Assembly: GCA_937883755.1 (NCBI GenBank)
Contig: CAKZYA010000018.1
Span: 1-51,685, forward strand
Length of the DNA stretch: 51,685 nt
Direction of reading: 5' to 3'
Source: an uncultured Flammeovirgaceae bacterium
GTDB taxonomy: Bacteria > Bacteroidota > Bacteroidia > Cytophagales > Cyclobacteriaceae
Shown: positions 1-51,685 of the stretch, piece after piece
How positions within the stretch are numbered: position 1 is the stretch's first letter
How the letters are laid out: every line of letters starts with the position of its first letter
Position numbers and translations under genes: made by a program
Notes under the pieces: model-generated
Databases searched by the model: none
What the model saw: only the letters and a program-made list of their open reading frames with translations
Told to the model about the DNA's origin: nothing

Positions 1-70
1 CAGCAGCGTTGCCTACAAAAAAATCTTCCAGCCCATCGCCGTTTACATCGCCTACTGCTAACTTTCTATT
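1..70 (-). pseudogene. FG-GAP/VCBS repeat fragment at the window edge
   Basis: Read on the minus strand the first 70 bases encode a segment containing AVGDVNGDGLEDFFVG, a textbook FG-GAP/VCBS calcium-binding propeller repeat (DxNxDGxxD). Such repeats occur in large secreted proteins of Bacteroidota. An in-frame TAG lies immediately upstream (71-73) and there is no start codon between it and the repeat, so this is either a broken remnant or the downstream part of a frameshifted gene whose remainder lies left of the window. The rest of 74-275 shows nothing recognisable. Confidence 0.6.
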
Positions 71-275
71 CTACTATGCAGCGCGGGGCACAAAAGGGGC
101 TAAGCGGTTGATCAAAGATTATCAGTTACACGAGTACTGTGCACCAGTGCTCTATTAAAGTAAAAAGTAAAGTATAATATTTTGCAATCCGATTCGCAAA
201 TCATCTAACTACCCAAAAACAAAAAAGGCAGATTCACCACGAACCTACCTTCTATCAAATATCAATTAAGAATTT

Positions 276-1682
276 CTACAGATGAATCACCTCATCGTAG
301 GCAGCAGCGGCAGCTTCCATCACTGCTTCCGACATGGTTGGGTGGGGGTGTACTGACTTGATAATTTCGTGCCCGGTAGTTTCTAGCTTACGGGCGGCTA
401 CCACCTCGGCGATCATTTCAGTTACATTCGCGCCAATCATGTGAGCACCGAGCCATTCACCATACTTCTTATCGAAGATCACTTTTACGAAACCTTCATT
501 GGCTCCCGCCGCACTAGCTTTTCCTGAAGCAGAGAAGGGGAACTTACCAACGCGGATGTCATAACCAGCTTCCTTAGCTGCTTTTTCGGTATAGCCTACC
601 GAAGCAACTTCGGGCCAGCAGTAGGTGCAGCCCGGTAGGTTATTGTAGTCTAGCGGCTCGGGATTCATTCCAGCAATAGCCTCTACGCAAGTGATGCCTT
701 CGGCGGAAGCTACGTGGGCGAGAGCAGGACCCTTCACAATATCGCCAATGGCATAAACTCCTTCCACATTGGTACGGTAAAAATCATCAACCTCTACATG
801 AGTTTTTCTTTCGTTGAGTTTTACCCCAGCCTCTTCAATACCTACGTTTTTCAAGTTGGTGGCAACTCCTACTGCTGAGAGCACTACATCACACTCGATG
901 ATTGTTTCCTTGCCATCCTTCGATTTTACGTTCACTTTACAGCCCTTCCCTTTGGTATCTACTGAAGTTACCTCAGAGTTGGTCATGATTTTAATACCAT
1001 TCTTCTTGTAGATTTTCTCTAGCTGCTTAGATACTTCTTCATCTTCCAGAGGAATGATATTCGGAAGGTATTCAACAATGGTCACTTCGGTGCCAATAGT
1101 ATTGTAGAAGTAAGCAAACTCACAGCCAATGGCTCCTGAGCCAACCACTACCATCTTCTTAGGTTGCTCGTCCATGACCATCGCCTTGCGATACTCAATA
1201 ATTTTCTCTCCATCAATGGGAATACTAGGCAATTCCCGGGCGTGACCGCCAGTGGCCAAGATGATGTGTTTAGCCGAATAGGTCTGTGACTTTCCGTCTT
1301 CCCCTTTCACTTCTACCTTTCCTTTTCCAGCTAATTTACCGTGACCTACCAAGGTTTCAATCTTGTTTTTGCGGAACAAAAACTGAATCCCCTTACTCAT
1401 TTTTCCGGCAGTATTCCGGCTACGCTTTACCATTCCGGCAAAGTCTACTTCAGCATCTTTTACACTGATGCCGTATTCTTGCGCGTGTTTGATATACTCA
1501 AAAACCTGAGCGCTTTTTAGTAGTGCTTTGGTAGGAATACAACCCCAGTTGAGGCATACACCTCCTAGTTCAGCCTTCTCTACTACTGCCACCTTCATAT
1601 CTAACTGAGCTGCTCGAATAGCGGCTACATAGCCTCCTGGCCCACTTCCAATTACAATAAGATCATATGATTTCTCTGCCAT
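276..1682 (-). CDS. lpdA: Dihydrolipoyl dehydrogenase (E3)
   Basis: FAD-dependent oxidoreductase that reoxidises the dihydrolipoyl groups of 2-oxoacid dehydrogenase complexes with NAD+, in the cytoplasm. At 468 aa it has the family length. Visible elements: FAD-binding GSGPGG near residues 12-17, the redox disulfide GGVCLNWGCIPTK (C43, C48), the NAD-binding GSGAIG at 181-186, the second FAD motif (YAIGDIV), and the C-terminal HPHPTMSE with the catalytic His447/Glu452 pair. It stands alone, without E1 or E2 genes beside it, and has its own promoter. Bacteroidota often carry more than one lpd paralog; which complex this copy serves cannot be told here. Confidence 0.97.
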   Translation of the reverse strand: MAEKSYDLIVIGSGPGGYVAAIRAAQLDMKVAVVEKAELGGVCLNWGCIPTKALLKSAQVFEYIKHAQEYGISVKDAEVDFAGMVKRSRNTAGKMSKGIQFLFRKNKIETLVGHGKLAGKGKVEVKGEDGKSQTYSAKHIILATGGHARELPSIPIDGEKIIEYRKAMVMDEQPKKMVVVGSGAIGCEFAYFYNTIGTEVTIVEYLPNIIPLEDEEVSKQLEKIYKKNGIKIMTNSEVTSVDTKGKGCKVNVKSKDGKETIIECDVVLSAVGVATNLKNVGIEEAGVKLNERKTHVEVDDFYRTNVEGVYAIGDIVKGPALAHVASAEGITCVEAIAGMNPEPLDYNNLPGCTYCWPEVASVGYTEKAAKEAGYDIRVGKFPFSASGKASAAGANEGFVKVIFDKKYGEWLGAHMIGANVTEMIAEVVAARKLETTGHEIIKSVHPHPTMSEAVMEAAAAAYDEVIHL

Positions 1683-1715
1683 AGTTGTGTTGTGTTCTAA
1701 AAATTAAATCGCTTG

Positions 1716-1744
1716 CAAAAATAGTGAATTGACGGGCATTACAA
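1716..1744 (-). promoter_or_regulatory. Bacteroidota-type promoter of lpdA
   Basis: On the minus strand a -7 box TATTTTTG (1716-1723) matches TAnnTTTG, and a -33 TTG (1742-1744) lies 18 bases upstream. This is the spacing known for the primary sigma factor of Bacteroidota. Transcription would start near 1709, giving a leader of about 27 nt before the ATG at 1682. Confidence 0.65.
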
Positions 1745-1807
1745 AATGCCTAAATCCATAACAACTTGCGTAAACCGGACGTTCAGGGTATAATAAATAC
1801 TGCAGTG

Positions 1808-2518
1808 ATGAACGAGATAAATGCCCTAGAAACTTATAATAAACTAGCGAAAAGCTATTCTGATAAAATAGACTATAAACCCCATAATGCTTTTTATGAC
1901 CGCCCCAACACACTGAGTCTGTTACCAGAGGTAGCTGGAAAACACGTGCTAGACGCGGGCTGTGGGCCGGGAAAATACGCGGAGATTCTGATGGAAAAAG
2001 GAGCGACAGTTATCGGAATAGATTTGAGTCTGAGAATGATTGAAGAGGCGGTAATGAGAAATGGTTCTAATGGTGAATTTACGGTTCATGATTTAACTCA
2101 TCCCTTGGGCTTTGAAGATCAACTATTTGATATTGTTATTTGCCCGTTAGTACTAGAGTATATCTATGACTGGCAACCCGTATTCAAAGAATTCAATAGA
2201 GTTTTAAAACCCCAAGGTACTTTCGTTTTTTCCATCACCCATCCCTTTTCCGACTACACCTATTATAAATCTAAGGACTACTTTACGACCGAAAAGGTAA
2301 GTGCTACCTGGACGGGCTTCGGTGGAGCCATTGAAGTAGAAAGCTTTAGAAGGTCGTTAATGGATTGCATAAATCCGCTCATTGAGAATGGATTCACCGT
2401 AGATAAAATATTAGAACCGTTGCCCGTACCAGAATTTGAAAAACACGACCCCAAGCACTTTAAAGAGCTCAATGAATTTCCAATCTTCATGTGTGTGAGG
2501 GCAGTAAAAAACACTTGA
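1808..2518 (+). CDS. Class I SAM-dependent methyltransferase
   Basis: Methyltransferase of the UbiE/Methyltransf_11 type, substrate unknown. The SAM-binding motif I is VLDAGCGPGKYAE (about residues 47-59 from the chosen start), followed by an acidic strand end (VIGIDLS), the motif DIVICPLVLEYI and the post-motif RVLKPQGTFVFS. I chose ATG 1808 (MNEINALETYNKLA), which gives 236 aa; an in-frame TTG at 1766 would add 14 residues that resemble nothing. It is divergent from lpdA and 37 bp ahead of the HAD phosphatase gene, so the two may be cotranscribed. Confidence 0.85.
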   Translation: MNEINALETYNKLAKSYSDKIDYKPHNAFYDRPNTLSLLPEVAGKHVLDAGCGPGKYAEILMEKGATVIGIDLSLRMIEEAVMRNGSNGEFTVHDLTHPLGFEDQLFDIVICPLVLEYIYDWQPVFKEFNRVLKPQGTFVFSITHPFSDYTYYKSKDYFTTEKVSATWTGFGGAIEVESFRRSLMDCINPLIENGFTVDKILEPLPVPEFEKHDPKHFKELNEFPIFMCVRAVKNT

Positions 2519-2555
2519 ACACTTCGTACAATAACAAATTAATACCCGAACACTT

Positions 2556-3254
2556 TTGAAAACATACTCCCACATACTTTTTGACCTTGACCACACCTTG
2601 TGGGATTTTGACCGCTGTGCCACCGAAACCTTGGTAGAGCTTTATCAGGCTAATCAGCTTGAGCGGTTGGGTTGCCCCTCTGCTGAGGCGTTTTGCGAAG
2701 CTTTTCACCAGGTGAATTACCGCTTATGGGATTTATACAATCGGGGTGAGTATGACTCAGAACGCTTGCGGCGAGAACGATTTTTTATGGTACTGGATGA
2801 GTTAGATATGGAGTATGACGACAGTTTACCACCCTTGTTAGCCAAAGAGTATTTGGCCACCTGTCCCACCAAAGGCTATGTGATAGCCGGGGCGATCGAG
2901 CTATTGGAAAAACTAGGTCAGCAATATCCGCTACATATTATCACCAATGGCTTTTCCGATGTTCAGGCTACCAAACTCAAGTACGCTGGGCTAACGGACT
3001 ATTTTCAAACAGTGACTACCTCCGATGAATCGGGCTATCGTAAACCCCACCAAGGCATATTTCATTACTCTCTCAATCGTATTCCCGCTGTTGCCGACGA
3101 ATGCATTATGATTGGTGATAATCTGAAGTCCGATATTCTCGGAGCGCAGAATGCCAAGATTGACAGTGTGTATTTTAATCCTGATCAAAATCCGCATAGC
3201 TCGGCAGTAACGCACGAGATTCAATCACTTCCTGAGTTGCTTACTATTCTTTGA
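2556..3254 (+). CDS. HAD-family hydrolase, YjjG-type 5'-nucleotidase
   Basis: Cytoplasmic HAD phosphatase of 232 aa, closest in pattern to YjjG pyrimidine nucleotidases. Motif I is FDLDHTLWDFD with nucleophile Asp10 and acid/base Asp12. Motif II is the TNG segment (ITNGFSDVQ), motif III is the Lys of GYRKPH, and motif IV is MIGDNLKSDILGA. The DHTLWDF variant is characteristic of the YjjG group. The start is TTG at 2556: it places MKTYSHILFDLD exactly where homologues begin and no ATG is available before motif I. The natural substrate (nucleoside monophosphate or modified nucleotide) is inferred from family only. Confidence 0.9.
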   Translation: MKTYSHILFDLDHTLWDFDRCATETLVELYQANQLERLGCPSAEAFCEAFHQVNYRLWDLYNRGEYDSERLRRERFFMVLDELDMEYDDSLPPLLAKEYLATCPTKGYVIAGAIELLEKLGQQYPLHIITNGFSDVQATKLKYAGLTDYFQTVTTSDESGYRKPHQGIFHYSLNRIPAVADECIMIGDNLKSDILGAQNAKIDSVYFNPDQNPHSSAVTHEIQSLPELLTIL

Positions 3255-3367
3255 AAGTTTACTTCTATTTAGCAGCTAATTTTATAATTCCTGTTTTTCT
3301 AATTGCAGTGAATACTGTAAATTAAGCGGTCAAGAATTATAAATAATTACCTAAATATCACACTTGT

Positions 3368-5077
3368 ATGTACGTAAATTCCAAAGGCATGGAAGAGAAT
3401 ACCTACGATGCTATTGTCATCGGTTCGGGTATTAGTGGCGGTTGGGCCGCGAAAGAACTTTGTGAAAAGGGGCTAAAGACCCTAGTATTGGAGAGGGGGC
3501 GCATGGTAGAGCATGTCAAAGATTATATTACTGCTACCAAAGAACCTTGGGAGTTTTCCACACGGGAGCGAGTATCACCTGAAGAAATCAAAGAACACTA
3601 CCCCAAACAGAGCCGTACGGGTTACACGGTTCGGGAGTCTTCTAAGCACTGGTTTGTAAAAGATAGCGAACATCCGTACCAAGAAACCAAGCGTTTCGAC
3701 TGGATGCGGGGCTACCACGTCGGTGGGCGTTCTATTATGTGGGGGCGACACAGCTACCGCTTCAGTGACTTAGATTTTGAAGCCAATATTCGCGATGGGC
3801 ACGGGGTAGACTGGCCGATCCGCTACGCTGAAATAGAGCCTTGGTACACCTACGCCGAAGGATTTGCCGGAATTCACGGAATGAATGAAGGGCTATCCCA
3901 ACTACCCGATGGTAACTTTCTTCCCCCAATGGATTTTAACTGCTTGGAAAAACACTTTCGAGAGAAAGTAGCAGAGAATTTTGGCGGACGAGTGGTGACG
4001 ATGGGACGTACGGCTAATCTGACCCAGAACCATAACGGGCGGGTAAAATGTCAGTACCGTAACCGTTGTATTCGGGGCTGTCCTTACGGGGGCTACTTCA
4101 GCAGTAACGCCGCTACCCTACCCGCAGCGCAGGCAACCGGAAACTTAACATTACGACCGGACTCCATCGTAACTTCAATCATCTACGATAAGGAACAGCG
4201 AAAAGCCGTGGGAGTAAATGTGATTGACCGGGAGACTAATGAAGCTATGGAGTTTAACGCCAAAGTGATTTTCTGTTGTGCGTCGGCTGTTGCTTCTACT
4301 TCCATCCTGATGAACTCTAAGTCTGATGCGTTCCCGGATGGGATTGGCGCCAGTAGTGGCGAGCTAGGCCATAACCTGATGGACCATCACTTCCGTACCG
4401 GAGCCAACGGTGAGTACGATGGTTTCGCCGATCAATACTACTATGGACGTAAACCTACCGGATTTTACATTCCTCGCTTCCGCAATGTGGATAAAGCTAG
4501 CGAACGAAAAGATTACGTGCGGGGCTTTGGCTACCAAGGCGGAGGAAGCCGGGAGAGCTGGCAGAGTGCCGTGGCAGAGATGGGCTTCGGGGCTAGTCTG
4601 AAGGAGCAAATTGTAGAACCCGGTCCGTGGCGCATGGGTATGACGGCTTTTGCCGAAACCCTGCCTTACCACGAAAATAAGATGACACTGGACTATGAAA
4701 ATACTGATAAGTGGGGACAACCTACCGTGATTTTCGATGCCGAATTTAAGGAGAATGAAATGGCGATGCGGCCCGATATGGCGAACTCAGCCGCTGAAAT
4801 GCTAGAAGCAGCGGGTTTCAAAAATGTTCAGACTTACGATGCTGGTAGCTGGCCTGGACTGGGAATCCACGAAATGGGAACCGCCCGCATGGGTCGTGAT
4901 CCAAAAACTTCGGTACTGAACAAGTGGAACCAAGTACACGATGTGCCTAATATTTACGTGACTGACGGAGCCTGCATGACTTCGGCCGCTTGCGTGAACC
5001 CCTCATTGACTTATATGGCACTAACCGCCCGAGCGGCTGACCACGCGGTAAATGAGCTTAAAAAAATGAATCTCTGA
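3368..5077 (+). CDS. GMC oxidoreductase, flavoprotein subunit
   Basis: FAD-dependent glucose-methanol-choline oxidoreductase of 569 aa, the catalytic subunit of a gluconate 2-dehydrogenase-like complex oxidising a sugar or sugar acid. The Rossmann motif VIGSGISGG is near residues 17-25. A Cys cluster [15 protein letters not shown] is typical of the membrane dehydrogenase branch. The C-terminal active-site block has HEMGTARMG with His501 and the VNPSLTYMA segment with Asn544. No Tat signal is visible on this subunit; it probably travels with its partner, 12-18 bp downstream. Start could be ATG 3368 or ATG 3389; homologues vary here. No cytochrome c subunit follows. Confidence 0.93.
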
Positions 5078-5095
5078 TATTTAAAATAATTGAAC

Positions 5096-5665
5096 ATGGA
5101 TCGAAGACAAGCCATAAAACGAGCTAGCTACCTGATGGGTGGGGCAATTTCCGCTCCGGCTATTATGGGAGTGATGAAAGGCTGTACTCCTAAAAAAGAG
5201 CTAAACTGGCAGCCCGGATTTCTATCCGAAGAGCAAGCTACTGTGGTATCGGAAGTAGCCGAGCGAATTATTCCAGCTACCGATACACCCGGGGCTAAAG
5301 ACGTAGGCGTACCTGAGTTTATTGATTTGATGATGAAGGATATCTTCGGTGAAGAAGACCAGCAGCAGTTCGTAGCTGGAATTACCCAGTTAGAAGAAAT
5401 GAGCCAGAGTGAGTACAGTGATGGGTTTGCTGACTTAGAGCCGGAACAGATGGATGCCCTGCTCACCAAACTAGAAGCCGAAGCTCAGGAAAATAAGCAA
5501 GAAGGCGTAAAACCCTTCTTCCGTACCATGAAGGAGCTAACCCTGCTTGGGTTTTGCACTTCCGAAGCTGGAGCTACCCAGGTGCTTCAGCATGTACCCG
5601 TTCCGGGACGCTACGAAGGCTGTATCTCAGTAGAAGAAGCTGGAGGCCGCGCTTGGGCAGTCTAA
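5096..5665 (+). CDS. Gluconate 2-dehydrogenase subunit 3 family protein
   Basis: Small partner subunit (189 aa from ATG 5096) of the preceding GMC flavoprotein. The N-terminus MDRRQAIKRASYLMGG carries a twin-arginine signal followed by a hydrophobic stretch and a Cys (VMKGC) that could be lipidated, so the complex would be exported by Tat and held at the membrane. The body has the family's FLSEEQATVVSEVAERIIPATDTPGAKDVGVPEFID pattern (in several shorter conserved blocks) and the late motif FRTMKELTLLGFCTSE. An upstream in-frame TTG (5090) adds two residues and is less likely. Inside the gene a 9-bp direct repeat GAAGCTGGA (5564-5572, 5636-5644) marks the endpoints of a deletion seen in a decayed copy at 13645. 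Confidence 0.92.
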   Translation: MDRRQAIKRASYLMGGAISAPAIMGVMKGCTPKKELNWQPGFLSEEQATVVSEVAERIIPATDTPGAKDVGVPEFIDLMMKDIFGEEDQQQFVAGITQLEEMSQSEYSDGFADLEPEQMDALLTKLEAEAQENKQEGVKPFFRTMKELTLLGFCTSEAGATQVLQHVPVPGRYEGCISVEEAGGRAWAV

Positions 5666-5691
5666 TTTAAAACTCTGAACCAAATAATCTC

Positions 5692-5728
5692 GTAGGCTCA
5701 TCATTCATGATGGGCCTACGGTGTTTTT
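5692..5728 (+). terminator. Rho-independent terminator of the GMC operon
   Basis: A near-perfect hairpin (GTAGGCTCATCAT paired with ATGATGGGCCTAC, one G-T wobble) with a very short loop is followed by a run of five T residues at about 5723-5727. It ends the two-gene GMC unit. A diverged copy of this hairpin is found at about 13757-13813. Confidence 0.85.
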
Positions 5729-5822
5729 GCTGAGTATGCTCTCTACCTATTATATTCCTGTATGATTCTAGTCTTTGTGGACTCATATACTTGAAAACTT
5801 AATGGCAAATTTCGTAGCAGTA

Positions 5823-6314
5823 TCAATTTTTCCTCTGATAGCTAAACTCACTTCTTTTAATCCAATCTTCTGAAGCCTCGAACTGAACTTCTTTTCTCAT
5901 CAAGAACTGGTCTTGCCCCATAATGTACGTTTGCCGAATCAGAGCATCTTTGTTGTCATCCTTACCTTCTCGCTCAGTTTGGATTTGAGTCTGGCCATCG
6001 GCTAATTCCTTCCTCAAGGTGATAATATCCTTGTTTAGTAAGGTTCCATTCTGAGTAATCCTGATTCGGTCGGTACTGTTGGCTTTAGGTTCATCAGGGT
6101 AGATATAGTTCAACACCAGTGTGTTTTCATTTTTACCTGGCTCCACAATCAAGTCAGCAGGCATGGTAAATGGTTCGTTCGTTTGGTAATCCAGATATGT
6201 GATACTCCCGGTCCATTCACCAATAACAGCTTTAAGGTCTTCAGGAGTAACTGTCGTTTGAGCGTAGCTATTCAGGGAAAATATGAGGACTAGAGAGATC
6301 AGAGAAAATTTCAT
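5823..6314 (-). CDS. Secreted protein of unknown function, lipocalin-like size
   Basis: 163 aa with a clean Sec signal peptide (MKFSLISLVLIFSLNSYAQ, cleavage after about residue 19). The mature part begins TPEDLKAVIGEWTGSITYLDYQ and alternates short beta-type strands, with the WTGSITYLDY opening seen in small periplasmic beta-barrel or DUF1579-like proteins that bind hydrophobic ligands. No catalytic motif is visible. It stands alone with its own promoter. Function is unknown; the lipocalin-like idea rests only on size and the GxW near the mature N-terminus. Confidence 0.75.
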   Translation of the reverse strand: MKFSLISLVLIFSLNSYAQTTVTPEDLKAVIGEWTGSITYLDYQTNEPFTMPADLIVEPGKNENTLVLNYIYPDEPKANSTDRIRITQNGTLLNKDIITLRKELADGQTQIQTEREGKDDNKDALIRQTYIMGQDQFLMRKEVQFEASEDWIKRSEFSYQRKN

Positions 6315-6358
6315 GTTTTGTGGGTGTAGTTTTTATTTGCAATGAACGCTAGTATAAA

Positions 6359-6389
6359 CAAACCTAGGCAATATCTTATAATAGGACAA
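6359..6389 (-). promoter_or_regulatory. Bacteroidota-type promoter of the 5823-6314 gene
   Basis: Minus strand: -7 box TAGGTTTG (6359-6366) with -33 TTG (6387-6389) 20 bases upstream. It predicts a leader of about 40 nt. Confidence 0.6.
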
Positions 6390-6556
6390 GCGAAGATAAA
6401 TGGTATGAACCGACCTTCGGATTCAACACATCCGTGTGAGATCACTTGAAGGTGAGCTATTTAAAAGCGGCAGCTGTGCTGTAGGGTCAGTAAGCCCTTG
6501 AGCTTTACAGAAATCAATATGTCGTTTTTTTCCAAGTCTTGGGTTTGATTAGCTCT

Positions 6557-6564
6557 TACATTTG
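6557..6564 (+). promoter_or_regulatory. -7 box in front of the VOC gene
   Basis: TACATTTG matches TAnnTTTG and lies 30 bp before the ATG at 6595. The nearest upstream TTG (6539-6541) is only 15 bases away, shorter than usual, so the -33 element is uncertain. Confidence 0.45.
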
Positions 6565-6594
6565 AACTAAAGTAGTTCTAAAGATAGTAATCAA

Positions 6595-6951
6595 ATGAAA
6601 ATCAACTCGCTCTACGTGGCTGTCTTCGATATGGATCGTGCAGTAAATTTTTATGCTAAGCATATTTTTAAAAAATCACCAAAGGATCAGTCTGAACGCT
6701 TTTCTGTGTTCGAAATAGACACTTTTCAGTTTTGTCTTTTTAACCCTGCGGTAGCAAATGAAGAACACGTAGTCGGAAATAACTGTATCCCAACCATAGA
6801 GGCCCAAGATGTAAATGCCTTTTATGAAGAGATCAAGCAAAAGGATATAGAGGTAGTATTACATTTACATAATGTCGGTAACTATCATCTATTTCAATTG
6901 AGAGATTCTGAAAAGAATACTTTAGAGTTTTATCAAGTTATTCCGGACTGA
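6595..6951 (+). CDS. VOC-superfamily (glyoxalase/bleomycin-resistance fold) protein
   Basis: 118-aa single-domain protein with the vicinal-oxygen-chelate pattern: an N-terminal strand and helix (SLYVAVFDMDRAVNFYAKHIF), a central FEIDTFQFCLFNP block and the C-terminal metal-side strand LRDSEKNTLEFYQV with the typical D..N.LEF motif. Members include metal-dependent dioxygenases, thiol transferases and simple binding proteins; the substrate cannot be deduced. It opens a run of three small, AT-richer plus-strand genes (6595-8078) that look like accessory cargo. Confidence 0.8.
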   Translation: MKINSLYVAVFDMDRAVNFYAKHIFKKSPKDQSERFSVFEIDTFQFCLFNPAVANEEHVVGNNCIPTIEAQDVNAFYEEIKQKDIEVVLHLHNVGNYHLFQLRDSEKNTLEFYQVIPD

Positions 6952-7046
6952 AATGAAATACACTCATGATATTTCGCAGAAATGTTCACCAAAAGTATTA
7001 GATATAGTTATTAGCTTCTTTGACGGTAAATTAACAAGTAAAAGCT

Positions 7047-7601
7047 ATGAATAAGTGGGTTGAAACAATTGACAAAACAACTCAGGATTTTCAAGAATCT
7101 TTTGGTGAATTGACTTCAGAGCAATTGAATTGGAAACCCAACTCAGAAACGTGGAGTATTGCACAAAATATTGATCATCTAACTGTCATCAATAAAACCT
7201 ATTTTCCAGTAATCAATTCGATCCGAAAGGGAACATACAAAACACCAATTTTGGCAAAACTGGGGTTTTTAGTCTCGTTCTTTGAGAGAACGGTATTGAA
7301 AGCAGTTCAGCCAGATAGGAAAAAGAAAATGAAAACCTTTCCAGTTTGGGAACCCGCGAAAAGTGAAATCCCCACAGGAGTTCTTAACAGATTTAAAGAG
7401 CATCAATCAGAACTGAAAGCTATGATTGAAAATTCTAAAGACTTGGTGGAAAAAGGAACAATTATTTCTTCGCCCGCGAATAAAAATATTGTCTATTCTT
7501 TAGGGGCAGCGTTTGAGATTATCGTAACACACGAACAGAGACACTATGAACAAGCTAAAGAAGTACTTGAAATAATGAAGAATAAAGCCAAGAGCAAATA
7601 G
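7047..7601 (+). CDS. DinB-family four-helix protein
   Basis: 184 aa with the DinB/YfiT pattern: an N-terminal helix with LNWKPNSETWSIAQNIDHL, in which His is the first metal ligand, and a C-terminal VTHEQRHYEQAKEVLEIM block providing the other histidines. Family members are putative thiol-dependent transferases or stress-induced metalloproteins. A hydrophobic middle stretch (LAKLGFLVSFFERTVL) fits the longer DinB_2 variants. It lies between two VOC genes, each separated by about 90 bp, so they may have separate promoters. Confidence 0.85.
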   Translation: MNKWVETIDKTTQDFQESFGELTSEQLNWKPNSETWSIAQNIDHLTVINKTYFPVINSIRKGTYKTPILAKLGFLVSFFERTVLKAVQPDRKKKMKTFPVWEPAKSEIPTGVLNRFKEHQSELKAMIENSKDLVEKGTIISSPANKNIVYSLGAAFEIIVTHEQRHYEQAKEVLEIMKNKAKSK

Positions 7602-7691
7602 TCCATATGAAACCATAGAACTTTTTTGTACGGTATGACTCATTTACAAGCCATAGTGTGCCATTTAGAGTAAGTAAACATAAAAAGGAAT

Positions 7692-8078
7692 ATGAAGACA
7701 ATTAACAGATTAATGATAAACATCTGCTCGGACAACTTAGCAAAGAGCAGAGACTTCTATACCAAACTTTTCGATTTTAATGTCGATTATGACAGTGATT
7801 GGTTTATACACCTAATTTCACGAGATAAACAACTTGAATTAGGAATCGTTAGCCGAACTAGCGAAATCGTCCCAGATGCATTTAAGCACGATCCAAAAGG
7901 ATTTTATGTGACATTTGTTGTGAATAATGCTGATGAAGTGTTTGAAATAGCAAAAAAGGAACGTCTTGAAGTTATAAGTGAACCATTGGACACCTTTTAT
8001 GGTCAGAGACGATTGCTACTTAAAGACCCTAATGGAACATTGGTGGATGTTTCATCGCCAATTCCAAATTTAGAATAA
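7692..8078 (+). CDS. VOC-superfamily protein
   Basis: 128 aa, glyoxalase/bleomycin-resistance fold. It begins INRLMINICSDNLAKSRDFYTKLFDFNVDYD, has the middle strand WFIHLISRDKQLELGIV and ends with LLLKDPNGTLVDVSSP, the conserved DPxGxxxxV/I pattern. It is distinct in sequence from the VOC protein at 6595, so the two are not a recent duplication. Substrate unknown. Confidence 0.85.
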   Translation: MKTINRLMINICSDNLAKSRDFYTKLFDFNVDYDSDWFIHLISRDKQLELGIVSRTSEIVPDAFKHDPKGFYVTFVVNNADEVFEIAKKERLEVISEPLDTFYGQRRLLLKDPNGTLVDVSSPIPNLE

Positions 8079-8178
8079 AGAAGGGCTTATAACATTATGG
8101 CGGATGAATTGATAAATTCAAGTTTCAGAGCCTTATCTTGGGTAGACAGTTAAGCGCAATGTACGTGTTTATCTCTAC

Positions 8179-9009
8179 TCAGGACTGGAAAAAAGCGATG
8201 CTCTCTCCAAGAGATTTCCACTTGAGAGCCTCTACACCTTCATAATATTGGCTAGGGGTGATACCTCCCGTGATTTTTTTGAAATCATTGATGAAATGCG
8301 ACTGATCATAATATCCGAACTCCAATGCAAGTTGGGTAAGATTGCTAGGGTACGATTTATCTAGTATAGGTTGGAGTCTAGCTATACGTTGAAATTGCTT
8401 GGGCGTATATCCTGTGAGCTGCTTGAATGTTCTTTGGAACTGCCTTTGAGAAACATTACTTTTTGCAAGTATCTTTTGCATGTGCCTAGGATCTGGGTTT
8501 CTCATTTCATTGAGGAGTTTACTAAACCTAGGATCTATTTTTATCAGCCTCTTATTCATATAAGATAGCTCCTGAAGCATCAATTGCATACGCTCTTGGT
8601 TAGTGCTAGTAGCCCTTAATTTATCCTGTAATACATCAAGCCAATCAAATTTAAACGCCGTACTACGTATCACTTGATCCATGAAATCCCTTCCTGGCAA
8701 GGAGAGCAGTGCTGGAATGGCATAAGGCTGTAAGCAAAGTGCAAATAGCCCAAAATCTTCTTTGACTATGAACCTACCAATCTTTGAAAGCTGGCCACCA
8801 ATTACTAAGTCTCCTTCTTGAAATACATAATCATCGTGATCCAACTGAAAAGAACCTTTATAAACGTAGATCAGCAAACAGATACCTTTTGGTAGCACAC
8901 AATGGATGTATGGCCTAGTATGAGAAGCTTTTCCTTCCTGCACCCAAAAAAAGTCTGCGTGAGGCTGCTTTCTTTGATCAAGTGATATGAATTGAAACTT
9001 TGTAACCAT
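8179..9009 (-). CDS. AraC-family transcriptional regulator
   Basis: 276 aa: an N-terminal cupin-like sensor region (about 1-130, with the LDHDDYVFQEGDLVIGG strand pattern) followed by a C-terminal double helix-turn-helix (about 160-255). The latter includes SQRQFQRTFKQLTGYTPKQF and the signature LALEFGYYDQSHFINDFKKITGGITPSQYY. It probably binds a small ligand and regulates a nearby or distant gene. The neighbours give no clear target: the VOC gene at 7692 converges on it and the LytTR gene at 9147 lies upstream on the same strand. Confidence 0.9.
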   Translation of the reverse strand: MVTKFQFISLDQRKQPHADFFWVQEGKASHTRPYIHCVLPKGICLLIYVYKGSFQLDHDDYVFQEGDLVIGGQLSKIGRFIVKEDFGLFALCLQPYAIPALLSLPGRDFMDQVIRSTAFKFDWLDVLQDKLRATSTNQERMQLMLQELSYMNKRLIKIDPRFSKLLNEMRNPDPRHMQKILAKSNVSQRQFQRTFKQLTGYTPKQFQRIARLQPILDKSYPSNLTQLALEFGYYDQSHFINDFKKITGGITPSQYYEGVEALKWKSLGESIAFFQS

Positions 9010-9146
9010 ATGTAAATGGATGCAATGACTTACTCTGAGGATTTTGAATTAGCTTCTTCTTAGTTGTACTTTTGCTAATGATCTGACCAAGCAGACTACC
9101 TCCTCATCTGTTTGTTTTTTATCATTTCTCTTTCTGACTAGCCGTT

Positions 9147-9923
9147 CTAACTATTAATTAATGCTCTTAATACTTGAATTATGTTTTCCTTATAAGTCCG
9201 CCCGATTGGTATTTCAGCTTTTTCGTTTTGAATCGAATAATTGTCAAATTTTAAAATGTTGGTCGTGTTAACGATAAATGACCGATGCACTCGCAAGAAT
9301 ATTTCAGGTAACTGCTTTTCAAATTCCGAAATTGCTATCAAACTAATATACGTTTCATCTTTGGTAACGATTTTAATATGATTTTTGATGGCCTCAATAT
9401 GCAAAATAGTATTAAAATTAATCTTATGATAGGCTCGATTAGTCTTGACGAAAATGTATTTTGTTGGATTATTTTTTTTGTTTTCTGCTATCTCTAGGGC
9501 GACATTATCAACTTCATCATGTATTTCTTGTATTTTTCCTTCGGGAGAATATAAGTGCTTTTTTAAGCGACTGATTGTTTTTAAAAAGCGATTTAACCCA
9601 ATGGGTTTCATTAAATAATCGACTACTTCTAATTCAAACCCGTCTAAAGCATATTCTCGATGTGCGGTAGTAAGTACCGTCAAAGGTTTTCGTTTGAGCA
9701 TTTTAAGCATTTCAACACCAGTGATTTTCGGCATTTGAATATCCAAAAACAAGACATCAACCTCGATCCTGTCCAAAGATAAAAACGCTTCAACCGCACT
9801 ATGATAAATTTCAATGACTTCAAAACCAGGAATGTGCGCCAGATGTGCTTCAATCACTTTGGTCGCCATTTCTTCGTCATCAACGATCATGCATTTTATG
9901 GTTTTTGTATCGCCCTGTTTCAT
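9147..9923 (-). CDS. LytTR-family response regulator
   Basis: 258 aa. Receiver domain at about 8-125: acidic pocket DDEE near residue 15, phospho-acceptor Asp61 in LFLDIQMPKITG, a Thr in the VLTTAHREYAL segment and the Lys of VDYLMKPIG. The C-terminal LytTR DNA-binding domain (about 150-255) includes IFVKTNRAYHKINFNTILHIEA and FLRVHRSFIVN. It overlaps the stop codon of the upstream kinase gene by 4 bp (ATGA), so the pair is translationally coupled. The probable target is the divergent outer-membrane barrel gene at 11225; a paralogous arrangement exists at 22524-26928. Confidence 0.95.
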   Translation of the reverse strand: MKQGDTKTIKCMIVDDEEMATKVIEAHLAHIPGFEVIEIYHSAVEAFLSLDRIEVDVLFLDIQMPKITGVEMLKMLKRKPLTVLTTAHREYALDGFELEVVDYLMKPIGLNRFLKTISRLKKHLYSPEGKIQEIHDEVDNVALEIAENKKNNPTKYIFVKTNRAYHKINFNTILHIEAIKNHIKIVTKDETYISLIAISEFEKQLPEIFLRVHRSFIVNTTNILKFDNYSIQNEKAEIPIGRTYKENIIQVLRALINS

Positions 9924-10993
9924 GATGCCGATTGTTCAATCATCAAAGACACTTTGAAAGTTTCATTTTTAGAAATTTCCAAAGTATGCCGATCTGGATA
10001 TAACAGCTTCAATCGCTTTTTGATATTGTCTAAACCAATACCTGATTGAATATTTTTGCTTTTTTTAGCATTTCTCGAGAAAGAGTTTTCAACTGAAAAG
10101 TGTAAGATCTTTTGTTGAGATTCCATTTGAATATTAATAAAAGATTGTCCCTCTTCTTCGGCTGGCCCGTGTTTAAAAGCGTTTTCCACAAAAGGAATGA
10201 GCAGAAGCGGAGCGATTTTTAGCGTAGGCGATAGGTTATTTTTTGAAAACGTGAAATCCAGTTTTCGGCGATACCTCAGTAGTTCTAATTCAATAAAACT
10301 ATCCAACATCTCTATCTCTTTAGATAAAGAAACAGCTTTTGTGTTTCCTTCGTAAAGCATAAAGCTCAATAGGTTGGATAATTTTACAATTGCTTCGCCC
10401 GCATTTTTATCATTGGAAAGCACCATGCCGTAGATATTATTTAGTGTATTAAACAGAAAGTGCGGCTGAATTTGATTTCTCAGATATTTCAACTCAGCTT
10501 CAACTTTTTGCTGTACTAAATCTTGGTTGTGTTGATGCTCAAACAGATAATTTTGAAAAAACTTGATACTTACGACCAAAGCAGCAATGTAAATCAGTTC
10601 AATTCCTCGGTACGTAAACTGCGCCACGGTGTAGGAATCTGTATCAGAAAAAATAATGGGGTGGACAAAATAGGCATAAGCAAAGTATAGTAAAATGGTA
10701 AAAAATAATATAACCAGAGCACTCAATCCGAAAAAAGTGATATACTGCTTCCGGTACAAAAAGCGAGGCATCAAAACGTAGGCAATTGAGTAGGCTGAAC
10801 CAATTTTGATGGGCAGTACCACCGCCTCAAAAGCGATCCACTGCCATAGCACCGAATTACCATCGGCCAAATCAATTGCGTGGCTAATCAGATTATTAAC
10901 CGTAATCCAAAAAACACTCCACGCCAACCAATAAATGATGTGTCGGCTAATGCGTTCCCAAGTCCAGTGGTCATATTTTTTTAAAATTTCCAA
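9920..10993 (-). CDS. LytS-type sensor histidine kinase
   Basis: 357 aa. The N-terminal half holds about four hydrophobic membrane segments (roughly 17-36, 50-75, 85-110, 130-147). A short coiled linker follows, then the His_kinase domain with LRNQIQPHFLFNTLNNIYG (phospho-acceptor His178), the N-box LLIPFVENAFKHGP and the GIGLDNIKKRL glycine box. There is no separate extracellular sensor domain, so the membrane core itself or a partner protein must sense the signal. It is first in a two-gene unit with the LytTR regulator and divergent from the barrel gene at 11225. Confidence 0.95.
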   Translation of the reverse strand: MEILKKYDHWTWERISRHIIYWLAWSVFWITVNNLISHAIDLADGNSVLWQWIAFEAVVLPIKIGSAYSIAYVLMPRFLYRKQYITFFGLSALVILFFTILLYFAYAYFVHPIIFSDTDSYTVAQFTYRGIELIYIAALVVSIKFFQNYLFEHQHNQDLVQQKVEAELKYLRNQIQPHFLFNTLNNIYGMVLSNDKNAGEAIVKLSNLLSFMLYEGNTKAVSLSKEIEMLDSFIELELLRYRRKLDFTFSKNNLSPTLKIAPLLLIPFVENAFKHGPAEEEGQSFINIQMESQQKILHFSVENSFSRNAKKSKNIQSGIGLDNIKKRLKLLYPDRHTLEISKNETFKVSLMIEQSAS

Positions 10994-11224
10994 GGCATAA
11001 AAATACTAAGTTAAGGTGGGTATTGAGACTCAAGTTGACGAAGGTTCACCCAAAAAGGATAAACGACTAAATAAAAGGACGAACAACCAAAAGCTTCATT
11101 TAGCACGCTAAAAACTTGTTTTCTACCCTCTGTCAAGCTCGCCTCACCATTTGTCCTCTTCCGCAATTTTTTGTTTTTAAGCGACTTATGTTGTGTCATC
11201 AAAAAATCAGGGAATTACAAAATA

Positions 11225-13627
11225 ATGCCTCAAGTGATGCGACTTTATCTCTTTATACTTTTACTATTGTTAAGTAGCTTTTCAGTTTCGGCACAATACA
11301 TTTTACAAGGATCAATTCAAGACGAAAATAATGGACCATTGATGTTCGCAAATGTGCTATTGCTAAGCGAGACAGATGAACTAGTAAAAGGCGAAGTAGC
11401 AGACGTAGATGGAAATTTCAAAATTGAAAATCTGACTTCGGGTAACTATGTTTTGAGTGTTTCGGCAATTGGTTACGTTAATTTTCGCCGAAAAATAGAG
11501 CTAATGGGTAATCTAAATATCGGAACAGTTACCGTAGAAACAAGCAATGTTACATTAGAAGAAGTCACCGTAACGGCTCAAAAAGCGGCTTTCGTTCGTA
11601 AAGCTGACCGAACGATAGTCAATGTGGAAAGTTTGCCAACCGCAGCAGGTGGCAACGCCCTTGAACTGCTCGAGAAGTCGCCTTCGGTGCGGGTGGATAG
11701 GGTAAGTAGTGAAGTGTCGTTGTTGGGTAGAAATGGTGCTTTGACTTTTATCAATGGCAAACGTGTTAGACTGGACGGCAATGATTTGATACAATATTTA
11801 ACCTCTATTCCAGCCTCGAGTATTGTTTCGTTGGAGCTCATTAACAATCCGCCGGCCAGCTACGATGCTGACGGTACCGGTGGGGTGATCAATATCGTTT
11901 TGAAAAATTACGAAGCCGATGGGTTCAACGGTAGTGCGAATATTTTTGGTGGCTACGGTCAACGTTCAAAATACGGCGGTGGCGTGGTATTTAAATATAA
12001 GTCAGGTAATTTCAATTTGTACGGTGATGCTTCTACCTCGCAAGATTATACTTTTCAAAACTCGGATATTAGTACGTCCATTCAGTTTGATGATGGACTT
12101 TTGGCGACCGACCAAGAGAGTATCCGACCTGCTTATTTGGGAAATTATGCTGGTAAACTGGGTTTAACGTATGATTTTACAGCCAAAACCTCCATTGACA
12201 TTTTTGGGTCTTACAGCCGAAGACGCTGGGAAATGCTCGCTGAAACTACTACCGACTACAGCGGTGAGATTTCACCTATTCAAAAGGATTTTTTGACCAG
12301 TGATGAAACGAATACTACCAACCAATATAACCTGAGCAGTCGGGTTCAACACCAACTCAACAATGGACATACAATTTCAGCAGATTATGATTATTTGAAT
12401 TTTAAAACCATCAATCCAACAAGTTATCAATTGCAAAATCTTAACGGAAATGATGATGCACTCAGTCGTGAAACTTTTGAAACAGACAAGGAAACCCCCT
12501 TTGATTTTCATGTGGCGAGGCTAGACTACAAAGGTAAGCTTAACGAAAAAATCAATTTTGAAACAGGCGTAAAAGCCACGATTTCAAATGTCGAAAACAA
12601 TACGGCTCTGTTGGATGAAAATGGTCAGCTCTCGCCTAGTCCACTCTTCACTGACCAAATAAATATGACCGAACAGATTTATGCTGCTTATTTTTCACTA
12701 GATGGGCAAGCGGGCGAAAATTATACCTTCACCAGTGGTGTTCGTTATGAATATTCTGATTTGGAATTGACTGCCAATCAGGGCGATGTTGACCGCCAGA
12801 TTTCGAGGCTATTTCCAACATTGAGTTTGACTCGCAACTTTTCGGAAGTGAGTCGCTTAACACTAGCGTATCGCGAGCGGATTGCAAGACTAGGGTTTAG
12901 AAATTTAGCTCCTGCTTTTTTCTTTCTTAACCCCTACACAGTGCTCACGGGCAATATTCAAGCCTTTGCCAACATCAATCGAACTGTAGAGCTAACACTC
13001 AACCACGAGGCGCTATTTGTAGCTTTGAGTTACTCGCATGATGATGCTCCATTGCTAAGAGGTGCTGTTCCACAGCTTCTCCAGACGGATAACTTACTAC
13101 TTCTGATTTCGGATAACCTCGAAAATCGCCATCAAATCGGTTTGAATATTGGTTTTCCGATTGAGTTTACCAGTTTTTGGAGTTCTCGCTATAACGTAGG
13201 TAGTTACTGGCGAAGCGATGAAGTACGTTTTAGTAATGAGACCATTACGGAAAGTAACCCCTTTCTATCCATTGATATCGCACAAAGCTTTCAAATGCCA
13301 AAAGACTGGTCACTGGAACTCAGCGGACGTTGGAATTCTCGCACCTGGCGAGGTACCATTTACCAACCACAACAAACGTTCGTAAACGTCGGCATACAGA
13401 AAAAACTCAAAAGCGGCACTTTAGGGCTTTCATGGACAGATATTTTTGACACAGGCTCTTTCTTAGGTTTTATCAATGAATTGCCACAGGAGGGCGTGGT
13501 GTACGATTGGAATTACGATATCGAGGGCAGCATCATTAGACTTTCTTACTCATATAATTTTGGTGATAAAGTAAGGCAGGCTCGTAGTTCGGGTGCTGAT
13601 GATGTGTTGGAACGAGTGAATAATTAG
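11225..13627 (+). CDS. Outer-membrane beta-barrel receptor with carboxypeptidase-like N-domain
   Basis: 800 aa from ATG 11225 (ATG 11237 is also possible; a TTG at 11171 would add 18 non-signal residues). A signal peptide rich in Leu ends at about SVSAQ. A carboxypeptidase-D regulatory-like domain follows (LQGSIQDENNGPLMFANVLLL... GNFKIENLTSGNYVLSVSAIGY), then a plug-like domain (SPSVRVDR, FINGKRVRLDG, IELINNPPASYDADGTGGVINI) and a C-terminal barrel. This is the OMP_b-brl_3/TonB-dependent-receptor-like family whose substrates are mostly unknown. It is divergent from the LytS/LytTR pair, which probably controls it. It matches the barrel at 22524-24929 in domain order and almost exactly in length (801 aa). 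Confidence 0.9.
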   Translation: MPQVMRLYLFILLLLLSSFSVSAQYILQGSIQDENNGPLMFANVLLLSETDELVKGEVADVDGNFKIENLTSGNYVLSVSAIGYVNFRRKIELMGNLNIGTVTVETSNVTLEEVTVTAQKAAFVRKADRTIVNVESLPTAAGGNALELLEKSPSVRVDRVSSEVSLLGRNGALTFINGKRVRLDGNDLIQYLTSIPASSIVSLELINNPPASYDADGTGGVINIVLKNYEADGFNGSANIFGGYGQRSKYGGGVVFKYKSGNFNLYGDASTSQDYTFQNSDISTSIQFDDGLLATDQESIRPAYLGNYAGKLGLTYDFTAKTSIDIFGSYSRRRWEMLAETTTDYSGEISPIQKDFLTSDETNTTNQYNLSSRVQHQLNNGHTISADYDYLNFKTINPTSYQLQNLNGNDDALSRETFETDKETPFDFHVARLDYKGKLNEKINFETGVKATISNVENNTALLDENGQLSPSPLFTDQINMTEQIYAAYFSLDGQAGENYTFTSGVRYEYSDLELTANQGDVDRQISRLFPTLSLTRNFSEVSRLTLAYRERIARLGFRNLAPAFFFLNPYTVLTGNIQAFANINRTVELTLNHEALFVALSYSHDDAPLLRGAVPQLLQTDNLLLLISDNLENRHQIGLNIGFPIEFTSFWSSRYNVGSYWRSDEVRFSNETITESNPFLSIDIAQSFQMPKDWSLELSGRWNSRTWRGTIYQPQQTFVNVGIQKKLKSGTLGLSWTDIFDTGSFLGFINELPQEGVVYDWNYDIEGSIIRLSYSYNFGDKVRQARSSGADDVLERVNN

Positions 13628-13644
13628 TACTTTAAGTTTCTAGA

Positions 13645-13820
13645 TTTCTGCCGAACTATGAAGGAGCTAACGCTACTCGAGTTTTGCACTTCTGAAGCCG
13701 GAGGCCGCACCTGAACCGTGTAGTTCCAATCCCAAGATTCTAAACCGAATAATCTCGTGGGCACATCATTAGTCGCGCGACGGGGTCGCCCCGGCGGACC
13801 GTGATGTACCTACGATGGTT
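13645..13820 (+). pseudogene. Decayed copy of the 3' end and terminator of a gluconate 2-dehydrogenase subunit 3 gene
   Basis: Bases from 13650 align with the end of the 5096-5665 gene: over the block from CCGAACTATGAAGGAGC to GAAGCCGGA I count 44 of 52 identical positions. The copy then jumps straight to GGCCGC, i.e. it lacks exactly the 72 bp lying between the two GAAGCTGGA direct repeats of the intact gene. It continues through the post-stop sequence (AATAATCTCGTGGGC) into a diverged version of the same terminator hairpin. A premature TGA follows GGC CGC ACC. No 5' part of the gene remains. It is therefore a relic of a paralog. Confidence 0.75.
13771..13801. repeat. GC-rich palindromic insert in a terminator loop
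   Basis: Relative to the intact terminator at 5692-5719, the copy here has about 31 extra bases placed in the loop between the arms GTGGGCACATCAT and TGATGTACCTAC. The insert contains the perfect palindrome GTCGCGCGAC (13772-13781) and a second hairpin GGTCGCC/GGCGGACC (13784-13800). It is far more GC-rich than its surroundings. It resembles a small REP-type palindromic unit; no second copy with the same sequence is seen in the window. Confidence 0.5.
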
Positions 13821-13843
13821 TATTCCCCATCAAAATTCCTGGA

Positions 13844-14731
13844 TCAGCAGCACCCGCTTCCAGGCTCGCAGGCATCGGCTGACTGAATCTCGGAAAGTTT
13901 TAGGTGCGGTTTTTCCTGTTTAGTTCCGGGCTTTTCTGCGTATACGGTGATGCTAAAGATTCCGGTTCCGTTATGGTTAAACAATTTTACCTCTTCTTCG
14001 GAAAGATATCGGCTGAGAATATCGGTAGGTATTTCAATCGGTTTTTCTTTTTGGATCTTTACGTTTTGAAAACCTTGGTCGACAATAAACTGTAGGTATT
14101 CTTCTTTTTGAATGGCTCCGGCAACACAACCTGCGTACATCTCAGCATCTTGCCGTAAAGCATCCGGAAGGTTACCTATCAAAACAATATCTGAAATGCT
14201 GAAGTGACCACCTGGCTTCAATACTTGGTAGATCTCCCCAATTACTCTTTTCTTGTTGGGTACCAGGTTTAGCACGCAATTGCTGACAATCACATCGGCC
14301 ACATTTTCATTTACGGGCATATCATCAATATCTCCCTCTCTAAATTCTACATTGTTATAACCCAGTTTTTCTGCATTGATACGAGCCTTTTTGATCATCG
14401 TTGGGGTAAAATCAATCCCGATAACTTTACCCTCACTGCCAGTTTCGTGCCGGGCAACAAAGCAGTCATTACCAGCACCTGAACCCAAGTCGATGACTGT
14501 ATCTCCCTTTTGGATTTTGGCGAACTGAGTTGGAAGGCCACATCCTAATCCTAAATCGGCATCTTCTACGTAGCCATTGGTTTCGGAATAGTCATCCACC
14601 ATAATGTTGTATACTTTATCCGATGGGTTGGTTGCCCCGCAACAAGAAGAGGCGTTTTCGGCTTTACCCTGTTCTGCGATTTTGGCGTAACGCTCTCTCA
14701 CTAGGCTTTTTAATTCTTGCTCGTTTTCCAT
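13844..14731 (-). CDS. arsM: Arsenite S-adenosylmethyltransferase
   Basis: Methylates As(III) using SAM, giving methylated and volatile arsenicals; cytoplasmic. 295 aa with the conserved arsenic-binding cysteines recognisable at C64 (GLGCGLPT), C152 (SNCVLNL) and C202 (AGCVAGA), plus an N-terminal SSCCG (C30, C31) and a C-terminal GSGCC. SAM motif I is VIDLGSGAGNDC. The gene is 46 bp downstream of arsR on the same strand. The intervening region carries a second ArsR-like palindrome, so arsM is probably derepressed by As(III) through that regulator. Confidence 0.93.
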   Translation of the reverse strand: MENEQELKSLVRERYAKIAEQGKAENASSCCGATNPSDKVYNIMVDDYSETNGYVEDADLGLGCGLPTQFAKIQKGDTVIDLGSGAGNDCFVARHETGSEGKVIGIDFTPTMIKKARINAEKLGYNNVEFREGDIDDMPVNENVADVIVSNCVLNLVPNKKRVIGEIYQVLKPGGHFSISDIVLIGNLPDALRQDAEMYAGCVAGAIQKEEYLQFIVDQGFQNVKIQKEKPIEIPTDILSRYLSEEEVKLFNHNGTGIFSITVYAEKPGTKQEKPHLKLSEIQSADACEPGSGCC

Positions 14732-14741
14732 GTCGATAGTT

Positions 14742-14761
14742 TTATTGTAATAATACGATAA
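14742..14761. promoter_or_regulatory. Putative second ArsR operator, between arsR and arsM
   Basis: TTATTGTA and TACGATAA form an inverted repeat with 7 of 8 bases paired and a 4-base spacer, 11 bp before the arsM start. Its right half resembles the half-site TTACGATT of the operator in front of arsR. It would allow separate arsenite control of arsM. Confidence 0.45.
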
Positions 14762-14777
14762 ATAGGTTCAAATTTTT

Positions 14778-15107
14778 TTAGCAGCACGCAGTCTCTGAAA
14801 TGTCTTGGTTTAAAAACTGGGTCATTATTTCTTTCATCTTAGACCAATTATCAGTGTCTATACAGTAGCAAACCCGGGTTCCTTCCACATTTCCTTTAAT
14901 CAAGCCAAGGTGTTTCAATTCTTTCAAGTGTTGAGAAATCGTTGGCTGAGCCAGTCCAATTTCATCAACGATATCGCCGCAAACACAGCCATCAACCTTA
15001 AACAAGTGCTGCAAAATCGCCACTCGCGCAGGATGCCCGAATGCTTTAGCAAATAGTGCAATCTCATTTTGTGACTCAGTGAATATTTCTGTTTTTGCTA
15101 ATCCCAT
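14778..15107 (-). CDS. arsR: ArsR/SmtB-family metalloregulator
   Basis: 109-aa winged-helix repressor. The recognition-helix region is IGLAQPTISQHLKELKHLGLI. Metal ligands are likely the CVC pair (C41, C43) in DGCVCGDIV, equivalent to the ELCVC motif of classic ArsR, and possibly the terminal CC (C108, C109). Arsenite or antimonite binding would release DNA. It has a strong palindromic operator immediately upstream and is the first gene of an arsR-arsM unit. No arsB/acr3 efflux or arsC reductase gene is present in the window. Confidence 0.9.
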   Translation of the reverse strand: MGLAKTEIFTESQNEIALFAKAFGHPARVAILQHLFKVDGCVCGDIVDEIGLAQPTISQHLKELKHLGLIKGNVEGTRVCYCIDTDNWSKMKEIMTQFLNQDISETACC

Positions 15108-15125
15108 TTTCTATTATCATCGTTT

Positions 15126-15143
15126 AATCGCAATGTTACGATT
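15126..15143. promoter_or_regulatory. ArsR operator upstream of arsR
   Basis: AATCGCAA-TG-TTACGATT is an inverted repeat with one mismatched pair; in a wider view TTTAATCG/CGATTAAA (15123-15130 and 15139-15146) pair perfectly. It lies 19 bp upstream of the arsR start, the position and form expected for autoregulation by an ArsR-family dimer. Confidence 0.65.
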
Positions 15144-15188
15144 AAATATTAAACTATCAAAATCGTCCTTGTGCAAACAGTATTTTTC

Positions 15189-15222
15189 CCGAGCTATGAA
15201 AGAGCTTACACTACTGCGTTTT
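15189..15222 (+). repeat. Second short relic similar to the subunit-3 gene end
   Basis: CCGAGCTATGAAAGAGC followed by TTACACTACTGCGTTTT resembles the block at 13651-13685 (about 28 of 35 positions with one gap) and, more weakly, 5521-5555 inside the intact gene. It has the same orientation. Similarity stops after the T run. Together with the copy at 13645 it brackets arsM-arsR. Confidence 0.4.
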
Positions 15223-15303
15223 AAGTCGATCTGATCTATTCTTTTCAGGGGCCTCGCTGTGAGACTCAGAGAGGCGCATAATCATCAGCTATAATAACCT
15301 TGG

Positions 15304-15816
15304 CTAATTCTCAGCTGTTTTAAATCCGTAAATGGTTGTTTGCATTCCCGCAATTTTCCATTCGCCATTCACTTTTTCCATGAGTCTAGTTTCACGTTTT
15401 AGGCCACGCAACGAATCCTGTTGTTCATAAATAACCCAAGCCCCATTCTCGTAAAGCCTAATATCAATTTTATCCAGCAATTTAGGGACAGGCTCAGGTT
15501 CAGGATGTTCTTCAATAAATGTTTTGACAAATTGGCTTATTTCGTTCCAACCAACTGATTCTGAGAAGGTACTGTCGACAAAATCTATGTATGTTTTCGT
15601 TATGTCTGGGTCATGAACCCAATTTTCTTTCCAAGCTTCGTAGTCTCTTTGAAAGGCAGCTTTGGTCTCGTCATTAAGCGTTTCTAAAATTGCTTTTTTT
15701 TCTTGTTCAATATCTACCTTCTGATCTGCCGTATTATCCTTATCAGTCGTTTTAACTTCTTGACAACTTATAGCGATCAGGAAAATGATGATTACTGATA
15801 GATTTTTATTCGTCAT
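15304..15816 (-). CDS. Lipoprotein with NTF2-like (SnoaL/DUF4440) fold
   Basis: 170 aa. The N-terminus MTNKNLSVIIIFLIAISCQ is a lipoprotein signal with lipobox Cys18. After a charged linker (about 20-40) comes an NTF2-like domain: a helical start (EQEKKAILETLNDETKAAFQRDYEAWKENW), then strands with IRLYENGAWVIYEQQD and ETRLMEKVNGEWKIAGMQTTIYGF, ending as SnoaL/DUF4440 proteins do. It probably sits on the periplasmic face of a membrane; ligand or enzymatic role unknown. Flanking genes give no functional hint. Confidence 0.75.
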   Translation of the reverse strand: MTNKNLSVIIIFLIAISCQEVKTTDKDNTADQKVDIEQEKKAILETLNDETKAAFQRDYEAWKENWVHDPDITKTYIDFVDSTFSESVGWNEISQFVKTFIEEHPEPEPVPKLLDKIDIRLYENGAWVIYEQQDSLRGLKRETRLMEKVNGEWKIAGMQTTIYGFKTAEN

Positions 15817-15902
15817 ATTTTGTCTTTTAACTTATTACCGACATGCGACTCAACCAGCTTTTGCTGAGCGTGACCGTAATACACAGCACTAACTTGCGTA
15901 AT

Positions 15903-16247
15903 TCATGACAGGTTTTTGCGACTCCATTCCATTATCAAAGTCAAGTTCTCTTTTAGCGATTTCCCTTTTTCAGTCAACCGGTACTCAACTTTAGGTGGAA
16001 TTACAGGGTATGATTTTCTTTTCACTATTTTAATCTTTTCCAAATCTTTTAATTGTTGGGATAGCATTTTCTGACTAATTCCAGCAATAGCTTTATCCAA
16101 CTCGCTGAAGCGCATCACTTCATTTAAGAGTAAAAGCCAAATAATAACGGGTTTCCATTTTCCTCCTATCTGATCCATAAAAATCGTGATGGGGCATTCT
16201 TTGGCTTGTTGATATATTTTTTTCAGGTTTTTTTCGGCTGTTTCCAT
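15903..16247 (-). CDS. HxlR-family transcriptional regulator
   Basis: 114-aa winged-helix protein with the family's N-terminal Cys (CPITIFMDQIGGKWKPVIIWLLL), the helix-turn-helix FSELDKAIAGISQKMLSQQLKDLE and the wing VIPPKVEYRLTEKGKSL. HxlR proteins commonly sense electrophiles or quinones through the Cys and control a neighbouring oxidoreductase. Here an SDR gene is divergent, and a palindrome typical of this family lies between them. Confidence 0.93.
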   Translation of the reverse strand: METAEKNLKKIYQQAKECPITIFMDQIGGKWKPVIIWLLLLNEVMRFSELDKAIAGISQKMLSQQLKDLEKIKIVKRKSYPVIPPKVEYRLTEKGKSLKENLTLIMEWSRKNLS

Positions 16248-16279
16248 ACAGATTACATTTTTCCGAGCTAACGGTTAGT

Positions 16280-16299
16280 TACTTACTAAAAAGTAAGTA
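16280..16299. promoter_or_regulatory. HxlR operator between the divergent genes
   Basis: TACTTAC-TAAAAA-GTAAGTA is a perfect inverted repeat with 7-base arms. This form (TACTTAC, short A-rich spacer, GTAAGTA) is usual in front of genes governed by HxlR-type regulators. It sits 33 bp from the regulator start and 37 bp from the SDR start, so one dimer could control both. Confidence 0.7.
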
Positions 16300-16335
16300 C
16301 TTGCTAAATGTAAAGCGGTTTTGCAGCTTTGCAAA

Positions 16336-17073
16336 ATGAATAGCAAAATAGTGTTGATAACAGGAGGAACCACCGGAATTGGGTTCGCCTGTGCCGATTA
16401 TCTACTGGGTCTTGATTATCGGGTAATAATTACAGGAAGAACCAGAGAAAACTTAGACCGTGCAGTTGCCAAACTAGGCATCAATTGTATTGGAATTTTA
16501 TCTGATACCTCCTCTTTAGAAGACATAGATGATTTGGTAGCAAAGGTCAAAAATCAATTCGGTAAGATCGATGGCTTATTTGTGAATGCTGGTATTTTTA
16601 AAGCCGCCAGCTTTCAAGAAACCACAGAAAGCTTATTTGATGAAACTATGAATGTGAATTTCAAAGGAGCCTTTTTTACTATTCAGAAATTTATTCCAAT
16701 TCTGAATAATCCAGCTAGTGTGGTGCTTAATACTTCTATTGTTGTTTTTAGGTCATTTGCTAATACCAGTATTTACACGGCGAGTAAAGCAGCACTGGAA
16801 AGTATTGCAAAAGTTTTGAACATAGAACTTGCTGTCAGGGGAATTAGGGTCAATGTGGTAAGCCCTGGAGTTACCGAAACCCCTATTCAAAAAAAGTCTG
16901 GTATGACAGAAGAGGCGATTAGTAATCTGTTAGAACATTTCTCATCAACTTCTCCTATCGGTCGTATTGTTCAGCCTACGGATATTGCTCTAATTGTTGA
17001 GTTCTTACTTTCGGATAAATCACAAGTCCTAAGAAGCGAAAAAGTGATTGTTGATGGGGGAACAACACTTTGA
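16336..17073 (+). CDS. Short-chain dehydrogenase/reductase (SDR)
   Basis: 245 aa from ATG 16336. NAD(P)-binding TGGTTGIG near the N-terminus, NAG-type motif VNAGIF, catalytic Ser in NTSIVV and the YTASK (Y-x3-K) catalytic pair, followed by RVNVVSPGVTETP. It is a classical SDR that reduces a carbonyl or oxidises an alcohol; substrate unknown. An upstream in-frame TTG (16321) would add five residues and is unlikely. It is divergent from the HxlR regulator and probably its target. Confidence 0.93.
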   Translation: MNSKIVLITGGTTGIGFACADYLLGLDYRVIITGRTRENLDRAVAKLGINCIGILSDTSSLEDIDDLVAKVKNQFGKIDGLFVNAGIFKAASFQETTESLFDETMNVNFKGAFFTIQKFIPILNNPASVVLNTSIVVFRSFANTSIYTASKAALESIAKVLNIELAVRGIRVNVVSPGVTETPIQKKSGMTEEAISNLLEHFSSTSPIGRIVQPTDIALIVEFLLSDKSQVLRSEKVIVDGGTTL

Positions 17074-17099
17074 TTTGTAGGTTTGGCTTGTTTGATCCC

Positions 17100-18323
17100 T
17101 CAAGAATTAAACAAATCCATCTGCCCGTTTTGGGGTCGCTTCACAAAGCCCTTAATTGTTCGACCGCCGTGCTTCCACGAATCCTGACGTTCTTTTTCCA
17201 GTAATTGTTCAAATCGGACGGCCGACTCATTATCGTTTGGAGTAAAATTCTCTTCGGCTTTTTGAGCTAAATCAGTGAGTTTGCTAATAGCTTTCTGTTT
17301 GTCGGTATGCCCGATTTTGGCTCGGTCTACTGCAGTTCTCAGAGTGCCAATGGTTTCGTCGTATACTTTGGTAGGCACGGGAAACGGGCGGCTACCCTTG
17401 CTGCCGTGGGCGAAAGAGTATCGGGCGGGGTCGGAGAAACGGGAAGGAGTTCCATGGATGACTTCACTCACCAAGGTGAGGGATTGTAAGGTGCGAGGAC
17501 CTAAGCCTTTGAGTAGCAGTAAATCTTCAAATTGCTTGGTCTCGTTTTCTTGGGCTAGCCACAGAATGCTCCCCAATCGCTTGAGATTAACGTCTTTGGC
17601 CTTCACTCCGCAGTAGCCGGGTAAGATCATCTTTTGCACTTCTCGTATCATTTTATCGGGAGCTTCTTGGGCGATCTCCAAAATTCCCCCACGGGTTGGT
17701 TCAGCATTCTGAGCTACCAAGTTCAAAATGTCTCCTTGGTTGGCTCCGCAGACAGCCGCGTGAGGTTCATTGACAAACGAACTAATATTTTTAGAGTGCC
17801 AGTGATAGCGTCGTGCCTGCTGAGTGCCGCCGTTCATCCCCTGCTGAATAGCCGTCCAGTCGCCTTCACGACTGACTAGAAAACTATGCAGATAAAGCTG
17901 AAAGCCATCTTGCACAGCGGTGTTGTCTACCTTTGCCACTAGTTTACTAAAACGAGATAGTTGCGTACCATCCAGCCCGGTCTTCTCACCCACCGAAACT
18001 AGCTCTACCGGGGTTCGCATAGACTGTTTTCCCTTTCCGCCACAAACGTACAAGCCCAATTCTTGGGCGTGAGGATTAATAGAATCTTTCAGGGCGCGAG
18101 TAACCGCGGTAGTCACTCCTGACGAGTTCCAGTCCATGCCGATGACCGCCCCAAAGCTTTGAAACCAAAAGGGATCGGATAACTTAGCCAAAAAGGCTTG
18201 ATGACCATATTCGGTAAGAATACTTTCTACAATGGCTAAACTTAACTTCTTCATTCGCTCAAATAGCCAGGGCGGAATGCCCCCGCCCATCAGGGCTAAA
18301 TCGGCTGATCCTGATTGTTTCAT
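17100..18323 (-). CDS. DUF763 protein
   Basis: 407 aa matching the DUF763 family pattern: N-terminal GSADLALMGGGIPPWLFERM, a GVTTAVTRALKD segment, and a conserved central block around EPHAAVCGANQGDILNLVA. Near residues 270-300 the stretch LLLLKGLGPRTLQSLTLVSEVIHG looks like a helix-hairpin-helix DNA-binding element (LxGLGPRTxxxL), of the kind found in DNA glycosylases and repair nucleases. The start codon overlaps the stop of the upstream DNA glycosylase gene by 4 bp (ATGA). The family's biochemical function is not established to my knowledge; the coupling points to DNA repair or processing. Confidence 0.85.
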   Translation of the reverse strand: MKQSGSADLALMGGGIPPWLFERMKKLSLAIVESILTEYGHQAFLAKLSDPFWFQSFGAVIGMDWNSSGVTTAVTRALKDSINPHAQELGLYVCGGKGKQSMRTPVELVSVGEKTGLDGTQLSRFSKLVAKVDNTAVQDGFQLYLHSFLVSREGDWTAIQQGMNGGTQQARRYHWHSKNISSFVNEPHAAVCGANQGDILNLVAQNAEPTRGGILEIAQEAPDKMIREVQKMILPGYCGVKAKDVNLKRLGSILWLAQENETKQFEDLLLLKGLGPRTLQSLTLVSEVIHGTPSRFSDPARYSFAHGSKGSRPFPVPTKVYDETIGTLRTAVDRAKIGHTDKQKAISKLTDLAQKAEENFTPNDNESAVRFEQLLEKERQDSWKHGGRTIKGFVKRPQNGQMDLFNS

Positions 18324-18931
18324 AGCTTTCTGCTTTTATTCGCTTCCTTCCAGGCTAACAAATATTTGACCCCGAAAGATTGGTAAGGAGCCCAGTTTTT
18401 AGCCACTTTTTTCATTTCGGCGGTAATTCGTTTAGGGCCGATATTGTACAACTGCTCCATCACCAAGCGGAGATGATAGTCCTGAGCCGGAAATACGTTG
18501 GGGCGTTCCAGGGTGTAGAGCAGGATCATGTCTACGGTCCAAGTGCCTACTCCCGTAATAGAACCGAGAATTTCCCTCACTTCGGTATCGCTTAATCGAG
18601 TCCAATCAGGTGAATGCAAATCGAAGAATTCCAAAATCCTTTCCAGCGTTTCGTACTTTTTCATTGAGAGTTTTACGTCACCCAGCACCTCTTCCAACTG
18701 CTCAAAATTATCCAGGGTAAGTTCTTCCAATGAAGCTTTGGCTAATAGTTTTGCAAAAGTCTTTTTGGTACTACGGTAGTGTATTTGCTGCTCGATGATG
18801 CAACTTAGCAGATCGTGAAACACATTGCGAGTACTGGCTACCAAGAGCCACTCTACTTCGGCGATGACTTGCTTTAGAATGTTGTCTTTAGCTGATAGGT
18901 GGTGTGCTACAGAATTACGGAGGGATGTCAC
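18320..18931 (-). CDS. HhH-GPD DNA glycosylase (3-methyladenine type)
   Basis: 203 aa, AlkA-like base-excision enzyme that removes alkylated bases from DNA. It has the helix-hairpin-helix LGSITGVGTWTVDMILLYTL (about 122-141) and the catalytic aspartate Asp151 in NVFPAQDYHLRL, matching the family pattern FPxxDxxL. The upstream segment DLLSCIIEQQIHYRSTKKTFAKL corresponds to the substrate-pocket helix. It lacks the AlkA N-terminal domain, so it is a short-form enzyme. It is translated first in a two-gene unit with the DUF763 gene. Confidence 0.88.
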   Translation of the reverse strand: MTSLRNSVAHHLSAKDNILKQVIAEVEWLLVASTRNVFHDLLSCIIEQQIHYRSTKKTFAKLLAKASLEELTLDNFEQLEEVLGDVKLSMKKYETLERILEFFDLHSPDWTRLSDTEVREILGSITGVGTWTVDMILLYTLERPNVFPAQDYHLRLVMEQLYNIGPKRITAEMKKVAKNWAPYQSFGVKYLLAWKEANKSRKL

Positions 18932-18944
18932 TTCTTTTACTTAT

Positions 18945-19014
18945 GTTAACGGTTAGTATGTGAATCGTTGCCTGCCGATAAGCGGCTATGACTTCATGCA
19001 CAGTGTTGTAAAAC
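18945..19014. repeat. Cassette-flank-like intergenic element
   Basis: The stretch runs from GTTAACGG (18945-18952) to GTGTTGTAAAAC (19003-19014). AAC and GTT cores face each other around a roughly 50-base middle, similar in plan to the element at 21398-21527. The pairing of the ends is weak. It separates the glycosylase start from a long gene-free stretch. Confidence 0.25.
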
Positions 19015-19148
19015 GTTTTTTATCTAACTATCTTTTCTCCAAGTCTATTAGAAATGCCTTTCATCTTTTCAGTTTTCGGAAACTTTCAGTGCAAATCTGA
19101 TATTCAAGGTACTCTCAAGAAAGTTCTATTTCATTTTATAGTTTAGAA

Positions 19149-20621
19149 CTATTCTCTTACTTGTTTTAACAAAATATCTTTTAGTATTAAAACTGCATTT
19201 GTCATTTCAGCAGGTTCTAAAGATGCAAACCCTAGACGAAGACAGTTGTCACTCCGATATGGTGTACCATCTGAAATCACTATGTTATTCTCTCTTGCCG
19301 TACTTGAAAGGTTCTTAAGACATACGTCATTGGAAAACTTACCCCAAATGGCCATCCCTCCACTCGGTTTATCAAATGAAAAAAATTGCCCTAGCTCTAG
19401 CTTCAAATTGTCACATAAGAAATCTCTCCTTTTTCTGTACTCCTTCAATGATTTCCGTACCATTCTTTGAAGGTCTCCCTGATCAATAAGCTGAGCAATG
19501 GTTCGTTCTAAAATAGTGTCTCCTTGGAAATCAATGATCTTCCTCAAATCCGCAGCTTGTCGTATGATTTTCTTTGGGGCTACCATATAACCAATTCGGA
19601 ATGAAGGTGAAATAGTCTTAGAGAACGAACCAATGTAAATAACAGATCCGTTAGAGTTTACACTGACTAAAGGAAGAATAGGATTGTGTTTGTAGTGAAA
19701 ATCGAAATCATAGTCGTCTTCTATAATTGCAAAACGATATCTTTCTGCTAACTCAAGTAAGTGCATTCTGCGGTCTGCACTCAGAGTCACTGTAGTCGGG
19801 TGATGATGATGTGGTGTTACATACACGAGTCGTACTTTCCCCTTGTTACACAACGCTTCAATCTCATCAACTACAATCCCATTTTTATCCACTTTCACTT
19901 TTTTAATATCCGCATTTAAGTACTTCAATGTTTCGTCTGCAAAGAAATAATTCGGATCACTTACTATAGCGACATCCTCTTTCCGCAGTAAAAGACTCAT
20001 ACTAAGATAAAGAGCCATTTGACTTCCTCTTGTTATCATGATATTTTCCGTACGACATGGAATTCCTCTAGTTCCATTTAAGTACTTTGCCAGCACTTCC
20101 CGTAAGACCTCATCTCCCAGAGAAGTCGTGTAGCTCAGTAACTTTCTATAACTCTTTAGCTTTAGAATGCTTCGATATGTTCTATTTATAAGAGCATGGT
20201 CAATCAACCTATTATCAGGTAAGCCGTCATTAAATATAATTTCATTTCCATTAGTAATTTCTGAGAACCTATCTATATGATGCTCTTCTAATGAATAATT
20301 TGGATCAGTTGATATAACTACTTGACTAGAGTTCTTCAGGGATTGATACTTCATCGCTGGAAGACTATCGGATATGAATGTCCCTATCTTGGGTAAGATA
20401 TTAACCCATTGCTGAGATGATAACTCAGAATATGCTTTTTCTATAGTCTTTTTATTGACCTTAAATATCTGTGCAGCATCCAGAACCCCTGGAAGTTTTG
20501 TCCCAGGCTGCATATGCCCAGTGTGTATTTCTTTGATGATTGCATTAGCGATTTGAAGACTCACAGGTATTGATGATTCATTCTCTATAGTTAGCAAACC
20601 ATGCCAAGGATACTGACCCAT
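19149..20621 (-). CDS. MocR/PdxR-type regulator (GntR HTH fused to aminotransferase)
   Basis: 490 aa. N-terminal GntR winged helix (about 12-82, with LPGVLDAAQIFKVNKKTIEKAYSEL) and a class I aminotransferase-like domain. The latter has NDGLPDNRLI, the TRGSQMALYL segment, YVTPHHHHPTTVT, and the PLP lysine K335 in GSFSKTISPSFRIGY. MocR proteins bind PLP or a PLP adduct and usually control a divergent gene. Here that is the flavodoxin-fold oxidoreductase at 20726, about 100 bp away, and two direct repeats suitable for such a regulator lie at the promoter. Confidence 0.93.
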   Translation of the reverse strand: MGQYPWHGLLTIENESSIPVSLQIANAIIKEIHTGHMQPGTKLPGVLDAAQIFKVNKKTIEKAYSELSSQQWVNILPKIGTFISDSLPAMKYQSLKNSSQVVISTDPNYSLEEHHIDRFSEITNGNEIIFNDGLPDNRLIDHALINRTYRSILKLKSYRKLLSYTTSLGDEVLREVLAKYLNGTRGIPCRTENIMITRGSQMALYLSMSLLLRKEDVAIVSDPNYFFADETLKYLNADIKKVKVDKNGIVVDEIEALCNKGKVRLVYVTPHHHHPTTVTLSADRRMHLLELAERYRFAIIEDDYDFDFHYKHNPILPLVSVNSNGSVIYIGSFSKTISPSFRIGYMVAPKKIIRQAADLRKIIDFQGDTILERTIAQLIDQGDLQRMVRKSLKEYRKRRDFLCDNLKLELGQFFSFDKPSGGMAIWGKFSNDVCLKNLSSTARENNIVISDGTPYRSDNCLRLGFASLEPAEMTNAVLILKDILLKQVRE

Positions 20622-20645
20622 ACACTTTGTTATTTTTGACCCATA
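20614..20645. promoter_or_regulatory. Direct repeats, putative MocR binding site
   Basis: TGACCCATA occurs at 20614-20622 and again at 20637-20645 in the same orientation, 23 bp apart start to start (about two helical turns). MocR/PdxR proteins are known to use direct repeats. The first copy overlaps the regulator's own start codon, which would suit autorepression. Confidence 0.5.
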
Positions 20646-20725
20646 TGAGTGGGGTTTTTAAGCTATAACTTTGATTAATCTAAAGCAAGATCAATTTCTT
20701 ATTCAAATGTAAAACACTTAAAAAA

Positions 20726-21343
20726 ATGACAAAAACACTAATAGTGAGCTACACGCCTAGGATTAATTCGAATACCCAAAAACTTGTTCAAGATTTCATG
20801 ACAAAAAGCCAAGGAAAAACAGAGGTTTCCTATTTAAATCTTGTAACTCATACACCAGATTTACTGCTAAAAGACAATTTAAATATAATGCTCAAGAGAA
20901 ATTTCACTGATATAGCATTATCAGAAGAAGAAAAGAGGCTACTGGCGAAAAATGACGAAATGTTATCACAGCTTAAAGCATCTGATTTTATAGTCTTAGC
21001 GTATCCCATGAACAATTTTACTGTCCCTGCCCCAGTGAAGGCATGGATTGATGCAGTTCTACAACCCAATCAAACCTTTAAATTAACGGAGAAAGGTTAT
21101 GAAGGGCTTTGCCACGGTAAGAAGGCAGCCGTTTTGATGACTACAGGTGGAGACTATGATCTTGAAATCGCAAAACCAATGAACCATGCGACAGGGTTAA
21201 TCACTACTGTTTTCGGTATTATTGGTATTCCATCACAACACATCTCGGCTTATGGTTTGAATGTATATCCAAATAGAATTAATGAAATCTTAGAAGTAAC
21301 GAAAGAGAAAATTACGGACCTTGTGAAGCTATGGTATAATTAG
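20726..21343 (+). CDS. FMN-dependent NAD(P)H oxidoreductase, AzoR-like
   Basis: 205 aa with the flavodoxin_2 fold: N-terminal phosphate-binding loop YTPRINSNTQKL, the AYPMNNFTVPAPVKAWIDAVL segment typical of AzoR/NQO-type enzymes, and GLCHGKKAAVLMTTGGDY for the second FMN contact. Such enzymes reduce quinones or azo compounds by two-electron transfer. It is divergent from the MocR-type regulator and is its most likely target. A TAACTTTG box (TAnnTTTG) lies about 55 bp upstream of the start. Confidence 0.88.
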   Translation: MTKTLIVSYTPRINSNTQKLVQDFMTKSQGKTEVSYLNLVTHTPDLLLKDNLNIMLKRNFTDIALSEEEKRLLAKNDEMLSQLKASDFIVLAYPMNNFTVPAPVKAWIDAVLQPNQTFKLTEKGYEGLCHGKKAAVLMTTGGDYDLEIAKPMNHATGLITTVFGIIGIPSQHISAYGLNVYPNRINEILEVTKEKITDLVKLWYN

Positions 21344-21397
21344 AGCTCTCTATTTATCGGGTTAAATTATTGAATGACGCTTACTCAATAAATGTTT

Positions 21398-21527
21398 TAC
21401 AACGGTCTTGGCTATGAGTAGTTGCGAAATTTCACCGGATAAGCTTTGCGCAGGCGCAAGTTGATCTCCCAAAAATCAACCCTATCAACATGGTAATTAC
21501 CTGCTATTGCTTATATACAGCGTTGTA
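21398..21527. repeat. Cassette-flank-like element with TACAACG/CGTTGTA ends
   Basis: TACAACG (21398-21404) and CGTTGTA (21521-21527) are perfect inverted 7-mers bounding about 116 bases that include GGTCTTGGCTATGAGTAG. The arrangement (AAC-type core, variable middle, GTT-type core) recalls integron attC sites but does not match their strict consensus. I recall similar sequences between unrelated genes in Bacteroidota genomes. It sits 24 bp from the 3' end of the nucleotidyltransferase gene. Confidence 0.45.
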
Positions 21528-21550
21528 GCCAGTTGTTTTGTTGTTTGTTT

Positions 21551-22336
21551 TCAACTATTAGCAATTCTTTCAATACAATACTCAAAAAAGCGAGAGAGGT
21601 TTTCTGTTAAGAATTGTTTTTGTCTGTCCGTTTTTTTGTGCGCATATCCTTCCAACGCAGTTTGAATCATCTCATGAAATTCAGCAGGGAAATTTTGGAG
21701 TCCCCATTCGCCACCCTGTTTCTTTGAAGAAAGTTTGTGAGTTTCATATGCTCGAACAACTCGGCACAAATTGAGCACAGCATATATGGGTCTTTCTTCA
21801 AATTGTTCTTTAATAAATGGCATTTCCTGTTGGAGAGAACGCTTCAAAATTTCCCACGGTACGGGCAAAAATAATTTCTGCGGTTCATATCCAAATATCT
21901 TTAAGCCTGATTCATATAAGTGTTGGCGATGCATAGGAAAATCATGTTCGCCCTGTCCTTCTTTTGCTTTTACAAATTCTTTACCTTCCACGTAAAACAA
22001 AAAATCAGGTGGGTAATCATCGGTTTTTACCTGTTCTTCGGTCATGTACGTTCCTTCAATACGTTTTCCATATTCGGGATCGTTACCCAAACGCCCATGC
22101 AATTGAGCTATTTTTTGCTCTTCTTTGGAAGTTAGCGGTTCAGACAAAACGACAACAAAGTCTATGTCGCTCGTTTCGGAATTAAAACAGCCATAAGCAA
22201 GAGAGCCATACAGGTACAAACCAAAAAGTTTGTCGCTAAGTGTGTTTTGTAAACCATCTCTAAGAGCAAAAACAATCTCTCTAACTTTTGCAGGTGCATT
22301 TTCAAAACCAATATTTTTTTGCTCTATTTCAGACAT
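21551..22336 (-). CDS. Nucleotidyltransferase, aminoglycoside adenylyltransferase-like
   Basis: 261 aa. The N-terminal nucleotidyltransferase domain has GLYLYGSLAYGCFNSETSDIDF, with the GS (44-45) and the metal-binding D-x-D (Asp57, Asp59), as in AadA/ANT enzymes. A C-terminal helical region (about 150-260, including NLCRVVRAYETHKLSSKKQGGEWGL) fits the DUF4111 domain of streptomycin/spectinomycin adenylyltransferases. Whether this protein acts on an aminoglycoside or another small alcohol is not decidable from sequence. The gene-adjacent inverted repeat at its 3' end suggests mobile-cassette history. Confidence 0.8.
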   Translation of the reverse strand: MSEIEQKNIGFENAPAKVREIVFALRDGLQNTLSDKLFGLYLYGSLAYGCFNSETSDIDFVVVLSEPLTSKEEQKIAQLHGRLGNDPEYGKRIEGTYMTEEQVKTDDYPPDFLFYVEGKEFVKAKEGQGEHDFPMHRQHLYESGLKIFGYEPQKLFLPVPWEILKRSLQQEMPFIKEQFEERPIYAVLNLCRVVRAYETHKLSSKKQGGEWGLQNFPAEFHEMIQTALEGYAHKKTDRQKQFLTENLSRFFEYCIERIANS

Positions 22337-22523
22337 TATCTACAATTTTAAACAACGTAAAATTAAATTGTTGATTTCAATATTTAACGTTTTCAATAAA
22401 ATTCAATGCTTCAGGGATACCCCAATTGGTTACAACCACTCTATCCCACGCGACGTCCGCTCCGTTCTCAGGCTACTCATAATGACAAAATTTCATTGGG
22501 TAGATCATTGGCTCAACAATGCC

Positions 22524-24929
22524 TTAGTGCGCTCGCTGGCTTTCTGACTCACCCACGTTCTTATTGCGGTAGTTAAGTTTTTTGAGCTTTCCAAAACTGT
22601 AGGCTACCGAAAACCGGACGTAGTGGGTATTCCACACGTTGTCATAGATCACATCGGTTTGGCCTACCCGGTATTCCCCGCTAGCCCGTACCCGGTAGAA
22701 TACATCGTTGAAGTCGATATTGGCGGTGAGGGCACCCTCTAATAGCTTTTTCTCGATTCCTAGGTTGATCGAAGAATAGTCTTTCTCGAAGTTGATGCCG
22801 TCCCGTTTATCGCTCAGGTACCAAGCCGTAAGGTAAAGCGTGAACCAATCTTTAATGTCAAAGCTATTCTGAGAGTAGAGGTAGTAGTACGGCTCGCTAT
22901 TATTTACCGCAAAAACTCCGGTATCGTCAAACAATCGGTCAAAGCTAAGGGTAGCAGTATTATTAGATCGCCACCAGGCCAGGTTAATATTCTTAGACAG
23001 TGTACCAAAGAATGCGTGTCGCTCACTTAGGTTAACCCGCTGCAAAATGTATTCACGAGGATTATCTTCCGACTGAAATGCACCACCATCAATGGGGTCA
23101 ATAGTATAGTTATAGCCCAGCTTGAGGCTGAGTCCCGCCCACGCTCCACCGGCCTCGAGAGCGTGCACCCGTGAGGGCTGAAGGTCGGGGTTGCCCCGAA
23201 TAGACGTGAAAGCATCTTGGTAGATTACAAACGGGTTGAGGGTTTGGTAAGGCGGGCGAATAATACGGGAGGTGTAAGTAACATAAACATTAACCTGCTC
23301 CGACAGTCGGGAGGTGAGTGAAGCACTGGGAAACACGTTAAGATAAGTATCACCGATCGTGCGGCCTCCGTCTACCTCAGTGAAAAGGGCGTAATCCGTG
23401 AGCTCCATTCTCAATCCTAAGCTATAATCAACATTTTGATTAATACTTCCCTTTATATTGAGGTAAGCAGCGGGAACCCGCTCGCGGTAGGCAAAACTAC
23501 TAGACAGCTCTTCATTTCGGATGCGGGTGTTACCTTCACTAAGATCAAAAAATGTGGTGTGGGAGTTGATCTGTACGTACCCGTACTTCCCGCCCCATTC
23601 TAAGCGGTATCGCTCACTGAAGACCTTCGTATAATCAAGCTGGGTACTAAAAATGTTGATGTCATTACCACCCACATTATTGATAAGGGCAACTTGCTCT
23701 ATAGCATCAATTGTGCTGGATTCAGCAATATCATTGTCGAAGTCGTTGGCGTAGCCAGCAAACTGACTACCGATGAATAAGCTGGAACCCAGGCTATCTA
23801 CCTTGCGGTAGTAATTGGCGTTTAGTGTATTTTTCTGTGTCAGGTCATCTCGAGCAATATTGGTATTGTAGACAATAATTTGACTATCCTCAATGGTATT
23901 ATCGCTAAGTTGTTGTCCCCCCAAGTCTTCGTGTGCCCCAGTGTACTGTACCGAAAAGTAGTGATCCGTCGTAAAGTTATACTGAAGCCCTAATCCGTAG
24001 TTAGACAAATTATCGTATTCGTACTGCCAATCGTTTTTGATCATAGAACGAAAGAAGTTATCAGGAATATTGCGGGTACGACTGGTGCGCTGAATATGCC
24101 GATTGTGCCCCAACTGTAAGCCGTAGTTGGCGTGGGTCGACCAGTTGCTTTGGGCGTAGCTGTAAGTGATGTCGGTTCGGTTATCGTAGCCTGTAAAATC
24201 GCTGTAGCTGTAGTAATTTTTGATTGCTCCTTGTCCACCCTGCTCACGGTCGGTGCGGGTAATGATATTAATCACGGCGTTGCCTTCAGCATCGTAGCGG
24301 GGGCCGGGATTGCTGATGATTTCAATGGTTTGGATGTTGGAAGGTGACAGGGTAGACAAGCGTTCGTTGGCTACCCGCACCCCATTGATAAACAGAATAG
24401 CAGCTCCTTTTCCAAACACTTGTAAGTTTCCATCTTCGTCGTACACAATCGTCGGTGATCGGCTCAAAATTTCGTCTACCGATGTGGCCGTTGCCAGCGG
24501 AGTATTGGCAATATTGATGGCCAGAGAGCCATCGGGTCGTTCGTTAACGAGCGATTGTTTCGCGGTTACCGTTACCTCTTCCAATTCGTTAGCTGCTTCC
24601 CGAACAGTGATCCTTCCCAAATCCACGTGAGCATTGGTGGCATAGCGCACAACCAATATGGTATCCCGGAAAGTGAGGGAGCTGAATTTAAGCAGCACTT
24701 GTTGATCGTTTAGCTCGGTGAGCGTAAATTTTCCATCCAAAAAAGGTATGCCTTGAATAATGCTCGAGTCGGTAGGTGAGATGATCATAGCGTTTCCAAA
24801 GAGCGGTTCCCCTTGAACGTTTACCACTTGGCCAGTAATGGTCTGAATAGACTGGGCACGCGCTGTGAAAGAGAGCGTGATCAGGCATTCTATAAGGAGT
24901 ACTTTTTTTAGAAAGTAAGGCATATGCAA
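22524..24929 (-). CDS. Outer-membrane beta-barrel receptor with carboxypeptidase-like N-domain
   Basis: 801 aa. Signal peptide ending near LSFTARAQS. A carboxypeptidase regulatory-like domain (ITGQVVNVQGEPLFGNAMII) precedes a plug-like domain (EILSRSPTIVYDEDGNLQVFGKGAAILFINGVR, and IISNPGPRYDAEGNAVINI). The C-terminal barrel ends in SVAYSFGKLKKLNYR with a polar tail. It has the same domain order as the 11225-13627 protein and nearly the same length, but clearly diverged sequence. It is divergent from the LytS/LytTR pair at 25154-26928, which most likely controls it. Confidence 0.9.
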   Translation of the reverse strand: MHMPYFLKKVLLIECLITLSFTARAQSIQTITGQVVNVQGEPLFGNAMIISPTDSSIIQGIPFLDGKFTLTELNDQQVLLKFSSLTFRDTILVVRYATNAHVDLGRITVREAANELEEVTVTAKQSLVNERPDGSLAINIANTPLATATSVDEILSRSPTIVYDEDGNLQVFGKGAAILFINGVRVANERLSTLSPSNIQTIEIISNPGPRYDAEGNAVINIITRTDREQGGQGAIKNYYSYSDFTGYDNRTDITYSYAQSNWSTHANYGLQLGHNRHIQRTSRTRNIPDNFFRSMIKNDWQYEYDNLSNYGLGLQYNFTTDHYFSVQYTGAHEDLGGQQLSDNTIEDSQIIVYNTNIARDDLTQKNTLNANYYRKVDSLGSSLFIGSQFAGYANDFDNDIAESSTIDAIEQVALINNVGGNDINIFSTQLDYTKVFSERYRLEWGGKYGYVQINSHTTFFDLSEGNTRIRNEELSSSFAYRERVPAAYLNIKGSINQNVDYSLGLRMELTDYALFTEVDGGRTIGDTYLNVFPSASLTSRLSEQVNVYVTYTSRIIRPPYQTLNPFVIYQDAFTSIRGNPDLQPSRVHALEAGGAWAGLSLKLGYNYTIDPIDGGAFQSEDNPREYILQRVNLSERHAFFGTLSKNINLAWWRSNNTATLSFDRLFDDTGVFAVNNSEPYYYLYSQNSFDIKDWFTLYLTAWYLSDKRDGINFEKDYSSINLGIEKKLLEGALTANIDFNDVFYRVRASGEYRVGQTDVIYDNVWNTHYVRFSVAYSFGKLKKLNYRNKNVGESESQRAH

Positions 24930-25105
24930 GAGGTTTGGGTGAATGAGGGTGAGCCCTCTATGCTGGCAATACTAGCTATGGATGTACTTCCTTATTTGAA
25001 AAGTAGACCAACCGCTGGTTCTCGCTATCAGACTGTTGTTGAGGGTAAAAATCAGGGTTCGTCTACGGTAATGAGTGGTGTGACTACCTAGTCCGCCACT
25101 TTGGC

Positions 25106-25113
25106 TACTTTTG
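25106..25113 (+). promoter_or_regulatory. -7 box of the LytS-LytTR operon
   Basis: TACTTTTG matches TAnnTTTG and is placed 40 bp before the ATG at 25154. No convincing TTG lies at the usual -33 distance. Confidence 0.45.
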
Positions 25114-25153
25114 CGGGTAGTTCGCTGGGCTATACGTATCTTTACCCATTGCT

Positions 25154-26227
25154 ATGCATTTTCTGAAAGAGACATACCGCCGAGTAGATACTCCTTTTCT
25201 GCGACACCTACTTTTTTGGGTAGTAATTTTTGTGTTTCATATCATCACCTCCAGTCGGGCACTTTATAGTAGTGTTTGGCATTTGGTAGGGGTAATGGCT
25301 GTCATGACAGTCCTACAGGTGGTGGTAGCCTACGTGACACTCAACTTCTTGATTCCAAAGTTTCTGGACAAGAAGCGGACAATTGTGTTTGGGTTACTGC
25401 TTACAGCTTTGTTGGTGTTGGCCACTACTGGATATCATACCGCAAAGTATTATTACTTCGAGCCTACCTACCCTCAGTCTTACGCTTGGCAGTTTGAAAA
25501 ATTCGGATATTTGTCGGTTCCCGAGCGGTTAGCTGATCTTTCTACAACGGCTAGCAAATCGGTGTTTTTCTTCTCGCCTACAGTACTGTTGCTGCTCTTT
25601 CAGTTCTATCGAAATCAGCAGCGTTTGGCGAAGATCAACGAGCAAAAAAGAACGGCTGAGCTAACTGCTCTGAAGCACCAATTAAACCCTCATTTCCTGT
25701 TTAATACCTTAAATAATGTGTATGCGCTGGCGGTCAAAAAATCAGACAAGACCCCCGAAGTCATTAGCAAGCTATCGGATATGCTGGACTATATGCTGTA
25801 CCGCTGCAACGAAGACTACGTACCGCTTACTAAAGAGGTAGCACTGATTGAAAACTATCTCACATTAGAAAAAATCCGCTACGGCCAACGGGTAGCCATG
25901 GCGTTTGACACTTCGCTGGCTTGTGAGGTAAAGATTGCCCCGCTCTTGTTACTAACGTTCATTGAAAATGCTTTTAAACACGGAGTGAGTCAGGAGATTA
26001 ACCAGGCTACTATTGATATTACCTTGAAAACTGATGATAAGGCGATAGCCTTCGGTATTACAAACTCTATACCCATAGCCGCGTGCCGCAACGGGAAAGC
26101 GAAGCCTACCATTGGTTTGCAGAATGTGAAAAAACAGCTTGATTTACTCTACCCCAATGCCCATCGCCTCCGTATTGACCAGTCGCGAGAGTACTACACT
26201 GTTACACTAGACATTAAAACGCTATGA
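25154..26227 (+). CDS. LytS-type sensor histidine kinase
   Basis: 357 aa, exactly the length of the kinase at 9920-10993. About four membrane segments (16-35, 44-66, 77-96, 132-151) are followed by the His_kinase domain with LKHQLNPHFLFNTLNNVY (His180), the N-box LLLLTFIENAFKHGV and the glycine box TIGLQNVKKQLDLLYP. It has no extracytoplasmic sensor domain. It is coupled by a 4-bp ATGA overlap to the LytTR regulator and divergent from the barrel gene at 22524. Confidence 0.95.
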   Translation: MHFLKETYRRVDTPFLRHLLFWVVIFVFHIITSSRALYSSVWHLVGVMAVMTVLQVVVAYVTLNFLIPKFLDKKRTIVFGLLLTALLVLATTGYHTAKYYYFEPTYPQSYAWQFEKFGYLSVPERLADLSTTASKSVFFFSPTVLLLLFQFYRNQQRLAKINEQKRTAELTALKHQLNPHFLFNTLNNVYALAVKKSDKTPEVISKLSDMLDYMLYRCNEDYVPLTKEVALIENYLTLEKIRYGQRVAMAFDTSLACEVKIAPLLLLTFIENAFKHGVSQEINQATIDITLKTDDKAIAFGITNSIPIAACRNGKAKPTIGLQNVKKQLDLLYPNAHRLRIDQSREYYTVTLDIKTL

Positions 26228-26928
26228 GGTACACCTGCTTGATTATTGATGATGAAGAGTTGGCGCGTGAATTGGTGGCTACCCATTTAGCGCAGCTACC
26301 CGAGTTTGAGGTAGTCGCCGCCTGCGCCAGTGCCCTGGAAGCCCGAAGGGTATTACAACAACATACGATTGACCTTCTGTTTTTAGATATCGAGATGCCG
26401 CTCATGAAGGGCACTGAGTTTTTCAAAAATCTACTGCACAAGCCGAAGGTCATTTTTACGACCGCCTACCGAGACTATGCTCTCGATGGGTTTGAGTTGA
26501 ATGCTGTAGACTACCTACTAAAACCAATCACCTTTGAGCGCCTCTTCAAGGCTACCGAAAAATTTTTGAGTCAGCAACAGGAAGTGGCACCGGTCACTAC
26601 TCAGATCGCCAGCATTGACCGTAAAGAACATATTTTCATTCGGAAAGACCGGAAGCAGGTAAAAGTGCTGCTTGATACCATTGAGTACGTTGAGAGTCTG
26701 AAAGATTATATTACCATTCATTGTCTCGATGAGAAGCATACCGTCAAGTACAGTATTTCGGCGTTCCATAAGATACTTGATGACCGCTTTCTCAGAATTC
26801 ACCGTTCGTATATCGTTAATGCCGATAAGGTAACTGCCTATACCCAACAGGACGTAGAAATTGGTAGGCGAGAGATTCCTATTGGGAAACAGTATCAAGT
26901 CACTATGCAACAGCGTTTTAAAAGCTAG
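26224..26928 (+). CDS. LytTR-family response regulator
   Basis: 234 aa. Receiver with IIDDEELA acidic pocket, phospho-acceptor Asp55 in LFLDIEMPLMKG, FTTAYRDYALDGF, and Lys of VDYLLKPITF. The LytTR domain (about 135-232) begins HIFIRKDRKQVKVLLDTIEYVESLKDY (in consecutive short blocks) and contains FLRIHRSYIVN. It shares the ALDGFEL.AVDYL.KPI pattern with the regulator at 9147, supporting a common origin of the two modules. Confidence 0.95.
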   Translation: MRYTCLIIDDEELARELVATHLAQLPEFEVVAACASALEARRVLQQHTIDLLFLDIEMPLMKGTEFFKNLLHKPKVIFTTAYRDYALDGFELNAVDYLLKPITFERLFKATEKFLSQQQEVAPVTTQIASIDRKEHIFIRKDRKQVKVLLDTIEYVESLKDYITIHCLDEKHTVKYSISAFHKILDDRFLRIHRSYIVNADKVTAYTQQDVEIGRREIPIGKQYQVTMQQRFKS

Positions 26929-27178
26929 CCCCGGTCGGTTTGAATATATACTCTTTTCTTACCTGTCAACGAAGTTTCCAGATGTTTCTTTATGAAATTC
27001 TACTTAACTCAATATTTGTGGTAGATGAACAGCTTGTAAGTTATTCTTTAGCGCTCTTAGATAGTCAGGACGAACCCGGCGAATACAGTCAGTAAAATCA
27101 GTATTGGGACAAAGAAGGTACTCGTTTCATTGGCAACCAATATCCAATACTTGGGGCAAGTTTTCTTCGATGGAAGAA

Positions 27179-28348
27179 TTATAACACTCGTGCATCGTAA
27201 AACGCAGTGAGTACGAAAGCGATAATGGAAACTACCCAGCCAATAACGAATGTCAGGTAGGCCTTACGAAGCATAGTGTATTTCTGATGTAGTACCTTGC
27301 CCAACAAGTACAAATCTAGGGTCAGACTGTCGTACACCAAGGTGTCGTTTTTGATGACTTGGCGCATACCCCATTGGAAATCTTCGTGCGACATCCGGTG
27401 GAAATTACCGAAAAACAAAAGGTTGACCTTGTTTTGCTTGACATCCTCTTTGCGAAATGTACCTTGCGTGACGCGAGGCAAGGTAGCCAACACGGCAAAT
27501 ACTATAGCCAACAGGCAGACCGTAGCCAGAATCGTTGAGGGAAGCCATAAGTTAGGATAATCGTCCAAGTTACGGAAGAGCACTGTCACCAGCACTGATA
27601 ACAAGATGGAATTGACCGAGATCATGATATTGGCTTTAGTGTCAGCAATGGAACTCAGGTCAATATGGTTACGGAATATAATACGATACAATACCCCTGC
27701 TTCGCGTGAAGATATCTCCTTGGCTTTTTTTACCTTTTTTTCCTTTTGATCTTTTTTAACCTGTTCTACCAACTGTTGATAGTTTTTCTCCTTCTTAGGT
27801 TGATAGTGCTTTTGGGCGTAGTCAGTAAAATAATGGTGTTCTTTGTAAAATTGTTGATTAGCCTGAGTCCATTTTTTACGCCCTAGCTTTTGATCAGAAT
27901 GCTCCTCGATTTCTTTTCGCAAATCTTGCGCCCGAGTAAGATAATCATCAACCGCTAGGTGCGACATGTCAGCATCGCAGAGAATCTCTTGCAGTTGACC
28001 GTCCGGTTGTTGGGGCCACTCAGTCGCTTGAATGCAGCGGATAACCTGCTCAGTAAATTGGTCAGTGGTGGAATGCTGCTGCAAAAATGCACGAGCCATA
28101 GTAATGCTAGTAGCTACGTGATCGTTGTACTCTTTTAAGTAACCTACGTCATGAAACCAAGCAGCAAGGATTAAGATGCTCCGCTCTTCTTCTGGCAGAT
28201 TGTAGGCTTTAGCCATTTCTTGTACCGCTCGTACCACATACTCAGTATGCGCTAAGTCGTGGTAGTGTAGCGAAGCGTCAGGGTGGCGCGCAAACTGTTC
28301 CCGAACCCACGAAGTAGCTTGTGCTACTAGGGATGGATAATCGCTCAT
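27179..28348 (-). CDS. HD-domain protein fused to a Pycsar-effector-type membrane module (HD-PycTM)
   Basis: 389 aa. The N-terminal HD phosphohydrolase domain (about 5-190) has H28 and HDLAHTEYVV, the HD doublet His66/Asp67 in AAWFHDVGY, and Asp in LCDADMSHLA. A Lys-rich linker (about 180-215) follows. The C-terminal part (about 220-389) fits the PycTM/DUF5706 module: IADTKANIMISVNS motif, membrane segments at about 246-263, 270-295 and 362-384. Stand-alone PycTM proteins are effectors of Pycsar anti-phage systems activated by cCMP/cUMP. No pyrimidine cyclase is adjacent; instead it overlaps the SdiA-regulated-like gene by 4 bp, in an operon divergent from ppk1. The HD domain would hydrolyse a phosphorylated nucleotide or polyphosphate-type ligand (inference). 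Confidence 0.85.
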   Translation of the reverse strand: MSDYPSLVAQATSWVREQFARHPDASLHYHDLAHTEYVVRAVQEMAKAYNLPEEERSILILAAWFHDVGYLKEYNDHVATSITMARAFLQQHSTTDQFTEQVIRCIQATEWPQQPDGQLQEILCDADMSHLAVDDYLTRAQDLRKEIEEHSDQKLGRKKWTQANQQFYKEHHYFTDYAQKHYQPKKEKNYQQLVEQVKKDQKEKKVKKAKEISSREAGVLYRIIFRNHIDLSSIADTKANIMISVNSILLSVLVTVLFRNLDDYPNLWLPSTILATVCLLAIVFAVLATLPRVTQGTFRKEDVKQNKVNLLFFGNFHRMSHEDFQWGMRQVIKNDTLVYDSLTLDLYLLGKVLHQKYTMLRKAYLTFVIGWVVSIIAFVLTAFYDARVL

Positions 28349-29238
28349 GGTTGGGTATTTTTTAGTTGAGCGGTGAACCGCAGAATAGTTGCTTTCCCTT
28401 TTTTCTTTTTTTCATTGGCGATGAACAAGGTACCATCAGAGGCAAAACAAATGCCTTCGGCCTGCGGAAACCAAGCAACAGGAAGATCGATCATTTGGTA
28501 AAGTTGGGAAGCACTGTCAAAAATAGCGATTTTATGGTTAGCCGAAAATAATACGTAGAGTCGCTGGGTGAGCGGGTGTCGGGCGATGCCCGAAGGGTGA
28601 AGCCGCTTCTTCTCTTCGTCGGGTTGGCGTAGCACCGCCTGCAGAGGATCAGGTGCTTCGGGTTGGTAGGCATATACTAACGTTTCTCGGTCACTGGGCA
28701 GGTCGTTTACCTCGCCAGTGGCTTTACAGGCTACTAGTAATGTTTGTTGCTTGGTGTCGTAGGCCAAGCCTTCGGTGTCGTTTCTGTCGCTGAGGGCATT
28801 CTCATACTTGCGGGTTTGCGGATCGTCGTGCAAAGAGGTAACCTCGTACAGGTCGCCGTCACTGCGGAGCACGTAGGCTATCGTGCTGCCGTCCGGTGCC
28901 TGCACGATTTCAACCCCTTCGTAATCGCCATCTTTGCCGAAGTCTATTTCACCGATGATCTGTTCTTCCTGGGTATTCCACAGAAAAATAATCCCCTCCT
29001 CATCATTCACAGTGGCCAGGGTAGTTTCGTCTACGTACGCTAGACCCGAAATCTCGTCTAAGTCATTCTCCAGAAGAGCCACTTGGCTAGGGTCATGCAG
29101 ATGGTAGACTAGGTTATCGTCGATCAAGATAGCTTCCTGGTTTGCATCGGTTTCGGAGTCCGTTCGTGGAGAGGGTCGCTGCCAAAGTAAGGCTATAAAA
29201 AAAAGAACAGCTAATCCGGCGATAAGGGCGTAGCGCAT
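28345..29238 (-). CDS. SdiA-regulated/YjiK-like membrane-anchored beta-propeller
   Basis: 297 aa. An N-terminal hydrophobic anchor (ALIAGLAVLFFIALLW) is followed by a periplasmic propeller-like region of repeated strands: EISGLAYVDETTLATVNDEEG, GDYEGVEIVQAPDGSTIAYVL, TEGLAYDTKQQTLLVACKA, HPSGIARHPLTQRLYVLFSAN and AEGICFASDGTLFIANEKKKKG. The ISGLAY, DYEGVE and AEGIC elements are the signature of the SdiA-regulated (PF06977) family, whose fold recalls phytase-like or esterase-like propellers. Catalytic role is not established. It lies in the middle of the phosphatase-kinase-like operon, overlapping the HD-PycTM gene by 4 bp. Confidence 0.82.
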   Translation of the reverse strand: MRYALIAGLAVLFFIALLWQRPSPRTDSETDANQEAILIDDNLVYHLHDPSQVALLENDLDEISGLAYVDETTLATVNDEEGIIFLWNTQEEQIIGEIDFGKDGDYEGVEIVQAPDGSTIAYVLRSDGDLYEVTSLHDDPQTRKYENALSDRNDTEGLAYDTKQQTLLVACKATGEVNDLPSDRETLVYAYQPEAPDPLQAVLRQPDEEKKRLHPSGIARHPLTQRLYVLFSANHKIAIFDSASQLYQMIDLPVAWFPQAEGICFASDGTLFIANEKKKKGKATILRFTAQLKNTQP

Positions 29239-29247
29239 ACTACTGGG

Positions 29248-31959
29248 TTAAAATAAAAATCCGAAACGTATCAAAGGTAAACTATCTTCGCGGGAAAACC
29301 CCCACATGGCCGACACACTGATCAAATTGAAGGGCGACAGGTAGATGCCCGCTCCATAGCCGTGGTGCCAGGTATCGGACGACTCGCCAGACAGCCATAC
29401 TCGCCCTACGTCGTTGAAGGCGATGACTCCGAGATGAATAGGCGCCAAATATGTGCTGAACCGTAGTACATTCATGCGCAGCTCTATATTGTTGTAGAGG
29501 CTGCTTTGACCGTAGAACCGGGTGCGACGATAACCCCGCAGGTTAGTCAGATTACCCAATCGGTAAGCTTGAAAAAACCGAAAATCATCGTCGAAGATGT
29601 GTCCGCCGCCTACGCGCACGGCCAGCGTTAGCAGCGACGGAGTACGGATGCTATGGTACCACTGTACCTCCGACGAAAGTCGCCGGATAGTGTTAGCTCC
29701 ATCAATACCCTGCAACCATTCACCATCTACCTGCCAGTAGAATCCGTACTCCGGAAACGGGTTACCTGAGAGGTCGCCTAATACGTTGCCTAGCATAGCT
29801 TTGTCGCTAGGAGGTACTGGGGCATGTGGAACAGCGTTGTTCAGCCGATTGATCTCCCAGCGAAAGCTCGTTCCGGCGTACTGGTAGGGAAGAAACGCGC
29901 TCGTGGGGTCTAGTTCACTGGCACTAAAGTCGGTAACAAACCGATTGGGAGTATTTTGTACCTCTATGGTTTGGTAGAGCGGACCGGCCGCTAAGTACGC
30001 GTAAGGAGTAACGTAGCGGCGTACTTGAACCTGCCCCCGAAACTCATTGAACCGGTAGCGGTAAAAATCGATATTCTGCTCGCCGGGGGTGTAGCTCGAC
30101 TCGTTGCCCAGGCCGAAGAAGTTATTGACAAAATTGGGAGCTCGCAATTCGGCGTCAACTAGCAAATCGTACGATCCCATTAACTGGTTGAAAACACCGT
30201 TGTAAGAAAAATTGTAGGCTGCGGTAGCAAAGGCAACAGCCCCTTTCACTTTGTGCTCGGTAGCATACGGATATTTTCGGAATCCTTGCGTGGTGTACGA
30301 AACACCACCTCCCAGACTAATACCATCGTCATTGTTATACCCCCCGGCAATCAGTGGAGCCAGCTTGTTATAATTGAACATTTTATAGTGGTACTGATTG
30401 ATGGTGGTATCATCAACAGACGTATGGTTACGGCCTTCTTTTCCCAGCATGAGCCAGGTATCGGTAGCCGTATCGTAGATTTTTGTTTTTCGAGCCCATC
30501 CACGCACTTGGGAGTGGTCGGCTATATGATCAGTGTCATCGCCCCCAATGATACGAAGCTTAATCGCTCGATTAGCCTGACCGGTCACCTCAAAACGGTC
30601 TTGTCCGCCGAGGCCAAACAAGCGGAGCTCCTGGGTTTCCGATCCCAAGAAGGTACGTTGAAAAGTAACGTCCCCTGTTCGTTCGCCATCTTTTTTAATC
30701 TTTTCTACTGTTATCTGCGTACGGTGGTCGGGTAAACGCTCAATCTGAAAAAGCTCATGTTTGTCGGAGCCTACTACATTCACCTGACGGGCCAGAAAAA
30801 CGTAGTACTCCTCAGCGTAGCGGGGCAGGTCGTCGCGCCTTCGTCGGAGCTTGCGCACAATATCGGCTCCAGTTAGTGTGACAAGTGTGTCCGGCAGCTG
30901 ATAGATCGCCTCGCGGATAACTTCGTCGGTTAGCTGTTGTTGCATCTGTTGGGCTGTTGCCTGCCAGTCGGAGCGGGAGAGCCTGTTGAGCAGCAGTCGA
31001 TCTAGGTCCTGGCTTTGTCCCGACCAAGTATTTACGTTGCGGATAGTCTCATCAAAGCCCTGGAAGGTGGGTAGGATAAAATCTTGAGAGGCCACCCAGT
31101 GGAGTACGCCCTCATTGACGTAGAATACCTGATCGCGGTCGCGAGGAATGGGCTCGAAGCGACGTCCTTTCTCTTTATCGAAGCTAGCCCATCGCCAATT
31201 GTCTTCGTGTCGATCCCAGTCGCCGACTACTACATCGAGCAGCCGAGCCCGCAGATACGCTTGGGCATCTACTTCGTTGTCGTTGTCTTCCTGTAGTTCT
31301 TCCAGCAACTTAGCAGTACTCTCGATATCTTCGGAATGGCCAAAGTACGCCGCGTGTGACCAGTCATCGTCGGGTCGTTCCTCGAACAGAGCAACGGCAC
31401 CGCCCATAAAGTCCTGGTGTTCACCCAGCCGCGGGTCATCCGGTACATACACGATCTCAGGATTGGTATGGTGTACCCCTACAGCTTCAGCGAGTGGAGC
31501 CAGTACTAAAGCTCCGTACGGATGCGCTGCTGAGGTCTGATCCGAAACAACTTCTACTACCAACGAACTCGCCAGCGGAGGAGGGAGATTACGTTCTGGG
31601 TATTTATTAACTGAACGCAGTACATACTGATGGCCGTCTTGAGCCTCTAGTCGCAGTGAGCGGGTCTGCCCACCTCCCCCTCGTTGAATGATTTTGAGCC
31701 CTCCTTTCTCCCGGTCAATGTCGAAGACTCGCAGTGGAACTGGTGTATTCCACGCCTTCCGGTAGTTGTTGCCATACATGAATCGGCCAAACCGGCCCAT
31801 TTGGTACTGATCGGTAACACTAACATATACTATGCTATCATTACTTGGTGCGGCGGCATCCGATGTTGCTACACCTGAGACATTCGAAGAAGATTGGCTT
31901 ACCGCCGGAATGACGTAAGTAAAGACAAAGACCAGGGTAAGTAGCAGTGGTTGCTTCAA
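29248..31959 (-). CDS. Kinase-like domain fused to an Omp85/BamA-type outer-membrane barrel
   Basis: 903 aa. Signal peptide (about 1-21). Residues 45-290 show features of an atypical protein/lipid-kinase fold. A glycine-rich turn RGGGGQTRSLRL (93-104) is followed by YVLRSVNKYP (112-121) with a candidate ATP-binding Lys118. A catalytic-loop-like GDWDRHEDNWRW (246-257) has the Asp-Arg-His..Asn spacing of HipA/FAM20/CotH kinases, and a metal-loop-like PIPRDRDQVFY follows (270-280). The remainder (about 400-903) alternates beta strands and ends LIRFGFLF, a typical terminal-Phe barrel, with surface-antigen (BamA/TamA-like) repeats. Kinase activity is inference from these motifs. It is 9 bp from the propeller gene and 12 bp from the phosphatase gene. 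Confidence 0.75.
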   Translation of the reverse strand: MKQPLLLTLVFVFTYVIPAVSQSSSNVSGVATSDAAAPSNDSIVYVSVTDQYQMGRFGRFMYGNNYRKAWNTPVPLRVFDIDREKGGLKIIQRGGGGQTRSLRLEAQDGHQYVLRSVNKYPERNLPPPLASSLVVEVVSDQTSAAHPYGALVLAPLAEAVGVHHTNPEIVYVPDDPRLGEHQDFMGGAVALFEERPDDDWSHAAYFGHSEDIESTAKLLEELQEDNDNEVDAQAYLRARLLDVVVGDWDRHEDNWRWASFDKEKGRRFEPIPRDRDQVFYVNEGVLHWVASQDFILPTFQGFDETIRNVNTWSGQSQDLDRLLLNRLSRSDWQATAQQMQQQLTDEVIREAIYQLPDTLVTLTGADIVRKLRRRRDDLPRYAEEYYVFLARQVNVVGSDKHELFQIERLPDHRTQITVEKIKKDGERTGDVTFQRTFLGSETQELRLFGLGGQDRFEVTGQANRAIKLRIIGGDDTDHIADHSQVRGWARKTKIYDTATDTWLMLGKEGRNHTSVDDTTINQYHYKMFNYNKLAPLIAGGYNNDDGISLGGGVSYTTQGFRKYPYATEHKVKGAVAFATAAYNFSYNGVFNQLMGSYDLLVDAELRAPNFVNNFFGLGNESSYTPGEQNIDFYRYRFNEFRGQVQVRRYVTPYAYLAAGPLYQTIEVQNTPNRFVTDFSASELDPTSAFLPYQYAGTSFRWEINRLNNAVPHAPVPPSDKAMLGNVLGDLSGNPFPEYGFYWQVDGEWLQGIDGANTIRRLSSEVQWYHSIRTPSLLTLAVRVGGGHIFDDDFRFFQAYRLGNLTNLRGYRRTRFYGQSSLYNNIELRMNVLRFSTYLAPIHLGVIAFNDVGRVWLSGESSDTWHHGYGAGIYLSPFNLISVSAMWGFSREDSLPLIRFGFLF

Positions 31960-31971
31960 AAGAATCGGCTA

Positions 31972-33075
31972 TTATTCTAAATACTTGGTTTGTAGCATCT
32001 TTCGCTCCTGAGGCGATACGCCTAATCCATTTTCCAAATATTCGTCTAGCGAACCGTATTGTTCTTCTATTACTTGGAAAGCTGCTTGTAGGTAGATGGG
32101 GCGTACCTCCAGTAAAGGTAATGAGACGCGTGGGTTGATGCCAATTAACGGTGATAATTTTGCCCGACGGCAGATACGCGCCTGCCGGTAGTAGTTCGAG
32201 GCCATATAATCACGCATAATGGTTTCGTGAGGCACTCCGAGGGCATACAGTAGCATCGCGCTCATAAATCCCGTTCGATCTTTGCCTGCTGAACAGTGGT
32301 ACAGCAGGGGCTCTTCTTGTTGGAGTAATTCGTCGAATGCCTGGGCAAAGGCGTTGGTGTACTGCGCTACGTACATCCGGTTGTTTTCTAGCAAAATTGT
32401 TTCAGCATTGAATGTGTACGAGTCTGCTTGCTGGAGCAATTTGCGGTTTTCCTGGCGCGTAACGCTGGTATCGTATACCGAGAACTGCTGTATAACTAAC
32501 GAGCTGCTGGGAGGGAGGCGGTCGGGTTTTCGCTCCAGAGCCTCTGGCTCCCGAAAATCAATTACTTCCTGGATACCTATGTGCTGCCAGTATTCCCAGT
32601 CGGAGCGGGTGAGGTCGTTCAGGTCGCCGGAGCGATAGAGCATCCCCCACCGTACAGTACGTCCGTCTTGCGCGGTGTAGCCCCCCAGATCGCGGGTATT
32701 TTCGGTTCCCTTGAAGCGGATATGTCGCTCAGCCACTATTACTGAGGCACCCGTGGTATCTACCAGCTCGAAGAAATGCTGCTGGTTTTTTTCGCCCTCC
32801 CACACAAAACTGTAGTCGTGGCTAGCACCTAGAGGGGTAGTTTGGTTGATATTCTCGTACGATGTGCCATGGTACACGGTGATCGGCAGCGAAAGTCGGT
32901 TGCTCAGAAGTGCCAGATCAATGACAATACGATCAGCAGCATCCCGGAATACCGGAGTATCCTGAGCTACCGGGTTGATAGGATATTCGGCGTCAAGCGA
33001 CGAGAGCGAGGTGCACGACAGCAAAAGTCCGCTCAGTAGCATGGTGAATGTAAAAAAGTAAGGGCGAATGATCAT
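31972..33075 (-). CDS. Lipoprotein tyrosine/serine phosphatase
   Basis: 367 aa. A lipoprotein signal ends in LLLSCTS with lipobox Cys21. Residues 28-118 form a beta-rich domain, possibly Ig-like. The C-terminal phosphatase domain has NTRDLGGY (entry motif of the Y_phosphatase3 family), IDFREPEE-type general acid region (VIDFREPEALE) and the P-loop HCSAGKDRTG with nucleophile Cys261 and Arg267. It acts outside the cytoplasm. It is the first gene of the four-gene unit and immediately precedes the kinase-like barrel, suggesting opposed activities on the same phosphorylated target. Confidence 0.9.
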   Translation of the reverse strand: MIIRPYFFTFTMLLSGLLLSCTSLSSLDAEYPINPVAQDTPVFRDAADRIVIDLALLSNRLSLPITVYHGTSYENINQTTPLGASHDYSFVWEGEKNQQHFFELVDTTGASVIVAERHIRFKGTENTRDLGGYTAQDGRTVRWGMLYRSGDLNDLTRSDWEYWQHIGIQEVIDFREPEALERKPDRLPPSSSLVIQQFSVYDTSVTRQENRKLLQQADSYTFNAETILLENNRMYVAQYTNAFAQAFDELLQQEEPLLYHCSAGKDRTGFMSAMLLYALGVPHETIMRDYMASNYYRQARICRRAKLSPLIGINPRVSLPLLEVRPIYLQAAFQVIEEQYGSLDEYLENGLGVSPQERKMLQTKYLE

Positions 33076-33426
33076 GGTGAATACTATAACGGAGTTAAAA
33101 GTGAACCGTTCAAGGCTATACGTACACCCAGCTAGCGTTGTTTTCGCCTATCTTCAATAGATAGGAGTGGGAGCGGTGCTATGGTCAGCAGATCACGGCA
33201 AAGTATCTGCTCCGATAGGGTTATTAGGGTGCTTACCATTTTTTCGTATTTAAGACCTGGAAGTACCCTGGCTCAATAGAGAAACTATCGGTAAACTCCC
33301 TAGGTCTTCCACGACCATTTGAAATGCACCTATTAGTAGTATTCGTTACTTTTGCTTTATATTGTTGCCTCGTCCATTGTATCTGACTTTTCTTACCGCA
33401 TCTATTGTGTTCTAGCCATTTTTAGC
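33076..33426. other. 351-bp intergenic region between the phosphatase operon and ppk1
   Basis: No open reading frame of note. It holds several inverted repeats: CCTATCT/AGATAGG (33147-33153, 33159-33165) and the distant pair AAGACCT/AGGTCTT around 33260-33308. The ppk1 -7 box is at 33347. This is the shared control region of the two divergent units. Confidence 0.5.
33347..33354 (+). promoter_or_regulatory. -7 box of ppk1
   Basis: TACTTTTG matches TAnnTTTG and predicts a leader of roughly 65 nt before ATG 33427. No TTG is found at the usual distance upstream, so the -33 element is weak. Confidence 0.45.
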
Positions 33427-35463
33427 ATGGACTCTAAAAAAATTTTCCCTCGCGACCTCAGTTGGCTTTCTTTCAACGAGCGTATTCTTCAGGAAGCGGG
33501 TCGAGCCAATGTACCGCTCTACGAGCGCATTCGCTTTCTGGCCATTTACTCCTCGAACCTGCACGAATTTTACCGAGTGCGGGTAGCCACCCACCGGCGG
33601 CTGGCCCAGCTTTCGTCCCAAAAGATCAGCCGACGACTGGATGTCGACCCTAAGGTGCTGCTCCGGCAAATAGCGGATGTGGTAAACCAACAATTAGAGC
33701 AGTACGGACAAATTCTGCGAATGAGTATCATTCCGGCGCTGGAAGTTGAAGGGATTTATCTGCATCTCGACCGACCCCTACCGGAGCAACTTCATGATAC
33801 CCTTCGTGCGTACTTTTGCCACCACGTGCTCGCGTATTTACGAATTGTGCGGGGGAAAGTGACCGATAATACGAAGCTGTTTCTAGAAGATCATCAGCCG
33901 TACCTGATTTTTCAATTCGCATCGACCCAGTGGACATACGTCAATATTCCAACCGCCTTACCCCGTTTTTATCGGGTCAGCCCCTCGCCTGATAAGCATC
34001 ATTTGGTTTTCTTGGATGATATTATCCGACTGCACGCTGACTACCTCTTTCCGGGTGACACCGTGGTGGGTAGCTACAGTGTGGTACTTAGTCGGGATGC
34101 CGACCTACGCATCGAGGATGAGTATGAGGGCAACCTAGTAGAGAAAATAAAAAAACAGGTAGCCAAACGCAATCTGGGCCAGGCTACGCGGTTTTTGTAC
34201 GATCCGGAACTGCCGACTGAACTTCTCGACCAGTTGCAGAAGGCTTTTCAGTTAGCGGAAGAAGATTTGGTTGTGGGAGGGAGATACCACAACCTCGACG
34301 ATTTTATGGCATTGCCCAATCCGCTGTCCCCTGCGTTGGAGTATGACCTCTTTCCACCCTTAGATAAAACCTCGCTTCGGGGAGTCGACCGACTGCTTAA
34401 TCATTTGGAAGCCCACGACGAGCTATTGATGTTTCCTTATCAGACGTACAACTACGTACTTCGCTTTTTTAATGAGGCGGCCGTGCATCCCGAAGTTACC
34501 GAGATCAACATCACCCTCTACCGCATTGCGCATCATTCGCAGGTGGCTCAAGCCCTGATGAGCGCAGCTCACAACGGCAAAAAGGTGCGGGTATTTGTGG
34601 AAGTGAAGGCGCGCTTCGACGAAGAAAACAATTTGCGGTGGGCTCGCCGCATGGAAGAAGCCGGAGTGAAAATTGTGTACAGTATGCCCAATTTGAAGGT
34701 GCACGCTAAGATTGCCTTAGTGAAGCGGAAGACCGCCAAAGGCGATACTCGCTACTACGCGTACCTTGGTACCGGTAACTTCAACGAGAAAACGGCTCGT
34801 ATCTACTCCGACCTAGCTCTGCTCACTACCCACTGGGGACTGGCTAAAGACTTGGCCAGCGTGTTTCGTTTCTTATACCAGCGCAAAGAAATAAAGAAGA
34901 TAAAGCACTTGTTGGTAGCTCCCTTCAATATGCAGTCATATTTTGTGGGGTGTATCGATCGGGAAATCGCCTGCGCCCAGCAGGGTCAACCGGCGCGTAT
35001 CACGCTCAAAGTGAACGGTCTGGAAGAAAAGCAGATGATTGAGAAGCTTTATGAAGCCAGCCAGGCTGGGGTGAACATTACCTTATTGGTACGGGGCATT
35101 TGTTGCTTACGTCCCCAGTTGGCTGGATTGAGCGAACGCATTACGGCCATTCGCATTGTCGACCGCTTTTTGGAGCACGCCCGGGTAATATGGTTTCACA
35201 ATGGGGGTGAGGAAGAGATGTATTTGGCCTCGGCCGACTGGATGCACCGTAACCTGCACCGACGCATTGAGGTGGCGTTTCCGGTGTACGATACCACCGT
35301 TCGAGAGCAGATTAAACAAATACTATATTTTCAGGAGCAGGATACCCAGCAGGCAGTGATGCTAAACGAAACATTGCATAATGTGCCTCGAGGTGGAGAA
35401 GAGACCGGTATTCGGGCTCAAGAGGCCACTTATCAGTGGCTTGAGCGGGAACTCGCTCCATAA
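33427..35463 (+). CDS. ppk1: Polyphosphate kinase 1
   Basis: Makes inorganic polyphosphate from ATP. 678 aa from ATG 33427 (MDSKKIFPRDLSWLSFNERIL), the family length; the upstream in-frame TTG at 33352 is rejected because the Ppk1 N-terminal domain begins at FPRDLSWLSFN. Domains in order: N-terminal helical domain, head domain, and two phospholipase-D-like catalytic domains. The first includes LKVHAKIALVKRK, with the phosphorylatable His, and GTGNFNEKTARIYSDLAL. The second includes DRFLEHARVIWFHNGG and SADWMHRNLHRRIE. It is divergent from the phosphatase/kinase-like operon, with a common 351-bp control region. Confidence 0.96.
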   Translation: MDSKKIFPRDLSWLSFNERILQEAGRANVPLYERIRFLAIYSSNLHEFYRVRVATHRRLAQLSSQKISRRLDVDPKVLLRQIADVVNQQLEQYGQILRMSIIPALEVEGIYLHLDRPLPEQLHDTLRAYFCHHVLAYLRIVRGKVTDNTKLFLEDHQPYLIFQFASTQWTYVNIPTALPRFYRVSPSPDKHHLVFLDDIIRLHADYLFPGDTVVGSYSVVLSRDADLRIEDEYEGNLVEKIKKQVAKRNLGQATRFLYDPELPTELLDQLQKAFQLAEEDLVVGGRYHNLDDFMALPNPLSPALEYDLFPPLDKTSLRGVDRLLNHLEAHDELLMFPYQTYNYVLRFFNEAAVHPEVTEINITLYRIAHHSQVAQALMSAAHNGKKVRVFVEVKARFDEENNLRWARRMEEAGVKIVYSMPNLKVHAKIALVKRKTAKGDTRYYAYLGTGNFNEKTARIYSDLALLTTHWGLAKDLASVFRFLYQRKEIKKIKHLLVAPFNMQSYFVGCIDREIACAQQGQPARITLKVNGLEEKQMIEKLYEASQAGVNITLLVRGICCLRPQLAGLSERITAIRIVDRFLEHARVIWFHNGGEEEMYLASADWMHRNLHRRIEVAFPVYDTTVREQIKQILYFQEQDTQQAVMLNETLHNVPRGGEETGIRAQEATYQWLERELAP

Positions 35464-35599
35464 ACTTCAGTAAAATGGGCGAACCGACGGGCTTGCAGAA
35501 CTTGTAGCTACGGAGCATAGTTAGCCATTTTGCGTCATTTATTTGACAAAAGAAGTGAAATAACGTACATTGAAAAGTTTCATTAGGATTGGTGCAAAC

Positions 35600-35607
35600 T
35601 ATTTTTG
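35600..35607 (+). promoter_or_regulatory. -7 box of the DUF6268-like gene
   Basis: TATTTTTG matches TAnnTTTG; it lies 46 bp before ATG 35654. The expected -33 position has TTC rather than TTG (18 bases upstream). Confidence 0.45.
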
Positions 35608-35653
35608 ACATCCATCCGTTGACGGAAAAGCTAACAAGACTAAAGCTATCTCT

Positions 35654-36652
35654 ATGGTATTACAGGTTTGCGTAAGCAGCCTCTTGGCTACAATGCTCGT
35701 ATACTATTCGCTGAGTTGCCGTGCTCAAACAGTTCTTCAGCAAGCAGAATTTTGCCAAACTAGCTTACCTAACCAACCCCGTCCTACTTTTTTTAGCGTT
35801 GACCGCTACCAATCGGGTGGGTATCAACTACGCAATTCGGCTGGAGATAATATTGCTATCCAAGAAAATAGCAGCATTGCTGTCCGCTTGCGAGCACCTC
35901 TAGTATTGCGTCCTGGATTAAAAGTGGTGGGTTCCTTTACCTACTACGACGAAGACTTTGAATTTGTATCGGAAGAAGCGTCGCCTTCGTTTACTGGAGC
36001 ACTACACAACAAGGCTCTTCGTAGTCTTAACGCCTCATTTTATGTGGTAAAGCCGTTTCGTAGCGACTGGTTTCTCATCAATCGGTTACAGACCTCACTG
36101 AGTGGAGACTTTAACCAGCCTAGTGAGCAAGGGTACCTCAACTACTCCTTAGCATCGGTGCTCGGCTGGCGAAAGAGTGAGAATACCGTACTGGGTGCAG
36201 GCTTGTTTTACGGAAGAGATTTCGACGGCGGCTCATTAGTTCCTTTGTTGGCCTACCAGCATTCCTTTAACGATCGCTGGAGCATTGACGCCCTGCTGCC
36301 GGTGCAGACGGCGGTGCAATACTACAGTGCTAACCAGAAAAATGTGTTGAAGGCTGGAGTACAACTTAATGGCCCTGAATACAACATTGCCCTCAATTAC
36401 GCAGCTGCAGCCGCAAATCAGTATGTCTTTGAGCGTAGCGAGGTTCGCTGGAGTGTTAGCGAGCAGCGAGAGATTCACGATTGGGTCTGGCTGCGGCTAG
36501 AAGCAGGAGTGAATACCCCTCTGGGCACCAACTGGCAAGCAACCAGCGAGGGTCTGAACGAAGCAAACTCTTATACTTTTGACACCAGCTTCTACACCAT
36601 GTTTAGCTTGGTACTAGTAGCCCCCCGCAAGCTTTTTAACCAAGCACATTAA
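35654..36652 (+). CDS. Outer-membrane beta-barrel protein, DUF6268-like
   Basis: 332 aa. Signal peptide (about 1-25, ending LSCRAQT), then a long run of amphipathic beta strands without any plug domain: SIAVRLRAPLVLRPGLKVVGSFTYY, LRSLNASFYVVKPF, LGAGLFYGRDFDGGSLVPLLAYQHSF, RWSIDALLPVQTAVQYY. The pattern of GxGxxYxxxxxxxxxxPlL with a conserved DALLP is typical of DUF6268 barrels. Function unknown. It is downstream of ppk1 by 190 bp with its own promoter. Confidence 0.75.
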   Translation: MVLQVCVSSLLATMLVYYSLSCRAQTVLQQAEFCQTSLPNQPRPTFFSVDRYQSGGYQLRNSAGDNIAIQENSSIAVRLRAPLVLRPGLKVVGSFTYYDEDFEFVSEEASPSFTGALHNKALRSLNASFYVVKPFRSDWFLINRLQTSLSGDFNQPSEQGYLNYSLASVLGWRKSENTVLGAGLFYGRDFDGGSLVPLLAYQHSFNDRWSIDALLPVQTAVQYYSANQKNVLKAGVQLNGPEYNIALNYAAAAANQYVFERSEVRWSVSEQREIHDWVWLRLEAGVNTPLGTNWQATSEGLNEANSYTFDTSFYTMFSLVLVAPRKLFNQAH

Positions 36653-36934
36653 GTTTGGCTTAGCTCCCGTTTTATCTCGCACTTTAAAGAGAGACGATGC
36701 CAAAAACTAAGGCCATCTTGCTCTGGCTCATCTTCTGCCGTTTAATCAATGTCTTAGGTATTAGCTAAGCCTATTGGCACAACCATGATACTCTCTAAAG
36801 ACAAATAATTATTAAGAAGCCGTTTCAGTTATTAGTTCGAGGGCGCTCGGCGCCCGACGGAAACAGCGAATTTTGGAGCGAAACAAGGCGGGGCCTCCCA
36901 GGCACTTTTTCAGCAAATACGCTATATAATGTAG
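36653..36934. other. Gene-free stretch with a GC-rich hairpin
   Basis: 282 bp. It contains the perfect hairpin GGGCGC-TCG-GCGCCC at 36841-36855 in an otherwise AT-moderate region. A 23-codon reading frame at 36701-36772 resembles the start of a membrane protein (AILLWLIFCRLINVLG) but stops at once. No further gene is supported. Confidence 0.5.
36841..36855. repeat. GC-rich hairpin GGGCGC/GCGCCC
   Basis: Six-base perfect arms with a 3-base loop (TCG), followed by a GC-rich tail (GACGG, then AAGGCGGGGCCTCCC at about 36884). No T run follows directly, so it is not a classical terminator for either strand. Confidence 0.45.
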
Positions 36935-37396
36935 CTACTCCGATGGCTTACCTTCTGATACATGTTCGTAGCAAATACGCCATCCGGCTGAAGTGCGTAC
37001 CCACCACTGGGTAACGTTACGGAAGAGCGATGCTTGTTCGCCGTTCTTGAATTTCATCTCTCCAGTTGCATCAAAGGCCACAAAAGCTTCCTCGGATTGG
37101 AGGTGAATGTTCGTATTAAATACGCTAGTGATTCCTCCTTCCTCTACGTACTCCCACATGCGCGACCATAGCGGGAAAATAGTCTCATAACCTACTGCCC
37201 GCGAAGGGGTACTGGGGTCAGCCATTCCCAAATCTGGGTCAATTACAATAAGTTCGTTGGTAGTGAGGTATACCTGAGTGGCCTGAGCCATATTTAAAGA
37301 ATTTTTAGCTGTTTTGGTCCAGAGCAACGCGTAGTCTTGCTCGATCATCTGGCGCAATACTTGTTCTTGATTCGATGCTTGATGGGTATCATTCAT
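36935..37396 (-). CDS. NTF2-like (SnoaL/DUF4440) protein
   Basis: 153 aa, no signal peptide. The pattern fits an NTF2-like cone: an N-terminal helix with EQVLRQMIEQDYALLWTKTAKN, a VYLTTNELIVIDPDLG segment, strands with NIHLQSEEAFVAFDATGEM and a C-terminal FRNVTQWWVRTSAGWRICYEHVSE, where the VxxWxRTxxGWRIxYEH ending is characteristic. It lies 119 bp downstream of an AraC regulator on the same strand and could be its target. Ligand or substrate unknown. Confidence 0.75.
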   Translation of the reverse strand: MNDTHQASNQEQVLRQMIEQDYALLWTKTAKNSLNMAQATQVYLTTNELIVIDPDLGMADPSTPSRAVGYETIFPLWSRMWEYVEEGGITSVFNTNIHLQSEEAFVAFDATGEMKFKNGEQASLFRNVTQWWVRTSAGWRICYEHVSEGKPSE

Positions 37397-37515
37397 GATT
37401 AAACTAATTAGTATGAATACTTAAGATAGATTAATAGCCCAGGAAACTACCAAGGCGTTTCATAAAGATACACAGGCACAAGCAGAGGCTTTATTCGGAA
37501 AAGTCGGATAATACT

Positions 37516-38403
37516 CTACATATACCGGAATTGCCGAGGGGTTAGACCGATAGTTTGTTTAAACAGTGTGAAAAAGTAGTTGGGATGCTCGAAATTAAGG
37601 TGGTAAGCCACTTCGGTTGGACTAAGTGTTGTCTGGAGTAGAAGCGCTTTTGCGTGATCAATCCGGTAGCGGTTGAGAATACTCAGTGCCTTCTGGCCAG
37701 TGGTACGACTCACTACTTCCGAAAGGTACTTGGGCGATACATTCATTTCCGAAGCAATATCTTTCACTGTTCGGTGGGTCCGAAAATGACGCTGACAGAA
37801 TCGATGAAAGTTAGCCGTGAGTTCGGCAGCCCGTGAAACCGACGGAAGTTTCGTTGTGGAAGCACAGTGGCGAGCCACTTTTTCTAACAAAATGCCCAGA
37901 TATGCTCTAAGAATAGTTTTGCTGGCTGCACCGTATTCGGTGTACTCGTAGTATAGCTGTGCAAAGATATCCGTTATTTCGTGTAATAGCTTAGAAGTCA
38001 AAGAGATAACTGGCGAACGGGTAGGATCAAAAAGGGGAGATATACCCAAAGAGCGCGTAGTGAGAAAGAGTTCTTCTATTATCTTTTGACCAATAAATAC
38101 GGTAAAGCCTCTTCCGGTGATGTCTGCCGGTTGTTGAAGTGAAAGTAGACAGGAAGGCCGAATGAAAGAGATACGATGTCCGCTGGCAGGAAAATGAAAT
38201 TCATCTACCTGAAGCGAGCACATAGGCGTAATTTCTAGAGTGATTTCAAAGAAAGACTGCTGGTAGGCTGTAAGCGAAACGTTAGCCATTGGTGGGAGAT
38301 CGGTAAAGTCAAAAATGGCAAAATCAACCACTTCCGTTCGAAGAGGCAAATTCATACGCTCAGCGTAGTCGCGCATGGAAGAAAACTGAGTTACGTAAGA
38401 CAT
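37516..38403 (-). CDS. AraC-family transcriptional regulator
   Basis: 295 aa. An N-terminal cupin-type ligand domain (about 20-160, with FHFPASGHRISFIRPSCLL) precedes the AraC double helix-turn-helix (about 195-293): TVKDIASEMNVSPKYLSEVVSRTTGQKALSILN in short blocks, then SPTEVAYHLNFEHPNYFFTLFKQTIGLTPRQFR. It is unrelated at the N-terminus to the AraC protein at 8179. The NTF2-like gene downstream is its nearest possible target. Confidence 0.92.
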   Translation of the reverse strand: MSYVTQFSSMRDYAERMNLPLRTEVVDFAIFDFTDLPPMANVSLTAYQQSFFEITLEITPMCSLQVDEFHFPASGHRISFIRPSCLLSLQQPADITGRGFTVFIGQKIIEELFLTTRSLGISPLFDPTRSPVISLTSKLLHEITDIFAQLYYEYTEYGAASKTILRAYLGILLEKVARHCASTTKLPSVSRAAELTANFHRFCQRHFRTHRTVKDIASEMNVSPKYLSEVVSRTTGQKALSILNRYRIDHAKALLLQTTLSPTEVAYHLNFEHPNYFFTLFKQTIGLTPRQFRYM

Positions 38404-38434
38404 AGCTACTGAGAGAGAATAGTTTATTTACTGG

Positions 38435-39087
38435 TTAGACACTCACCGCCTTTTCTAAATATTGATTGAACGGTAATACTTCTTGGTATACTTTCACAAC
38501 TCTGTCGGTGAAATCATCGGCTGTAATTTCTTTTTGGGTGATGGTATGCATTACGGCAAAGTGCTTCATCCGGATTAAACCAATATGCTTATGGTCTTGT
38601 GCAAAGCCTTTAGGTGCTGTTTTAAGTGCATTCTTATCGCTCATTTCCCCAAATGCATTAATGAACGATTTTTTGGAGATGATCTTCTTGAGCTCTTCCC
38701 CGTTGTAATCAATCGCATCGCGGATGCTATCTAGTTGATCTTTGGAAGGACCATAGAACCCACCGCCGATAAAACTGCCTTCAGGCTCATGTGGACGTAA
38801 AAACTACTCTTGTCTTTCGCCTTATTCATCTCAGCACCGAAATGGTCGCGGTAAGTGGGGGCATTGGGCTTGTAGACCAAATTGTTGTTGATGCGACTAA
38901 TCGCCTTTTTGGCGGGATTAGGCGTATAGCTTGGATCAATTTTCTGAAGCCGCTTGTCCAGGTTCTCGATCCAGCCAAGCATGAACTGGCGAACTTCTTG
39001 GTAGCGGCCGCGATGTTCGTCCATCCAGGCTTTGTTATTGTTTTTGTTCAGGTCACGTAAAAAATCCAATACTTGGTAAAAACTCAT
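38435..39087 (-). pseudogene. DUF2461 (TIGR02453) protein gene, frameshifted
   Basis: The N-terminal 100 residues (MSFYQVLDFLRDLNKNNNKAWMDEHR... to FYVHMS) and a C-terminal piece in another frame (SFIGGGFYGPSKDQLDS... to YLEKAVSV at 38435) together make one complete DUF2461 protein. At 38783-38787 the coding strand reads ATGAGCCTGAAGGCAGT; one additional C after AGC would give H-M-S-P-E-G-S-F-I-G-G-G and join both halves. So a single-base loss in a C run breaks the gene; it could be a real mutation or a sequence error. The family is uncharacterised, common in Bacteroidota. The separate ATG at 38644 is inside the reading frame (M of EMSDKNALK) and is not a true start. Confidence 0.85.
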
Positions 39088-39157
39088 TATTCTCTGGGGT
39101 TTGATTTACGATTAGTTATGCATTTTCTAAGTAAAGAGTGTCATTATCACTATCAAT

Positions 39158-40324
39158 TTAGAAGGCTTCTCCAACCTGAAAGTAGTAGTTCTGTGTACTA
39201 CGCCCAATGCCGTAGTCAAAGCGAATGTTTAAATCTTCTCGTCGGTCAATCAGGAAGCGCAAACCAGCGCCCACGGTGGGGCGAAAGTTTCCTAGCTTAA
39301 AATCCCGGGTCTGCGAAACCACATCGCCCGCTCCGGCGAATACTACGGCACCCAATCGCCCCAGTATTTTAAATCGATACTCGGCTTGAAGTGCCAGCAG
39401 ATGACGGTCAACAAACCGTCCGTCGTAGTATCCTCGCATAATCTGGTCTCCACCCAGTGCGCCTAGCTCATTCAAGGGCACATCGCCAAACGAAAAAGTT
39501 GCTAGTAGTTGTAACGCCAGCACGCTTCTGCGGTCGAGGAGTGGAATAAATCGGCGGGCATCGAAACGGGTTAACTGAAAAGTTGAGCTGCTCCCTAGCC
39601 ACGATTCGTAGAAACCGTGTGTCAAATAAACGTACCACCCTCGGTGCGCGGTTAAAATATTATCCCGACTATCGTAAACTACTGCGGCTTCAATGCCTAC
39701 GGAAGTAGAGCCATCTACCCCCAAAATGTTGCTATCGGCTAGAGTGCTCTCAGTTTCAAACTCCATGTTACCGATATAGTTATAGCGCACCCCGCCCCCT
39801 ACAAACAGGTAGCGTAGCCAAGTCTGTTTGAGTAAAATCGGCTCAATGGTCACTTGGGTAAATGAATATTCCTCTTCCGCCGATGAAGGACTATCACGAC
39901 CAATGCCGTAAAAAAACTGAGGGAATACACGGAACCACAGGTTACCCGTTAGTATATAGCGTTCTTTTTTGGAGAAAATCGAAAATCCGGAAAATAGCAA
40001 CACCTGATTGTTAAGCGTGTAGGTAGCTGAAAGTGGCATATTAGAGGTGCGAGTTTCTGAACCTGATCCTCGGAACTTAAATAGGTACTTAGCCCCAACC
40101 CCGAACTCTAAGCTGGTTTCAGGTGAAAAAGCGACTAACGGAGTTAAAATAAGTTTAGCAGGGTATAGGCTAGTATCCTGCCGAGCGGCTCGCTGGTTAG
40201 GCTGAAGGGTAAAAAAATCAACTAACCGATCAATGGGTTGGGCTGTTCCTAAACAGGGAATTAGTAATCCGAAGCATAATATATATCCGAAGTAGAGAAC
40301 CTTCCTAAGAAACTGCTTAGACAT
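39158..40324 (-). CDS. Omp85-type surface-antigen barrel protein
   Basis: 388 aa. The signal region is MSKQFLRKVLYFGYILCFGLLIPCLGTAQ. The rest is a C-terminal Omp85/BamA-like barrel without POTRA domains. Visible elements: YDSRDNILTAHRGWYVYLTHGFYE (the DSRDN...P/R-G segment common in surface antigens), GGDQIMRGYYDGRFVDRHLLALQAEYRF (the GG...RGY...R loop-6-like motif) and the end GIGRSTQNYYFQVGEAF with a terminal Phe. Stand-alone short barrels of this kind are common in Bacteroidota; their role is unknown, possibly lipid or protein transport. Confidence 0.88.
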   Translation of the reverse strand: MSKQFLRKVLYFGYILCFGLLIPCLGTAQPIDRLVDFFTLQPNQRAARQDTSLYPAKLILTPLVAFSPETSLEFGVGAKYLFKFRGSGSETRTSNMPLSATYTLNNQVLLFSGFSIFSKKERYILTGNLWFRVFPQFFYGIGRDSPSSAEEEYSFTQVTIEPILLKQTWLRYLFVGGGVRYNYIGNMEFETESTLADSNILGVDGSTSVGIEAAVVYDSRDNILTAHRGWYVYLTHGFYESWLGSSSTFQLTRFDARRFIPLLDRRSVLALQLLATFSFGDVPLNELGALGGDQIMRGYYDGRFVDRHLLALQAEYRFKILGRLGAVVFAGAGDVVSQTRDFKLGNFRPTVGAGLRFLIDRREDLNIRFDYGIGRSTQNYYFQVGEAF

Positions 40325-40547
40325 AGTAAAAAATTAAGGCTAATTGTACGACACTTACACCAAGGAGCTGGATGGAAAAGCCTTAATGTAAAACCAGTAA
40401 TAGGTTAAAGAATTATTGATGTGTAGAGTTAAATTAGCTAAACCTACTAAAATGCTATTAAATAGCAGCCCACTGTGCTTTGACGTGCGGATCAGCAATA
40501 GGAAGGTTTTCATAGTGCGTAAATTAAAGATCATTGAAACACAGAAG

Positions 40548-41909
40548 TTATTGGACATACTTTTTAGCTATTGGGCGTGAGGAATGTCGAATACTAGTAG
40601 CCCGAGTCGGTAGAAAGTATAGCCACAACATACCCGTCACGGCGGCCAGAAACGAAGCAGTTAGTATGCCAATCTTGGCGTGTTGCACCAGTACTGGGTC
40701 GGTAAAGGCCAACTCGGCAATGAAGAGCGACATAGTGAAGCCGATACCAGCCATCATACCTACTCCGCCCATCTGTGACCAATTGCTACGCTTGGGCAGA
40801 CGTCCCCAACCAGCAGTAGCCATAATGCGGGAAAACAGCCAGATTCCTCCAATTTTTCCAACCACCAAGCCTACGATGATACCCAGGCTGACTGGGTGAG
40901 CCAGCATGGTTAGTATATCACCCTTCACGCTCACGCCAGCGTTAGCTAGAGCAAACAGAGGCATTACTCCGAAAGTAACCAGTGGGGCCATAACGTGCTC
41001 CAGCCGTTGCAAGGGTGGGGTGGCTCGCACACTTCCTTTGACCACCTCTAAGGTAATATGCAGCTGGTCGCTGGAGATGAGTGGGCCACCAATGGAAGGT
41101 GCTTGAGCAAAGTGTCTCGACCAGCTTTTTAACAGGTGATGATACTCCTGATCCTCCACTTTTACCCGAGCTGGGATAGTGAGTGCGGCCAATACTCCGG
41201 CTAGTGTGGCGTGTACTCCTGACAATAACATACCTGTCCACAAGCCTACTATGCCAAAGAACAAGTAGAACCAGACACTTCGAATGCCCAGTAGGCTGCC
41301 GCTGAGCATCACGAGCAGGCATACACCAGCTATGGTAAGGTGTACAAAATTGACATCCGGGGTATAGAAAATGGCAATAACTAACACCGCACCAATATCG
41401 TCGACCGTAGCCAGAGCAGTGATGAATATTTTAAGCGAAAGCGGCACCCGTGAACCCACTAGCGAGAGCAAGCCTAAGGTAAATGCAATGTCAGTAGCCA
41501 TCGGGATACCCCATCCGCTAGACCCTTCCCCACCGTAGTTGAAAATCAAATAGAGCAGCGCCGGGATAACCATTCCACCTACGGCTGCAGCAATTGGCAG
41601 CGAGGCTTGCTTCCAGCTAGATAGTTCGCCATTAATGATTTCTCGTTTGATTTCCAGGCCGACCACAAAGAAGAAAATGGACATTAACCCGTCGTTGATC
41701 CAGTGATGCAAACTCTTATCCAGAGCAAAACCTGAAAATCCGATGGTAAAGTAAGTCTCCCACAGATGGTGATAGGACGCTTCCCAAGGCGAATTCGCCC
41801 AGACCATTGCGACTATTACCATAAACAACAGAAGTAAACCACTAGTAGAAGGGTGCGCTAATATGCGCCGTAAGGGAGAGAGTAATATATCAATGGGTTC
41901 TTGTTTCAT
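40548..41909 (-). CDS. nhaA: Na+/H+ antiporter NhaA
   Basis: 453 aa inner-membrane antiporter, exchanging Na+ or Li+ for protons. It has about 11-12 hydrophobic segments, FFFVVGLEIKREIINGEL near the N-terminus, MATDIAFTLGLLSLVG, and the ion-binding Asp pair in ALATVDDIGAVLVIAIFY. The C-terminal segment GVGMMAGIGFTMSLFIAELAF is typical. Length is a little above the E. coli protein, with a longer loop (PARVKVEDQEYHHLLKSW...). It probably has its own promoter; the cyclase gene ends or starts 55 bp upstream on the same strand, so readthrough is possible. Confidence 0.96.
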   Translation of the reverse strand: MKQEPIDILLSPLRRILAHPSTSGLLLLFMVIVAMVWANSPWEASYHHLWETYFTIGFSGFALDKSLHHWINDGLMSIFFFVVGLEIKREIINGELSSWKQASLPIAAAVGGMVIPALLYLIFNYGGEGSSGWGIPMATDIAFTLGLLSLVGSRVPLSLKIFITALATVDDIGAVLVIAIFYTPDVNFVHLTIAGVCLLVMLSGSLLGIRSVWFYLFFGIVGLWTGMLLSGVHATLAGVLAALTIPARVKVEDQEYHHLLKSWSRHFAQAPSIGGPLISSDQLHITLEVVKGSVRATPPLQRLEHVMAPLVTFGVMPLFALANAGVSVKGDILTMLAHPVSLGIIVGLVVGKIGGIWLFSRIMATAGWGRLPKRSNWSQMGGVGMMAGIGFTMSLFIAELAFTDPVLVQHAKIGILTASFLAAVTGMLWLYFLPTRATSIRHSSRPIAKKYVQ

Positions 41910-41964
41910 AGAAAGCGGAATTACGAAAGCGAATGTGCTTCAGTCATTGAATAGTAAAGGCTTT

Positions 41965-43098
41965 TTATAGGGTAGCTCGAGAAATAGGAGCGTTATCCTG
42001 TAATTGAGCCGACCAAGGCTCGAGTAACTGTATCACCTCAAATACTTGAGTTGTTTTATGCTTACCACGCAACAGTAGCGTGTCTACATTATCTACCCGA
42101 TACTGGGGACTACACTGGATAAACGAAGCAGAGGTAGCCGTTACTAGTAAATCTTTCTTAAGCCTACTGCAAATATTGATTAAGCGAGCCGCGGTATTGA
42201 GTACATCGCCGTGGTAAGCAATTGATTTTCGACGGTGCCCAACTTGGGTGATAGAGACTAAACCAGTATGTACTGAAGCCTTGAACTGAGGAGCTACCCC
42301 AAACTTCTCATGATAGCTAGCGGCATTCTGGCGGAGTTTCGACCGAAAATCAAAGTACAATCCAGCTATATCAATGGGTTCTTTCGTTGGATCAGTACGC
42401 CAAGTGAGTACAACCTCATCACCTACATACTGGTATACATCTGCTTCGTAGCGTAAAATAAATTTCGAAAGATCGTTGAAGCATTGATTCAATAGGCGAC
42501 TGTACTTCACGTGCCCCAGTTGCTCGGCAATAGTAGTAGACTGATTGAGGTCTAAAAACATAAAAGTCCGGTGCTCCTCCTGAGGGCGAACGTACTTTCC
42601 AGTAATAAAATCCATGATGATACTATGGCCAAAGTGGTTACCCAACTGTCGAAAAAAGTTGAGTAGCGTTGCTAGTGCCAGTGAGTAAGCAAATAGAGAA
42701 GCATTCAACGGAGACTGTATAAACTGCCAGGCAGTGGGTAGAGCTACGCCCCAATCTTGTTTATTAAATACCACCTGATTGAAAATTTCTCCCACCAGTA
42801 ACGTAATGACAATAACTATTGCAGTGATGATAATATGCATCAACAAAGCCTGACTGTAGCTGTACCTAACGTAAAACCGCTTGAAGAGAGCGTACTCCAT
42901 CACTGCTAGCGTGGTGCCTAACACCAATCCTTCCAGCGTAGGGGTGATTAGCAGAAATGAAGGATGAAGCTGGTAGAAATATTGCCAATCTACGCCGGCG
43001 TACTTAACGTAAGCCAAAAAATTCATACCAATGACAAACCCTAGAATTAATAGGGCAGTATCGGTTTGCTTAGGGTATTTTTTTAGCAAATAGAGCAT
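41965..43098 (-). CDS. Membrane-bound class III adenylate/guanylate cyclase
   Basis: 377 aa. Four to five hydrophobic segments fill residues 12-155. The cyclase homology domain (about 175-350) has the first metal Asp in TFMFLDLNQST, the second in YQYVGDEVVLTW, and the HGDVLNTAARL segment holding the Asn/Arg transition-state residues. AQL-type GHVKYSRLLNQCFNDL helix is present. The residues that normally choose ATP or GTP are not the classical Lys/Asp pair that I can place with confidence, so the product is open (cAMP or cGMP, and not demonstrably a pyrimidine nucleotide). It has no linked effector or phosphodiesterase. Confidence 0.88.
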   Translation of the reverse strand: MLYLLKKYPKQTDTALLILGFVIGMNFLAYVKYAGVDWQYFYQLHPSFLLITPTLEGLVLGTTLAVMEYALFKRFYVRYSYSQALLMHIIITAIVIVITLLVGEIFNQVVFNKQDWGVALPTAWQFIQSPLNASLFAYSLALATLLNFFRQLGNHFGHSIIMDFITGKYVRPQEEHRTFMFLDLNQSTTIAEQLGHVKYSRLLNQCFNDLSKFILRYEADVYQYVGDEVVLTWRTDPTKEPIDIAGLYFDFRSKLRQNAASYHEKFGVAPQFKASVHTGLVSITQVGHRRKSIAYHGDVLNTAARLINICSRLKKDLLVTATSASFIQCSPQYRVDNVDTLLLRGKHKTTQVFEVIQLLEPWSAQLQDNAPISRATL

Positions 43099-43166
43099 AA
43101 ATATCCGATGAAAGAAGTGGTGATAGTTGCTTTACCGAGAAGGTTCCTGGAGAATATAAGCTAAGG

Positions 43167-43307
43167 CTAATGATCTTTCTTGCCTCGACCCTTCGCTTTA
43201 GTCGGGCGTAAATAAAGCTGACGATCAAGTTGCTGTTGAGCCGTTTTCCATCCTTGTTGATAACTTTGGGGCATCGATAAAGTAGTAATTGATTCGGTGG
43301 ATTTCAT
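43167..43307 (-). CDS. 46-aa basic small protein (possible)
   Basis: Open frame of 46 codons starting MKSTESITTLSMPQSYQQGW and ending in a basic tail PTKAKGRGKKDH. It occupies the gap between tolC-like and cyclase genes on the same strand, 47 bp after the former and 68 bp before the latter. It has no signal peptide or Cys. The composition (Gln- and Lys-rich) is protein-like, but I recognise no family; it may be a genuine small protein or chance. Confidence 0.4.
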   Translation of the reverse strand: MKSTESITTLSMPQSYQQGWKTAQQQLDRQLYLRPTKAKGRGKKDH

Positions 43308-43354
43308 AATCGCTAATTATACGGGTTAAGTAAATTATACGCTACCTTTCTCGC

Positions 43355-44689
43355 TCAGGGAGTGGTTCCTATCAGTCCCCCGCGTAGGTTTTCAAGCCGC
43401 ATAAACGACTGAATAATCTCAGCTTGGATATCGCTCACGGTGATATTTGCATTTAGCAAAGCGGTTTGGGTATCTCGGATATCAAGTGAGGTTGCTTTAC
43501 CATTGTAATACCTTTCTTGCATTCGGCGAAAACTCTCAGTAAACGTGTCTAGGTTTTTTTCCTCTCGAGCCAACTGCGCTTGCAGATACTCCAGCGTACT
43601 ATATTCTTTGATGGCTTGGTTAACCAGACGCTCACGCACCTGCTGTAAGCGAACCTCTTCGGCCTCAATTGCCAGTCGGTCGTTTTGTAAGTTCCGGCGG
43701 GTTTGTCCACCTCGGTACAAGTTATAGCGGAGCGAGACTCCGGCGGTATACCCAATGTTTTGCAACTCAGCTAACTGTTGCACATCGTTTCGTTGCCACT
43801 GGTAGCCGTAGTTGGCAAACGCACTTAGCTGAGGGTACTGGTTCGCTTGGGTAAGTTTGCGCTGATCCTGAGCGGTCAGTAGGCTTTCGGCCTGTAGCTT
43901 ACGCTCGGGGTTACTCTGAAGCACCTGTTGCTTCAAGCTATCCAAAGTTACTACCTTGGGTAGTTGATAGACTGCCGACACTGCGTAGTTAGATTCGGCT
44001 GGTTGACCAACCAAAAAGTTGAGGTCTTTCAGCAGGTTGTTTTTAGCCAAGCGCACATCGTCCAGCGCATTTTGATCTTGGTTTAGATCCGTCTCTGCCC
44101 TCAGAATATCCAATCCGGTGGCCTTACCAAAGGAAAACTGGTCGTTGACTTTTGCCAATCGCTCCTGGCTAATCTCAATGGTTTCGCGTAGCAGTTCCTC
44201 CCGACGTTGAAGCTTAGCGATTTCCAAAAATAGTTCAGCTACCGATAACACCGTGTTGTTTACCAGTATCTCCTGCTGATAGCGACTGATGGTAGCCGAA
44301 TGTTCTAACAGACGGTAGCGGTACTGTCCACTAAATCCACTAAACAGTACATAGTCAGCCTGCACGACTGCCGAAGCCTGTTCAGTGACGACATTCTCTT
44401 CGTCAATAGTAATCTGAGCAGGGTTCTCTGTAAACGTCCGAAGGGTTACTTCTGTATTACCGCTGCTGTAACTTCCGTTACCAATTAGGCTGATCGTCGG
44501 GAGTAATCCGGCGTTGCCTTTGTACACATTGTTACGGACAATATCGGTTTGTTTGCGCTGAATAGCAATCTCCTGATTGTTGGTCAGCGCCATATCAATC
44601 GCCTCTTCCAAAGTCAATGTCTCCTGGGCGTACACAATCGGAGTTGCACTGAAGAAACAGAAAAAAATAAGAATATATAAAGCTTTCAT
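43355..44689 (-). CDS. TolC-family outer-membrane efflux protein
   Basis: 444 aa. Signal peptide ending PIVYAQE, then the TolC tandem OEP repeat: LTLEEAIDMALTNNQEIAIQRKQ near the start and long alpha-helical coiled segments. Examples are AELFLEIAKLQRREELLRETIEISQERLAKVNDQFSFG (in blocks) and RRMQERYYNGKATSLDIRDTQTALLNANITV. It forms the trimeric outer-membrane channel for the RND pump encoded upstream in the same operon (gap 99 bp, containing an inverted repeat). Confidence 0.95.
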   Translation of the reverse strand: MKALYILIFFCFFSATPIVYAQETLTLEEAIDMALTNNQEIAIQRKQTDIVRNNVYKGNAGLLPTISLIGNGSYSSGNTEVTLRTFTENPAQITIDEENVVTEQASAVVQADYVLFSGFSGQYRYRLLEHSATISRYQQEILVNNTVLSVAELFLEIAKLQRREELLRETIEISQERLAKVNDQFSFGKATGLDILRAETDLNQDQNALDDVRLAKNNLLKDLNFLVGQPAESNYAVSAVYQLPKVVTLDSLKQQVLQSNPERKLQAESLLTAQDQRKLTQANQYPQLSAFANYGYQWQRNDVQQLAELQNIGYTAGVSLRYNLYRGGQTRRNLQNDRLAIEAEEVRLQQVRERLVNQAIKEYSTLEYLQAQLAREEKNLDTFTESFRRMQERYYNGKATSLDIRDTQTALLNANITVSDIQAEIIQSFMRLENLRGGLIGTTP

Positions 44690-44712
44690 TATAGTGATGA
44701 TTAATGAGTATT

Positions 44713-44780
44713 GATTGATGACTGATGAATAATGATGAATGAATCATGTGATATCAGTCATTCGTCATTAATCATCAATC
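44713..44780. repeat. Imperfect inverted repeat between the RND and TolC genes
   Basis: GATTGATGACTGATGAAT (44713-) pairs imperfectly with the complement of CGTCATTAATCATCAATC (ending 44780); the sequence between is rich in TGAT/AATGA units. A stem of about 18-23 bp with mismatches is possible. It could act as an attenuator or RNA-stabilising element inside the operon, or simply be a low-complexity stretch. Confidence 0.4.
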
Positions 44781-44788
44781 ATTAAAAT

Positions 44789-47700
44789 TTAGCTAATTTG
44801 ATGCTTCATTTCGCGGAAGACTACATCCAGCTCTTCTGATTTCATGTTCCTTTTCCGTATCTTGAGATGATAAAACTCTTTCAGTTTATGAAAAAACAGT
44901 ATCAGTGCGGGTAAGAAGAATAGTGTGAGCACGATTCCAAAGATCAGGCCATAGGCCACCGCAATGGCAGTAGGTTTAATAAACTGGGCACTGATGGAGT
45001 TATTCAAAAGCAGTGGCGCTAAGCCAAACACCGTAGTGATGGTAGTAAGCACAATTGGACGGAAGCGGGAAATAGCCGCAGCTTTTAGACTTTCGGCTAC
45101 CGAGCCTCCCTTCTTCAATTCTTCGTTGTAAGTAGAAATGAGTACCAGCCCATTATTAATCAAAATCCCCCAGAGGGCGATCATGCCCAAAACTGAGAAA
45201 ATACTGAATGGAATGCCGTGCAAGAACGTACCCCAGGCCACACCGACAAAGGCAAAAGGGAGAATCATCAGGATTGCTAACGTCTTACTTGCTGAGCGAT
45301 AGTTCAGCATCAGCACGGTGATCATCAGCACTAAGATAATAATACTCGGAGCCTGGCTGGAGTTTTGGGTCTTGCTTGACAAGCGCGCCTCACCCTCCAG
45401 GGTATAGCGTAAGCTGGGGAACTGCTGTTGAATGTCCTTTAGTACCGTAGCCTCAGCTTCAGCCAGCACGGCGGGTACCGATACCAGCAGGTTTTCTACG
45501 TCCGCTTCTACACGAACCTCGCGGGCACCTTCCTGGTGATTGATAGCCGCTACGCTGGTTTGGTTATCAAAGGTGGCCAGTTCACGAATAGGGTAGGAAG
45601 CCCCGTTGGGAGTCCGGAGTCGTACACTCTCGAGCTGATCGACCGAACGCCGGTCTTGCTTATCGTAGCGTAACCATACTTTTACTTCCTCGTCGCCTCG
45701 TTGTAAGCTTTGGGCCTCTAGCCCGAAGAAGCCTTGACGCACCTGATTGAATACTTGAGCCTCTGACAAACCTAATAGGCGAGCTTTCGGACTTAGCCTC
45801 ATCGCTAGTTCGGGTACCCCTTGTTTGTCGGTATCGGTCACATCTTTCAAGTCACTACGCTGCTCCAGATAGTCGCGTAGCTGGGTTTTGGCGGCGCGTA
45901 GCTCCTCTAGATTATTGCCGACTAAAGCGATGGAAACGGGTTTGCCGAATACTGCCACACTGCCGTATGACAAATTACGGGCTTGCGGAATGAACCCCAC
46001 CTTATCACGAATGGCACTGGCGATTTCAAACGATTGGATACCTCGCTTGTCACCTTCCATCATGTAGATATTCAGTTTGCCCTCGTTGCTACGGGGACCG
46101 ATGATTCGTTCTACATAATTAACCACCTGAGCGCTATCATCGCGCTTGGTGCTGTAGCGTTCATTCACTTTCCAGACGGCCTCTTCCATTTGCTTTAGCC
46201 GCTCATTCACCACGGTTTCGTCGGTGCCCAGCGGTAGCTCCAAATTCGCGGTGATTACATCCTGGTCAATGGTCGGAAAGAACGTGCTCTTGATGGTACC
46301 TGATCCCATAGCAAATATGGAAAGTCCCATCACCACGATCACACTTACAATGGGTACCCAAGGTTGGCGAATGCCGAACCCAATAATCGGTACATAGACT
46401 TTATCGCGGAAGCGAATGAGTGATTCGTTCGTTTTTTGGGTCAGTTTCCAAGGCTTGTCATCTTTGTTCAATGCCCTAGAGCGAGCTACGTGCACAGGTA
46501 AGAAAAACAAGCTCTCGAGCAAGGCAACTAGCAGCGTAGCGCACACGACAAACGAAATATCCGAAAAGTAGTCGCCTAATTGTCCATCTAAGAAGAAGAA
46601 GAGCGAAAAAGCCAGCGCGGTGGTTGTTAGCGAAGAGATGATGGCCGGTAGCACTTCCAACGTGCCATCAAGGGCTGCCCGTAGTGGGTTTTTTCCATCG
46701 GTATAGTGTTGATAAATATTTTCCGCTACTACTACCCCATCATCGACGAGGATACCGAGCACGACAATGGTACCAAACAGGGATACTTGGTTGATGGTGA
46801 GATCGTAGAAATTGGATAAGATAAACATCCCCAGCAGCGCTACCGGAATCTTAAAGGCTACCCAAAACGCAATACGAGGGTGCAAAAATAACCCCAGTAC
46901 GATCAATACCAGCAGAATACCTTGCCAGGCGTTATTCACTAAAGTTCCGATCGCACTGCTCAGTGAGATACTTTTGTCCTCAATGATTACGGCATCTACT
47001 CCCTCATGAGCCTCGTTGAACTGCGATAGGTAGTTGGCCACGTACTCAGCATTTTCCAGAATGTCTTCCTCGTTGCGACTGAATACCTTGAGGGTAACTG
47101 CCTGCTCATTGTTGATAAACGTGCGGTCGGGTTTGTCGGCAAACTGGTTTTTCACCTCGGCTACATCCTTCAAAAGGATTACTTTACCATCAGGCGTAGC
47201 TTTCACTACCGCGTTTAGGAGACCCTGGGCGTAGTAATTGCGACTATTAAGTCGGATAAGAATATCACGATCATTGGTTTCTATTTCTCCACCTGAAGCC
47301 TTGATATTGGTTTGCTGAATAGCTCGACTTACTTCCTCAAATGTTAATTGATAGGCCCGTAAGTCATGTTCCCGTACCCGCACTTCAATCTCCTCTTCTG
47401 GATAACCACTAATGGTAATTTGCGATAAGTCGGGGGAAAGGATCAGTTCGTCTTTAATATGCTTGGCGTAATCCTTCAGCGTGGTCAAACCCACCTCGCC
47501 GATCAAACTAAAGGTCATGGTGTAGTTAAGTACCTCTTCTTTAAGAATCACCGGAGTTTCTACCCCATCCGGAAAGGTGGTTATCCGATCCACTGCATTA
47601 TTCACATCTTGTAACACTTCGTTAACATTGGCATCCTCCTCTATTTCAATTCGTACATTGCCATTGCTTTCAGTTGCGGTAGAAGTAACCCGCAGAATAC

Positions 47701-47929
47701 CGTTAATATCCTGAAGGTTATCTTCTATTTTATTAACCACCTCTTCCTCAACTTCCTCAGGGGAGGCTCCTCGGTAGACGGTGTTGACGGTGATGAAGCT
47801 GACGGGTTCTGGCGGTAGAAAGTTAGACCGCATGGAGAGCATGGTAAATACTCCGACCACCACAATTAATCCGATAAAGATATTGACCAGTGCAGGCCGT
47901 TGGGCGAGAAATTCAATAGCCTTTTTCAT
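44789..47929 (-). CDS. RND efflux pump inner-membrane permease
   Basis: 1046 aa, proton-driven RND transporter of the AcrB/MMPL type. N-terminal cytoplasmic/TM1 (RPALVNIFIGLIVVVGVF), pore-domain start EEVEEEVVNKIEDNL, TM4 with the proton-relay Asp pair VVLGILVDDGVVVAENIYQHY, and the second half starting near 520 with RQPWVPIVSVIVVMGLSIF, and TM10-like GMIALWGILINNGLVLISTYNEE. Substrate not deducible; the branch without the strict HAE1 drug-pump hallmarks could transport drugs, lipids or metals. It begins 1 bp after the adaptor stop and has no frame interruptions. Confidence 0.95.
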   Translation of the reverse strand: MKKAIEFLAQRPALVNIFIGLIVVVGVFTMLSMRSNFLPPEPVSFITVNTVYRGASPEEVEEEVVNKIEDNLQDINGILRVTSTATESNGNVRIEIEEDANVNEVLQDVNNAVDRITTFPDGVETPVILKEEVLNYTMTFSLIGEVGLTTLKDYAKHIKDELILSPDLSQITISGYPEEEIEVRVREHDLRAYQLTFEEVSRAIQQTNIKASGGEIETNDRDILIRLNSRNYYAQGLLNAVVKATPDGKVILLKDVAEVKNQFADKPDRTFINNEQAVTLKVFSRNEEDILENAEYVANYLSQFNEAHEGVDAVIIEDKSISLSSAIGTLVNNAWQGILLVLIVLGLFLHPRIAFWVAFKIPVALLGMFILSNFYDLTINQVSLFGTIVVLGILVDDGVVVAENIYQHYTDGKNPLRAALDGTLEVLPAIISSLTTTALAFSLFFFLDGQLGDYFSDISFVVCATLLVALLESLFFLPVHVARSRALNKDDKPWKLTQKTNESLIRFRDKVYVPIIGFGIRQPWVPIVSVIVVMGLSIFAMGSGTIKSTFFPTIDQDVITANLELPLGTDETVVNERLKQMEEAVWKVNERYSTKRDDSAQVVNYVERIIGPRSNEGKLNIYMMEGDKRGIQSFEIASAIRDKVGFIPQARNLSYGSVAVFGKPVSIALVGNNLEELRAAKTQLRDYLEQRSDLKDVTDTDKQGVPELAMRLSPKARLLGLSEAQVFNQVRQGFFGLEAQSLQRGDEEVKVWLRYDKQDRRSVDQLESVRLRTPNGASYPIRELATFDNQTSVAAINHQEGAREVRVEADVENLLVSVPAVLAEAEATVLKDIQQQFPSLRYTLEGEARLSSKTQNSSQAPSIIILVLMITVLMLNYRSASKTLAILMILPFAFVGVAWGTFLHGIPFSIFSVLGMIALWGILINNGLVLISTYNEELKKGGSVAESLKAAAISRFRPIVLTTITTVFGLAPLLLNNSISAQFIKPTAIAVAYGLIFGIVLTLFFLPALILFFHKLKEFYHLKIRKRNMKSEELDVVFREMKHQIS

Positions 47930-47930
47930 A

Positions 47931-49073
47931 CTACATACGTACTTTTTTACCTTCTACCGGCGTGCTGAATTGGTTGATGATCAGTTGATCGTTCTCAGTA
48001 AGGCCATCTACAATAATAGAGTCGCGTAGATACTCTAAGGGAGTAATGGGTTTGCGTACGATCACATTTTCTTCCAAAACCAGAACACTTTCGTCGCGCG
48101 ACAGAGCGATTTGTGGAATAACAAACACATCTTCATAATTTCGGGTAGTAAACTCTCCTTCCAGATACATGCCACTCTTAAGAGAAGGCCCTTCCATCTG
48201 GAAGAACACCGGAATGTTCTGTGTTTGGGGATCTACGATGTCGTTGATACGGATTACTTTGCCGATCCAAGTACCAACTACTTCATTGCTATGAAAGGTA
48301 AGTTGATCGCCAACAGCTAGGTGAGTGGTAGCCTCCAAATTCACTCCAGCTTCTAGTTCGTAATCATTATTGCTGATGAGGGTGCCTAACAGTTGCCCCG
48401 GCGACACCATACCACCAATATCTACCTGAGCGTTCGTCACTAATCCGGCGTAAGGAGCCCGAATGGTGTATTTCCTTAATCGCTCTTCTTGCGCCTTAAT
48501 TGAGTAGAAGGTATTGTACACTTGGTTTGAAGTGATAAAGTACTTTTCGCCTTCTGAAGAAGTTCCGGGCAGTGATTGTAGAGGCTGACCACTATCGTAG
48601 GCTTGCACGTAAGTAAGCCATTGTTGATAGTTATCGGGGTAGTCAGCTTTTAGATCAGGCATAATACCCGTGAGGATGTTAAGGAACGCGCTACGCTGAG
48701 CCTCTAAATTCAGGGCAAATTCCCGGGAATCGATGTAAAGTAGCACTTCCCCTTGCTTAAATGACTGACCAGCCTTAAAATTACTGGAGTTGGATAAAAT
48801 TCGCCCTTGTACTTCAGCGAACAATTGAGTTTGATTTTTGGGAACTACCCGTCCACTGATAGGTACTTGAATAGCTTTCTCTCTGTTTTTTAAGGGAAGT
48901 AACTCTAGTGTGCTATGGCGCACGGCATTAGAAGCACTAGCGGCCTCCTTTCTACTAAATTCTTCGGAAGAGGCGTTAGCAGCTTCGCTTTCGGATTTAG
49001 TGACATACGAAATAAGGGTGATACTCAGAACTATTCCAAGTAGCCCTAGTGCGGTGAACTTCAGGTTTTTCAT
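47931..49073 (-). CDS. RND periplasmic adaptor (membrane fusion protein)
   Basis: 380 aa. The N-terminal anchor is KFTALGLLGIVLSITLISYV. The lipoyl-like half-motifs are IQVPISGRVVPKNQTQLFAEVQGRI and IRAPYAGLVTNAQVDIGGMVSPGQLLG, separated by an alpha-hairpin around 130-200. A beta-barrel domain (VGDQLTFHSNEVVGTWIGKVIRI) and a membrane-proximal end (LVLEENVIVRKPITPLEYLRDSIIVDGL) follow. First gene of the adaptor-permease-TolC operon; the operator TGACTAACGGTCA lies 27 bp upstream of its start. Confidence 0.94.
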   Translation of the reverse strand: MKNLKFTALGLLGIVLSITLISYVTKSESEAANASSEEFSRKEAASASNAVRHSTLELLPLKNREKAIQVPISGRVVPKNQTQLFAEVQGRILSNSSNFKAGQSFKQGEVLLYIDSREFALNLEAQRSAFLNILTGIMPDLKADYPDNYQQWLTYVQAYDSGQPLQSLPGTSSEGEKYFITSNQVYNTFYSIKAQEERLRKYTIRAPYAGLVTNAQVDIGGMVSPGQLLGTLISNNDYELEAGVNLEATTHLAVGDQLTFHSNEVVGTWIGKVIRINDIVDPQTQNIPVFFQMEGPSLKSGMYLEGEFTTRNYEDVFVIPQIALSRDESVLVLEENVIVRKPITPLEYLRDSIIVDGLTENDQLIINQFSTPVEGKKVRM

Positions 49074-49099
49074 TACTGCGTTTTAAGATTTTTATAAAA

Positions 49100-49112
49100 T
49101 GACTAACGGTCA
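49100..49112. promoter_or_regulatory. TetR operator in front of the efflux operon
   Basis: TGAC-TAACG-GTCA, a 4-base-arm palindrome with a 5-base centre, 27 bp upstream of the adaptor start. The same 13-mer occurs at 49892-49904 in front of the tetR gene, and the similarity extends on one side (TTGCTTA after five to six bases). This is strong evidence for a shared repressor site. Confidence 0.7.
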
Positions 49113-49259
49113 CTATTGCTTAATCGCAGTTTGGATCATTTTGTTTAGTTAAATAGGAAATTTTTTTAAACAAAATTAAAGAAAATAAACAATTGTCGCC
49201 CATTAAGTGAAGAGAATCAGTCAATTAGGCGAAAAAATAATTTTTATAAAAAATGACTG

Positions 49260-49889
49260 TCAGTCTTTTTTGGTGGCAGAAATGCCATCAGCCATTATCT
49301 GTACGGAGATATTGACCATTTCGTCTATAGGAGTATCATGAATATTTTGAATCAATTTCTGCTTGGTTTGCACAAACTGAATAACGCCAATATTGGTAGC
49401 CCAAATGACTCTGACTAATAATTCGGGATTGAGAGAAGGTTTAATCTCGCCTTTTTGTTGTCCTTCGGTAATAATATTTTCGCAGAACTCTTGAATTGAT
49501 TGGCTGATCTTAGTGTATCCCTGAAAATCAATATTAAAATCAGGACGTTCAATATAGGCCAGTAACTCATGGTAGGCTAAATGAGTTTGATAATAGCGGT
49601 AGGCTGCCCAGCATATTGCTTTGAGCTTTTCTACGCTGTGGGTATGACTAGCGGTTGCTTGCTGAAAAATTTGTAGTAGAAGACCGATAGCTTTGGTACT
49701 AATCTCGGCTAAGATCTCGTCCTTACTTTTGAAATATTTATAGACTGTTCCTTTGGCAATATTAGCCCGTTCGGCTACCTGATCAATGGTAAAATCCTCA
49801 ACGCCTACATCGATAAGTACCAAATCAGCCGCTGACAATATTTGCTGGCGACGCATCTCTGCTGATTGGTGTTTAGAGCCGACTTTCAT
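49260..49889 (-). CDS. TetR/AcrR-family repressor of the efflux operon
   Basis: 209 aa. N-terminal helix-turn-helix (about 10-57) with ILSAADLVLIDVGVEDFTIDQ and IAKGTVYKYFKSKDEILAEIS, then a helical ligand domain (about 70-205). It is upstream of and codirectional with the adaptor-RND-TolC genes (186 bp gap), and both units carry the same operator. A further shortened palindrome TGACTGTCA overlaps its stop codon at about 49254-49262. It is probably released by a transported compound. Confidence 0.93.
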   Translation of the reverse strand: MKVGSKHQSAEMRRQQILSAADLVLIDVGVEDFTIDQVAERANIAKGTVYKYFKSKDEILAEISTKAIGLLLQIFQQATASHTHSVEKLKAICWAAYRYYQTHLAYHELLAYIERPDFNIDFQGYTKISQSIQEFCENIITEGQQKGEIKPSLNPELLVRVIWATNIGVIQFVQTKQKLIQNIHDTPIDEMVNISVQIMADGISATKKD

Positions 49890-49891
49890 AA

Positions 49892-49904
49892 TGACTAACG
49901 GTCA
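49892..49904. promoter_or_regulatory. TetR operator, autoregulatory copy
   Basis: Exact second copy of TGACTAACGGTCA, starting 2 bp upstream of the repressor's ATG. Binding here would block transcription or translation initiation of the repressor gene itself. Confidence 0.7.
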
Positions 49905-50088
49905 TAGTTGCTTACTATATACCGAAAATCAGCCTAAATGGTTCAGAATGCTAACGGTCTAGTATAAGAATAGTAGCGGATTTTCACGCATTAAATTTTC
50001 GGTTAAACACAGACCTTTTTTATATTCATTTACTTTTGCTTTAGCAATTAAACCGCTATTATTTTTATACATTGTTAGGGCAAGTTTT

Positions 50089-50432
50089 TTATTTTTTATG
50101 GAACAAATAATCTAATTCAATTTCAATTCGTGGTTTTTCAAATTTTTCGTCAGTTAATGGTGAAAACATAATTTTATAAGGTAATCTCAAATCTTTAAAA
50201 GTCTTGAAATACGCAATATAATTTTCTCTTTCAACATAGTCTCCTCTGTCTATTGATGAACCGTGAATTAAAAGAGTAGCTGTAATATTATCAATTTCTC
50301 CAGTTGAATTTTTTACAACGACAATATTTTCTAAATACTTTTCAATTGGTTCATTATTTGTAATTTCAACTTTATATTTTGAGCCTAAACTATCTTTTTC
50401 GATTAAAATTGCTTTATCTGTAGATTTGAAAA
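50089..50432 (-). pseudogene. 3' part of an interrupted secreted-protein gene
   Basis: An open frame of about 114 codons plus a stop (TAA 50089-50091) without a usable start: upstream the next in-frame codon of interest is a TAA at 50458-50460 and no ATG occurs before residue ~95. Translated text includes FFKSTDKAILIEKDSLGSK and ends IELDYLFHKK. If the 172-bp element and one target copy are removed, its first codons follow directly in frame on ...GDVVSLP of the 50607-51422 frame. AT-rich like its 5' partner. Function of the whole protein unknown. Confidence 0.75.
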
Positions 50433-50436
50433 ATGG

Positions 50437-50608
50437 AAGTGATTTAAACTTTTGGTATTAGATTCATAGGAATAGCTTCATACTCAGTAAGTTTAAGTGA
50501 TACAAAGTATAGCATAAATTGTATCAAAAGCTGAGCAAATTATTCGTTTTAATGAATTGAAAATCAAAGCTTTAGCATAAATATTCTCTAAAAAGTTTAA
50601 ATCACTTT
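50437..50608. mobile_element. 172-bp MITE-like element with 17-bp terminal inverted repeats
   Basis: AAGTGATTTAAACTTTT (50437-50453) is the exact reverse complement of AAAAGTTTAAATCACTT (50591-50607). The block is flanked by ATGG on both sides (50433-50436 and 50609-50612), a 4-bp target duplication (5 bp if A/T mismatch is allowed). Inside there is no ORF; an internal pair TGATACAA/TTGTATCA (50498-50505, 50519-50526) and a repeat TAGCATAAAT add secondary structure. It carries no transposase, so a related full-length insertion sequence elsewhere would have mobilised it. The family cannot be assigned from this alone. Confidence 0.75.
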
Positions 50609-51422
50609 ATGGTAAAGAAACAACATCTCCAATTCTGTTCATTTTTCCAATATAGGATTTGATATCCTCATCAGTATTTAACCTTGGATATTCATTTTGA
50701 ATCTCTCCATTCTGGTCATAAGTTCTTACGTATGTTTTTTTAATTCTTTCGATTTTGAAATATTGGTTGATTTTTTCTTGATAATCGAAAAATGAGTTTT
50801 TAAATTCTTCTGTGTTATATACTATCCACTCAGTTTCTATTTCTCCAAATAGGTCAAAACCTATTAAAGTCATTACATTATTCTGGATTGTGGAATAAGG
50901 AATTTTTAATCTAAATCTACCAAAGAGGTTTTTGCCTAATTTTCCATCATTATCTTTCAGTAGTTCCATATTCTCGAATAGTGTTCCATAAAAACTGAAC
51001 TTATCGATTGTTTTATCAATCATATTTGAATAGTCAGAAAATCTAAAAAAATTAGTGTTCTTTTTGTGATTTACTATATCTAATAAATAAACATTATTTC
51101 TAGTTAAATCTATTGGGTAAATGTGTTTCGATGAATTTCCTCTTAAAATATAATGTTTAACAATTTTCTTTTTTTGAATTAATTGAAAATCATAAATGAC
51201 ATTGTTAAGTAAATATTTATTCCAAATTTCTCCTTGTTTTAGAGAGTCAAGGTTTTTGAATTCAGGATTTTCTGAAACTAAATTTTCGTAAGGGTCAAAA
51301 AATATAACTTTAAGTTCATAATTCTCAAACTCAAGTTTTTCAATTGTTTTAGATTTCTGCGCAAATGAAGTATTTACCCCGAATATTAAGAAGATAATTA
51401 ATAGGATAAATTTTTCTTTCAT
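50607..51422 (-). CDS. 5' part of an interrupted secreted-protein gene (271 aa as it stands)
   Basis: Signal peptide MKEKFILLIIFLIFGVNTSFAQ, then a Lys/Asn/Ile-rich region with no domain I recognise (FENYELKVIFFDPYENLVSEN, KIPYSTIQNNVMTLIGFDLFGEIETEWIVYN). The stop codon TAA is made from the last base of the terminal inverted repeat of the inserted element. The original protein would run on for about 114 more residues, to about 385 in all. Codon usage is far more AT-rich than the neighbouring efflux genes, indicating recent acquisition. Confidence 0.7.
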   Translation of the reverse strand: MKEKFILLIIFLIFGVNTSFAQKSKTIEKLEFENYELKVIFFDPYENLVSENPEFKNLDSLKQGEIWNKYLLNNVIYDFQLIQKKKIVKHYILRGNSSKHIYPIDLTRNNVYLLDIVNHKKNTNFFRFSDYSNMIDKTIDKFSFYGTLFENMELLKDNDGKLGKNLFGRFRLKIPYSTIQNNVMTLIGFDLFGEIETEWIVYNTEEFKNSFFDYQEKINQYFKIERIKKTYVRTYDQNGEIQNEYPRLNTDEDIKSYIGKMNRIGDVVSLP

Positions 51423-51467
51423 AGTTCGATTTTGGGTTTTTTGGCAAATTTGCCATAACGGGAGCGT

Positions 51468-51526
51468 GGCTAGAGCTCGGATTTTGGGAAGAGACGAAGT
51501 ATCTGGACAAGATATGAGTTCTAGCC
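51468..51526. repeat. Long-loop hairpin, cassette-flank-like
   Basis: GGCTAGAGCTC (51468-51478) pairs with GAGTTCTAGCC (51516-51526) at every position if one G-T wobble is allowed, with a 37-base loop. Outside it CATAACGG (51453-51460) and CTGTTGTG (51529-51536) bring AAC and GTT cores together. The plan resembles an attC-type recombination site without the strict consensus. Confidence 0.45.
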
Positions 51527-51530
51527 GCCT

Positions 51531-51571
51531 GTTGTGCGACCGTACGAGCGAAGCGAGTATGTCGTAGCAAC
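51531..51571. repeat. Second hairpin next to the cassette-flank element
   Basis: GTTGTGCGAC (51531-51540) and GTCGTAGCAAC (51561-51571) pair with one bulge; the inner part AC-CGTAC/GTATGT pairs further, around a GAGCGAAGC loop. It is unusually GC-rich for this AT-rich end of the window. Confidence 0.4.
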
Positions 51572-51685
51572 ATGTGTATAAACAAACCTACGTAATAATA
51601 TAGCATAAAACAAACTAATATAAGTTGTATTGTAAGCTTCCCTTAGTTAGGAACATTAGTAATTAGAGATTTCCAGTTGTAGTTG

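Follow-up and report, generated by a model that had tools for sequence, protein, structure and literature searches.

The window, that is the whole stretch of 51,685 nucleotides analysed here from an uncultured Flammeovirgaceae bacterium, very probably carries an integron cassette gene for a 385-aa, probably secreted protein (the N-terminus was judged by eye) that was broken by a 173-bp MITE. The gene would have been present in the genome as a cassette, with a G^TT border and an attC, when an IS5-type transposase mobilised the MITE, whose insertion at codon 271 left a 3-bp duplication and a truncated protein. Cassette first and element later would be the simple order, because intact near-identical copies exist elsewhere. 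The insertion, the empty site in relatives, the copy number of the element, the cassette borders, the attC stem, the end rule of the cassettes and a linked recombinase elsewhere can all be read from the sequences compared. The split gene and its insert consist of the following parts.

49955-51458, minus strand: whole cassette as present, element included, from the TT of G^TTATGGC to the G of CCG^TTAGC, delimited by homology ends and border motifs
50607-51422, minus strand: 5' part of the gene, a 271-aa frame with a stop created at the element edge; best tblastn segments 86-96% identical in 7 loci
50089-50435, minus strand: 3' part of the gene, about 114 codons without a start; joined to the 5' part without a break in all five complete homologues
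50436-50608, no strand: MITE-like element of 173 bp; 13 identical and 2 diverged copies in the same genome, 3-bp duplications in 11 of 13
50436-50453, plus strand: terminal inverted repeat of 18 nt (GAAGTGATTTAAACTTTT); the same end, followed by other sequence, occurs at 10 contig ends
50591-50608, minus strand: terminal inverted repeat of 18 nt (AAAGTGATTTAAACTTTT), one mismatch at the tip
50433-50435, no strand: target duplication copy 1 (ATG), from copy comparison and homologue flanks
50609-50611, no strand: target duplication copy 2 (ATG), from copy comparison and homologue flanks

The initial annotation had described a 172-bp element with 17-bp perfect inverted repeats and a duplication of ATGG. 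The repeats are present at 50437-50453 and 50591-50607 and an element is indeed inserted, but it is one base longer: because all 13 identical copies show a G before AAGTGATTT, it extends from 50436 to 50608. Likewise, ATGG can be read at 50433-50436 and at 50609-50612, but the duplication is 3 bp (ATG). When the 60 bases on each side of the element were placed separately on five homologues, the flanks overlapped by exactly 3 nt in all five. Among the 13 identical copies the target duplication was 3 bp in 11 and 4 bp (GTAC) in L006, and was absent from L001, a copy that is located 75 bp from a contig end. With 18-nt inverted ends (one mismatch), a length of 173 bp, several copies, a target duplication and no transposase gene, the element has the features of a MITE.

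That the insertion at codon 271 split one gene, and would have truncated its protein, is supported by the reading frames and by the homologues. The upstream minus-strand frame (51422-50607, 271 aa) ends in ...GDVVSLP with a TAA that straddles the element edge, and the downstream frame (50436-50089) lacks a start and is open for 115 codons, from PFFKSTDK... to a stop, as had been described. Removal of 176 bp (the element and one duplication) restores a single frame, also as proposed, which counted from the coordinates has 270 + 1 + 114 = 385 codons. A pattern scan of species genomes with the 271-aa frame yielded seven homologue loci, by title from two Polaribacter, two Psychroflexus, an Ulvibacter, Aquimarina latercula and a Formosa. 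Polaribacter, P. aurantiacus and A. latercula are Flavobacteriaceae according to a taxonomy look-up, and we take Psychroflexus, Ulvibacter and Formosa to belong to the same family. Five loci are complete, L110 is cut by a contig end and L111 consists of pieces only. All five complete homologues run continuously across the joint and are 385 aa long, and none ends at residue 271, so that the search for homologues spanning the joint, which had been proposed as a check, came out in favour of a split gene.

With the protein (P0001) as query, 2 of 291 genomes of the own order matched, namely the own genome and one with a 42% local piece, and in a sample of the phylum 1 of 395, again the own one. Plasmids searched with the element and with the protein gave no match. 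As to function, the split gene had one Pfam match, below the cut-off (E 0.049), none of the five homologues matched Pfam at E 1, PADLOC gave no match for the two gene pieces, and a PDB search returned only matches of E 0.04. Three NCBIfam matches that would have pointed to a toxin (11-14 bits over 29 residues, cut-offs 600-736, best E 0.026) were taken as chance, and this identity was rejected.

Elsewhere in the own genome (7.6 Mb, 75 contigs) the element is frequent. It has 15 matches there, of which 13 are identical over the full element and two are diverged (87% and 75-76% identity). The inverted-repeat element is not a product of chance, because 13 copies are identical over 173 bp in one genome. 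The further copies for which the initial annotation had recommended a search were therefore found, and they lie in unrelated flanks with target duplications of their own. In three of the 13 (L004, L010 and L011, the window copy among them) long open frames on the same strand enter the element from both sides.

The other recommended search, for a parent insertion sequence, gave candidates with nearly the same ends in relatives and none assembled in the own genome. In the same-genus relatives G001-G003, eight end pairs were 167-177 bp apart, two pairs delimited 272 and 288 bp and two delimited 927 and 953 bp. The longest are probably IS5-type insertion sequences, of 0.93-0.95 kb, with ends nearly identical to those of the window element. 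The 927-bp element of G002 (L089) has GAAGTGATTTAAAGTTTT at both ends, an AAT target duplication and a transposase of 277 aa, counted from ATG. This candidate parent resembles the IS5 family in its 3-bp duplication and in its transposase, which matches DDE_Tnp_1 with 29 bits (cut-off 23) and, more weakly, DUF4096 and the IS5 model NF033580, with scores below the cut-offs (30.9 against 34.3 and 80.6 against 110). The window element differs from that family in having no transposase. The 953-bp element of G003 (L088) is without target duplication. Between the window element and the insertion sequences the ends alone are shared, the interior being without a match. In the own genome the exact element end, followed by different sequence, was found at 10 contig ends with the interior unassembled, and no assembled copy of an insertion sequence bearing exactly this end was found, the copies breaking at contig ends; this is as expected, since identical long copies break an assembly. 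On the own contig C9 the start of a transposase, with 75% identity to the G002 one, lies beside a related end. At seven contig ends of the own genome (L049-L055) a second insertion-sequence end was seen, GAACTGATTTAAACTTTTGCTAGG, which by eye resembles the 953-bp element of G003.

Twelve further end pairs were compared with the element against inner shuffles. Nine of them (L014, L015, L090, L092, L093, L094, L095, L096a and L096b) scored above the shuffles, with a margin below 3 sd for L094 and L096a; L091, L099 and L100 did not and were dropped as related MITEs. A short element of similar kind is MITECca01 of Cardinium (PMC9769881, in part), which also lacks a transposase gene and has insertion-sequence-like inverted ends and many copies. 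It is, however, about 240 bp long and derived from an IS982-family element (PMC9769881, in part), whereas the window element measures 173 bp, has IS5-type ends and lies inside an integron cassette.

The stop that falls right at the repeat could also be explained if the 271-aa frame were a natural gene followed by a conserved terminator or regulatory hairpin, the downstream frame being spurious; an open frame of 115 codons could arise by chance. However, the five complete homologues are 385 aa long and continuous across the site without any repeat, the copies of the element lie in unrelated flanks with their own duplications, a terminator-like site was not found in 49900-51685, and the window had no Rfam match at the gathering score. 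The probability of this explanation is negligible. A conserved terminator recurring in unrelated contexts had been named beforehand as the finding that would count against an insertion; the copies behave as inserts and empty sites are known, which speaks against such a terminator. As to the source of the mobility, the unlikeness of the element's interior to the insertion sequences and the unassembled state of the full-length copies with the exact end would fit mobilisation by a different DDE family whose ends are similar. This is unlikely, given that an apparently IS5-type element in the genus resembles the window element closely in its ends and likewise has a 3-bp duplication. The earlier proposal of an insertion by a non-autonomous DDE-type element is thus supported by the empty sites, by the copies in unrelated flanks and by the IS5-type candidate parents, and it is an IS5-type transposase that would have moved the short element.

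On the evidence of its ends, the split gene is an integron gene cassette, with a G^TT border at one end and an attC at the other. The DNA identity to the homologues is 84-97% and stops at the cassette borders, at window position 51460 in 6 of the 7 loci and at 50055-50033 in the five loci with a 3' end. In the six loci with a readable border the 5' border is CG^TTAGGGCAAATTTGCC, and the window reads TTATGGC. In the five loci with a 3' end, GCCCTAAC precedes a long imperfect hairpin that ends in CG^TT; the window cassette is one base off the end rule (GTTATGGC against GCCCTAAC). The cassette would have arrived by lateral transfer. Two sites delimit it.

49949-50080, minus strand: attC of the split-gene cassette; stem score 15 in a scan that preceded the model, included in alignment A1, 96.2 bits with model R1
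51452-51537, minus strand: probable attC of the preceding cassette, of a shorter 86-nt type, ending in the cassette border

The first of these lies just outside the interval 50089-51422 to which the initial annotation referred, where the cassette nature was missed. Its score has to be read with the fact that it is itself a member of model R1. Its fold is unexceptional against shuffles (z -1.73 on the plus strand, 11 of 200 as good; z -0.42 on the minus strand, 63 of 200). The 86-nt upstream site was not matched by model R1; on the plus strand it folds with -15.3 kcal/mol (z -3.43), a value that none of 200 shuffles equalled. Apart from this site, single attC sites fold only moderately better than shuffles.

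A hairpin scan gave 22 hits in 40 kb of homologue loci (four mirror images and one short hairpin included), none in its control, a single mononucleotide shuffle, and one in the window, at 49949-50080. In a first scan of arrays 38 hits fell on the array strand and 10, not checked singly, on the opposite one; a shuffle had 4. Alignment A1 was composed of 45 sites: 35 of the 38 array-strand hits, 9 of the 22 hairpin-scan hits and the window site. The three array-strand hits left out have odd boxes or borders; the 13 hairpin-scan hits outside A1 are four in L105 (Polaribacter sites already used via L130), five on the minus strand, the 173-nt hit L107:838 and three Aquimarina sites with 159 nt between the boxes. 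A1 revealed an attC stem of 13 pairs, with R''/R' boxes, with 98.3% of the cells paired and changes on both sides in 9 of the 13 pairs. Covariation of the stem was 0.483, against 0.125 when shuffled and at most 0.105 when the partner was slid, counts that are favoured because the stem was derived from the same alignment, the sites also being related.

An intact counterpart of the cassette is found within an array of Polaribacter sp. Hel1_85 (L105, G691), which has 124 attC matches on two contigs, 124 of 124 on one strand (model R1, E 0.001, 183 kb). On one contig they extend from 638616 to 710263, with another two at its end, and on the second, which is 53131 bp long, from 186 to 53109. The array was seen in loci L128-L130 and L150-L156, with a tyrosine recombinase at its head. 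The 7-nt 3' box (R'') of a cassette is the exact complement of its own 5' box in 111 of 121 neighbouring pairs; in 1000 shuffled orders the mean is 8.8 and the maximum 18 of 122. This count used 123 of the 124 matches (one being cut by a contig end) and neighbouring pairs within contigs, the 67 pairs of the first contig including one that spans a 41-kb gap. In 74 of 77 cassettes (those within single loci with an ORF of at least 60 aa) the longest ORF lies on the array strand. Alignment A3 comprises 73 of the 77, three on the other strand and one of 64 aa being omitted. Pfam assigned 48 families to these 73 cassettes, the best 25 of the 48 having one or two members each, and PADLOC found AbiGi, TIR-type and other defence models with one member apiece.

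Genome-wide, in a search that scored up to 150 candidates per genome, five Flavobacteriaceae have at least 142, 48, 43, 23 and 70 attC matches, respectively. The own genome has at least 13, of which the window match alone was inspected, and 11 relatives have from at least 0 to at least 13, with 0 in G028 and G005. The zero of G005 is a miss, because sites turned up there later.

In 4 of 4 genomes where it could be read, a tyrosine recombinase gene with the orientation of the array stands at its head, with 544-716 nt between the gene and the first attC; in a fifth (G692) the contig stops 148 bp beyond the recombinase gene. The border predicted from the first attC was found as an exact match past the recombinase stop, at 34 nt in Polaribacter, 43 in Ulvibacter, 41 in Aquimarina and 32 in Psychroflexus aestuariivivens, the Aquimarina border being read, shifted by one base, from a site cut by a contig end and weak on R1 (20.7 bits). 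Directly before the border, a candidate attI reading GATATAA..GA is present in 3 of 5 platforms (Ulvibacter, Psychroflexus and G005), and the other two share only TATAA. G005 belongs to the own family. There (L157, G005:C378, 12558-15105) a gene for a 276-aa tyrosine recombinase diverges from two attC-like sites, and the end rule puts the border between this gene and the first site, which is the classic integron layout. Rfam applied to L128, L129 and L157 gave one tRNA and nothing else.

The five head recombinase frames are 384-591 aa long and score 200-221 bits on the integron-integrase model TIGR02249, below its cut-off of 265. NF040815 (recomb_XerA_Arch) scores higher than TIGR02249 in four of the five, its own cut-off being passed in one. 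No protein passes the TIGR02249 cut-off in the own genome, in 18 relatives or in the 5 of 5 searchable cassette-bearing genomes (5 of the 7 homologue loci, L107 and L111 being outside the search), a result without a positive control, because none of 14 control genomes passes the cut-off either. The Polaribacter recombinase has 22 residues where IntI4 (PDB 2A3V) has 64, and two Xer-like chains align with it in one stretch. Two catalytic motifs are 56-57 residues apart in nine distinct recombinases, compared with 99 as read off the IntI4 alignment. This spacing could be measured in 10 of 14 loci (nine distinct proteins, five of them from Flavobacteriaceae), L115, L116, L117 and L157 having no measurable frame. 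The same spacing was found in recombinases not linked to arrays (L112-L114 and L136), so absence of the IntI insertion is not a marker of array-linked recombinases, being common to the unlinked ones as well.

Would the hairpins rather be dispersed repeats or dif/Xer-type sites, with the genes shared by homologous recombination and no integron involved? The likeness of the linked recombinases to XerA and XerC, and the integron-integrase cut-off that no protein reached, would be in keeping with this. But the cassette ends are complementary in 111 of 121 pairs, all attC matches point one way, homology halts at G^TT borders and, in 4 of 4 genomes, the array begins with the recombinase gene, 32-43 nt from the first border; as homologous exchange accounts for none of these array features, this explanation is very unlikely. 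If the arrays are real integron cassettes, they might still be served in trans by a canonical IntI, with the array-head recombinase as a bystander. A title cited in a 2008 survey of integron integrases reportedly calls the additional domain of IntI necessary for activity, which favours service in trans. The lack of any TIGR02249 match over the cut-off in the 5 of 5 searchable cassette-bearing genomes and in the 19 own and related genomes, read with the lack of a positive control, and the linked recombinase at the array head in 4 of 4 argue against it. The 2008 survey itself retained, as integron integrases, matches that bear the additional domain or patch (PMC2426708, in part), which also favours a canonical IntI. 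Altogether, service by IntI in trans appears rather improbable. From the anatomy of the arrays we infer an integrase role, an attI and mobility of the cassettes: the array-head recombinase without the IntI insertion would be the enzyme that moves them.

It seems likely, as far as sequence comparison can indicate, that Flavobacteriaceae and at least one genome of the own family (G005) carry an integron kind of their own, which reaches the size of a superintegron (124 attC) and would be run by Xer-like recombinases without the insertion regarded as defining and enabling integron integrases. In Flavobacteriaceae the attI would lie at the 3' end of an integrase gene co-directional with the array, integrons of this kind would escape surveys that demand the insertion, and the broken gene of the window would have been drawn from that pool. 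The large chromosomal integrons of Vibrio are likewise arrays of single-gene cassettes in one direction, with attC sites that have a G^TT border, complementary cassette ends and a recombinase at the array head. By comparison, the hosts here are Flavobacteriaceae, the recombinase, co-directional with the array, is without some 42 residues of the IntI insertion, and the first border is 32-43 nt past its stop.

IntegronFinder 2.0 reported one complete integron in Bacteroidetes, in Salinibacter ruber M1, where previously only In0 had been known (PMC9024848, in part); the phylum is that of the arrays described here, and Flavobacteriaceae are unmentioned in the part of the article consulted. The attC models of Ghaly et al. 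cover 11 taxa, with no Bacteroidota in the part used (PMC8352920). Bacteroidota are listed as a phylum among integron hosts in parts of PMC9668308 and PMC8618304, and in a marine cassette survey about 10% of the attC were assigned to known taxa (PMC10963911, in part). In the Polaribacter phage P12002L a CALIN is described whose attC2 recombined with attI1 (PMC9892861, in part). It likewise places attC sites in a Polaribacter-linked genome, but belongs to a phage and has two methyltransferase genes and no integrase (PMC9892861, in part); it is likened here by description and not by sequence. A literature search, with subscription papers and preprints outside its scope, gave no report of Flavobacteriaceae arrays or insertion-less integrases among the matches listed, and the novelty of the Flavobacteriaceae integrons is provisional. 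If the head recombinase moves cassettes, the IntI insertion would be dispensable for recombining folded attC sites. Integrons could then be an overlooked route of gene sharing in Flavobacteriaceae, which would explain why single genes plus their borders are common to different genera at 84-97% DNA identity. The element itself clearly illustrates how a cassette gene can be broken by a passenger transposon, and the intact copies of that gene lead to very large integrons in a family where integrons are little known.

The stretches of the own genome that were searched revealed no integrase next to the cassette. The assembly is fragmented, and the window contig ends at 51685, 148 bp past the upstream attC. 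Since the last 55 bases of the window (51631-51685) recur, reversed, at the starts of the own contigs C35 and C10, this contig ends in another repeat. A junction between C18 and C36 was considered and is unsupported, no shared 20-mer having been found. Around recombinase candidates on C36 and C27 no attC was found at E 0.05 in the stretches examined. Four frames of 444, 1046, 380 and 209 aa on the minus strand (43355-49889) adjoin the cassette end; by size and by eye they look like an RND-type efflux operon with a TetR-type regulator. A second cassette-like gene is present farther away in the window.

21551-22336, minus strand: cassette-like gene for an AadA-type nucleotidyltransferase (AadA_C, 3.5e-21), with an attC-like site behind it
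21397-21528, minus strand: this attC-like site, solitary; 33.7 bits (E 6.5e-05 in 250 kb) with model R1, to which it did not contribute

A further attC-like site (54.3 bits) was seen behind a gene for 117 aa on the own contig C35 (L166, 1533-1663). On C27 (L135, 11775-11833) part of the upstream attC is repeated over 59 bp, and a recombinase frame of 214 aa, apparently truncated, lies at a distance of about 1.3 kb.
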